DNA of 64,000 nt from Liolophura sinensis. Lineage: Eukaryota > Mollusca > Polyplacophora > Chitonida > Chitonidae. Where the stretch lies: assembly GCF_032854445.1 (NCBI RefSeq), contig NC_088295.1, forward strand, positions 41,217,385 through 41,281,384, read 5' to 3'. The translations under genes and the position numbers were made by a program. The notes under the pieces were generated by a model. That model searched no databases, was not told where the DNA came from, and worked only from the letters and a program-made list of their open reading frames with translations. Below, piece after piece: positions 1-64,000 of this stretch. Each line of letters starts with the position of its first letter. Position 1 is the stretch's first letter.

Positions 1-191
1 GAGTGTTGCATTAAGTATATAAATATTCTGGACTAGTCAAACTGGTGAATAACTGAACTGATTTTTTAAAATTAAAAATTAATACAATATACAAAAACCA
101 CATGAAATAGGTGCACAATGTATGTATTATAGGGCTAGTTTCTCAGTTCTGTTGTCATGTCTAAACTGTAATCTGTTTTATTACCTCAAAG

Positions 192-3100
192 TGCCAGGGA
201 AGAATCTTCAGACAGACCAGATGTGCTAGGTAGAGAGGATGAGGATGAAGAGAGGCTGTCAGACCTGGCTCCTGAAGATGATGATGATGGGGAAGATTTT
301 GATGAAGATGAAGTGTTAGTCATAATATTACTATTATAAATATCAGATAGTACTTATATTGGGAAGGTTGAAATAACGTAATCATGATCATAAACAAACT
401 ACTTTAATACAATGTTTAGTCTATTTTATGTAGGCATTAACTTCACTGACTTATACTAGGTGAAGAACCAGTCAGTCATCACATGTTTTGGAGAAACTGA
501 AGAATTGAATCACTTGTGTTTTGACATTTATTTATTGACGTTTATTTCCTAATTGTTTTTTAGTTGTTTGATTGTCATGTAAGTCTTTAGGTGATTGCAG
601 AATTTGTTGTCTCTAGCAATGAATAAGTACCTGTGTCATAACTAATGGATGTTGCATGTTTCTGAATTAAAGTAATGATCTGGAAGAGCGGGAATTACAG
701 TGGAAGGATCCATCCACCAAAAATGCAGTCCCTCCACATTCCTTAACCGTCACACATGTCAACCATACACAGGATTTGCTGGTAAGGAAGCTGTTTAGCC
801 AAAACTCTTGAATAACAATAATCAGATATGTACATAAATATATCTTGTTAACATTCATCATAGGAGTGTTTATGATATCCATAACAAAAATACCCACCTT
901 CTCATTTTGTAGGACAACGTTTAAGGAGTAAGGACATTTATTTAATATTAGCAAAATATAAATTTTTACTCCATTAGAAATGAAATCATGAAATCTTAAA
1001 ACTGGTTGCAGAAATTGCTGTTTTCTTCAAATTGCAATCTTTCTTGAATTATTTAAAAAAGGCATGGTATACGCATGCACAATTCATTCATGTGAAAAAA
1101 TTAAAGAGTAAAGGACTTTGCATGATGTAAACAAAAGCTATATATATTTCCTGTCTTTGAATGTGAAGTTATTTTATCAAAACCTGTTATTTGATTTACT
1201 TTTGTGATATGCAGCGTGTGCAGCATTTGTCAGCTGTTAGTGCAGAAGACCAGAGTACAGAAGAGTGGTTGCAAACCCATAGCATAGAGTTCCAAAAGTT
1301 ATCCTTGAAGGACTTGGTGGACAAGGGCAAGATTGGAAAGTGAGTCTTAAATCTTTTTTACTCACTAGAATTTACAAACTAGGCTCACTTAATGTGAGCT
1401 TATTCAGTTTTGTTCTATAGAACACCAGGGTATCAGCAGTAAAAATGTAAAATCCTAAAAATTCATGAGACCACACACAATAAAATAGGACATGTCTGAA
1501 ACTATTTACTGACAGTATATTTCATGGAAGTGTTGCACATTCAGCTGTTTCAGAATGTGTAAAGCCTTGCTGGGCTGATTCAGTGTGTCTAAAGCTTAGT
1601 TGACCTGTTTCAGAGTGTGTAAAGCTTTTTGAGCTGTTTCAGAGTGTGTAAAGATTGTTGAGCTGTTTCAGAGTGTGTAAAGCTTGTTGAGCTGTTTCAG
1701 TGTGTGTAAAGCTTGTTGAGCTGTTTCAGAGAGTGTAAAGATTGTTGAGCTGTTTCAGAGTGTGTAAAGATTGTTGAGCTGTTTCAGTGTGTGTAAAGCT
1801 TGTTGAGCTGTTTCAGAGTGTGTAAAGATTGTTGAGCTGTTTCAGAGTGTGTAAAGATTGTTGAGCTGTTTCAGAGTGTGTAAAGCTTGTAGAGCTGTTT
1901 CAGTGTGTGTAAAGCTTGTTGAGCTGTTTCAGAGAGTGTAAAGATTGTTGAGCTGTTTCAGAGTGTGTAAAGCTTGTTGAGCTGTTTCAGTGTGTGTAAA
2001 GCTTTTTGAGCTGTTTCAGAGTGTGTAAAGATTGTTGAGCTGTTTCAGAGTGTGTGAAACTTGTTGAGCTGTTTCAGGGTGTGTAAAGCTTGTTGGGGTC
2101 AGAGTGTGTAAAGATTGTTGAGCTGTTTCAGAGTGTGTAAAGCTTGTTGAGCTGTTTCATAGTGTGTAAAGCTATGCTCGCTGTCATCTCCATGGCTTCT
2201 TATCTCTCCTATTTTCAGTCCCCAACCAGACACCGTAGATGGAAAGGTCAAACAGTGTATACAGTTTGAAGCTTATGATGTCAATGAATTTGAATACAAA
2301 CTTCATGTGTAAGTACATATATTAGAGATAAAATCTCAATGGTAATTTTTCTGTCCAATTCAGATTAACATGGAAGTGTAGCAGAACAGTATAAATAAGT
2401 AGTGTTCTTTTAGGAAAACGCATGAGTGGGCAAATATGATAAATCAAAATAGTATTCAGAAGTTCTCACGTTTTAAAAATTACAGAACAGTTATGATTTT
2501 AAATACAGTGTGATACATGTACTGTCTTTATTTGATGTAAGATGTGAAGCATGTTCATCATATGTCTCATTTTTAGGGCTATTGAAACGTATACCAAGCG
2601 CATCAAATGGCTTCTCCAAGGCAGCAGAAGGGTATGATTGAAAAATATAAATTCATTAATAACTTATTTATTTATTCATTTGATTGGTGTTTTATGTCAT
2701 ACTCAAGAACATTTCACTTATAGGCGACAGTTAGCATTTTTGTGGTTTTAAACCAGACAGAGCCTTCAGGGGAAACCCATGACCATCCACAGGCTGGTGG
2801 CAGATGCCATTTCTAGCTGGGAATGATTCTGTACAGCCAGTTCAGTCCCTCTGCATGCTGTCAATCTTGAATACTACTTGCATAATATTGAACTTATAAA
2901 TTTTGGCTTGTAGTAATTTTAATTGGATTTTAGTGCTTAATTCTCAACAATATTTGTAGTCATAGAGTACAGCAAGTTAATTAATTTTGGTGTATATATG
3001 TATCAAATTTTGAATTGCTTGTGGTTATGTAATGTGATAAATTTCTTTTTTTTTTGACTGAAAGGTATTTGGTAACATTAAAGGGGACAAGGTGGCTGTA

Positions 3101-5438
3101 GTTATTGATACATCAGATGCTAACTGCGGCTTTGGACGTCTAACTACATTCCAAGAATCCCTGATAGTAAGTATCATGAATCATCGGTCTGGAGTTTTAT
3201 CACTGCTGTGGCCTACCATCAGTATGTTGGTGAGTTCAAAACAACCAATGGACAAATATGCAAAGAGACTTTTTGTTATATTGTTAAATAGTTTATTTGA
3301 AAAGAAGTCATTTTCTCCTTACAACATTGGATCCACAAAGCTGCCAATATCTACTGCAACATAAAATATTGTAAACAACCTGTATATTTGCAGCATCTCC
3401 TTGATGAGCAAATTTCCAAGAAGAAGTGCCTGTATCTTTTGTCCTTTGGCTCAGAGGTGGATTCTTTATGGAAAGTACCCAGGGATGTTAATGACCGAAT
3501 GTAAGTTCATGATAACCTCACCTTGTTCTTCTGTATACTTAAATCATCAGAATTCATCCTGTTAACATGCCAAGTCCTCCCTGGTTTTCTCCCACCATAA
3601 TGCTGGCTGCCATTGTAAGTGGAATATTCTTCAGTACGGCGTAAAAAACCAATCAAATAAATAAATAAATCAACCTGCTAAGAGTCATATACAGCACACT
3701 TTAGTTATGTGCTGAAATGAAAATTTACTGTTTCCCAATAGGTAAAAAAAACTCTTTTTCTCAATGGCACTGAAATGGAGACCGGAAAAATGTTGGGATG
3801 AGTAAGACATGAACTCATAGCTGATGGCATCTGCCAGTTTCTTTCACTTAATAATTTCTACTGTGGTCAGTTTTAGAACTCGCACGAAATTGGATGGATT
3901 TCGAAATGCTGAGGGCTTATGATCAAACACTTGAAAAAGTAATTCAGGAGACTTCACTTGAATACTCTTCTGATTGCTTGTTTGAAAAAGGTAGACAACC
4001 CAAGCTAGACACAAATAAACAAGAAAAAGATGTTTTGTATGATTTAAACTATTGTAATAATTCTTTTCTCGAAACAGAATTGAGGAGGGTAAGGAGTGGG
4101 TGATGCGTCTACAGGCAGGTGGGGGTTGTAACCTTCTGAAGGCGATGAAGATGGTGATGAACCTGCCAGATGTGGATTCTGTATGTCTGGTTTTGGGAAG
4201 TGTGTATGTAGATTTTAATGTGTAGATTTAATGTCATGTCAGTAGTATTATTCACTATGAAATAATGTGACACTATAATCATATGGAATATAACTAGAAA
4301 TATATGGCTTCCTCTCCGACCATGCATGAGAGGGTCTGTCAGCAACTTGCGGATGGTTGTGCACGTCCCCCGCTCTGCCTGATTTCCTTCCATCATAATG
4401 CTGGCCGCTGTGGTATAAATGAAATATTCTTGAGTTAAGCATAAAATACCAGTCACACCAAAGCGGTTACTGTGAGTTCAAGTCCAGCTCATGCTGTTTT
4501 CCTCTCCTTCTGGCAACCTGCGGATGGTCGTGGGTTTCCTCCAGGTTCTGCTCGGTTTCCTCCTACCATAATGCTGGCCGCCATCAAATAAGTGAAATAT
4601 TCTTGAGTACGGCAGAAAACAATAATCAAATAAATAAATAAATAAATACCAATCAAATAAATAAATAAGTAAATATATGGTACATTTCTAGATAAAATGT
4701 AGCAGTGTGTCAGCTGTAGAGAGCAGCATTACCAGAACGTTAAAGTTAAATATCAGTGTGAAACCAATGTAGCTTACTGTTAAATATGTATTTTAACTGC
4801 TTTATTTAAAACGAAAAAAAAAAAAAAATCACACACATTGGTGGATTCTTGTTTTATTGGAAAGGTAGATTATGGTCAGCAGTACCTTGTCCAGTGACGG
4901 AGCCCTATAGAGTGTGGGTCAGCAACCAGAGGTACAGTTCTACTGATAATTAATGTTGTTGCAGGCCTGATCAGAGTGCTGAGGTGCTGAGTGACTACAT
5001 TCATCAGATGGCAGTCGGCAGAGATATCCCTCTGCATGCTGTGGCTTATGACTGTAACAATCACATGACAAACGTAAGAAAACTGTTAATAAAATCAGTG
5101 GTGACATAATATGAAGACTCATGTTTGTTCTAAGACAGTCCATGTTTGACCTGAATTTTATTGCTTTGTCATTGTGATTGAGCAGATGTATGTAATCATA
5201 TTTATCATTAGTTTATTTGATATTATTTTCCTATCTGATTGCCAAATTAAAAAATGTAGTGCTATCTTAAACTGATGGTTTCCAGATAACCCTTCGTAAC
5301 CTGGCAGAATCTTCCAAGGGGAGGTATCACTGTTACACTGCTACATGTGAGGTGAGTGAGCGAAAATAATTGCCCCTTCCAAAAGAGTGAACATTCTCTT
5401 TCACAAGATATATGTTAAAAATCCTACCAGGAAATTAG

Positions 5439-5505
<67 letters not shown>

Positions 5506-8500
5506 CTGTCAATCAAGACCACAAATTTGACCAATCATAAGCTGCAAGACTGTTGTAAATAGGTTAACCAGATGACTACATATATGGTTACATACGTGAA
5601 ATCTTCTATTATGGAATGATAAGCAACATTGTCCTGAAAAGGCTTCATGAAATGTCAGGTTTGTGGGAACCACTCATTTCTTGGGACTAAAGTATTTTTG
5701 AGCATGTTTTTAGGAAGTAAGTTGAAGTATTAAAGAATTGGTGGCTCACCCTTTTCTCATGTGTAATGATTTACTTAACTGTTCATGACTACTTGTAAGC
5801 TAACATATCAATGCCAAATTCTACTTAAAAGTAAGAGTTTGAGTTTTGAATAATCAGTCTATTCAGATGTTCTGTTCTATGTGGTTGTGAAACACAAACA
5901 TGTTTGGGATTTTCTTTTTAGGAACAAATTTACACAAGTACAGATATCAGCTTGATCTTGAAAGAGATTAAGAAGACACAAGACATCATAAACAAAATTA
6001 AGGAAATGAGGCAAGGCATGATGGGAACAGCTCTGGTCAGCATTATGAATGAGGTAATATCACAACATTGATTGATAGGAATATATGTGCCTGTTTTCCT
6101 GGGTACACCAAAAAATTGTGAAAAAAGTTACATTTATAAAAAAATGATTTTTGTTCTTTTTTTTCTCTCACTAGAATATGTTTTTTGGCAGTGTGTTAAT
6201 TTTTTTGTTTTTCAGTAGCTGATTTGATGCTGCAAATGTATGACCATAACGTGTGGACTGTTTTGTTTAATGTAAAATGATCAACTTATCTGTACGTATT
6301 TATAGGTATATCTCGGTCTGGTTTGTTTTTAAAAACTGATCATCTCTATTCGTTGGGGAGGAATAGTTACATTTATGTTGATCAACTCACATGTTTGTTT
6401 CAGATCAACACCGAGGTATCTAAATTGCCCCAGTCCCGCTTCTTGCCTCGACCCCCTGGTCATGATCAGCCACTCAGGATAGAGACGCCAAAATTCCAGC
6501 CCCGCTCCTCTGTTGACTGGATTAGTCAGCATGGCTTGAAAGGTGAATTTCTAATGTAATACACTCAGAATACAACCAAACTAACAACATTCACTATTGT
6601 ATTTACATGAAAACATTACATTGCAGTGGTGTTTTTGTGTTTATCAATACCTTGTACATTTGTATGTTGTATTTGGAAAATTATCCAGAAATAATATTTG
6701 GAAATATTTCTTTTTTTTTAGCTAAGCGATTGGACCTGTACCAGGTTCTGGCTCCCAATGCCTACTCGTACAAAGAAGAGTTCATACCTGTCATTAGAAA
6801 GGCTGTACAGTCTCAAGTGCATGAGGTAAGACTTTTTTTGTTCCTGTGATTACCCAGCTATATTATACGGTATGAATGCAGACTGTAGAATCACGCTTTG
6901 ATGAGGTAAGACTTTTATTTGTTCCTGTGATTACCCAGCTATATTATACGGTATGAATGCAGACTGTACAATCACGCTTTGATGAGGTAAGACTTTTATT
7001 TGTTCCTGTGATTACCCAGCTATATTATACGGTATGAATGCAGACTGTACAATCACGCTTTGATGAGGTAAGACTTTTATTTGTTCCTGTGAAAATCCAG
7101 CTATATTATACAGTATGAATGCAGACTGTACAATCACGCTTTGATGAGGTAAGACTTTTATTTGTTCCTGTGATTACCCAGCTATATTATACGGTACGAA
7201 TGCAGACGGTACAATCACGCTTTGATGAGGTAAGACTTTTATTTGTTCCTGTGATTACCCAGCTATATTATACGGTATGAATGCAGACTGTACAATCACT
7301 GTTTGATGAGTTAAGACTTTTATTTGTTCCTGTGATTACCCAGCTATATTATACGGTATGAATGCAGACTGTACAATCACTGTTTGATGAGGTAAGACTT
7401 TTATTTGTTCCTGTGATTACCCTGCTATATTATACGGTATGAATGCAGACTGTACAATCACGCTTTGATGAGGTAAGACTTTTATTTGTTCCTGTGATTA
7501 CCCAGCTATATTATACGGTATGAATGCAGACTGTACAATCACGCTTTGATGAGGTAAGACTTTTATTTGTTCCTGTGATTACCCAGCTATATTATACGGT
7601 ATGAATGCAGACTGTACAATCACGCTTTGATGAGGTAAGACTTTTATTTGTTCCTGTGATTACCCAGCTATATTATACGGTATGAATGCAGACTGTACAA
7701 TCACGCTTTGATGAGGTAAGACTTTTATTTGTTCCTGTGATTACCCAGCTATATTATACGGTATGAATGCAGACTGTACAATCACGCTTTGATGAGGTAA
7801 GACTTTTATTTGTTCCTGTGATTACCCTGCTATATTATACGGTATGAATGCAGACTGTACAATCACGCTTTGATGAGGTAAGACTTTTATTTGTTCCTGT
7901 GAAAATCCAGCTATGTTATACGGTATGAATGCAGACTGTACAATGACGTTTTGTCGAGGTAAGACTTTCTATTTGTTCCTGTGATAGCCAACTCTATTAT
8001 GTGGTATTAATGCAGACAGTCACGGTTTGATGAAGTACGACTTTCAATTGTTACTGAGATTCTCCAACTCTATTATGTGGTATAAATACTGACATACATG
8101 TAAGGCTTTCATTTATTTAACTGATTGTCAAAGTTTATCAGGTTGTGCTTTAATTTAATCTCCACTCACAAATTATTAGAAGCTAGAAATGGCATCTAGA
8201 TTAACTAGTCAGTGTACATATGCAAAAATAGGGAAATATTGTTTGGCCTTGGAAAAAGGGAAGTCTTATTATCATCTCGGCCAGGTCACCACATTGTTGT
8301 CTAAGCTGTTGAGAAAGAGATGATATGAGAAAATAAGAAGAATCCAAAAGAAAATATCGTCCTGTACTGTTGAGGTGTAATATATTTTTGGCAGTCATCC
8401 TGGAGTGATGAAATTATAGCAGGCCATATTAACAGGACTCCGCTATGGCTGATTGGCTATTGTTCTGCAAGTATGATGGTGTCATGTGCAAACCCTCTGG

Positions 8501-11500
8501 CAGGATAATTTTCATTGGAAATATTATCTTTTATAACTTGTGTGAAGATTACAGTGCAGTGATGTTTCATGGTGATGTTCAATTGTGCTGTTTGGTATGG
8601 TGTTACAGAAGTCTATGGTACAGTTCACCTGGCATGATGGGTCAGTGAAGAACGTACATGTGGACTTGACTCAACTGTTTGAGTATCAAAAACAACTGGG
8701 AGCAGCTGTCAATCTCTTTGAGAGGCGCATTGACTGGCTGTCCACTTCAAGTAGGAGGATTTTTGGAACAGTAGTAGAGAAAAAGTAAGTAGATTCAATC
8801 CCTCCAAAAAAACATTGCTCACTTTTCACAGCAGGTGTGAGTTGTTTTACTTCTAATTTTAAGTTTGATTTTACAGCTGTTGTCTGTTGACAAATATGCT
8901 GACATTGTAATATTTCAGTGATAGCAGTTTTCACACATTCTTTAACTTCAATTGTTAGCTCACACAGGAAGCTGCAAGTTGTAATGTGTTTTGCTAACAT
9001 TATACACATTCTTTTACTGCATAAATCACAACCATGAATGCTACGATCTTCAGTGCATACATATAGGCACAAATTGTTCTGTAAATACTGACTCCTGTAA
9101 ATCCTGTGCTCTCTTTGTATTTCAGTGTTGTGTTCCTGATTGACCTGTCTGTGTCCAATGTGAAGTATCTGGTTCACATCCAACACTCATTACGGATCCT
9201 CATGGAGCAGCAGGTGGCTAACAAAGAGTACTTTAACATCATTGGGTGAGTGAATGAACAATGGATGTTTCATGGCTATCAGAGGGATTTTGAATCAGGT
9301 GCAGTTTTGACGTATATAGAAATTATAGGAAGACAGATGTGACCTGATGGCTTTTAATGGTGATATTTAATCAGAAGTATTGTCGGGTCATTCAATCATC
9401 TAATTTTGAAAAAAAATTTGATGCTGAAAAACTGTTTTGCCTGAATTTTTGCCCTTGTAATACAAAAATTATAACTTTTGTTACATGTTTTAGGTTTGGA
9501 AGCACAGCCAAGGCCTGGAGACCCACTATGGTTAAACCTACTCCAGAGAACATGCAGGATGCATGGAGGTAAGTTCAGCTGGGATTCAGTAAAAATGTTC
9601 ATTGTTACTTGTGTGGTGAGTAGTGTATTGTAGATATTTTTCTCACAATCCCATGGTTGATTAGCTCCCGGCTTAGAAACTAGTCCCATCAAGCTGGAAG
9701 AAGATATCAAATGAAGATCATTTTAACTTCTCTGCTGTGTATCAGTTTAATTAATTAATTTATGATTAATTTATAGCTAAATGCAAATTGTTTTGAACCC
9801 ATATTTTATTAAAATTATTTGATTGGTGTTTTGCCCATATTTAATTTATTAAATTATTTGATTGGTATTATACACCATAGTCAAGGATATTTTACTTATA
9901 ATATGGCTGCCAACATTATAATGGAAGCAAACTTGGACAAGCGCAGGGAAATCCATAACCATCCGCAAGTTGTCCTGCCTGCATATGACTGGAGAAGAAG
10001 CGAGCATGCTCTGGGCTTGAAACTTATTAAATCATTCGCAATTCTTTATTGTCAAAACAGTTTGGTATTGTTGGTAAAGAATGTTAGAGTTCCCTTGTAT
10101 AAATAACTACTTCAGTATTCCTTTCAGTGGTTTTAGTCAATTTGCTAAGATGTTCTCACAGATAAATTGATGTGCAAACAGTGCCCTCTCTCTTTTAGAT
10201 GGATATTGGACATGCAGTGTGGAGGGAGCAGAAACTTTCTACAGGCGTTCAAGATGGCTGTTGAGAATGATGAAGAAATCAAACATGGAATTCGTAAGTA
10301 GATATATATGTGTAAATGCAGGGACATTTCTTAGAAATAGAAATGAAACTTCTGTAATAACATTTTATTATTGTTAATCAAAAACAAACAAAAATAGGAT
10401 ATTACATGTAAGCACAAGGACTTATATTCTGTGAAGTAAAGGGGTAATAGGGAAACTTTTTAGACTTTTCTGAACATTTTGTCCAGCACATCATAATAAA
10501 AAATAATTTATAATAATTCTTTATTTCAGACACACACAAAGGTTTATATTGGTTACACCATAGAAAGTGTTAACTCAGCTAGCATGTATAGTATCAGGCA
10601 TCCTCTAGGATATATAGTCAAATGCCTTAAAGAAAGATCTTGTGTTGCCAGATGGATGAAACTGTACATTGATATTAATTATTTTAGACACTGATGGTTT
10701 GTAGCTATGTATAACATTTGTACCTTGTTTTATATCTTCTTCATAGATGTACAGGGTATTTACCTGTTCACTAGTGGTGTACCAGATCAACCTCAGGATG
10801 TGGCTGTGTCCTACGTGGAGGAGGCCAGTTCAGGGAAAAGTCTCAAACTTCATTCCATCCTCTTCAATGTGGATGACTATGACTCTAATGGTGCTATCCC
10901 CAGTCGCTATGCCAACATCACAAGGACGGCAGAATGCCTGAGGAATATGGCCCATGCTAGCAGAGGCAGATTCCACTGGTTCAGAGAAACAGGTCAGCCT
11001 GTACATCTATTTATGTATCTCTATGAGCATTTTAATCTTGAATTACAGGGGTGAAAATATAGCATAATACATATAGGTTCCCAATTAAAAAAAAATATAT
11101 ATATGAAACATGTGTTGTGTTTTACTGTGTATCTATCAGTACTGATGCTACATGTTCAAATTCATTTAATTATTAAAATTACTAACCTGGCTTTTTGTTG
11201 ATAAAAGTGCAAAAGTTACCCTATTTTGATTGGCTATACAAGTAATGCATATTTCTAAGCATATTTTGTGAAAAACAAGAAAAGTCGTTACTCTTGCTAT
11301 CTGTCTGGTATAAAATGAAAACACAGGCAGGCGTAATTTTTAAACTTATGACCACTAGTTCAAAATGATCTTTGTGACAGCACAAATGTGTATGTCAGGG
11401 TTCTTGCAGTTTTTCACTTGCAATATTTCATATATGTCACTCTTTATCATTGCAGGAATCATAGAGAGTGATGACATCCAGTCTATTACAGCTGAAATTG

Positions 11501-14500
11501 ACAAATCTGTAAACTTCTCACGCAAGTGTGCCATTCTGGTAGAATCTGTCAAGAAAAAGTACCAGAGGAAATACGTGAGTTGTTGTCAAAACAGTGTGAG
11601 AATTGTTAGAGTTAATGCATTGTATAAAGTGTGTCAGCCGTTAATATATCAAGCAATTGGCTCCTCCCACATCTGTGTGTTGAAACTGATGAAGCCAATT
11701 GGCCAATATCATTCTCTTTATAAGTGTAAAAATAATGTAAGCACATAAGTGAAGCATAATCGTTGTCTTGTTTTGTATTTTATTTTGAAATCATGATATC
11801 AAGGTATGGATACATTTTGATTGACAGCCTGAGTATGAGAGGGAGGAGCTTCAGGCCCTGCCCACCTACCAGAGAACTAAACCATTACCAGGCCCAAGAC
11901 CCTCCTCAGCTAAAATGGTGAGTCTCCATTAAATCTTGCTGCAATGTGCATGTACATTTATACATTCAATCAAGTGATTCTTATTTACCACGTATCTGAT
12001 GCTTAATGACATATCTCCAATGTTTATTTTCAGTCTGTGTCAGGTAAGGACAGAACACGGGCTTTAGGTTGGAGACCAAGTAGTGCCTCTCAGGCCAAGG
12101 AGAAAGTACCTGTCCGTGAGTATATGTACTATGATTTCTGTTAGATGCTGACTATAGTTGTTTGTGGATGGGATAAGGTATGAGAGAACACATTACCCAC
12201 CTGGACAGCATTATGGATAATTTGCTCACCCACGTGCTTTTTGGTATGGATACTTCTCAGACAGGTCATATATTGATGTTCCTAATTGATCAAATCTGTT
12301 AATTTCAAGTAAAAAGTTATGATTAAATTAAACATTTGGATAAAGGCAGGGATATGAGAAAAAATGTATAAATATAATAGTGTTTCTTGAAGTTAAACAT
12401 TTTTATGCAGGGTGCTTGTAGTTTTGTCAGTCATATTACAAAACCTATGCAAGGTTCCTGAGATTTATTATCACTCTTGACAGATAATGAAAATGGGAAA
12501 GGTGGAAATTCCTTGCGATATCCTTTGCTTTGTACAACTGCTATTATTTTTAGCTCCAGGATCATCAAAGCTCTACAAACCATCTTCTGCTAGAGACCCT
12601 ATGCAGCGTGTGAGACCTCTGGGCAGAGTCACCACCTCCAGCTTCTTCCTGGAGGAGAAAAACTTTGTTACAGGTGAGTAAAGAGATAGTTATACCTATG
12701 AAGGCCTAGATCTCTGCATGCTACAATTTGCAACCATGGGTGATAGCATGAAATTGGATGTGCTATTTTCATATGATTTGCCATCAAAGTGTCCCGTTTG
12801 CAATTTTACAGATTACTTTATCTTGATGCTTTTGAAAAAATATTTAAAAAAAAACAAAAATACTCATTGGTCAGTTGCCTCTATTAAAGTAAAATACTGT
12901 AATTCTTCTTATTTTTGGACATCTGGTCTGCTTTTTTATCCAATACAGATGGAATTGTAACAGGGATGTGCTGTTCATCTTTCCTCACATTTCTAGTCCA
13001 TTTTATGAACAGTATATCCATTTCTACTTATCTGAATAAAAAATGGTGAGAAATTTAGTTTATAGCTTTCAGCACTAACTGTACTCTAATTTGTCCTAAA
13101 AATATGAAGAATTACCCTTTTATGGGAAAGCATGAGAATGAAATCAAGCGAAAGAATGAAAATGGACAATATCCAGTCTATGTGTCTCTGCAGTGACCCA
13201 TCCTCCTTGTACTGAAAAAGTTGATTTGTGAAATTTTCAGGCCAGAATGTAGGGTCTGTGATCAAGAAATATCCAGGTTCGAAGTCTGTGCGCAAGGCCA
13301 TCAGACAACCAACCCTGCCCACATCCGAGGATGTAATGACCACAAAAGAGGTGGGTACATACATACAATATTTTGTGACATAAAATATTAGAAACTGTAC
13401 CTCTTTACACTCCAAATGAAGCTGACAGGAATGTTCTGGTACTGTATTAGAGAACTTTTACCTCTTTTCTGGTAGAGCTACACAATAACTTTTTGCAGTA
13501 AAATTTCTGTATATTCTGAAGTGGTTGGTTCAGTTTATTGTGTTTGGTTTTTGAGTTAATGTTTCATCCTGGAGATCTTCTGCACATGTATTTCCTGGGG
13601 TACATGTAGGTGTTGGAAAAGAAGCAAATTTCAAGTTCATTCAGCAATAACTGCATGAAAAGAAAATAATAATATTACAATGTGACTGTTACATTTTGGT
13701 TAAGTTTGTTAGCCTTTCAAACCTTATTTATTTGAGCTGTAAGAATCAGGAGATATCCATATAAATCAAATGTAGTTCAGTTGACTGTAAGAGTGATGTG
13801 TATCTCCAGGCAACTGTGTTGATAATTATCTCCTCTTAATTGCAGTGGATGAGGCTATACAGTTTGAACAAGTTGAAGTTAGATCTGAACAGACTGGTGT
13901 CAGGACCAGATTGTCGTCATGCTGAGAAAAACGTCAAACCCTTACACAAAAACATATCAGCCAAGTGAGTAGTAAATTGTGATTATGAAATACTAGATTG
14001 ACACAAAACTGTGCTTTATTGCAAGGACATAATGGTACGACCTTATATTAGCAACACATGAGCCAAACTGTCGTGATTTGTTAACTATTAAAGTCACATG
14101 CTATAAACCTCTTTAGATGGGCCAATATTTTACTGTCATGTGGGCAAGGTCAAATTGGCTCAATGTCCATCATCACATTTAAATCAGATTAACATGTTTA
14201 TTCGACAAATGATGTTATATAAACATGCAGATAGCCATTTCTCTAGGTATGTGTAACATGTGGCTCAGTTGGTTGTGGCAATGTGGTCACTGTGAGTTCA
14301 AGTCCAGCTCATGCTGGCTTCCTCTCCGGCCCTGCGTGGGAAGGTTTGGCAGCAACCTGTGGATGGTTGTGTGTTTCTCCCGGGCTCTGCTCGGTTTTCT
14401 CACCATAATGCTGGCCGCTATCATATAAGTGAAATATTTTTGAGTCGGCGCAAAACACCACTCAAATACATAAATAAATAAATTAATACATGTACCGTAA

Positions 14501-17500
14501 TTCACTGGCCTTTTCAACACTGTATTGCTGAATGCATTATACAAGGAACAGTGTTGTCTGTTCATGATCCCATAAATAAATGTAACATGCTGTCATTAAG
14601 CTCCCATAAAATACAGGGGAAAGTTTTCCATGCCTCACACAAGTGGTGTTTCATCATCCCATTTCACAAGTGTTGTATTTTCCCACCATTTCGGAAACCG
14701 TCTTTTATACACGTAGTTATACAGGGGACAAGGTTAGGTTTCCTAAACTAACGCATGTTCAAACCTCGTTCTTGCATTACAGTTAAAGCCAATTGCTCTG
14801 TCTGTACATCAGTAAATTTACATTAAGCCCGTATAGGTTGACAAGAACAATCTCCAGATATTGCCAATTTCATAAAATGGTGATCATAAACTCAAAATGC
14901 ACAGTCTGAAGATCGTGTTCGCATATGTGGAAATGGATGCCCATTACCAAACTTCATACTGCAACAGTTGTAAACATTATGTTAATGCAAGGCTAAATCT
15001 ATTCCTACTCATTTTTTTGGAACCCAGTCTCTGTGTAAGTCTCACAGATAACTGACATCTTACAGAATTCAACATTTGACCAATTAGATGGACATATTTT
15101 CATTGACCCACACATTGGAGAGAAAAAAAAAAGGCAACACGATTGTGAAATCTCCCACCAAATCTAGACTCGCAGACAGAGGCTGAAAATTTTACAAACT
15201 ATCACGTGCCTGTTGAAGAGCCTGTGCATTTTAATTTCAACATTGGGTTTGATGTTTTTAGTAAACCATTTCAGTAAAGCCATCGTAAAGTCATGTGTCA
15301 ATGTAGGTGTATTACAAAGATATTCTCAACACTTACTTGTAATCTATTTACCATGGGTAGAATTCAGAAACAATTATCAAAACAGGTGGTCGGATCAGGT
15401 CTCTGTTGTGATTGACAGGTCTGACAAACAATGTTGGAACTTCAAAGGCTATACCCAGAGCTGAGCGAAGTTGCCATTTGCAATACAACACTGCGGTTTA
15501 TAGTTGAATACACTCATTCAGTTTTAGATTGTCCCTTCTTCCCTCAAATTTCCACACAAAGAATGCTATTGTTAGATCATGAAAGCCTACATTGATAATG
15601 TGTGAAGAGGTATGTTTTGATGGAAACAAAGTAGATTTTTCTTACGAGAAGAAACATGTAATGCCAAGTCTAGACTCTTTAAGTTGGATCAGCACAGTGG
15701 CTGATTTTTAGCAGTGTTGTGCTTAACTTAATGAAAGGACAAAAAAAAAAATTCTTAGAAACCACGAAAAAAAAAGTTTGAGTCTGACCTGTCAGGCCGA
15801 TCACGTTACCCTCAACAGACAACTATACCTCATGTTGCATCAGCGATCAAGGCCTGAGTGGAAATTAACATGTTTGCTTTACCTGTGTTGTTGGTTTGCT
15901 ACACAGACTTTTACAGATGAGCTTATATAATAAATTAAGTTATGTAATAGGCTATTTTAGGCTAATAGGTTCACAGTGCATCATTGTCCATAGCGAACAA
16001 ATTATTGACCAGATTGACCACTCAAAGCCTTCGTAAAGCTTTTCAACTTCTCTGATCAAACTCCCCTCCAGCCCCTGTTTTGTCAACTCACTATTTAGCA
16101 TTCCGCTGGTCCAAAAAGTCAACGAATTATGGTAGAGCAATTTTTCCAATTTTTGAGACATCTGATCTACTCTTTTTAGCTAAGACATGTAAGAGGAATG
16201 TACAGGAATCTCTCCTTTTCCTAAAGTCTAACAGACTTTTGTAATTTTTTTTTTGTTTTAGCACTATTATTATCAGTCAAAAAATATAAGAATTACAGTA
16301 ATTCCTTTATTTTCTTAATTCCTTATTCTATGGTTGTTCCCAGGTACTGTAACATTTTCCCTAGTGTGAATGTGAAGGGAACAATCAAGCACCTGCAGCT
16401 CTTACCCCATGAGCTTGTGGAGTATGAGGCTCAAGTGGAGAGGGTCCTCAAAAGATACCTCAAGCGACTACAGTGGCTCCTTAGTGGTAGGTGTGATAGA
16501 TTGTAGTCTTCAACCATCAGAGTATGGTGAGAGATAATGGTCAAATAAATAAAATGTGCCATCAAGCTACATGTAGACGATAACTCAGCAAATTACTTTC
16601 TGTGGCCTCTGCGGCTGAGTGGCTAGTGCTACACAATGACTTACATGTAGGAACCTCTCACGAATGTGATCGCTGTGTGTTCAAGACATGCTGGTTTAAT
16701 CTCTGGCTGTATGTGGGAAGGTCTGTCAGCATCCTGCAGATGGTCATGGGTCACTTATAATGTATAAGGCAAATATTTTTGAGTATGGCCAAAACACCAC
16801 TGAAATAAGTAAATCCATAAATAAATGAACAAATGATTATGGCTTAAATCGCACATCGCCAATGATTAACCTTAACATAAGAATGGAATGAAATAGCAGA
16901 GCAAACAACAAAAAAAAGAAAAAAAAAGCCAACCCTAAACAACATACATGTTGTGGGCACAGTAGATGAATCAGATTGGTGTAGGCACGTGTAATCATAA
17001 AGCAGTATGATCAGATGTGTAATATATTTTGAATTTATTTTATCCAGGAAGTCACCGGGTATTTGGGACTGTGGTAGAGAAGAGCTGTGTCTTTCTGATT
17101 GACACCTCTGGGTCCATGGAGCCATACATGGAGGAGCTAAAGAAGGAACTGGCCTCTCTCATCTGGGAACAGCTTCATAACATGGGTGCCAGGTAGGCAT
17201 TAAAAAGCATCCAAATGCACTTTTGTATTTTCAGAGTGGCTTTCAGTGACTAGGACACACATTGTGTGGATGCAATCCCACTTTTGTACAGGGAATTTGT
17301 GGAGCAGTTGTGCAGTTGATCATGGCCCATAGCTGTTTAAGCAGTCACAGATTTGTAACCATCAATTATAATGGTCTGCATACTTTAATGCAAAAAGTGG
17401 GAAGCTCATTCAGGAGGTTTACCCTTGGCCCTCCAGTCTCTTCTACCATGACACAAGGGAAAAGTTTTTGAGTATGATGTTAAACACCAGCCACTTGAAA

Positions 17501-20500
17501 AAAAAAACAAATATATTCAAAATATCTGGGTGTGCACATCTGATATAGAAGTGGTGAACATGTATGGGGCAATCTGTCAGGTTTTGTAGTCTCTTTGATG
17601 TACTAATTCTGGTTTCTAGTTTTCTTAAAGTATATATTATGATAAAGGTATCTCCTTGGGAGAACAGGTTGAATAGTTTCATGTTTGACAGCTGATACCA
17701 AGCGGACTTTTAGTTGTAAATTAGTGTCTGTAAACTTACCATACTGGAGGAAGCTGTGACATGTTTTAAAGCTAATGTTTTCCATGTATATCTCCATGAA
17801 TAAAGTAAACCCTGAAGTAGCCCGGGCAGAGTGCTCGTGTATTGTACTGCACATTACGTAGTTTGTATTACACCTCATGGAGTGATTGTTGCTATCAGTT
17901 ACTATTTGTCAGTACAAAAAACATGTGACAATCCACAAGCTTTCAATAACCTGCTGAAGCAAAAAGTATTAAATACTTCATCTTCACCAGGCAGTATAAT
18001 GCCAATGTATCGTGGCAATAGCCAACAATCTAATGCTTTTCTATACTACATTATCTTGCCTTGTATGCTCTCTTACGCTTGTGTGTAAAGGAAACACTTG
18101 TCTTCAGCTGACAATTCTTCATATCCCCTCGCAGGCCATGTACCAGCTGTATAATGGTTAACGTGTTTGTTTTCAGGTTCAATCTGATCAGTTTTGCCAA
18201 TGACTGTGTGTCGTGGAGAGAGCGATGTCAGACTGCCACAGCTGAGAACTGCCATGATGTGATCAAGTGGAGCTCTAGGTTGATGGCTGGAGGAAACACC
18301 TGTACTCTCAAAGCTATCAAAGTAAATCTCATACTGTACTGTATTTAACAGCCAATTATATCATTACACATAATAATAATATACAATTGATGCAAAGTGG
18401 ATATTCTTTGAAGATATGATTGTATAAATGTAAGTGAATAAGGATGCAAATATATTGAGACTGTTCATGATATGTCATGATAATCAAATAAACACACCAA
18501 TGCTATGCAGTCATTCTGCATGATGTGCTCGAATCTGGGTTGGGGTGCATTTTGAAATTTGCATTCAAACTTGTGCATCCAATTGTTTACAAATGACCAT
18601 TTAAATTACAACTGAAGTTGTAAAATATTAATAGCTGTGGCTCATTTATTTATAAAATATAACTTTTGTTCAGTAGTGGAATTTCTCAAATGTTTTCTAG
18701 ACAATATGGATATTGCTTGGTAGCCGTGAATTCATAATTAACTGGAGTCATGGTGTGATGGATAGGTTACCCAGTAAATTTAATTTAAGTGATGTTAATT
18801 GTATTATGATTTGTGGACTGATTATAAAACAACAAGGATAAGAAGATCTGTGAAAATTGTGTTTGTTTCTGGTAGATGGCTTTCGCTGACCCAGACATAG
18901 AGGCTGTGTACTTGCTAACAGATGGTAAACCAGACACAAGTACATCCCTGGTGCTGAGAGAGGTGTCTGAGATGAATGAGAACAGACGTGTGAAGATCAA
19001 TACCATCTCTTTCAACTGCGAAGACAGGTATGGTCATTATATGTGCTATAGGAAGAGGGTCATGGCAAAGTGGTTAAAGTTTTGCCCGTGAATTACTGTC
19101 ATTTACTTGCGCACGATATGAGTTGGCGGCAAGATGGCTGGAGAGAGTGATTAGCCCCCTGCCTGTACCCTGCATGGCACTAAGCACCTCTGGTTGCTAA
19201 TCCTTGCCACATGAGGTCAAGTTACTGACAATGAGGTGTGCAGGTCTCCCGACTAGTAGGCCTTTATGTATATGTACATATCTAAATATACCCATGAATG
19301 AAATCTAAGAAAGAATTAAAGACAGGTGATGTCTACAACAAACCGTTAAATTCCAAACATTATCTGCAAGCATGACCACGCCAAATGGTGTGCTAAATTC
19401 TGCTTTAGTTTTGTATACGGAGAGCCCTGCAGTTTAAAAACGAATATTTGGTGATAGGAGCATAGACTACTCAGTGAAACTTGAGCTTGTTTATTACATT
19501 CTTGAACTGTCAGTTTATAATCCCCTGACCACCCCTCATGCTCTCCTGCGCAGCTCAGTCAGTAACAACCACAACCAACACAATGAATCCTGGGATATAC
19601 TTTAAGAGTCCCAGGGCGGAACTCATTTACCGTGAACATTTGGGCACTTTCTCCACCCATAAAACTAACCTTTATCGTATAAGTAAAGTATTCTTCAGTT
19701 CATCAGTCTTGACAAGAGCTTTGCTGCAAAACCACCTTAAAACATTGGGTGATCTCACTGGAATTTAAATTGTTAAGAATGGGTAAGGAGTATTTCTGTT
19801 AACATGCAGCTTTCTGAAATAGTCTTTATATCTTATAGCGTCACTTGTATATCTTTGTACAGTACATAATAGTTATTGTCACCATGTTTGGTGGCAGCTT
19901 TAGATTGAGTGAGTAACATTTATCACCCATTTTTACGTTGATGTTTGTGTAGCACTGCCAACAATTTCCTGAAGCTGTTAGCTAGTGAGACCGGAGGCCG
20001 CTACCACAGATGTCATGGGGAGTTTGACGCGGATCTCTTTGCTCACAAACTTCTCAGTGAAGGATTTCAAGATACAGAGGTAACTGGGGATCTTTGGACT
20101 TTGTAAAGTGATGCAGGAAGATAAGGTTGACTTAGATGTGGTGGTTCTAATTACCCTAATTCTTCTAATTTTTCGCACGTTTGGTCTGCTCTTTTTAGCC
20201 GGTATACATGTAATTGTATCAGGAATATTTATTTTATTTCTTCTCACATGGTTAGTCAATCTAATGAACAACATATTCATATCTGCACATTTCCAAAAAA
20301 CTGGAAGAAAAGTGTAATTCTTTGCTTTTGCACAACTAATATCTGTCCTAAAATTAGATAATATACAGCTCGAGGTAATGTTACTGCATACATGATGGGT
20401 AGTATTTGTTGTTGTTTATAGCCACCCATTGGTTTCCTTGTTGATAGATGCTGGGGTAATATGACCACTTGCAACAGTCATGGTTCGGATTCTAATGAAG

Positions 20501-21888
20501 CCTGTTCTGGTTAAAAAATGGTTGCTCTGAATACTGGTTCAGCCCTTGGTCCATCCATTATTAGAGAGCTTTATGGTGTTATATATAGGGGATATTGCTA
20601 TATATTATATTAGGAGATATAACTTTTATCAGTGAAGGAAATCCTGACATTAAAAGGTGAAACTTTTAATGCCTTATTCACTTAAGTATACAGGAGCTTA
20701 TGAAGCCTTCTCTCCATGTGTTTGTTTAATGAGATTCTTTAAATCAGTAATAATTAGTGTTGGGATGGCAGCTGAAATTAAGAAAAGGTTATTGACTTGT
20801 TATGTACGAGATATGGACAGGGTAGATACTAGGTGGTCATCTAGATTGTCATATGTATATGCATATACACTGGGTGTCTACTGAACAGCTGTAGAGTGAG
20901 GCTCAATCCGTGATGTATGCTGGTTTATCTTTCAGTATCCCCACTTACCAGACTTTGAAGGAGATGACCTGAGAAGATTGGGGGAGGAGATAACATTAGC
21001 AAGAAGATTCCTGTCCCAGTCCAGAAACTACAGGTAAGCATTCAGACTTTTTCTCACAGGTAACCATAAACCCAAACAACTCAAACAGTGTGTCACAGGT
21101 AACCATCATCCCAAACGATTCAGTGTCTGACAGGTAACCACAGGTTAAATTTTCCACATGCAATGTTAACATTAGCCATTCACTGAACTAGGGCATGATT
21201 GCTAGCAGCTGTTGCAATTTTGAACTTGCTTGAGAGGAATGTTGTGTAATTCAGATACCTGGGCAATGTGGTTTGTGAGAAACATCTAAATTAATTCACA
21301 AATTCATTTTTTTTGTTTTAAATCTTTTTAATGGCATGGTGTAGTCGCCAACATTGTTGGAAACAAATGGTTTTAATAGGAAACCCCATTGTTGCAGCAG
21401 TGGAGAGAGCTTTCAGAACATGCATTGATATAAGACATGATTATTTTTGTACTGAAATACATGTTTGCTTTATGAACAAAATATTTCTGGAGAGCATGAC
21501 ATTGTTGTATGTTTTATTTTACTTCTGTTGTTTCAGAGCATTATTTCCCAATCAGAACCTAGATCCTGATGTCAGTCAACAAATGGGAGAAAGAAGTAAG
21601 CTAGGGGGTATTGTTTGTTGATCAGCTGTCATCTTCACATCATCACATTTGTTGAATCTGTATGTATATGCACTATTAAACAAAACATTACACAGTATAT
21701 CAGTTAACCTACTTTTCAATTTCACCAATTTCACCAATCAATCAAATCAAATCAAATCAAATCATTCAGTTACTAATAGGAATGCTTTGATTTCAGTTCC
21801 AGCCCGAAGTTCACAGTGTCTCGCCCTGGCCGGCCAGTATCAGCAGTCAGATAAACAGTCCAGTAACTGTAGTAGGTTTAGGCTTTAA
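192..21888 (+). CDS. VWA3A: VWA3A-like protein with three von Willebrand A domains (5' partial, 32 exons)
   Basis: Exons: 192-314, 673-781, 1215-1339, 2219-2308, 2577-2631, 3065-3166, 3394-3500, 4078-4203, 4965-5073, 5286-5351, 5922-6053, 6404-6542, 6722-6825, 8609-8784, 9126-9245, 9494-9568, 10199-10293, 10747-10992, 11456-11574, 11828-11917, 12034-12115, 12554-12673, 13241-13350, 13846-13964, 16344-16486, 17048-17192, 18177-18321, 18876-19027, 19953-20079, 20936-21033, 21537-21595, 21797-21888. Every junction is GT-AG and in phase, giving about 1232 visible residues; the N-terminus is upstream. An acidic stretch is followed by three units, each with a WL helix, an (S/H)R(R)(V/I)FG turn and a vWA domain (about residues 168-330, 510-700 and 961-1150). 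Metal-site motifs are DTSDA (degenerate), DLSVS and DTSGS (the last two fit DxSxS). Three vWA domains and the length fit VWA3A (human about 1184 residues); VWA3B is the alternative. Family members are presumed intracellular and linked to ciliated cells; the exact role is unknown. The last exon could splice on at a weak GT near 21872. Confidence 0.82.
1541..2173. repeat. 29-bp minisatellite in intron 3 of the VWA3A-like gene
   Basis: About 21 units of a 29-bp motif, gagctgtttcag followed by agtgtgtaaagcttgtt, with point variants (cagag/cagtg, gctt/gatt) and one shortened unit near 2095. It ends about 45 bases before the acceptor of the exon at 2219. Each unit holds a ctgtttcag (acceptor-like) and a gtgtaaag (weak donor-like) string. 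Confidence 0.95.
2661..2808 (-). mobile_element. Diverged SINE copy (tRNA-derived family A), antisense
   Basis: Reads tail-first: an A/T-rich tttattt stretch, then ttgattggtgttttatg, then cactcaaga-like and aaacccatgaccatccacagg blocks shared with the other family A copies in this window. It is diverged and lacks the tRNA-like head. It lies in the intron before the exon at 3065. Confidence 0.75.
3575..3674 (+). mobile_element. 5'-truncated SINE family A copy
   Basis: Contains the conserved 3' part: ggttttctcccaccataatgctgg, then gaatattcttcagtacggcg and an ataaataaata tail. The tRNA-like head is missing. Intronic. Confidence 0.85.
4303..4676 (+). mobile_element. Head-to-tail pair of SINE family A copies
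   Basis: Two consecutive copies, about 4303-4452 and 4459-4676. Each runs from the ctcctctc-cggatggt block through ccaccataatgctggccgc to gaaatattcttgag. The first lacks the poly(aata) tail, and the second starts at the B-box-like gtgagttcaagtccagctc and ends in a long ataaata tail. Intronic, after the exon ending at 4203. Confidence 0.85.
5441..5501. repeat. (TA)n microsatellite
   Basis: An almost pure run of about 30 TA dinucleotides in the intron between the exons ending at 5351 and starting at 5922. Array length is likely polymorphic. Confidence 0.97.
6823..8000 (+). repeat. 81-bp tandem array duplicating the exon-13 splice donor
   Basis: The string gaggtaagac occurs at 6823 (the real exon-13 donor) and again every 81 bp to 7957, 15 times in all. 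One unit (7309) is mutated to gagttaagac, and a decayed sixteenth copy lies near 8029. Each unit also has a pyrimidine-rich stretch ending in acccag, so a 48-nt pseudo-exon sits between an acceptor-like and a donor-like site. The last 27 bases of that block match the end of exon 13 at about 18 positions. Units are nearly identical, which suggests recent expansion or homogenisation. Confidence 0.95.
9815..10020 (-). mobile_element. Diverged SINE family A copy, antisense
   Basis: The tail-side string atttgattggt appears twice (about 9818 and 9857), followed by recognisable atggctgccaacattataatgg and atccataaccatccgcaagttg blocks. The head is decayed. Intronic, between the exons ending at 9568 and starting at 10199. 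Confidence 0.75.
12880..13050. repeat. Dispersed unclassified repeat, copy 1
   Basis: Shares the order attcttcttatttttggaca, tctggtctgctttttta, then an AT-rich tail, with segments near 16135 and 20148. The three copies sit in different introns of the same gene. No coding potential or terminal repeats were seen. Boundaries are approximate. Confidence 0.5.
14258..14492 (+). mobile_element. Nearly full-length SINE family A copy
   Basis: It starts with a tRNA-like A box (gtggctcagttggttgtggc) and B box (gtgagttcaagtccagctc). The conserved gcgtgggaaggt, cctgtggatggttgtg and ccataatgctggccgc blocks follow, ending in ataaataaataaat. Intronic, between the exons ending at 13964 and starting at 16344. 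Confidence 0.9.
16135..16245. repeat. Dispersed unclassified repeat, copy 2
   Basis: Contains caatttttgagacatctgat, ctactctttttagc and aagacatgtaagaggaatg, resembling the segments near 12900 and 20150. Intronic and short; boundaries are approximate. Confidence 0.45.
16606..16830 (+). mobile_element. SINE family A copy
   Basis: tRNA-like start (gcggctgagtggctagtgc), a B-box-like gtgtgttcaagacatgctgg, then tgtatgtgggaaggtctgtc and the gagtatggccaaaacaccac end, with an aataaataa-like tail. The middle ccaccataatg block is deleted. Intronic. Confidence 0.8.
20140..20290. repeat. Dispersed unclassified repeat, copy 3
   Basis: Contains attcttctaatttttcgcac, tttggtctgctctttttagc and catgtaattgtatcaggaat, resembling the segments near 12900 and 16135. 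Intronic, after the exon ending at 20079. Confidence 0.5.
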
Positions 21889-24169
21889 TATTATACTCTT
21901 CTTCTGATCATACAAGGTTGACACCGCATCATGGTATGTGTTGTGCCTCTCTCTGATCATGTCAACCCTGGATGTGGAGTTCTACAGATTTCTACAGATG
22001 ACATTTACAGGGAAGAAAATATGTTACAGTTATATTTGTCTATGGCATCACACATAGCACAGAAAGTGTATAATACAAATGGAATATTCTTGGTGTTCTT
22101 TTCGGAGAGCCAAAATTAAGCAATAGCTGGTGTTCCCTTTTTTGACATTTGTTTCAGTCTCATTTATGATTTTCTGGTGAAAATATTTCTCAAATGGATC
22201 ATAACTACATACAATTCATCTGTTTTGATGTTAAGTTTTCTCCTGTGATGTTTAAGTGTCATCAGGCTTATTTACTATATATGAATTTCTGATTATATAT
22301 GATACATCTGATTATTGTATATTTATTATATATGATGTCTTCAAATTGCATGATCACTAAACAGCATTTCTCCAGGTATTGATATTGAATCTAAAAATTT
22401 CTATATATTCATATCCTGCAGTTATAAACACGCCCCTGATTTTACAGGTACGGTAACGTGTTTTCTTCTTTAACAATTCATAATCTACTCTGACACCAAG
22501 ATCTTTCACATTTTATAGGACATTGTAGCTACATTTTCATTGATATTACATATGATAACTTTTTTTTCTGAAATTCTCCTTTTAAAGGGCAGATGTTTTT
22601 CCAAACTGTTAACTCAAGTTATAAAGCGTTATGAAAATCTCAGTCAATGTCTATGTATTTGATTAGGTCTATAATGCATTCAGCCTGTGTTGTGGACATT
22701 AATAGGATGATATTTGATAATGAAATGATGTACAATGCATGCTCCTGTAAGTATAGATTTAAGCCCTAGATGGTACACTATAGTCACACTTCATAACCTT
22801 ACCTATTCATTTTCCAAATAATGTTCAATGTTGTAATTTACTTACATGGAGTGCAGCAAAGGCTAATTAAGTTTGCAGATTAATTTAGGCTGTCATGATA
22901 TTTCAGTAAGCATTGGCTTTTTGTTCGCCTTGTGAAGTGTACATGTTGATAAACATACATGCAGATATACACCTGATATAGGTAGATACTTCATTTGACA
23001 ATCATGACCATATTGTGGTGGTGTATTTAAATAAATCAGTCGGATTTCTACCTCTGTACATTTTGTATTCCAATAATGATTAAACCTCAATATCTCCCCA
23101 CATTGGTTAGATGCTCGTAGCATGGTTTACAAAGCATTTACTGATCTGAGAGAAAAAGTAAAGTGAACAAGGTTTACAAGTTCTGACCATGAGGCACAAA
23201 AGGTGGATGAATTTAAAACATTCCCACTAATGGACTTTGCTGACAATAGGCAGCTGATACGTTAATTGAATATGACCCCCCCCCCAACAAAGAATGCACA
23301 TATGTGTGCATCTGAGTATGGCGTTAGGCAACAATCAACCAAAAGTATATCACAGGAATAGAACAGTATATACTATATACTCTGTCACTTTCAGCACACC
23401 AGTGTTATAAAACAAGTGTCTCGTGTTGCAAGAACACATAGGTCAATCGATAGTGGCTTACACGAGGCAGGTGGTAACTGTTTTACCGGGAACCCTCTTT
23501 TGTCTTCATAGCTTACAGTCTGTGATATGGCTTTCAAGGGATAATTCCTCAAAAGTTATCCCTGAATGCTATTTTTATGTGCTTTTCTTGAATGCTGTCC
23601 ATAAAGTTGCATCTTTTTGTTACAAATATATGTTTTAGAAATAATATTTGTCTTTTTTTTTAAGAAAAAGTCTTCTGGAAGACAGTGATATGAGTGAAAT
23701 GTAAAGCAGAATAGCATATTGATCTGTATGTACACTTTGTATGAAGAAGTTTGACAAGCATTGTGACGGTTGGCCTTTGCCCATTGTACATCAGCATCAG
23801 AATCATAAAATTACCTTTAAAATGGTTGTGTATTGGGAGACTGGGTGCTGCAAAACTTTTTGTTTTAAATTTAGATTTCGTAATTCCCTTTTGTCAGTTC
23901 TGAACATGTTTGTAATAAAGGTTATTTTACAGTGTGCTTATAATGAAAAAATAATAAAAGTATTTATCATATAGGTCCTACAAAGTGGGCTTCAATTCCA
24001 TATATGGATTTCTGTTCAGCGATGTTTTTTGTTGTTACCATTATTACCAGTGTATACATACCTGTACTTGTATATTCTAATTGTTTTTGCCTATTGAATA
24101 TTAGATGTATACATACATCACATGATGTGAAGAGTATGACATACACTTATCATGGAATATGTGTTCTGA

Positions 24170-24175
24170 AATAAA
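24170..24175 (+). promoter_or_regulatory. Possible polyadenylation signal of the VWA3A-like gene
   Basis: AATAAA about 2.3 kb after the stop codon. Other AATAAA strings lie near 23030 and 23915, so the true 3' end cannot be chosen from sequence alone. Confidence 0.3.
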
Positions 24176-25249
24176 GGCTATTCTATCACTTTATTGTTTA
24201 TGTTTATTATACATTTGTTTCTTAAGAGCTACTCCTGTGTAAGAACCTTTGCATTTTAAAAGAAGGATTAAGATAGTATTGTCCTTTTTTTCAGTTCTTG
24301 GAAGAAGGCATGAAAACAAAACTTTTCCCACCGTAGTTTTAACAACATGTCAGCATGATTATTTCATCCTAAAATCATGAATATTTTCATGTCATGTCAT
24401 GCAAATAATGTGGAAATTATCACAGGCTCTCTTTTTGTAATTAAAACTAGTTTCTTTCAGAATGGAGGTACCAGTCTAAAGTAAATAAAGAAAAAAATCT
24501 TTATTCTGTTCTGTTCATTATACAATGTAGTTAGCAGTTTTCAGTTTGTTTCAAGAAAAAAAAGTTTCAGGTGAACAGAGTTTTGTTTTTCATCAAGTCC
24601 AACAAGGTCTCAATGTGGTACATATGAAACTGTGATTTACTGCTTATATTGTCCCTTCCTTCATATTGCCCATATTTGTTGTGTTGTTTGGGGTTGATGA
24701 GAGAGAGAAATGCATATGCTGATGTGATTTATTTATTTTATTATTGTTTACACATAAATTTGAATGCACCAGCCATTAGGCAGGGCATAATATAGGTATG
24801 GTGATTTTGTGCATCTGTGTTTGGGTTCAGGCTATATCTCAAATTGTTTTATATGGGTGGTATCCATTTTTGACAATTACTTGTGCACCCCTCACATATG
24901 TCCATTTCTAAGGTGTCCATGGTAACCAGATGTCCAATTTCCCATGTCCACTATATAGATGAGTATGACTTCTCGTCAGAGCTACAACTGCAATTGTTTA
25001 ACCAACTTTTTTTAACCAACGTTTAACTTTTGATGGATACAGATGATGATTTAAATAGTTATAACTTTGCGTCCAGGTTACAACTTAAATATTTTTAAAA
25101 ATTTTACTTATCATTTAATTTGAAATTGTGAATGAATGCACTATGGAGACAATTACATTTCAAGTGTTGAAGTTGATGCTTGTCTTGTGGACTTGGCTTG
25201 GGTTTCATGGAAGCTACTTGTCACTTCATTCACAATTTGAAATTGATAG

Positions 25250-25450
25250 GTGTACCTGACATTACACCTGGCCTGATACGTATACCTGACACCATACCTG
25301 ACTTGATACATATACCTGACATCACACCTGACCTGATGCCTATACCAGACATCACACCTGACCTGATACATGTACCTGACATCACACTTGACCTGATACA
25401 TGTAAGTGACATTACACCTGATCTGAAACATGTACTGCATTACACCTTAC
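25250..25450. repeat. 30-bp tandem array (acctgacatcacacctgacctgat-type units)
   Basis: About six or seven units of 30 bp built from cctgacatcacacctgacc and gatacatgta-like halves. Because 30 is a multiple of three it stays open in several frames on both strands, giving spurious repeat peptides. Lies between two genes; no function seen. Confidence 0.9.
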
Positions 25451-26194
25451 ATGTACCTGACCTAGCACATGACTTAGCGAAAGATATATTAGCTTGCATT
25501 AGATAGGAGTAGACTTCAGAGGTCAGGAACTAGAGCATGGTGAAAACCAACATGGGAAAGGTTTAAATCTCCACTGAGATAATTTACATATTTTCACTAT
25601 TCAATATTATTACTGTTGACAGATTTTAATTTTATTGGGAGAGGAAATCTAACATTTGTGTATTTGTTAGTTCAACACCACACCCAAGATTTTTTTACTA
25701 ACATGATGGCTGCATTTATGGGTGGAGCAAAGTAGAAGAGCTTATGGCAAACCACCCATCTTGGGCAAGTTAGTGACAAACTTTCGACATGTGAGGTACA
25801 CAAATATGAACACAGCATGGGTAGAAAATAAGTGATATTAAATGAGCATTAGATTTCTGCTAACAGTCTCACTGACCACTTAAAATCATCATGGTCTCCC
25901 CCAGACTGACAAAAAGTCCAAGACATTTTGCAGGAACTAAAATTCAGAACTTACAAAAACTGAATCAAACTGAGCATCCTTCATACTTTTTTGTTATTTA
26001 AATATTTCTGTTTGTTTTGCTTGTGAGTTGGTCATCAGGTACACAAGTATTTCAGTGTATAAGAAGAGAGCCACAGTCAAGATGGGAAAAATATGTAGTA
26101 TGCTTGTACTTCATGCTGTACTTTATTCAGGAGGATCATTAGGTGTGTGTACATGTACTCTGTCTTCTTGTTGCAGGGTTAATCCATGCTACCA

Positions 26195-26431
26195 AAAATG
26201 AAGTATCATGTCGAAGACGCCAGAAATGACACCACACCAAGTTACATTATGTCGGATCAACCAGTCTGGTTTCCTAGCTGCAAGTCTATCCTGTCAGTGC
26301 TAAGCGGCCAAGCAAGGCAGCAACAAGTACCATTTTTAAAGTCTTTGATATGATCAGACTCGGGCTTGATCCCACTCTTCTGATATCAAGGCAGACGCCT
26401 TAACCATTTGGCCACTGAAGTGGGTCCAAGT
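26195..26431 (-). mobile_element. SINE of a second tRNA-derived family, antisense
   Basis: On the minus strand it begins with a tRNA-like head holding an A box (tggccaaatggttaaggcg) and a B box (gggatcaagcccgag). The body that follows (ttgctgccttgcttggccgc) is unrelated to family A. The head resembles Leu/Ser-type tRNA but does not continue as a foldable tRNA, so it is not called a tRNA gene. Confidence 0.75.
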
Positions 26432-26488
26432 TATGTGGTAGGCAAACAATAATCAATCACAACACCTTATGTACTACTGATGTTTTGG

Positions 26489-26494
26489 TTTATT
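26489..26494 (-). promoter_or_regulatory. Polyadenylation signal of DNAAF5
   Basis: AATAAA on the minus strand, about 120 nt downstream of the DNAAF5 stop codon at 26612. This is a normal spacing for a short 3' UTR. Confidence 0.6.
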
Positions 26495-26611
26495 GATACA
26501 ATGCAAAATGTGGTTCATGGTTCATAATGAACTTGGGAAAAAACCAAGAGTGAGATTTTACAATAGACAGAGGATGTAATAAATAAAGGCATGATGACAT
26601 TGTAGAATGGT

Positions 26612-29600
26612 ATCATGACTTCAGAGTGTTGGCAAACTGTACTAAGTCATTACAGTATTTTGGGCTACGGTGTTTGTGTTTGACAAGCTCCACTTCTTGC
26701 ACCAACAGCGCTGGATGAATTTTACCTGCTTCTTTTAGCACACCTGTAAAAGATAATAAAATTTATTAGTGACCTTTTTACAGCACAAGTAAACAGGTTT
26801 GTTTGAGAAATAATAATAATAATTTTTATCAAGTCAATCTTTGATGTTTATTTTAGTGCAGTAAATTTTAGGACGTGATCCCTCCAAGTATGAATTCAAA
26901 AATACAAGTTAACATAAGTTACTGCCTTGATCACAATTCCGACCACAAAATATATTATCGGCTGCATTTCACGTAAATTTTAGGGTTTCTCTGGCGACAC
27001 ATTTTGCTTGATTCTGATTGATCCTTCCAACCTACAGGGTCACTCAATATTTTTTGTGAAGTCTGATTAATTTCTTATCAGAAGAACGTAAGTTTTGGCA
27101 TCAGAAGTATATCTGGTGACCACTGATTTCGTTTGGTGAAAGTAAAGCCCTCTTGTGTTTACTGTATAACTATTTAGCTGATTGGTGTCTAACACTGGGG
27201 TCAAGAACTTTTCACTTATGTGTTGGCAGTCAGATTCCAGTGTTATCAGAAAAACCAATGACCTGTCCAAAGAATCTGGTAACCAGCTGACTGAAAGCCA
27301 CAGCAATAGTTGGACTTGAACACTCATCATCCAAGGGCCTGATATTCACAGCAAGCCAGTATCAACCAGTGATGCATTCTATAGAAACTGTATCAAATTT
27401 ACCTAGTATAGCCTCCTGTATTTTGGTGTCTGGGTCATCCAGGTGAACCAACAGTCCCCTGTATATAGCCTCCAGGTGGGCCTTGTACAGCTGTGCATCA
27501 TACCCCTCTCTAAAACAGCTGAAGTAAGCCAGGAATGTCCGAGCGACCGTCACTCGAATCTCGTCACTGCTGTCGTCTAGTCGTTTCAGAAACTCTGGGT
27601 ACATGTTGTGCAGTCTGTCCTGTTCCATGGATGTCCCCATCATGTCAAAGATACGCGTCATGACACGACAGCTGACCAGCCGTGTTGTCTTGTTGTCGTC
27701 GTCCATCAGGCTAATGATAGGTGTTATCATGTCCTCAGTCATGGGCTCCAGCTGCAGATAAAACAATAATTTCAATAAAATTAAGTTTCTGTGTTGTTTC
27801 CTTTCTTTAGCACCTAAACAATATCGTTTTAACTTTAGTTTTATAATACAGATGACCATTTCAGAACAACCCTATATTTGCAATTGACCTAAAATTTTGT
27901 TCATGGCTGAGTTCCACAGTTTACCTTATTCTGAGAATTCTATTCATCTTAGAAAGGAGCTTTGTTTGGAAGGTAAGATGATATCCTGCTGGAAAAATGT
28001 AAGTATCAGTATCAGAATTATTATTTTATGACATTTCTTCATATTAAGTAGGAAATATATTAGCTTAATTTAACCTGGGAAACTGAGCGAACATCAGCCT
28101 TCCTTAGGATAGAAATACAATTTTACTGTAGTATTATCTGTGCTGGGCTTGGCTATTAGTTTTGGGAAGTTCTGGATTGTTTAATGTGTGTAAGTTATAT
28201 ATAACTATGTATAACCGGTATTGAGCCATCTTAAATTTTAAAATTATGAGAAATGCAAGAATTCTATTTAGTAGGACAAAGTCCATGCATTTCAGCATTG
28301 GCATGTTTTACCCACCCCTAATGTAGTATTAGACTATTACTTCTGGGTACAACCAAATATATTAAGACTTCACTCACAACTGCAGATGGTATTCAGTATT
28401 AACACAGTTTCAATACAACTGGACCTGGAGATTTACATTCTGAATGTGTCCTGCTAGCCTTACCCTCTGTTTGGTGAGAACCCCGCTCTGTAGTAGTGCC
28501 CAAAGACAAGAAACAGCCGTGGTCCTGATAGCCCCTGCCACATGCCCAGCCCTCCATGTACAGTTAGGCAGGATCATTTTCTCCACCACTATCCCCCCAA
28601 ACTCCCCAAACATCCCGAGTGAGTCCACTGTAGAGCCAGCATCCATCATCAGCTTTGACAGCAAGGTGAAAAACTTGAGTCTGACTTCTGGGTCTTTGTC
28701 TGGGTTCAGGTTGACTATGAACACTGGGATGATGTGTTCTAGATTCTCCCCTACCACACTGCCTGTAAGGAGAGATGTACAATAAACTTTCACATCAGCT
28801 TGGCAGCATCTCTTGGTGACAATGTACTATGGAAAACTGGTAGTATGCTGAAGTGGGACATACTGCATCATGTTAGTAATGTACTGTCCCCCAGTCTCTT
28901 ATCATGATAAACCACACACACAAGTCTTCACATATATCATATTTCGACTCCGCTGCAAGCCCATGGTTGGGACTGTCCTTAGTGCAGAGAAATGCATCAA
29001 AATATTAATGCCAAAGGTACACTTGCATCCTCCCTCCATCACCCCTAGGAATTTATAACCCCAGAATTCAACTGTTAGGTCACAAGGGAGATTATTTCCA
29101 GTCGTGTCACTACTATGTTGATGGCGAGTGCAGCATAAAAATTTACCACTGGCCAGAAATGAATTTGTGCCTTCAATTTCGTTGGTCTGTGGCTGATTAG
29201 CTGTGGTGAATAAGATGATTTATCTAAATGAAACAGCCATCTTTTATTATCACAAAAATTTGGTAGTGAACTGATCTCATTTTACTTTACAGTATATGAA
29301 CATTGTGACCATGCATTACTACAGATACCTACATGTAGTTACCATTCAAATGACTCTAAAGGAAATCCCACTTTAGTCAATACACTTAAACAGCTTCAAA
29401 GGTTTTTGACAATCCAGGTGTGCTTACCTGCTTCCAAAAGAAGCGTGTCAAAGATGTACCTCTCTACAGAGTGAGTGGTCCAATCCTCATAACCTGGTGA
29501 GAATGAGAGCAACACAGATTTAGTGTGACGTCTGAACAATTCCACTCTAGAACCCAGTCCTTCAGCTTTACTCAGAGATTCCAGACCTTTCTCCACCTGA

Positions 29601-32600
29601 AAAACACATGTATTTAGATTGTTTTACCTCACTGGCAAAATAAATTTTCAGATCAGGTACATGTGTAGTTTGAATCAAGAACTGTGTAGCAATGCATATA
29701 CCTTCTCAATTACCTTCAGTAAAAGATTTATTTATATAGATGTATATATTTAAATAAGTATCTGCAAAATACATAGTAACACCAACAATCAAGTGCATTG
29801 TGCATAACTTTTTGCAAACAATGAAAAATGAAGAGTGTAGGAGATTAAAAATGACAAGTTATTAGATTTTTTGGCTCTTCTTTAAGTGTAATAGGGTGAA
29901 TTGTTCTGAGCAAAGTTGAGATCTACTCTACAAACCACTAATTTGAACTGACCTTCTCCTTGACAGCCGGATCCTGCTGTAATGTTAACACTGTGAGGAG
30001 TACGGTAAAGAGTTGTAAACTGACATCCTGACAGTCCGTGTCTGACACTGTGATGAGAGATTGGACACAGTGTAACAGCTGTACCTGATACTGAGGCTGG
30101 AAAGGACAAAATGAAGACTTTCAGTGTGATGTAATACTGCATATAGAATATTTGTTAAAATCCAAATTTTACACATAATAAAGTTTCATAACTGCCACTA
30201 AGTTATGAAACTTTAATAAATCACAGGCTAAATTTGAGATTGCCTCAAAAAAGGATAGGATGTTGATAAAGTTCAAATAAACAAGCACACTTGGAATACT
30301 GCTTCGCAATGTATGCATATCCTTCTACCAGTCTGAGTATTACCTATGTCAAAATCCAAAGCCTAACAGAAAAATGCCCTGAATTCACTGACAATGGACA
30401 AGACAGCCCAAAAGACTTGATAGGTAACTTGTCATGGTGAAGACATCTACCAGGTTTCAGTTCCATATGGTGAAACCGTTAAGATTATGTCCAGAAAAAT
30501 ATTTCATGAGGGACTGACAGCCGAAGTTTAAACCTATGATCCCTAAAAGAGACAGGCTAGGAACTAATTATAACAAGTGAATGTTGAAATGTGTGTTGAC
30601 AAATTCCTCTGCTTGAAACTGAAGCCTGGTATTGTAGTTACACTGTGATCATACCTGTATAGTCTGACAGACATCTGAAGCCACCAGTGCTGCTGTTATC
30701 TCTGTAAGATAAGGCTTCAGCTGGGAACGTTCGCTGCCTTGAATCACAGAAGCCATCACCATCAAGGGGCCAGAACTCTGGGCAGATTTTATGGCAGGGA
30801 GCATCAGCTTACACCAGACTTCAGGCTTCACAAAGTAACCTATCACCTCAGCAGCTTTTTGTACCTGGAGAATGAGACAGACATTAAGTCAATGAAAACA
30901 ATTTAACAAACACGAGTCAAGTTTATTAAATAGGTAACAAATATAATCACTTGGCTAAATCTTAGAGATGCAGTTTTCACTAAACCTGAAGGACTATCAA
31001 GCATATTTTGAGTGAATCATTTGTTTTCAGGCAAACGGGGAATGATTATATGGAAAAAGTTTTAAACAACTTACGTTTTTGATTCACAAGTCAGTAAATA
31101 TTTTCATAAGCCAATCCAATATCAGTGTTATTTCAGATATAAATTGCATTACTGGGCTAAAAATAAAAAATACCACTACATTGCTTTACAGCACAGTGTT
31201 TAGACTTACAGGTTAAAAAAAAGATCTAAATTTAGAAAATACTACTGAGCCTTTTAGGTATCTGACAAAATTTTAGGGGAAATAAGTGAAACATATCTTT
31301 AGAAATACATGTTTCTTCGAATTTACAAGCATGTAAACTTTTTTGGTAAATGAGTAATTATTGATCAATAATTACTCGCATCTCACTTAGCATGTTTGTT
31401 TTCCAAAGACTAGTTAACAATATATGAATGATTAAACAGCAGAGGCCTAAAGCTGAGAGAGCAGAAGCAGAACAAACAACCATGTTGGTCAAGGGTTTGG
31501 AATTCTGAGCTAAAATTCCTCACAACTAGGAGCCAGAGAAAACTGAAGAATAACTGTTTGTGAAATGAACAGAGCTTTTAACTCTCAAATTGAAATCAAA
31601 ACCTACATCAGCAACCACTTGTTTCTCTTCATCCATGCTGGCTTTGTAAAGGCCTGACAGAAGAATCTCCATGTGCTGGGTGATGTAGTCCTCACAGTTG
31701 ATGAGGAGAGTGTAGAGTAAAGAGGCTGATTTGATCCTGGTGTCAGCCACCCAATCTCCCAGATCTCGCACCAGACCTGGTAATATCTTACTAACATTCC
31801 TCATCATCAGGGTGCGACAGCCAAGATTAGACCGCTCCACTGCAAAGGGATTTCAAAGTACATCTAGTCCAGAAGCACGAAAGGTTTATATTCATATTTA
31901 TGGACACAAGTATGAAGTTAAAAGTTGCAAAATATATTGATTTACACTGGTTTGTTCAAAAGAAAAAGAAAACGGTTTTATGTACCAGTAAATTTTTGAA
32001 AGGATACAAAAAATAAAGCTACTAATTCTACACCAGGTTAAAATTCTTGTGTGTATGGGTACAACTTAGTTAATCTGATTAACACATAAATACATCCTTC
32101 CTACCCTTTGGAGGATAATGCTTTGGAGGACCCTGGTCAAAATCCATCTTATCTTTCAGGTCATCTTCATTTTCTCTGGCATATTTTATTCCTGAAAAAA
32201 TTTATATAAAACAATATAAATTAATACAAATTTATGAGACAATCACATGATAATGTATATGTACATTACACTATAAACAAACTGTGATTACAATAAATGG
32301 AAGGATTAAATAATTCCAACAATAAAAAAAAAAGAAACAGTGTGTAGTATTTTAACTCCGTGAACAATGAAAAAACAGAAATACTGAGATGTTTCTCTTG
32401 TTCTGGATATTACTACATGTAATTCCTTTATCAGTTCTTACCGATGTCATGCCAAAAATTGTCTGCCAATTCCCGAATGGAAGGTTGTTCATCCCTCAGG
32501 CCAGTTAACAGAAGTGGCATAAGTTTGTGGAAAAATGAATATCGGTCACAAAGGTCCAGAAGCCAGTTACCAGTTACCTTGGTAACAGCCTGTCTAACTG

Positions 32601-33689
32601 TAGGTGTTCGGTCAAACAATCTCTGGGCCAGATGGGACACCACATCATCCACAGACTTGCCATTGCCATACTGTATAACATCACCTATGTGAAAGAATAA
32701 TGGATTTCACACTATGAATGTTAATATGATGTGATTTCTTGTATCGACTCATCAAATTTGACAGGTGGAATAAAAATAGGACAAGTGCATTTTGTAAGCA
32801 GCCAACTGCACAAAATAGCGGATGTTCTATTTTCCTATCGGACTTAAATGACAATCGCACGGTGTGAATGTGGCTCGACATTACCAATTTCAGACTTTCA
32901 AGAGTTTACAGGGGTCTATAACTTATTACACATGAACTGTAACCTTATTTCATCCATGACTATTTTTAAATTGCTGCAAGAACATATAGCAACGGGATTC
33001 ATCACAACTTAAAATGGTGCATCTTTATATCATTCTACATGTAGCTTAACACACTTACCGATTGCCTCTATAACACAAACACGAACTCTAGAATGCTGAT
33101 GGGAGATGGCTGTCAATAATGGTTTGATTAGTGACTCTGACTGCATATGAAAATGCTGAGGAATGGATTTTGCTAATTTTGAAGCACATTTACAGCTTTC
33201 CTTTTTCACCTCCGGGAATGGGTCCTGAATAGTTCTCTGCAGTATACGAATGGTGTCGTCCATATACACCACCATTTTATCCGCAGAGAGAGTTACAATT
33301 TGGGACAGCATTTCCACCATTTGCAGTCGGAGTTCTTCTGAATGCTCTATGATGTCCTGCTGTCCAAGTCTTTGTACGAGAACAGGCATTACATATGGCA
33401 GACATTCCCCAGGGCTCGGCACGTTCTGCAAAAACTCTGCGAGGATAGAAATTGACAGCTCTCGGCATTTTTCAACCGGGTCAGAAACAGTCTTGAGGAG
33501 TGGCTTCAGTACCTCACTGAAAACGGTCTGTAATTCTGTCTTATCGAGCTGTGGATTCCTCTGTAACGTGTCTTTCTTAATTCCCTCAAGTGCCCGCTTC
33601 CTTGTGTTTCGATTTTCTTCAGATAAACAGTTGATATGCCTGGCAATTCCTTGTAAAACAGCATTGGAATTCTCATCAGTCGAAGCCAT
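26612..33689 (-). CDS. DNAAF5: Dynein axonemal assembly factor 5 (HEAT-repeat protein 2)
   Basis: Exons in transcript order: 33689-33059, 32684-32442, 32191-32105, 31839-31607, 30864-30655, 30096-29953, 29596-29428, 28762-28464, 27751-27403, 26743-26612 (terminal coordinate uncertain by one base). All introns are GT-AG and phases join, giving about 831 residues against about 855 in human DNAAF5. The protein is a chain of HEAT repeats; clear landmarks are [40 protein letters not shown] and a C-terminal [19 protein letters not shown]. The start ATG opens exon 1 (MASTDENSN). In other animals DNAAF5 acts in the cytoplasm in pre-assembly of outer and inner dynein arms before import into motile cilia, and its loss causes primary ciliary dyskinesia. 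It is convergent with the VWA3A-like gene. Orthology rests on recognition of the whole-length repeat pattern. Confidence 0.93.
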
Positions 33690-34580
33690 GATGTTGATAC
33701 CAACGCCTCGTTCTCGTGTGCTAAGGTATAGGTTTTCTAACTCTGTGATGAAAAGATCACTTCACAGGGAGACAACTTCGAGCAGAACATGCTTTAACCT
33801 GTCTGAACATGCAAGTGCTCTGACAGCTACCATCGCTAATAGTGTTTGTAGCCACATGGTCTGATTTTGATGAGATTAGTGTTTGACATAAACATTACGA
33901 GACAATATTACAACACTACTAAACATTATTTTAGACAACTGACAATCCTTGAGTGCTACAGGGAATGTGCAGAAGAGTATCAAAATGAAAATTTCAGTTG
34001 ATATTCCTGGCTTTTCTCAGTGTAGCTTTGCATATTTAAGACGCTCAAATAAAATCTGACTGTTACCAAATTCAACCCAAGAAACGAAATGCCTATAACG
34101 GTAATCTGTCTTGCTAACCTTAATCTATACTTCCATGCTTTAATTCATTATAAAAGAAGGGGCATGTTAATTGCCTACGGAATATCAGTACTGTATTTAA
34201 CTAGGAAAGTTTTTAAATGTACATAAAGTTAACTTTTTCTAGAGTTGGGCATGGCTGTTTGAGCGTGGTTCTTTTAACTCTTGCTCTGCCATAGTATTTT
34301 AGTAACACAACTTGTGGCATATGTTTGCCTTTAGCTGGTGGCAAAAGGGTTTATTAGTATAATATGAATCAGTTGTTCAGTGGAGCCCCGTACAGTACAT
34401 TCATTGTTAGTACATTTGATTGCTAATGTTTTCACAAGCATTCATCATCTCTCCCTTTGCAGGCTTCCACCAACACTGGCATATATTTGTAGGCCTAGTC
34501 TTGTGTTACTAAAGAACCATGTACAAAACTAACATTAATATGCACTCATACTTGGACTCTGGATTCCAATTTGATTTAAT

Positions 34581-34675
34581 CTTTTATTTATTCAATAAAT
34601 AAAGCATTATGATGGGAGGAAACCAGGAAGAGCACGGGGGAAACCCATAACCATCTGCAAGTTGCTGGCAGATGA
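34581..34675 (-). mobile_element. SINE family A fragment, antisense
   Basis: Tail cttttatttattcaataaat, then gcattatgatgggaggaaac and acccataaccatctgcaagt, all matching the other family A copies. The head is missing. Confidence 0.75.
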
Positions 34676-34829
34676 TAACTTGATGTCAATTAGGATAAGT
34701 ATACAGCCACAAGCATGACAAGTACAATGTTCTCATATCACAGCCTCATGGTGGATGCAGCTTATGATTGCATATGCAATAGCATCCCTGATGAATGTCC
34801 ATTAAGGGTTAGGGCTTAATACCATATTG

Positions 34830-35240
34830 GTAGTATTTCAGCCATTTGCCAAGAACGTATGTAATACGGCAAACTTGTTGGGGCTTGAACTAGTGGCCTG
34901 TACTTCTACTACTAGACCACAGGATGATGCCCACAGCCAGCCAGTACATTCCATTGGTTACATTCACACCCTCAATTACTTGTCCCGTCCTCATGGCAAG
35001 GTTTTTGAATCATACCACACATACTTTTTGTTCCCCGGAAACCTTGTGGGGGACTGGGGTCAGTTGTTCATAGGTATATTAAGGTATAAAGGTATAAAAG
35101 TTGTGCCAGGTTTAAATCTTAATACCAATCTTGTGCTAATGCAAAACCAATTAGACTTCAGTCCAAATTTAAGTTAAAACCAGGCTTAACTACTGAGCTT
35201 CTACCACTACACCAATGGGATATTTCCAAAGGTAGATAGC
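34830..35240 (-). repeat. Possible tRNA-derived SINE debris
   Basis: Minus-strand segments resemble tRNA promoter boxes: tgtggtctagtagtagaag with agttcaagccccaac near 34880, and attggtgtagtggtagaagc near 35190. No shared SINE body was recognised, so the family is unknown and the call is tentative. Confidence 0.35.
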
Positions 35241-37186
35241 CCGTACAATCTACCATGTTGAACACACTGGAGTCATGCAGGAAACTGTTATTGTAATTCT
35301 ATAGTGTAATGGACATTGTGGTGCTCATTCTGATACAATCCAATCATTCGCTACAGTGGTACAGGATATGGATTCAAACTGATTCTTCACACACTTCAAT
35401 CTCAGTGACATAGCATTCATTCTTTGTTCAAATATTTAATTTCAACAATCTTATTCCCTCTATGCATGGGAGAGCAACTTCAATCCACTGGTTCACAAGA
35501 CCATGACACGTCAATATGTAAACAGGAGTATATTCAGCTTAAGAGGATAGGACAAGTAATGATCGACCTGCCATCTTCAGAATGGCATTTCAGTTGGGCG
35601 GCACTAAAATAACCAGCGCTCAACCAGTTATTGTAATATGAACAGGATAAAAGTAACAGTAACCCTCAGCAAACAAACAAATCAATGCAAAGGAAGTCAA
35701 CAAACTGTAATATTCAAGTTAGAAAGGAGTTTTAATAATGGATAACGTCATGGTAAAAGTGAAACTTCTCAGCCTGTAGAGTCTGCAAGTGATGTACTAC
35801 ATATCAACCATGACTATGCATTACAAAAATGTAACATGTTTCAGACATACAATAGAATACTGAGGAAAAATGCTTAGGGACGGATGTTGCAGTATGCAAT
35901 ATCTATGTTTACTTTCACACAAGTATAGCAAAAGTGGGAATGAAATGTAAGCAATGGGTTAAAACAATATAGATCAGCCATAAAAAAAGAGAACATAACA
36001 GCTTAGAACGTACTTGCACTTGTAAGAAAGTGACAACAAACACAACATATAAATAAAAAGGCTTTCGACTTCAACAAAACATCCAACATGGTGAACATTC
36101 TCAGCTGTAACACTGCTAAGAAAATAAAGTGGATTACACGTTAAAAATGTAATCACATGAAACATTTTAAACACTCTTCGAAGCTTTATTATAAGAGACT
36201 AATAAATGTTTAACCCTACACATGTATTTCCTAACAATAGCTAAAGACAGAACAGCCGATGAAGATGGGCCTCATCCAACATGCTCATACTTTAAGGTTA
36301 AAAATATAATAAATTCTTATGTTTTTTTTTCTTTCTGGCATTACACATAATATGTATCTCCTGTAGCTCAAACCATTTTATGTTTATTTGCTTCAACAAT
36401 GAGCAGTGCTGGCCTTCAAACTAATTCATAAAAATTGCAACTTTTTAAATGCAACAGCATCTGATTCTACATTACAAGTGCATGTATTAATGAAGCAACA
36501 TCTTCCCTCAATGGGAGACTCGAGGATGAGCTACACAGATCGTCCAAATGACAGTACAATGCAATGTTTTCCTCTGTGACTTTGCAGTGCGTGTGTATGT
36601 CATGTATGTTTTATGAGTACACATACACCAATAATTGTGATGCAAAAAAACATGTCATGTGACATGTGCTTTTTGGGACTCTATTTGTAGAAAAATTTCT
36701 GAATTCAGGACATCATACCATTTGTATTCATTTGAAAGTTACAAGATATTTTGCCGTCGGGAGAGATGAGTAAAGGTGGAAAATTTGGACATGTTAAAAA
36801 AAAAAAAATACTTTGAACCTTTTGGCTAAGTTCTGGTGGATTTAAATACTCACTGATGGAAGGCTACAGTGGACGTCTACAGATCCTGAACTCAAACGCT
36901 AACTTTTTACATTCCTACGCAGATTTTCTAGGAGTCTAGCAATATGAAATGAAATCACAACTTATGAGTGCTAAGCACAAGTATTATAATAACAAGATAT
37001 TATAAAAACAAACAAAAATGTATTACCAGAGAAAATATATTATGACATATATATTAGAAACAAAGGGATGAGACCAAACTTTCAACTCAGGAAATTATGT
37101 ATGAGAATGAGGTCAATTGGATTTTCTACAAGTACCCCATTGAGGTATCACAGACAATTGCTATATTGGGATAGATATGACATTTC

Positions 37187-40100
37187 TCAGAAAATACTGG
37201 GGTGTAACACAGGTGGGTTTTCTGTTAAGCACTTCTTTATATCTTCACTCACAGGTGTTTGGGATTGCATGCTGGGCTCTACAATGGGTATATTCTTATA
37301 TAGCTCAAGCATAGCTGCAGATTCTTTGACATTAGGACTATCCTCCTCCTCAGAATTAGTGTCATCATTATCTTCAGGGTCATTGGTACCTGGCTTAGAA
37401 TCTGCAGATTTAGAATCACTGGAGTTGGAATTTTCATCCTGATCTTTGGTATCTGCAGCAGAATCTGATTCATTCCGATCCTCACCAACATTACTGTTGT
37501 CATTGTCAGAGTTATCTCTGTCATTGCCCACAACATTTTCATTGTCATCATTATCAAAATCTTTGGCATTGTCCCCATCTGGCCCAGGTGATTTGCTGTG
37601 CTTTTTCTTCTGATGCAGCTTAAGACCCCTTTCATCCTTGTATGCAATGCCGCAGGGCTCACATGTGACCATATATGGTGATCTGTGGGCCAGTCTATGA
37701 GTTCTCAGTTGGATGTTCCAGCGACTGGTGTAGTTACACTGGTCACAATTAAATGGTGTCTTTCCGGTGTGAGTCCTCATGTGGGATGTCACCTGATAGA
37801 CTTTAGCCGCACGGAAGTCACACTGGGGGCATTTGTGGGGATACTCACCTGTCAACATAACAAATATCATGCCAACTATAGATATGTATTAAACAGCCAA
37901 ACATCTGACATCCTATATTGTAATTGCATGAATGTTCTCTCAAATTGGAAAACTGAAATGAACAGCATTCAGTCAACCATGCCAACAGAACCCAAGTTCA
38001 CAGGAAGGGTTTAATGTTGACACAGGGGTACGAGTGACAATATTTCTGACATACGAATGGGGACGCCACATATGTTTTTAATATTGTGAGGTGGTTTAGG
38101 TATGATACAGGTCCTTGAGCCACTGTTACATCCAAAATGGATTGTAGCACAATGAGTTTCAAAAGAAACCTTCCACCTTTCAGTGCACACTTAAAATACT
38201 TTCTTCTGAATACACATGTATGGATCAGATCCGGTAAAGAATTCTGCTGTTTGCAACTATGTTAATCAATATGGTTGCAACTTGCTCGTTCACTGCAATT
38301 CAGTTGTACCATTTAGGGAATGGTTTGCATAACTGGCAATTTGCAAACATACATTATAAGCTCTGTAATTGCACATAGGATATCACCAATCAACCTCTCA
38401 TCTAAAAATCACACAGGATACAATTGGCTGAGCATTTTTTCACATTAAAGGGCCAAACAGCTGCTACAGGCTAGCCAATAGTAGTAAACCATTGTTTACT
38501 ATAAAAAAATTTTTCTTTCACTTTTGAAAAAAACCCCACTGATTTTCATAAATTATGGCACTATTTCTAAATATAAAGTATTAGCTAATAACAGTAACTG
38601 TGGTAAGGAATACAATTTTTTCGCTCTTAGGATACATACCTGTGTGTATAGGCATGTGTTCTCGCAACTGATACATCCGATAACAAGTGAAAGAGCAGAT
38701 ATTACACATGTAGTTTCGCTCCTTCTGATGAACACGCCTACGATGTTCCTGCAGCATATGTTTAGAGACCACAATAGTACCACACTCTTGGCACAAACAT
38801 GGCCTTTGAACACAGTCTGCTTTGAGCTTCATATGCTTCTTGTAGTAGAACTTACTACTGAACAATTTTCCACATTTGGGGCATGACAAAATGTCCTCAC
38901 CATGGTGTCTGTGCATGTGTCTTCGCAACTGACGACCATATGTGAAGCCTTTGCCACACTTTTCACACGACAGAATGTAGTCTTTGTGAACTTTAGACAT
39001 ATGAGCCCGAAGCCGTTCTTTAGTCAAAAAGCCATTACCACACTTGGAACAAGTAAAGGGCAAAGTTTCTGGGTGTTTCGAGGAAATATGGTGGGTAAGA
39101 TTGGCAGTAACATCATCAAATTTACAGTGAGGACAGGCAAATTTTCCTGACAAGTGTTTGCTGATGTGTCCTTCCATGGCCGAAGCAGTAATGCAGCTAA
39201 AACCTATGTTACACATTTTGCAGGAGTACAGTTTTCGTTCTGGGTCACCTTCTACTGGTTTATCTTCAACTGAGAATTTATCGGAATAATCTTCCAGGCT
39301 GACTGTAGGATACTTTTGAACCCTCTTCCTCTTTGCCTTGCTTGGCTTCTGAAAATTGTAATCATCATCATCATCATCATCATCTTCCTCATTTATATCA
39401 AAATCTGAATCTGAGGCCTTTTCCTCTAACTCATCCGGAGCGAAGTCGGGATCATTCTCGTCATCTTTATGCTTTCTTTTCGCTGGAGTCTCAATGTCTT
39501 CACCTTGCGTATCTTTCTCTTCCAATGACACATCTTTCCCAGGTAAATCTTCTTCTGACTGCATTTCTTCTTCAACATCCATTTCAAATATATCCGTCTG
39601 GGTGGCTGCTCCTGTTTCAGCTTCTAACTCCTCTCGAGTCAGAGGCTCTTCATCTTCCTCGTCCTCTTCATCGTCATTCTCATCTGAATTCTCCTCAGCA
39701 TAACTTTTTCGTGGTTTTCCTCTTATGCGAGAGCTGCGCCGAACATTGGGGTTGTCTATCTCTGGATCTGGAACAATCCTATGCCTAACTTCATCTTCCT
39801 CTTCAGTCTTTAACTTTTGCTTCTTACGCGGAAGAATCTTTCGTCTTCGGGGCACAATAATCAACTGTGTGTCGGAAGGCTTATCTGTCAGATCTTCTGT
39901 GTTTGTTTCCTGATTCACCATGACTTTCACCACTATGTCTTGCTGTGGTTTTGGAAGACTCGTAGCTTCTTGTCCACTGGTGGATGGCTTAGTTTTGGTG
40001 GACGGCTTGGTTTTGGTGGATGGTTTGGTTTTGTTGGATGCTGGTTTAGGTTTTGCTGAAGGCAAAGGTAGTTTGTGAACGGTTACTTGATTATCCCCTC

Positions 40101-43100
40101 TTGTGATGTATAATATTTGATTAGATGACTTGTTAAGTCCTAGGGCTGTTTCATGCTCTCCCTTACTGTTTGTGTGTAAGGCAAGTGGCAGTTGTCTTGG
40201 TGATCCAGTGGACTTACCAGAAGCTTGTGGCTTTGCAGGGGCCGTTACAATAAATGGTTCTGTCTTTCCTGGGCCAGGCTGGCCAACAGGTGCAAAAATA
40301 ACTGGAATGCATTTGTTAGATAATGTCACATTAGAGCACAAATTACCAACTGATGGCTGGGGAGCTGATTTGGACTGAGTCACAATAACTTGAGGCTGCT
40401 GTAGTGGCTTTGCATTTATAGCGGGTATGATTTGAAGTTTACCACCTTGGTTTAATGCTACTGGGAGCTGGTTCACATTAACTGATGTGGTTGCATTACT
40501 CGATGGTGGGTTGGTCAGCAAGACAATCTGCTGCATGGGATTTACACCCTGTTGGTTTGCTGTGGTCTGCAGAGGGACTGCCAGCTGTAATTGACCACTG
40601 ACCACTTGATGTACAGGTTGCTGGAAAGTGGAGAACTGAGGGGCTGCTGATACCACCTGAAGAGGAGGACGCTGAAGAGAAACTGTAGGAAGCACAATCT
40701 GGCCTGGGGTGGTTCCCCTGACAACAGACTGAACAGGATTGACACTTGTCTGTATGGAAACAGGTGTGGGTGTGGGGATCTTCACTAACTTGGGTGCAGA
40801 ACTTAATGATGCCGTAGTGGTGACTAAGTCATGTGGCTTTGAAACAATCAGTGATACTGGATTTGTCTTTGGTGTTTTAGTACCGTCCGATTTAATTGTC
40901 AACACATTCAGCTTAGCATTCTGGTCCACAACAGAGGCTGGCTGAAACATAGCTCCGGTTGTCAAAGGATTTAAAGTAACAGTGGACGTTGAATTCACAT
41001 TGGCAGGTGCTGTATTGATCCCTCCAGCAGGAATATACAACACCTTTGTTTCCTTACTGTGGGGATTAACAGTTATAAGCTTTAGGCCAGTTTTTTGAGA
41101 GGTGGTGGTTGCCTTCTGGGAGTCAACAGTTTTAGTGACTGGCACAGGTCCACTCACATTTTTGGGGGCCTGAAAAACAACTGGAATATTATCCTTGGCA
41201 TCTAGAGGTACTGGCATTATCGATTGTGGCATGAGAGTGGTCACGCCATCAGAGTTAATAACTGTGCACATCTGTGTGGAGCTTGGCATTGTTGCGGAAG
41301 CGTTGCTGTTTGCAGAAGGCGTTGTAGGTGATACATATATGACAGTTTGTCCATTTGTTGTCTTAGTGGACTTCTGTGTGTATTTGGGCTTGGACATTAC
41401 GGGGCTCTGAGGGATAATGATCCGACTTGTGACTGGCTCTGGTGCCATCTCCCCGTCGCTTTCTTCCACATCACTTTGCCTCTCCTCCTCTATCTCCTCA
41501 CATTCCATTTCAAACCCATCAATTTCCGTTTCTGGTGGCTCTGGAGCCATGCTGCAAACATTTGTTATTTTAAAACCAAAATCTCCATCACTGATTGCAA
41601 TGTTTGCATCGAAACTTGTCACATTATCCAAACCGTTATCTGCCACAGGACTCATTGCCTTTTCTTCTGGGGTTTTGGTTGAGGTTAAATCATTGTCCTT
41701 GGAACCAACAGCCTGCTTCTGGCAGCTTTTTCTATGCTCCTGCAAGATGTCTTTTGACGTACACTGGAAGTGACACACATGACAACAGTACAGGACATAA
41801 AACTTGTCCGGATCTGCAAATGATGAAATAAAAAAAAAATGAGTACAACTCCTCATACTGTGAGATGTTTAATTTAGTAATTTCAAGCAGATGGGAAAAA
41901 AAGAAGACACACATTCTGAGGGAGGATAGTAGTGTACATGTAACTGACTATGTCTGTACTGACACAGGTGTTTTTTTTTTTATTTTTCATTCATTCTGGC
42001 TACAAATCATTGCAAAAAATTAGCTTATTCACTGAGAATACTTGAACCCCTATCTGAATCAAAATTATACATTTTCCCTTGTGCTGCCCAAAATCATGAT
42101 CCGGATAGTAATATGCACACCAAAATGACTGTGGATTCCAAAAATACTTCAGTTTTATTGTTCAGATGCATAACTTACTATTTAAAAAAGACAATAAACA
42201 ATGACAGGTTTTCCGAGTGATAATTTAAAAATGAACACTTTCAAAATTTGGCAAACGTTGACATTCTTGTTCTAATATTTTATACATGTAAGAGAATTTA
42301 TCAAAGATTGACAAAATCATGTCTTATTTTTGATACTTAGATTCATGACCAAAATTTCCAAAGCATTCTAAATGTCTGTTGGAAAATAGGCAAGAACTAG
42401 AAGTGTTTTACCACACAACTGTCTCAAGAACAGAAAGGGAGAAAATGAGCAGAAAATCTGAAGGGGCCCAGAGTACATCTGTATGACAAAATTTTTCTTT
42501 AATTCATTTTTAAATGATTTTAATCAAGAAGTGATTAATTCAAGGCTGCTAAGAAAGTATGGCTTTCTAAAATACTAGAATAGTATTGGCTACAAAATCT
42601 GATGAGTGGCTAAAGTGACTGGTTAAAAAAAATACTGACCCAAAGGAAGCCCCGCAGGTCTCTGCCGACAGTGGTATTCAATTTATAGGCAGATATTAGC
42701 AATAAACATTTAGTAGAGGCATGTGTATTCACAACAAGTAATCCTCCTGAGTGAGCTAATATCACAAATGAAACAGGATTGTCTTGTTATATGTTTAATA
42801 AAATTTAGGGTATTTATAATTCATATTTGCTTTTCGTCTTTAAGTGAGAGGAAAGATAAGAAAATGTGAAATCAAAAAGAAAAAAGTGTTTACATTGATG
42901 ATTCTAGACTCCTTAAATAATATCACTGTTTTAGTAACTCATGCTTTACAAGGTTAAAGACCATGAGGAAATGACCACACAGTTGTTGATTACCTACCAT
43001 TTGTAATTATAATGGTTAAGAGAAGAGGGTTTACCGTTAAGAAAAGTGTTAACTTCTCACAAATTTTCTCATGTCAAGTTTCCAAAAAATTCTCATCTTG

Positions 43101-43644
43101 AGCTTAGAGAACACAGTGTTGAAAATAGAGCTCAATTTAACTAAACCTGCTACACATGTATGTGACCTTCTCCCCCCAATGCTTTAACAATGGGCAGCTA
43201 TTTTGCTAACGAATGGGGGGTCACGTGACCCCAACTTCGGACCCATCTCACAGAATTACCGTTCGACCAGACCACCCCACCCCCTTGGCACCCTCACACT
43301 GTTTATCCCGTACTGTTAGCGTTGTAGAGTTCGGCAAATCCATGACCTACTAGTGAACCAGTGTCAGTGAACCAATCGTAAAGATATCCAGCTGTGATAG
43401 ATTAAAGGTATTTCAAAACTAAAAATGACATCTGCAATTTTTCAATTACAACAGGCAAATACCAATTCCAATCTAATTTGCATAATACCGTCGGGAGCTG
43501 GCCAATCAAAGCAATGGGATGTCAATGACCAATGCTCAAAGAGACACAACGCAAGTGTCACGGAGAATTTTGAACCATATTCTGCTGCCGCATGTCGCTT
43601 TGAAGGAAAATTCACACTTCTATGACCTTACCATCTGATGACAT
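37187..43644 (-). CDS. C2H2 zinc-finger protein with S/T/Q-rich and acidic regions
   Basis: Exons in transcript order: 43644-43632, 41813-38640, 37848-37187; both introns are GT-AG in phase 1, giving about 1282 residues. The 13-nt first coding exon (MSSD plus one base, start context acaaccATG) joins to give MSSDDPDKFYVLYCCHVC. An N-terminal C2HC-type finger is followed by a long S/T/P/Q-rich region with a KTKPST triple repeat. Acidic stretches interrupted by a basic RRSSRIRGKPRK segment come next, then ten further fingers (mostly C2H2, one C2HC) at about residues 905-1150, then an acidic tail. The intron at 38639 splits the HTGEYP linker between fingers. The design fits a nuclear DNA-binding transcription factor. 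I cannot assign an orthologue. The main uncertainty is whether further 5' exons exist. Confidence 0.85.
43217..43232. promoter_or_regulatory. Perfect 16-bp palindrome with a CLEAR/M-box-type E-box
   Basis: ggggtcacgtgacccc is fully self-complementary and contains gtcacgtgac, the consensus bound by TFEB/MITF-type bHLH-Zip factors. It lies about 400 bp inside intron 1 of the zinc-finger gene, near its 5' end. A related gtcacgtgcc is at 43930. Binding is inferred only. Confidence 0.5.
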
Positions 43645-45204
43645 GGTTGTTTTGTACAGTATTCTTGCAGCCTCTGATTCGAATATGCATTCAAGACACC
43701 TCCCGCTCCCCACCTAAAATGTTTTTCTGCAGCCAATTGAATGACCGCCACCGTCAAAGAAATCATATTTTGGTTATAATTTCAACAGAGTCTCTGATTG
43801 ATATCGTTAATCTGTATATGAAACTTTGTGGTAGTAACCCGCTGGTCTAAATGGTAGAATCTGACGGAAAATTTAACGCGGAAAACAACAAATTCGTAGA
43901 TTCTTTATTGATGTTAGCGATAGTGTCATGTCACGTGCCCAGGTTGACCTCAAAGTGCTCGAATTTTACTGGTGGTTGAAAGCGGCAGCGAAATATCGCA
44001 TGATTTTGCGAGATTTGAGAGGTGTTTAGAGGGACGGTGTTATCGGCTATAGTTTAATTAACTCATGTACTTTCTTGTAAAGCTCTTGGAATGTATCTAA
44101 ATACAGGTTGCTAATTTCCTTAATATCATAATTCTTCAGAGCGTAATGCCAGTGTCGACCGATTCACTCTTGCAGGGCTTGGTCAGTCGGGGTTCCAAAG
44201 GGGTGGGCATACATGTATCAGCTGTCTATTTGATCATTCACATGTCACTGAACAAGCAGTGAGAATGTCGCAATGTTAGGTGTGCGTCTTCGATGAAGGT
44301 GGATAAATTAAAGTTAAAATGCCAAGTAGATGCATATTTAGTTACAGCACACTCCCTAAACAGTGCTTATGTGAATATGGCTTTCCAGTTATAACACCAA
44401 GTAAGGCCTATGCTTACGGAACTCAGCACCGAATTCATGTAGGCTTACGTGTAGCTCGCTGTAAGCAGAATGTATGAACTTTATGATTCAAAAGACCAGG
44501 TGCTATGTATTGATTAAGTCTTGTCTTGATATATAGCCTGAAATCAAAATTTTTCACCATGTGCCAACAAAGAAAATTCTGAGGTAAATTGAATACTTCC
44601 AATTACCACAGTTTGCATCCAGTTTAATTTAACTGATGGTATTTTTTAACCCTGCTGCACGTGGGCACGGTTCAACCGAGGGAGTAAAACTGTCAGAATA
44701 GCTGGCATTACGACAGCTAAAGCTAGCCGAGAAACTCTTCAAGGATGAACATTCTGGAGCTAACAGGTATTCTCTATTCTCTTTGTGGTTAACATGAAGG
44801 GAAGCATAGATAATGCAGATTTGTGTCTGAATGAGAGAACCAGGTTAGGTTAATGGTTGGTTTTGTTAATACATTACTAATCACAGTAGGTTGACCTCTG
44901 AGTGTTGCTGAATTGAGGATCTGCTGTGGTTTTGATATTTGGTTAATAATAATGACACAATATCCTGCATGCAAGCAAAAGAAAAAATGTTTAATGCTGT
45001 GATCAAGCATTTTTCACTTACATATGTATGACAGCTAGAAAGTTTATAGGTGGAGGAAACTGGCATGCCTGAGAAAACCTTCACCCTATCCAGGTACTTT
45101 GTGACCTAAAGTTGCAGTTTAAGTAGTATTAGTTGTTTTATTTTTTTCTTCTGATTCACAGGAACTCAGCATTTCTTGATTGCATGTTCTAACATTACAT
45201 GTAG
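43645..45204. other. Divergent upstream region between the zinc-finger and JmjC genes
   Basis: Both genes are transcribed away from this 1.5-kb region, so it probably holds both promoters and 5' UTRs. An AG immediately before 45205 suggests that the JmjC start codon sits at the beginning of an internal exon with a 5' UTR intron. No TATA box could be assigned and no further gene was seen. Confidence 0.5.
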
Positions 45205-48200
45205 ATGAGAATGAGTGACAGTGGAAAGACACCAACAGGTGCTGTGCCTATAACGGAGTGGCCGATAACTGATGACAATGTGACAGTAATTCCTAAACAA
45301 GTGCCATATAATTCAACACAAAATAATATTTGCTCAGATGAGGCTCAGAAAGGAAATAAACGAAGTCATGATGAGGCAGAAAACTTGTGTGATGCTGATC
45401 CTCCAAGCAAAGTGATGAAGTATCTAGACATTGTCACAGCCGATATAGCACTGGCAAAGTGGTGGCGTCGCCATGGGCGTAGACTTATCTCCCCTGCTGT
45501 ACTTCCCAAATCCAACAATCCAAATACAGTTCTCAACTATGTTCAAAGGTAACCTTTAATTCATACATAAACCAGAATTTTAATCATGCAGCGTAAAGAA
45601 TATAGAATAAGTTCGGAAAAGGAATTTTTTATGCTTTTACTGAATTTAATAATGAAACCCAATGAAAGGAAAAAAGAAATTTAATACTAAGGGGAATTGG
45701 TAATGCCATAGGAGAAATCTTATCAAAGTCTTTTTTTCTGTCTTTAGGGTGGATATTGCCAAAGATTTCCTCAAGAATGAATTAAAGCGGTTGACAGCTT
45801 TAAGTTTGGATACAAGTCAGACATTAAGTAAAGAGGATTCCATACAGCTTCATTCTGCTTTGGCATCTTACCATGAAAAGCTTGGAAATTTCAGCATTGC
45901 TAAAGTGGAGGTTCTCAAGGCATTAGAAAATGACCCACATGGTAGGTAACAAGGAAATATCAGAAAAAGAAACATTTTTTAAAGAATTATAGATGCCACA
46001 CAAAACTAGGCCAACCTAAATATCACATGAAAAAAATAATAAATAATTAAAGGTGTTGCTGAAATGCTAGGGAGCAGCCATTACTTAACACAGGGATTTC
46101 AGGATTACTGACATTGTGTCATAAGATTTTGTTGAATTTAGGTGAGTATTTGCTTTTTACCTTTATATTAGGTGGATCGGTGGTCAGTGAATATGAACAC
46201 GGAGGAACTGAAGCATTTTACTTTTGTGTATTTCTAGCCAAAGAAGTTTTGTGGCTGTCAGCCAAGCTTGACAAGCAGATGCAGATAAAATCCACTCAGC
46301 AAAAGCATATTGAAACTTTACAGACACAGCCAGATGAGAACAGGTGTTTTCCAAAGTGCAAAGCTGTAAGTGTTCAAAGTTCTGAAGCAGGAGCAAAAGT
46401 TCTGCTTCAAATTTTTTTCATTTTTTTATGTGAATAACACATTGAAATTTGAGCTACCTCTATTTGTACAGGACAATATATATGTGTGTGAGCTGGATGG
46501 AATCAGGGGAGATAACCCCACTAACTGGCCAGTGCAGCTTGTGATTGAACAGTGATTGGTGATGTTTATTTTTTGCATTGCCATAGTTATGTAATGATAA
46601 AAAAGGGTGCAGCCATCATTGACTCATGTTTTTATTTTTTCAGGTTGAAAGACGATGTTTTAAAAGCTTAAATTTTGAGGAATTTTTTACCAAATACAGC
46701 AAGACCAGCACTCCCGTGGTGATCACTGGTTACCTGCCCCTGATGACTGACTCTCCATGGACATTCAGCTATGTCAAAAACAAAGCAGGTATGTCCTTGT
46801 GTGTTGTTAGTAGATATCAGAAATGGTGTATCTGTTAAGTCCAGTTATTTCAGATCTTTAAAAAATTTAGTGGTGGTAAGTTTTCTTTAAATGTAGAGCT
46901 CAGTTAAAATTTAATATTGAATTACAGTCATCTGGAGACAACAAACAACATAATGTTTTCAAGACAATTTTCATTCAGTGTAAATTTCACTATTTGCAAG
47001 TTAGTGGATTTTAAGATATTGGAGAATTAGTTTGTTTAAAAGTGCTTTACCATGAGTGTTAATTTCAACATTTTAAATGTACTTCACACAAGTTTCTGAA
47101 TTACAGGGAAATGTAAAGTGAGTTTGAAAAAGTATGTGCCAGAGTCTGTAGAATGGGCCAGATTGGAGAATGACAAAATTTCCAGTGTGGCAGAGTTTGT
47201 AGACAGTGTGATAGATGGGGAAGAGACTGGGAACCTGTGTTTGTTTGATTGGAGTCTTCCTCTTCACTGTCCACAACTGGCTGAGGAAATCACAGTCCCT
47301 AGGTATTTTGCAGGTAATTGAGTTTCAAAATGCCATTCATTAATCAAAAGTTTAAGGCCGAAAAAGGTAATTCTAACATTTTTTATTCTAGAAAGCTGTG
47401 GACAGACATACACCATCTAAAACAACATTTTCTACAAGCTGGCATCTTCTCAAGACTTGCATTTATTACGTACTTCCTTAACATGTTATAAATTTTCATC
47501 AATCTGGCATGAGTTGTCTCTATGACCCAAGAATGCATTGTGCAATGAGTCCTCACATTGTTGGTTACATATGTTTTTTCCCATATATATGCAAGGTATT
47601 TTACTGCCAAAATCAAACCTTTATTTTTTAGCTTGAAAAGATCTGTAAAAAAGATATTTTATATAGTATAGTTACAGCCTGTAAGAGATATTTCAGGTGA
47701 TTTCCTGCAGAGGGTTACCCATGGCTCACTGTACCATGAGTAGCTGGCCAAGCTTGTTTATAGCTCCTAAAGGCATCACCACGGAGTTACATGTGGATGC
47801 TTTTGGCTCCAACTTTTGGATGGCTGTTAATTTGAAGGCAGGAAGAGGTACGGTAATTTGTTTGAAAAATAGTCGTGTTTAAAATTTTGTCTAGTGGTAA
47901 AAGACAGATGCTTGCTACAGTGTTTATGTTGATTCAATCAACAGTAAAGTATTTCTCTTCTCCATATGTCTCTACAAACCAAGTTATAAAAAGTGAATAT
48001 TCAGCTGTGTTTACAAGTCAGATAGCATGTGAAAGTAGGGAACAAAAATTACCCGTTTTGCCCCTCAGTTATGGTCCAGAATTACTGTCTAGCAGTGTAG
48101 TTGCTGTAGATTTTAAAGTTACAAACTTTTGAATAGGCTTAAACTGTCATGGATGCCTATTACATAAGATGTCTTTTTAGGGAATAAAACTCCAGTAAAT

Positions 48201-49259
48201 ATGTTGCTTTTCTTCCATTTTTTAAAATTAAGAAACTTAAGAATAATGTGCAGCTACTTTTGATCTTTAATTTGCAAGTCCTGACTGTTACAGTGGATTC
48301 TCATTCCGGTTCCTAACTGCCTTCCAGACATTTTCCACAAGCAGTTATACTTGCCTCAGTATGACGGATTGTCTCATTTGTGTTGTCTTCTAAATTCCTA
48401 GGTGGGTGTTTTTCCCCAGGAAAGATCAGCCACTTCTCTATCCACAATACACATCATCCATGGATCCTGTGTTTGAGGTGAATTTGGACAGCCCAGATTT
48501 GAACCATCACCCGCTGCTTAGCTTAACTCAACCCATGGAGTGTGTGTTAGAACCAGGTATAAAATTACAAACAATATTGTTTTACTCTACCATAGGTTTT
48601 ATCTTTTTTTTCTTTACAACACATTTTCTTTTTACCTAAGCGTCGTGTTTTTCTGATCTCTAGTAATAAAATACTCACACAAGTTTCGCATGATGCTACA
48701 TGTATGTTCCTTCCATATGCTTCGGTAAGCTCTCCTCAAGTTTCTCTTTTATTTATGTACCCGATTGGAGTTACACGCTGTACTCAACAACATGTTGCAT
48801 TTACGATGGCAGCCAGCATTATGGTCGGAGGAAACAGGGCAGATCCAGGGCAAACCCATGACCATCTGCAGGTTTTTGCCTCACCTTCCCACGAACATCA
48901 TTATAAGATGGACTTGAACTCCCAGTGATAGCATTGGCGAGAGGCCCTTGTGTTATTGTGCCAATTTATCTGTTTTAGGTGACCTCCTGTTTGTACCATC
49001 TGGCTGTCCTCACAGAGTAGAAAACTTGGAGACGTCATTGGCTATTTCAGGGAATTTTGTAGACTTGTCAAATTTCAAAGCAGTGAAGGAGGAGCTGGAG
49101 ATAAGTGCACTTATTGACCCTAGAGCAGAGGATCTCCTGACCCAGTTCACAAGTGACACTTTCAACAGTAAGATGTCCAGCAGTATCAGTGATCTCCCCT
49201 GGAAGAAGTATAAAATGTGGCCTCCAGACTCATTTAATGATTATGACATAACATCTTGA
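45205..49259 (+). CDS. JmjC-domain protein with helical N-terminal region (frame-broken in core exon)
   Basis: Exons: 45205-45548, 45748-45941, 46172-46365, 46472-46540 (weak donor), 46644-46788, 47107-47313, 47697-47847, 48402-48556, 48979-49259; nominal length 579 residues. The N-terminal half is soluble, with TPR-like helices (LHSALASYHEKLGNFSIAKV). The JmjC domain begins at about residue 267. Iron ligands are visible as HVD at about residue 416 and CPH at about 498, with VNLKAGRG and VLEPGDLLFVPSG between. JmjC proteins are Fe(II)/2-oxoglutarate oxygenases that hydroxylate or demethylate proteins; the substrate here is unknown. It is not clearly KDM8, JMJD4, JMJD6 or HSPBAP1. Exon 47697-47847 starts and ends in the expected frame, but its middle is shifted: a TAG at 47741 interrupts it and one base is missing at the 3' edge. 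This could be an assembly error, a variant or a decaying gene. Confidence 0.8.
48766..48962 (-). mobile_element. SINE family A copy, antisense, in last intron of the JmjC gene
   Basis: Reads cgctgtactcaacaacatg, acgatggcagccagcattat, then aaacccatgaccatctgcag, ending in a decayed tRNA-like head (gagaggcccttgtgttattg). It lies just upstream of the acceptor at 48978. Confidence 0.85.
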
Positions 49260-51454
49260 TATTTTCGTTGATAAATATTTTGGTTGTTTTTAGCAATGTA
49301 TGATTTTCCTTATTTTAACAGCTTTATGGCCATAATGACATTAATGATATTTTTGTGCAATATACATATGCAAATAATCTATGTACCCCTCTCAGCTGAT
49401 CCTTTTTTTGCTGATTTTGCTAAAGTTTGTTACATTTTTAAATCATTTTAAATTCACATGCACCCGAAGTCTTAATGTGTTAAATGAATACTACTCAAAA
49501 TTCAGCCGTTGGAGGCTTGTTATGTGGTTTCACAAGATATCAGCCTGATCTGTTCATGTTGCCATTCAAAATTGCTGATAAAGTTCCTAAGGCGAGTCCC
49601 ATTACAGGTTTTTCAAAAACTAAAATCATTTTAACACCATAAACATAACAGGTATGAGTCAGACATCAAATACATAAAATTTGATTACACTGAAATGGTT
49701 ATTTCTGGTGTAACCAGGTCAAAATTTTGCTTGACAATGTAAATTCAGGTTACGTTATTGGAAAACAAATCTCAACTAAAAAACAAGGAAAGGCACATAC
49801 CAAATTTGATGATTAAAATTTGGACTTCAGACTAACATTGCTATGTGATCCTGGAGCCCGGTCTTTTAATCACAATCATTAATGAACCCAGTTGTTTGAA
49901 GAATTTAGTCTGGACATAACGTTGCGTTTGTTATGTATTATATAAGACTTACTTCACAACTTTTTTTAGAATGGTACGAGTTGGCTGTTTCTTTTAGTCA
50001 TGTTAACATTAGTTCGGCCTTTAAATTACAATTGCTATCTGAAAAAAGGAATCAAGGGCCAATTCCACAAAGTTACTTCTCACTTAGGTCAAAATTTAAA
50101 ATCTCATCACAACAGTTACTTTTATGCGCTGGAAATTGGGATTTGACACATTTGTTTTAAAGTAGCACTGATGAGGGGGTCCAAATTTTGACTTAAGTCA
50201 AACATGGTTTTGTGGATACGGCATGGACAACAAGTCACATAACCTTACAGTTTAGCATCAGAAATGCTTTCCTACTGCCGAGCTTGAAATGAGGAATTAC
50301 CATTTTCAAGTTTTGGGTAGGATGATGCCATGTACAAAATAGTTTACATAGTCATTAAACCAGCACACATTTTTCCACTTCAATCAAATGTGTTAATTGT
50401 TTTATTTCCAACAAGGCTCAACAAACAGTTTAGTTTATAAGCATGTATGTTACACTGTATATAATACTGTATGTGAAAATGGTCAGGTTTAGATCTGGAG
50501 AAAACCAAGTAGAGTCAACTCTAGTAGAAATGTACTAATTTATTCAACTGAATTTTAGAATGAGAGGACAGATGGAATGTGACAGGATCAACATTACATC
50601 CTGGTGAACAAGACATTTTATTTCCATTTCTTTCAAAATCAGGCATACCTGTAGTTTTGTTAATATTACACATGTATCAGAAAAACTGATAAAAAATAGA
50701 TAAATATATATATGTACATAAGTGTTATCTATGGAGAACCTTTTGAGCACTGATACATATTTTATACATGTCGTTCACATTAGATCAAGCATGTACAGAC
50801 ATGAATTCTTAAATTACTACTTTTACAACAAATATTACAATTCAAAAAAGTTTCATGTAAAGTCTTTTCACAAGATACGTGAGAAATGATGGCTACCTTT
50901 ATTATTATTAACAGCTAAAGGCAAGTAGTCATTAGAAAAATAAACTCACTGTGAAAATATAGAGTCAGAAAGAATTGTAAGCAATTATATCTCTTATAAA
51001 ACATGCGGAATGTATCAAAATTGGTCTAGATGTAGTAATTATTGCTATTCCATATCGGTCTTTACATCTTAGAGGTGACAGTTTAGCTGCACTTCATTGT
51101 TACAATGAGGCTGCAACTCAATGTCAGTGTCATTTGTTGCTCGTCACTAGAAACATTTCTGAAACTTCATAATTTACAAAATACGCATGAGTTATCTCCC
51201 CTGGTCAACACTGGCTGATAATAAAATGTCATCTCAAATTTTTTCTTTGGTATCAGCATAATGTATAGCATATATTTTTTATTTTTCTCTTTGGTTAAAG
51301 GTGTAATGTAGGGCTAGATGGACAATGAGAAATCTTTATTATCATAATACATGTAAATGAATAGAATAATAAAATGCTAAAGTTGCAAATCTTTGTTAAC
51401 TTTTGGTGTGCTTTAAAGCTGTAGGCTGTAGACAATTCTCAAATATTTCTCACA
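49260..51454. other. Convergent intergenic region between the JmjC gene and GGH1
   Basis: Holds the 3' UTRs of both genes. A minus-strand AATAAA for GGH1 is at 51335-51340. No clear plus-strand AATAAA was found soon after the JmjC stop. No coding exon or recognisable mobile element was seen. Confidence 0.6.
51335..51340 (-). promoter_or_regulatory. Polyadenylation signal of GGH1
   Basis: AATAAA on the minus strand about 115 nt downstream of the GGH1 stop codon (51455). Confidence 0.55.
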
Positions 51455-54400
51455 TCACAGCTGATTAACTACATTTATCGTATTGTCGTTTGAGGTAAAA
51501 TTGAAGACATATAGGGACTCGTAAGGGTAGAAAGATTTGAGGTAGACTGGACTGTAGTTTTCTATGACAGCGGCAGCTGCAGCTTCCTCACTGGAGAATG
51601 AGTGGTTGTTATGTCGGGCTGAAAATAATGAAGTTGAAACTTTGTTAGTTTTACTTGAATGTTTCCAGTGGCTTTTTGTACAATTTCTAGATTGTTGGGC
51701 CACTTATGTGGATCATGTCTGGGCATTGAAATTGACCTTAAAGCTGGATAATGGATTGTATTGTGATATTGAAATAAAATAGTCTCTATATAAAAACAAA
51801 ACAATTTTGGCAACAATATATTAGGTTTTCATTACTATACCTCTGGTCAAATTTCACAGGGCTCGGCGGGGTATAAATATACACACGGTCTCTCCAATAA
51901 CATTTGCCATTTGAGACTCATCGAAATGGCATGTAATAATATGACCTTCAGCTATTCTAGCAGGTACCATTCATTATGTGATTTAATATTCCAGTGTTTT
52001 CAATAAAGCCATAGTAAGATGATTAAAAGAAACACATTACACACTCACCTTGATTAACAAAAAAATTAGCAAAATATTGCGTGACTTTGACAGCATCCTC
52101 GTTGTGGAGCCATTTGTACTTTTCATACCAGATGAAGACGTTCTTCTCCGGATGAAATTGCACACCCCAGACTGGGTACTTATAACCTAGAGGAACAGAA
52201 CACAGGTGTTGTTAGATACATAATCGGTACTGACAGCCTAGAGGGACAGAATACAGACCATCAACACAGGTATTATTATCCGATACAAAGTTACATAGAC
52301 AATAACCCTGATTTCAGCATTAGGTACATAATGTGCACTGATAGCCTTTTGGGACAGAATACAGGCCATCAACACAGGTGTTACTGTTTGATATAAACCT
52401 ACACAGACAATAACCCTGATTTCTGCATTAGATACATAATGTGTAATGATTGCCTAGGGGGGCAGAATACAGACCATCAACACAGGTGTTATTGTCTGAT
52501 ACAAAGTTACATAGACAATAACCCTGATTTCTTCATAAGATACATAATGGGTACCGATAGCCTAAAGGGACAGAATACAGACCATCAACACAGGTGTTAC
52601 TGTCTGAAACAAAGTTACATAGACAATAACCCTGATTTCTGCATTAGGTACATAATGGGTACCGATAGCCTAGGGAGAGAGAATACAGACCATCAACACA
52701 GGTGTTATTGTCTGATACAGTTACATAGACAATAACCCTGATTTCTGCATTAGGTACATAACGGGTACCGATAGCCTAGAGAGACAGAATACAGACCATC
52801 AACACAGGTGTTACTATCTGATACAAAGTTACATAGACAATAACTGGTTGAGGCTCTAAACTTCTGGCATAATCTCATGCAAGGGCACCCCAAAACAGTT
52901 CTCAGATCCTCAATATATACAAAGTCTGGTAAATAACTTTGCGTATATAATAACTTTCATGCTGAAAATCTGTTCCCAACATCAGAGTGATTCACGTCAT
53001 GTTCTTCTCCCCACACATAGCAAGAAAAGCACGATTGTTACAAAATAGTACACAAACTTTACTTGAACTCAAAATCATGAATCAGTACTAGATGTTGATG
53101 TTTTGTACAAACCTTCCATGCTTGACACAAATACACCCCCTTTTCGATCCTTGTTTGTTGACAAAATTCTGAAAAAGTTTCTCAGGTCATCATTTTGCTT
53201 GAATACCTGAAATCAGAAACACTTTCATATTTAAATACTGTTTCATAAATTTGTTTATCTGCCTTGAAGGCCTTGTTTTTAAAATCAATCCTTTCTGTAC
53301 AATAGGCCAATACTGTGTACATGTAGTTGAATTCACAAATATATGATAATACTATTAAATTTGACATATAAACATGTTTTGCTTCTGAGTGATTGAGTGA
53401 TATTCTCACAACAATTTATTTATTTGATTGGTGTTTTACGCTGTACTCAAGAATATTTTACTTATATGACAGCGGCCAGCATCATGGTGGGAGGAAAGCA
53501 AACAGCTGTGGAAAACCCACAACCCTCCATAGGTTGCTTGTAGACCTTCGCATGTATAGCCGCAGAGAAAGCCAGTATGAGCTGGTCTTGAACTCACAGT
53601 GACCAAATTGGTGATAGACCCCTGGGTTATTGTGCTCTGTCACAACAATTCATTTCATCGGCAATAATTGTGCTGACTGTTATTTACATAGACTAACACC
53701 ACTACCTACAACATGTCCACAAATATTACTTTCTACATAAGCTACAGTTGATATACAAACCTCTGGAGTGATCCCAAACTGGTGAGAGTTGGCTGTAACA
53801 TTTTCTGTCTTCAAAGCATCAATAATTTCTTGAGGTGCTTGGCCAAAAATTTCACTCTTTTGGTAATCTTGGGAAGCAAAAGACATTTACCATTAGAATC
53901 ATGCCATGGAAGCTTGTATTAGAAAAAGAAAAAATATCATAGGTAAAAAAATTTAAATTATTTAAAAAGCGGTAAGGAAATCATGGTTTGACCATTGTAC
54001 AATGCAGTGAGACCATGACCCAGGAGTCTCTCACCAATGTGGTCACTGTGAGCCCAAGTCCAGCTAAGGCTGGCTTCCTCTCTGGCTGTACGAGGGAAGC
54101 TCTTCCAGCAAACCTGTGTTGGTTGTGGGTTTCCCATGGGCTCTGCCCGTTTTCCTCCCACCATAATGCTGGCCGCTGTTGTATAATTGAAATATTCTTG
54201 AGTACAGCATAAAACACCCATCAAGTAAATAAATCACTGAAATAGGTTCTTCGGAAATTCCTGGTCACGCAAAGCTGGTGCAGTGTTATACCTGGAGAAA
54301 TGAGATCAAGAGGCAGTGGCAAGTTTTCAGCATCAAAGTGGCCCAGTAGTACTTTCTTTGCAACAAGAGCTGTTAGGAACTGGAATCCCAGGCATGTTCC

Positions 54401-57400
54401 CCACACTGGGAAGAAGTCTCCAGCTTTGTTGGCCTGAAACAAGAATGCTGAACATTTTAATACCTGTTACATTACTGGTACTACAATAATTAACCTAGTA
54501 AGTAATTCATGAAAAAGCAAAAATCCTTAGCCATAAAGTTGAAATGAGATATAATTCCACATTTTAAAATCTAATACATGATATTTATTCCATAGGTTTC
54601 TCACAATTCTCATAGTTGGCAATTCTTTATACGAAAATGTTTTATGGAACAGAAAAGCATTCCAGTCTGAATTATGTGATCAATCTACATAAAATGCTCA
54701 TCTCGATGAGATATTTGTTCTTGTCAATGATTTAGAATGAAACATATATACATAGATGACATACGCAGATGATAGATGTATGAAATTGTGATACGTGTGA
54801 TAAACATTATACAGGTATGTTTTGTTTTACGCCTTTGTAACATTAACAGGTAAGATGCAAATGACTTACGGATTAATTGATATTTTAAATTTTTATTAAA
54901 TTGAAATTACATAAATAACAAGAGACAGAAACCTTTAGAAATGAGGGCAGATTGATAATCAATTGTGAATGACCTTGGTATCATCTTAGTAGGTAGGTAC
55001 ATGTAGGCCCTAAAATTTGGCACCCCAGGAAGCCCAGGGTCAGGTACTCCAAAAATTAGGCGACAATGACTTCATAAACAAACGTTACACTATTTATTAC
55101 AAATCCTAAAATACAGTCACCTTTCATACTAATACCATTCCTTACCTCTATAGCTAAATCAAAGAGAATCCTGCCTGCCTGAGCATAACCTGATGTAGTC
55201 AAATTTGCTCCTCCTCCAGGGAACAAGACACTGCAGGAGAAACACAAGTCAGTATACACGGGACCAATTACTGATTCTGGTTTGAGCTTTTCCTATCCCT
55301 CTTTCCGAATCTAACACTGCATAAAATAATCTTAATACATGTATATATGTACATTTCAAGATTGATTTGGCCCACTTGACATTTTCTTCTCTAATGTCAG
55401 TCAAGTGTTTGGGTTGAAAAAAAAGCCAGTGTACATTATGTCACAAACAAACCGTACTGGGTTGTAACTTCAAGGCCTTGATTACTATTTGGAAAAGGCA
55501 ATCTATTCCTGACACTGAAATAATATACAATGAACATGTACACGCAATGATATGGTGTCCCAGAATGTAACAAAATTCCAGCATATATTATACAATTATT
55601 ACAATCTGAGAAAGCTAATGGAATACTTTTTACATTATGTTACAAACAAAACAAAGCTTTCCAGAATGTTACAAAACACTTTCTGACACTCCAGCTCTAA
55701 CTTGTAACTAGCTGACCCTACATTTTTTTTTCGCTTATATTATGGCGGCCAGCATTGTGGTAAGGGGAAACCGAGCAGAGCCCAGGGCAAAAAACCCACC
55801 ACCATCCACAGGTTGCTGGCATCCCATGTATGAGCGTGTACTCACAGCGCCTGTATTGGTGAGAGGCTCCTGGGTCATTGCGCTGTGCTGGCATGCTAAT
55901 GCCTTCAGTTGACTGTATATGATATGACAATATCCTAATAAATAGTGCACTGATTGCAATTGTATACATTATCTCCCTTGACAGAAATGCAGACCTTGAC
56001 CTCAGATGAGAGGGCTTAAAAGGCATCCATAATGTTCCATAGACAAACAGATTTACTTTACTTTCATTGCAATAGACTATAGCTGGAAATACATGCTAAG
56101 ATTGCAGCACTATACCGTTAATAAACTTTCAAAAAATGAAATGTCACACAGTTATGGTCAAACTCTGAAACGTATGATATCCTTAATTTTTATCTGCACA
56201 GTCTTATGCTCCTTTCTTCGTTACCTCAGTTGGATGTTTTGAATACATAAGACACATGACCCAACGTCTAGTAAAGATTTATCAACACGAGGTATATGAT
56301 ACCACCTCAATGTGAATCACTTGCACACTAAGGCTATGCCCTTAGGAGTCCTTGTCAGAGTCATTTCACACAATACACAAACACGTACCACAAGAATCCT
56401 ATGCTACTTAACGCTTACCCATTTATAGAATTGAAAATGCTTCTGTAGTAATCATCGCTTTGGTAGATCCTGCAAAAAAATCAAGGGCATTATGACTACA
56501 TTCAGATGAGCAGATAACACATGATCAGATTGAGATAGCAAAATCCAGTGATGCCAGTTTTAACATCATCATTAGGTCCGTTTAGAAACAAAGTTTGCAC
56601 AGACTGATGGTACGTAAATAATAATAATAATAATAATTAGAGATGAATATTTAGGTTGCTCTGTACACTGTGAACCATGATCTGCGTTAAGCGTGTAGAA
56701 AAATTTTTGATCATTTATTTATTAATTTGATTGATCTTTTACGCCGTACCCAAGAATATTTCACTTATACGACGATGGCCAGCATTATGGTGGGATGAAA
56801 CCGGGCAGTGTTCGGGGGAAACACATGACCATCCACAGGTTGTGGCAGACCTTCCCACGTACAGCCGGAGAGAAAGTCAGCATGAGCTGGATTTAAACTC
56901 ACAGCAACCACATTAGTGGAAGGCTCCTGGGTCTTTGTGCTGTGCTGGCGTGCTTACAACCTTGGCTACAGAGGCCCTGAAAATTTTTGATGAATGTCCT
57001 TTCATGTGAATGTAGATTATTACATGTAAATGTAGTGATCTATAGATTTAAACTGACACCATCTGAAGAGGTCTATTCACTAGGAATTGTGCCACTCCTT
57101 CATCCATTCACTTGTATAGTCATTTTCCAGTAGCTTGCTGAAAGTATCACATCTACTATTCAAGTTCAAACATGATTACTGCATTTGCCATCATATTTCC
57201 TTCCAAATAAAACCTCAAAACACCTTTCCATATAAAGATGAATGTAACTGTGAAAATCAAGTAAAATGAATAACTTAGTTATGGATGAAATTTTATGTCA
57301 GTTGTAGTATATTCACGGCATATTCATAGTGCAGAATCATTGGTGAGAATTACATCATGACATAAAATACTTGTAAATTTTAAAATTATTCATTCCGCAA

Positions 57401-59568
57401 TTACTTCATCGCATTTGTAGTTAAATATGTGATTGAATGTAAATAACATGACATTTCACTGTTTTTTCCCTGAGAAAGCCAACTTGACTTTGTGTCTAGC
57501 CCCATACTAGGGCTCAAAATTAAGTCTCCTGGTCTGAGCCATGTGGAATTTTGATCAGGCCTGTAGAGTTAACCATGTACTAGTCTGTCAGAGTGGCCTG
57601 TGACTTATCAACATGTACGTCAGTCGCCATGAATGTACCTTCATTTTTAAACAATCATATAAATATATGGTTCCTATTACATAATTTACATTTAGAGGAA
57701 AATAAATCCTAGAACAGTTTTCTTTCAAGTAACTTAAGGACCAGCGGCTATCATAGAGGACCAGTAAATATCAATGGGCACTGGTCCTCTTGGCTAGTGA
57801 CATACTGGGCCCTATTTCAATAATCCAAGCTGTGCATGTGCGTCTCTCTACGTTTGCTTTACAGCACTACTACCACTAGCAAATTTTGTATAGAAAATCT
57901 TGAACGACACGAGGTCACTGGGGTCACAGTGATGAGGCAGGAAGTCGTATCAGAAAACACAAAAATTCTGTTTCAACCTTTGCTTCTGTTAATATTGCCA
58001 ACACATGCATTCTCTTTACCTAACATATGCACAAGATTATTCTAACCAAAACTGAAACCATTCTACTGATCAATGCTGATTAAATAGTTTCCCGTGACGA
58101 TGCCAGTGGTGAGGTTAAGCCCATTAAAACAAGCCTGCATGCGTGACACAGGCTCCAAAGGTCAAGATTGTTTAGTAGTGTCAGTGATGTACAGCGAGCA
58201 TATAGAGAGCGGCACAAGAGCTGAAAGGAGTATGCGCTATTACATATGTACTTACCTAATAGGGACAACTCTGGCCCCTCCAGATTCTAGGTATTTTATG
58301 TAGGAAGAGAGGATGTAGCTGTCACCATATGGTTTGAAATCACCATCTGAAGTCTGACTCAAAACCCCTTTATTAAATAAATATAGAGTGCTCAATTTAA
58401 ATTTTTTGAAATTTTATTTTCACAGTACGCATTTCAGTAAAATGTGTTTATGTAAGAGTGGTTTAGCATCACAATTAAGCTGTATTTCCCCAGCTATAAC
58501 CTGTTCTTCCAATACCTTTACAAACATGAACTACATGTATTGCAGGAAGCAAATTTTTAACACCTGACTTCATTTATTTAAAATTGAAACATTTGTAAAA
58601 CTTATTTTGACTTCAATAGCACTATACACAGATATGAAACACATACTCTAATTTCAATCATCAGGAACAAAAAAATCGCTTTTTGCAATACATGTAATAG
58701 GGAGATCTGTGCATAAAATGTATTAAACCCCTATTAAAGCAAAACACAGAATAAGACAAAATTTATTTTCGCCTATTATTTGACATTCCTATCAAAAATA
58801 AAACAGCTGAATAAGGTCTGTTCTTTGAACTATAGCAGCAAGTTAATTTAGTTGTTCGGGTATGTATGGCTTATAAAAAACCACCTGTGTTAACTCTTAT
58901 TTCTGAGATAAATAATCCATTTGACTGACTGAAGAACATAATATTTCACTCAAATTAATGATTTACAAGTAATAATCAGCACTGTTTCTTTAATCTGATG
59001 TCAAATGTGAATGATCAATTCAGTAACATTCAGTTAATACTAGTTAACTTATAGTCACAATGGGATACCAGCGTAAGTCCGAAGTGGGATGTATTACGCC
59101 ATTTCAGTGACGTTGAACAATCCACTGCAGCGTTTACAGCGCGACGTCACAACTGGTAGACCAAATACGTCACAGATGAAACCGCAGAATGGAACATGTT
59201 TTGCAGAGCTCGGGGGAAACCCACGACCATCCGCAGGTTGCCGACAGACCTTTCCACGTACGACCGGAGAGGAAGTCAGCATGAGCTGGACTTCAACTCA
59301 CAGCGACCGCCTTGGTGAGAGGCCCCTGGGTCATTACGCTGCGCTAGCGCGCTAACCGACTGAGCCACGGAGACCCCACTCACATTCACAACAGGGCACA
59401 TCGCTTTACACACTGATTTAATGGTATGTCCCAGGTCCCATGCTGATACATATTGTCCCCTTGTTTACCTATAATTGGTCGGTTGTTTAATGCCAGAACA
59501 CCGTAGTTACCGATGTGCAAAACGACTGCAACCATGCATATTTTTCTCAGTCCGATGTCCCACTCCAT
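51455..59568 (-). CDS. GGH: Gamma-glutamyl hydrolase, copy 1 (complete)
   Basis: Exons in transcript order: 59568-59469, 58367-58256, 56469-56419, 55230-55146, 54433-54292, 53867-53761, 53206-53113, 52186-52049, 51618-51455; phases close exactly, giving 330 residues (human GGH 318). The ATG begins MEWDIGLRK, followed by a hydrophobic signal peptide (about residues 8-28) and NNRPIIGVLSQ. Family landmarks follow: INGVLFPGGGANL, the nucleophile in FFPVWGTCLGFQ (Cys at about 130), and the catalytic His in GVQFHPEK (about 242). This is peptidase family C26, a class-I-glutamine-amidotransferase-like fold. It removes gamma-linked glutamates from folate and antifolate polyglutamates in lysosomes or after secretion. 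A second copy lies upstream on the same strand. The intron before exon 8 carries a 108-bp tandem array. Confidence 0.95.
52187..52850 (-). repeat. 108-bp tandem array duplicating the GGH1 exon-8 splice acceptor
   Basis: Six units of 106-109 bp begin directly at the exon-8 boundary; the shared atacagaccatc-type string recurs at 52251, 52359, 52467, 52576, 52683 and 52789. On the minus strand each unit carries a pyrimidine tract and an AG followed by a copy of the exon start. The real site reads ctctag/GTTATAAGTACCC (GYKYP), and the best copies read ctctag/GCTATCGGTACCC (GYRYP). All six keep the AG. Confidence 0.95.
53413..53645 (-). mobile_element. SINE family A copy, antisense
   Basis: Nearly full length: tttatttatttgattggtgt tail, gcggccagcatcatggtggg, agaaagccagtatgagctgg, B-box-like cttgaactcacagtgacc and head cccctgggttattgtgctc. 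Intron 6 of GGH1. Confidence 0.9.
53998..54236 (+). mobile_element. SINE family A copy, sense
   Basis: Head gtctctcaccaatgtggtca, B-box-like gtgagcccaagtccagc, ctcccaccataatgctggcc and gaaatattcttgagtacagc, with an aagtaaataaat tail. Intron 5 of GGH1, in the opposite orientation to the neighbouring copy at 53413. Confidence 0.9.
55734..55905 (-). mobile_element. SINE family A copy, antisense, lacking the tail
   Basis: Contains ttatggcggccagcattgtg, cccaccaccatccacaggtt and gtgagaggctcctgggtcat, ending near the tRNA-like A box (gctgtgctggcatgctaatg). Intron 3 of GGH1. Confidence 0.85.
56715..56978 (-). mobile_element. Full-length SINE family A copy, antisense
   Basis: One of the best copies: tail, cgccgtacccaagaatattt, gatggccagcattatggtgg, ccacgtacagccggagagaa, tRNA-like B box (gatttaaactcacagcaacc) and A-box end (tggctacagaggccct). 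Intron 2 of GGH1. Confidence 0.92.
59207..59376 (-). mobile_element. SINE family A copy, antisense, 3'-truncated
   Basis: It has the best-preserved head in the window: on the minus strand, gtggctcagtcggttagcgc (A box) and gtgagttgaagtccagctc (B box). It ends abruptly at gagctcgggggaaacc, without the ccaccataatg block or tail. It lies in intron 1 of GGH1. Confidence 0.9.
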
Positions 59569-59935
59569 ATTCGTAATGTGCAAGTCACGTCATGTGACCA
59601 AACATATCACGTGACAATACTGTGGTGTAAAAGTCATGTGACCATATTATAATTGTTGGATCTGATTAGCGTTTGAAAACAATCAAACATGATGTTATAG
59701 TGTCCATGAATGTACCTGAGTAAGGTAGGCCTTTCGCTGTATTTCTTAAAACATGCATCAGTTTAGCTCTGTAGGATTGTCATTACGTATGTGATAGTAT
59801 ACTTAATCATGTCATAGTATACTTAATCACCATAATACCTTAGTTGTGAGACAGAAATTTAACGTGGACAGAATGTAAGGCCTACATACAGTGTATGTAC
59901 ATCGACCTGCCACATATATACCGGTACATATACAG

Positions 59936-59972
59936 ATTCTGTAAGACGGGTCGGAAGTTGGAGGTTACCCAG
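59936..59972 (+). repeat. Solitary end of the MITE-like element
   Basis: ttctgtaagacgggtcggaa followed by gttggaggttacc matches the left inverted repeat of the element at 60627. No partner end was found within the next several hundred bases. Confidence 0.55.
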
Positions 59973-60626
59973 AAGAGAACCATGACAGTTTGGCCATTCC
60001 AGCCCAGACGGGAAATGCCGAGATGTTGCGATTGAGATTTGGCGGAAAAGGCCGAATGTTGTACTCCAGAGAGGACAGAGGTTCGGCGGGGTCGAACATG
60101 TCAGACAAAACAAACTCGTCCTAGTTTGTGGGCAGACTGTGCAAGTACGCGCACAAGGTGTGAAGATGATGATCTGCCGTGACGTCTGCCATGCCCAGCG
60201 ACAGTTTTCGCTGCCTGACTCCTGAGATATCATCCATATCTGCAGTGCATCGCATCACAAGTTACTGCCTCAACTTCTTGAAACTGGATTGAGGTTTTTG
60301 GTAAGTTTGGTGAGGAGGCTCTCGAGTAGGGTAACTTACCGATATGGTTTTACCATTGGTTTAGGGCCGAGGCTGTCAGCTAGGGGTGACACTTGTGAAT
60401 CACAGTATCACAAGTCCTGTCAACTATGTGTAAATTAATGATGATGTTTCTTGAGAATGGCCAAAAAGCATGACAATGTAGAATACATGCAATACAAAAT
60501 TTCAGAGAAAACAGCGATTCTGAAGGTGGACTTTTAAAGTGGTAGTTAATATAGTCCACATGTTCAGTACCGGTATTTGAGATTTGTTCAAGGAGTAACA
60601 ATTATCGTGAGCAAGAGAGGAAAGTA

Positions 60627-60919
60627 TTCTGTAAGACGATTCGGAAGTTGGAGGTCACGTGACCACCCTATCGTGTCGAAAGCAAAATGGCCGCCCAGTG
60701 TTAAAGTATTGGGGGAAAAGGTCACATTTTGTTACTTCGCTAGCGACCAGTAAGGCCTAGTTGTAAAAAAAATAGCATCACGAAAGCTTTACAGAAATAC
60801 TCAGACTATCTGGAAAGCTGAAAATTATATAAATACAACGGATTCGAAAATAGGCATTTTCCTATGCAATAACGTTGGGAGATCACGTGTTCTCTAGCTT
60901 CCAATCCGTCTTACAGAAT
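60627..60919. mobile_element. MITE-like non-autonomous DNA element
   Basis: Terminal inverted repeats of about 36 bp: the left end reads ttctgtaagacgattcggaa, and the right end on the minus strand reads ttctgtaagacggattggaa. Both arms continue to a CACGTG. The internal sequence is about 220 bp and non-coding. Flanking AT dinucleotides may be the target-site duplication. Confidence 0.65.
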
Positions 60920-61547
60920 TGTCCAGCATAATAAGTCGTCACAGACGTACAGTAAAGATTCTGAGGTCGTTGGTTCGGAATTTACAGCTGTAGGGAATCA
61001 TAATGCACTGTTTTCAATTTACCTTGTTGTACGGGCAGTGACCTTCCTATTAGGCCTACAATATGCCTGTATAAAAAGTTGAAGTACTGGTTGCTTTAGC
61101 ATTAATAGTCATAATCAATAATGATGGGCAAACAGTTACGCTTGTAATATACAAAATAATACCCTCCACAGAGACTGTAGTATTTTTTATTTGTCTTTTT
61201 CTGAATACTTCAATACTTCATTGCTTTACAGTGGGTATTGAGATATCATTGTTATTACCAGAAAGCTACCCTCGGAACATTTTTTGTAGATGTTTGGAGT
61301 GTAGAAAAGAATGATCATATTAGTATATACATGTAGTTGCACTGTAAAGGGCCTACATACACAGACATATAATGGACATGTGGCGCAGCATGTCGTCAGT
61401 GACAACCTTTTCCTGCTTAAAACTTTCATGTACATATGTATTTACTTTGTTAGGAAACCGGCTATGTTTGTGAAAGCACCATATATATATTTCAACGGAA
61501 ATAAACGAAAACAAATACACTGTTCTGCATGCATGCTGCTAATAGCT

Positions 61548-61553
61548 TTTATT
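61548..61553 (-). promoter_or_regulatory. Polyadenylation signal of GGH2
   Basis: AATAAA on the minus strand about 100 nt downstream of the GGH2 stop at 61654. Confidence 0.5.
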
Positions 61554-61653
61554 TATACATTTGAAAATGACTGAGGTGATGTTTGACATGTACATGCAAC
61601 GTTAATGAAATTGCATAAAACCAGAATGAATTAAGTCTTCTGCTGAATTCATT

Positions 61654-64000
61654 TTATGATTTTGTACAGTTAAACACGTATATTGACTCAAAGGGATCAA
61701 GTGATTGGAGATAAAATCTGGAATAACTTTCAATCATGGCGGAAAGAGCGGATTCTTGATTCGGAAATGAATGGCTGTTCCTTCGTGCTGAAAAGAAAAA
61801 TCAAAACATATGTTTGTCAAAATAGTGTGTTATATCTAATATTGGGGAATTAAAATCCCCTGCATTTCAAATTGCAAAAAAGAAAAAACAAAAATCTGAA
61901 TGCTATGAAACGTTAAAATTTACACATGCAGACTTAAGAATCACCACCAGATATTATAAAAGATTACAACTGCGCATATGATGCATAACCAGAGCACCAG
62001 CGAGAGCGTGACGGTTGGAAACAGTTGGCCACAGCGTATATAACTTGCATAAAATCAGGCCTCTTGTCAATTTATCTCAGTTATTCTAACTGTTCGTGCA
62101 AATGCTTTAATAGCAGCAATTTACTTTTATTTGTTATATATTTAATTTTAGATCTATTAACTGTATGAAAACAACTGGGACGGGATACATATTGTAGTTC
62201 GATATATATACTAGTATGTACAGAAACATCCCAGTATAGGTCCTGGATTAATGTTAGGCTTTGTGTAAGAAAATGAAAGAACTCCAAAGATAATAAAAAA
62301 GATAAACAAAAAAAAAGAAAGAAACAATAAAAACACGCATTAATATAGGATAAAGCAAAACACATAACAGAATTCTGTGACTGCAGGATTCTTGGTATAT
62401 AACAAGAATGGGTCGATATGCGAAAATAGCTAAATCACTGGATTTAGTTACTATATACGCTCTCAAGATCGAATGCTTGGTACACTGATTTATAACGCGG
62501 TAAGATTTAAAGGAGAAGAAAATTTAAATATCAATCAAATACCATTGAAAAGAGTATGCATTTCATCGCATTTGCATGCCGAGTACAAATTCTAATATGT
62601 ACCTCCAGTTGATATATTATAAATAAAGTCAGCGCCAAAATTTGCTATGGGCCACTCCATTTTGCCTAAGAACTAGGCCTGAAGTCTTCTGTGTTAGGAG
62701 GAAAATTGCCGTCGGAAACCGCCAATGTGCAGTTCGTACATTTCCGGTAGAACTCTTCTTCCCAGAAGGTAGCGAACAGTACAGTTCATTTTCCGCTTGA
62801 TGATCGGGAAACCGGAATCTTGGACGTAGGTTCCGAGTTTACACGAACAAGCCGGCCTCTCATTGGCTGACAGGCAACACCCCCCCAGCATAAATTACAG
62901 GGTGTTCAAGATGGAGGACGCGATGGACTCAGCGATTGATGCCAGCTTTGCCGTTTTCAGGCTTTACGTGTATGGCGAGGAAAAATTGCAAAATTATGCA
63001 GCAGGCACCACCAGATAGAAAAAAATGTGCTCTTTTCAGCCTATAGTGTCATGTTTTTAAGTTTTCTTCTCTTTTAATATTTGATTGTAGGCCAATAGTC
63101 ATACAACTGAAACATAGCAGGACAAAGTTGATGTTATATGTCACTTCTGTTCACATATACCTCTGTCCACGAAGAAACTGGCGAAGTATTGAGTGACTTT
63201 CACAGCATTGCTCGTATGAATCCAGTTAAATTCCGGATTCCAGTTATAGGACTGCTCTGGGTGGAACTGCACGCCCCACACGGGGTACTGTTTTCCTATA
63301 ACAACATAAAGGCATACCTCCACTAAGATAAGAAAGCTGAACTGTCACTCAATCTTATATTGCAATACACAAAAAACCTTAGTGATTAATGATCCTTTAT
63401 CCATCAGGCATTTTTTTTATATAATAAACGGCTTACAGAGTTAACCAGAACAGTGACGACAATGTGATACTTGGCAAATTGTTAACGTATATTACATGTG
63501 AAATCTGGCCACTTTTGGTTTACTTCATGTATGGAATTATTCTATAACTGCTTAGCGAAGTAACAACTTACACGCCCCATGTATGAACTCTCGATTCTTG
63601 TGACCCAGCGATTGAAATAGAAATATGTTCTCTTGTTTCTCAGAAGTATATGTAAATCTCACTCATGTAGTGTTATTATAAAACACATGCTACTGCTTTT
63701 CAGCAGTTGTATAACGCATTCAATAGTTGCTATCCAATAAGCTGTACGTTTTCAGAAATAAACTTTTCTTAATTTACTTTACTTTAATCACTCGGCAACG
63801 ACCAGCACCTTCACTTCATTTTAACGCATATCGCTGAAGAGTTAATCTCTCAGATGACCAAAGGATTGCCAGAGATCATCGGATCCGAAAATGCACAATC
63901 AGCAACGAATAACCCTTGTCAATCTACCTTCAATTGTGGACACGAAAATCTTGCCATCTCGGTCTCGATTAGTCGACAGTACCTTAAAGAAATCTGCCAG
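61654..64000 (-). CDS. GGH: Gamma-glutamyl hydrolase, copy 2 (5' partial, last three exons)
   Basis: Exons in transcript order: 64000-63928 (cut by the window edge), 63295-63161, 61787-61654. Introns are GT-AG and phase 1 at both visible junctions, exactly as in copy 1. The fragment contains FFKVLSTNRDRDGKIFVST, then the catalytic His in YPVWGVQFHPEQ, NAVKVTQYFASFFVDR and the C-terminus ending CTKS. The last exon is 30 nt shorter than in copy 1, so the C-terminus differs. The nucleophile Cys and signal peptide lie beyond the window. It is transcribed in the same direction as copy 1, which marks a tandem duplication. The large last intron (61788-63160) holds a CpG-rich promoter-like stretch. 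Confidence 0.93.
62690..63018 (+). other. CpG-rich promoter-like stretch with a 35-codon reading frame
   Basis: The segment is visibly richer in CG than its surroundings and has a plus-strand cattggctgac (CCAAT-like). A cataaatt lies shortly before an ATG at 62911 that opens a 35-residue frame (MEDAMDSAIDASFAVFRLYV at its start). I do not recognise the peptide. It could be a first exon on the plus strand, a gene-fragment insertion, or chance. Confidence 0.3.

Follow-up and report, generated by a model that had tools for sequence, protein, structure and literature searches.

The gamma-glutamyl hydrolase gene GGH1, which lies on the minus strand of the 64,000-nucleotide stretch of DNA analysed here (the window), carries in its seventh intron a tandem array whose units repeat the junction between that intron and exon 8, and we think it likely that this array is the product of neutral minisatellite growth over a segment in which a splice junction was included by chance. 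The identity of the gene is supported by Pfam matches of the joined exon translations to GATase class I (E 3e-9) and to Peptidase C26 (E 5.3e-7), and by the match of the end of exon 7 together with exons 8 and 9 to human GGH (1l9x_A; E 2.9e-21); the exon numbers are those of the earlier note on this DNA. Exon 7 has its final base at 53113 (ATGGAAG|GTTTGT) and is followed by intron 7 (52187-53112, 926 nt) and by exon 8 (52049-52186, 138 nt), which begins GYKYPVWGVQFHPEK..., ends ATCAAG|GTGAGT and to which human GGH (1l9x_A) aligns as STMEGYKYPVYGVQWHPEK. TRF reports a repeat at 52212-52844 with a period of 108, 5.9 copies, 88% matches and a score of 965. Taken together with the positions of the acceptors, this delimits a junction array at 52187-52844 on the minus strand, composed of six full or near-full copies and a truncated copy on the exon side, which occupies 658 of the 926 nt of the intron (~71%). 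The units lie head to tail and are highly similar, as is characteristic of a minisatellite, with pairwise identities of 83-93% among the five units compared. The array overlaps an exon edge that is real by homology and its units carry a splice site, which places it among splice-site minisatellites, and the tandem duplication crosses an intron–exon boundary, the arrangement from which intron gain has been described. Given that the HiFi reads of the Liolophura japonica assembly (609.5 Mb, 632 scaffolds) are stated in PMC11068029 to average 8,347 bp at 14x, the 0.66-kb array should fit inside single reads.

The authentic exon-8 acceptor, a predicted site whose authenticity follows from homology, is the AG at 52187-52188 on the minus strand, and the exonic portion of the repeat unit corresponds to bases 1-14 of exon 8. 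Six decoy acceptors are located on the same strand at 52238-52239 (the closest to exon 8, use of which would add 51 nt including an in-frame stop), 52346-52347 (which ends in AAAAG and has the fewest pyrimidines), 52454-52455, 52562-52563, 52670-52671 and 52776-52777 (the distal copy). The earlier note had described six copies of the acceptor adjoining exon 8, each with a pyrimidine tract and an intact AG, and our analysis agrees with it on both points: the array contains six decoy AGs, and pyrimidines occupy 12-15 of the 17 positions from -20 to -4 in the decoys, compared with 14 of 17 at the real site. The 108-bp unit that it gave is the period found by TRF, but only four of the six AG spacings have this length; from distal to proximal they are 106, 108, 108, 108 and 108, with a final 51 separating the last decoy from the real acceptor at 52187. 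The exon-like start is GYRYP in three of the six copies (52776, 52670 and 52562), in accordance with what had been said of the best copies, and GNHYT, GYQCT and GCQYR in the remaining three.

The unit closely resembles the real exon edge. Over the final 19 bases of the intron the decoy consensus agrees with the real site at 17, and over the initial 14 bases of the exon at 11. This likeness is not due to chance, given that among 7,363 other 14-mers that follow an AG in the 64-kb window none reaches 11/14. Three segments make up the unit: an exon-like part (14 nt), a filler (about 25 nt) and the intron end (69 nt). Two candidate sources of the filler were rejected, given that the resemblance to exon 8 beyond base 14 and to the distal flank is no better than that of shuffled sequences (1,887 and 992 of 2,000 shuffles, respectively, reach the score). 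Compared with the unit, the exon-side copy lacks 57 nt, which by eye represent two losses of about 44 and about 13 nt. No other copy contains CTAAC, the A of which is located here at a distance of 26 nt from exon 8; the decoys carry TTGAT at 24.

Comparison with related genes indicates the direction in which the array arose. In the alignment with 1l9x_A, human GGH has EGYKYP at the position of the exon-8 edge, and exon 8 of GGH2 (GKQYPVWGVQFHPEQ; 63161-63295, minus strand) has the same junction position and phase. GGH2 is a tandem paralogue 11 kb from GGH1 (61654-64000 of the window together with locus L004), and a query composed of exons 8-9 recovered, among the matches listed, the GGH1 and GGH2 loci only. 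Intron 7 of GGH2 (63296 to ~63927, entirely inside the window) contains no array. Because the human protein has EGYKYP and GGH2 exon 8 starts at this position without an array, the GGH1 exon is the source rather than the product of the array, and on the basis of these alignments the exon-8 edge is ancestral to it. We also considered a genome-wide satellite family and a dispersed or transposon-borne repeat as the origin of the unit and rejected both, given that a search of the source genome (609,464,459 bases in 632 contigs) gave no copy beyond the GGH1 array. The seven matches listed in that search all fall within the array (a single unit was used and very common words were skipped, such that weak or common copies may escape), and in the window plus 6 kb there is no match beyond the two arrays, of which the second is described below, at E up to 0.01.

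The presence of six additional acceptors beside the real one raises the question of whether they serve the gene. The array could regulate GGH1, with decoys that bind splicing factors or yield non-productive transcripts and a copy number that tunes enzyme output. The intact AGs and tracts about as pyrimidine-rich as that of the real site are consistent with such a role, and when the phase of exon 8 is read from each decoy, all six readings contain at least one stop ahead of exon 8, so that every decoy product would hold a stop; human IFI6 is described in PMC4526556 as using its repeat units as splice donors. However, the decoy acceptors and their tracts show no excess conservation. Across five units (four of 108 and one of 106), 79 of the 108 columns are invariant, comprising 8 of 14 in the exon-like segment, 15 of 22 in the tract plus AG, 21 of 25 in the filler and 35 of 47 in the middle. 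Conservation is thus lowest in the exon-like segment, and we rejected selection on the decoys given that neither this segment nor the tract plus AG is conserved more than the rest. This pattern of columns is what decay without selection gives, five units being few, and the intactness of all AGs weighs little because 79 of 108 columns are invariant anyway. In addition, the CTAAC of the real site is missing from the decoys and the paralogous intron lacks an array, and we therefore regard a regulatory role as quite unlikely.

Another possibility is that the array is a step to a new intron or cassette exon, with duplicated junctions that supply splice signals as in potato RdRp, for which passages of PMC4974935 describe a tandem duplication across an intron–exon boundary that produced a new intron. 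The geometry is the same in both cases, and the segment duplicated in potato likewise consists of an intron 3' end and an exon 5' edge, with tract, AG and exon edge. In potato, however, one duplication gave rise to a new intron, whereas GGH1 has six extra stop-bearing copies inside an old intron. Because all six decoy readings hit stops, a coding product from a new intron is unlikely, and the weak conservation of the exon-like segment (8 of 14 columns) also argues against this alternative, which we consider extremely improbable.

Returning to neutral growth, we infer that the founding segment reached across the 3' end of intron 7 and 14 nt into exon 8 of GGH1, and that it would have been multiplied by tandem duplication and then by slippage or unequal exchange. 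All extra copies lie on the intron side, where six persist as decaying decoy acceptors; the exon-side copy would remain in use because no other leads into exon 8 without first meeting a stop. We expect the exon-side acceptor to be the one spliced, its copy having the consensus branch motif CTAAC as a putative branch point, and use of a decoy would insert stop-bearing sequence, giving a non-productive product. The recurrence of such arrays would reflect the abundance of minisatellites in this genome and not a targeting of junctions, and arrays that span a junction would persist where the exon-side copy still works.

A second exon-edge array is located at 6821-8087 on the plus strand of the window. 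TRF and the sequence itself delimit 15.7 copies of an 81-bp unit, most of which have a donor of the GAG/GTAAGA type (GAG|GTAAGA). A probable real exon end is found at 6825, at the edge of the array, and each of 14 further copies shares with it 13-16 of the 23 bases that precede the donor; Pfam gave no name to the gene that carries it. The statement of the earlier note that both arrays start at a real splice junction is upheld by homology for GGH1, and the start of the 81-bp array looks like a real donor. Donor arrays elsewhere were sampled with a triple donor word, the first 100 of 4,312 matches, at the start of contig C1, yielding eight arrays. One of these provides a further exon-edge case with Pfam support: at locus L013 (contig C1, ~596.7 kb), a 68-bp array of 6.3 copies reproduces the final 56 nt of an exon together with its donor, the exon matches ADH_zinc_N (E 4.3e-9; Pfam), and four copies are identical to it at 52-53 of 56 bases. 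Locus L072 (contig C1:1902150-1902900) is probably another: an exon-like frame (ATRPLLRQIENLQSTYMAQSSSWETVEKNITERL) lies there between CCACAG and GTAAGG, and an 88-bp array repeats its end together with the donor, 34 of the last 40 bases being identical without gaps. This frame may resemble the golgin TMF1; the exon has no Pfam match above the cut-off, and a sub-threshold match to MbeD/MobD was taken as chance. By eye, no edge exon is evident in four other donor-word arrays (L012, L016, L018 and an array at 927 kb with its flank in L031), and for the other two (L071 and L073) the slices did not clearly leave the array. The region that includes L071 (contig C1:1027538-1035450) is occupied over almost 8 kb by tandem 68-bp units, many of which carry AGGTAAGG. 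Ten acceptor-word arrays, drawn from 26 counted among the matches listed, have no coding edge exon evident by eye, with some slices staying within the array, and peptides from acceptor-word arrays L074, L077, L080 and L083 have no Pfam match. Arrays at positions 3763110, 5645073 and 37055748 of contig C1 repeat TTTCAGGT, in which GT comes directly after an acceptor-like AG, an arrangement known from recursive splice sites.

The ancestral exon is retained at one end of the array in all four exon-edge cases, and this is a condition for survival and for recognition, not a purpose. The earlier note had also drawn attention to periods divisible by three. This property is ordinary: it applies to 3 of the 13 arrays sampled elsewhere and to 3 of the 4 in the window and, among the exon-edge arrays, to two of four (108 and 81, not 68 and 88); as a sign of coding function it is ruled out by the periods of the sampled arrays and by the stops in the decoy readings.

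The earlier note also suggested that a recurrent process amplifies junctions in this genome; such a process could consist, for example, of breaks tied to transcription or splicing that are followed by repeat growth. Recurrence is corroborated by L013 and probably by L072, and there is no good evidence for the targeting of junctions. Several observations do favor a junction-specific process, given that four exon-edge arrays (one of them, L072, probable) were found with little effort, that two of the four arrays in the window are of this type, and that raw matches of the donor word in arrays are 2.5 times those of the reversed word. These observations must be read against the general repeat load. 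With TRF thresholds of period 15 or more and score 120 or more, we find four arrays in 70 kb (the window plus locus L011; 3.9% covered), four in 45 kb (nine 5-kb places at round coordinates; 4.3%) and nine in 107 kb round 30 P450 matches (4.3%), the latter being the best 30 of 99 matches listed, some of which overlap to give 97,553 distinct bases. None of the nine arrays at P450 loci touches the matched exon, which alone was considered, the gaps being 33 to 1,314 nt; the two that come closest, L057 and L058, stop ~100 and ~90 nt short of the likely acceptors of P450 exons. These two are 35-bp arrays of 28 and 42 copies.

Word counts give no clear sign of targeting either. In arrays, the donor word has 4,312 matches versus 1,711 for the reversed word (ratio 2.5) and the acceptor word 1,279 versus 742 (ratio 1.7), whereas single words outside arrays in 222 kb number 34 versus 24 for the donor (ratio 1.4) and 47 versus 22 for the acceptor (ratio 2.1); in the window, L011 and the nine pieces only, which are less exon-rich, the counts are 21 versus 11 (ratio 1.9) and 25 versus 9. 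Compared with the single-word ratio, the ratio in arrays is thus somewhat above for the donor and below for the acceptor. We put the excess of the donor word down to a few long arrays, although the count of arrays is confined to the first 100 places of each list: 8 for the donor and 13 for the control, corresponding to ~345 versus ~222 genome-wide (ratio 1.55). This scaling is rough, since those places all lie at the beginning of contig C1. Of the donor words outside arrays, 12 of 21 have an open frame over the preceding 120 bases, which is a loose upper bound for real donors, and because real donors are at most 12 of 21, the finding of exons at two of eight donor-word arrays is compatible with no excess as well as with one. 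The two exon-edge arrays among the four in the window exceed a simple expectation of 0.15-0.54, with P ~0.01-0.10 for at least two junctions being covered by the founding units of four arrays by chance, where the number of junctions is an assumed range of 40-140 rather than a count and the window was picked after the fact. In view of these counts, and of the ten acceptor-word arrays described above, we consider a junction-specific process unlikely; a striking pair of arrays in one window can arise from genome-wide repeat load.

The minisatellite of human IFI6 has a much shorter unit than the GGH1 array. Splice-site minisatellites are already known from that gene (a 1995 paper cited by both PMC4526556 and PMC3618361), and the likeness to GGH1, as far as the citing text describes it, is that of a minisatellite within a gene whose units carry splice sites, with the difference that the IFI6 donors are described as used (PMC4526556) and the GGH1 units have predicted acceptors. 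Genes of fission yeast contain AGGT-containing 24-bp tandem duplications (Zhu and Niu 2013, as cited in PMC4974935), which likewise provide several tandem copies with splice signals, but from the passage citing them the repeated segment there is exonic and the intron is spliced across copies. Since both splice-site minisatellites and boundary-crossing duplications are known, the GGH1 array is a further member. Our literature search, to which most subscription journals were outside, found nothing on acceptor-type minisatellites; the passages of a DDX3Y paper describe no acceptors in repeat units, and no work on mollusc or chiton minisatellites was found, judged by titles and passages.

Arrays of this kind place 6-15 near-identical splice sites beside a real one, and thereby offer a natural test of how site choice depends on exon distance, branch point and exon definition. 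If they are common in chitons, deposited RNA reads, such as those from the Liolophura japonica transcriptome samples SAMN35319765-SAMN35319769 named in PMC11068029, could settle site choice on many genes. A broader proposition, which we hold to be rather doubtful, is that the genome carries hundreds or more exon-edge minisatellites of both donor and acceptor type, that the spliceosome picks among near-identical sites in them, and that their copy number alters the splicing of many genes and varies between individuals. The introns of GGH1 also contain two related repeat copies in opposite orientation (window 53410-53640 and 53990-54230), one with 'gtgttttacgctgtactcaagaatatttt...' and the other with a form of its reverse complement, which we take to be SINE-like.
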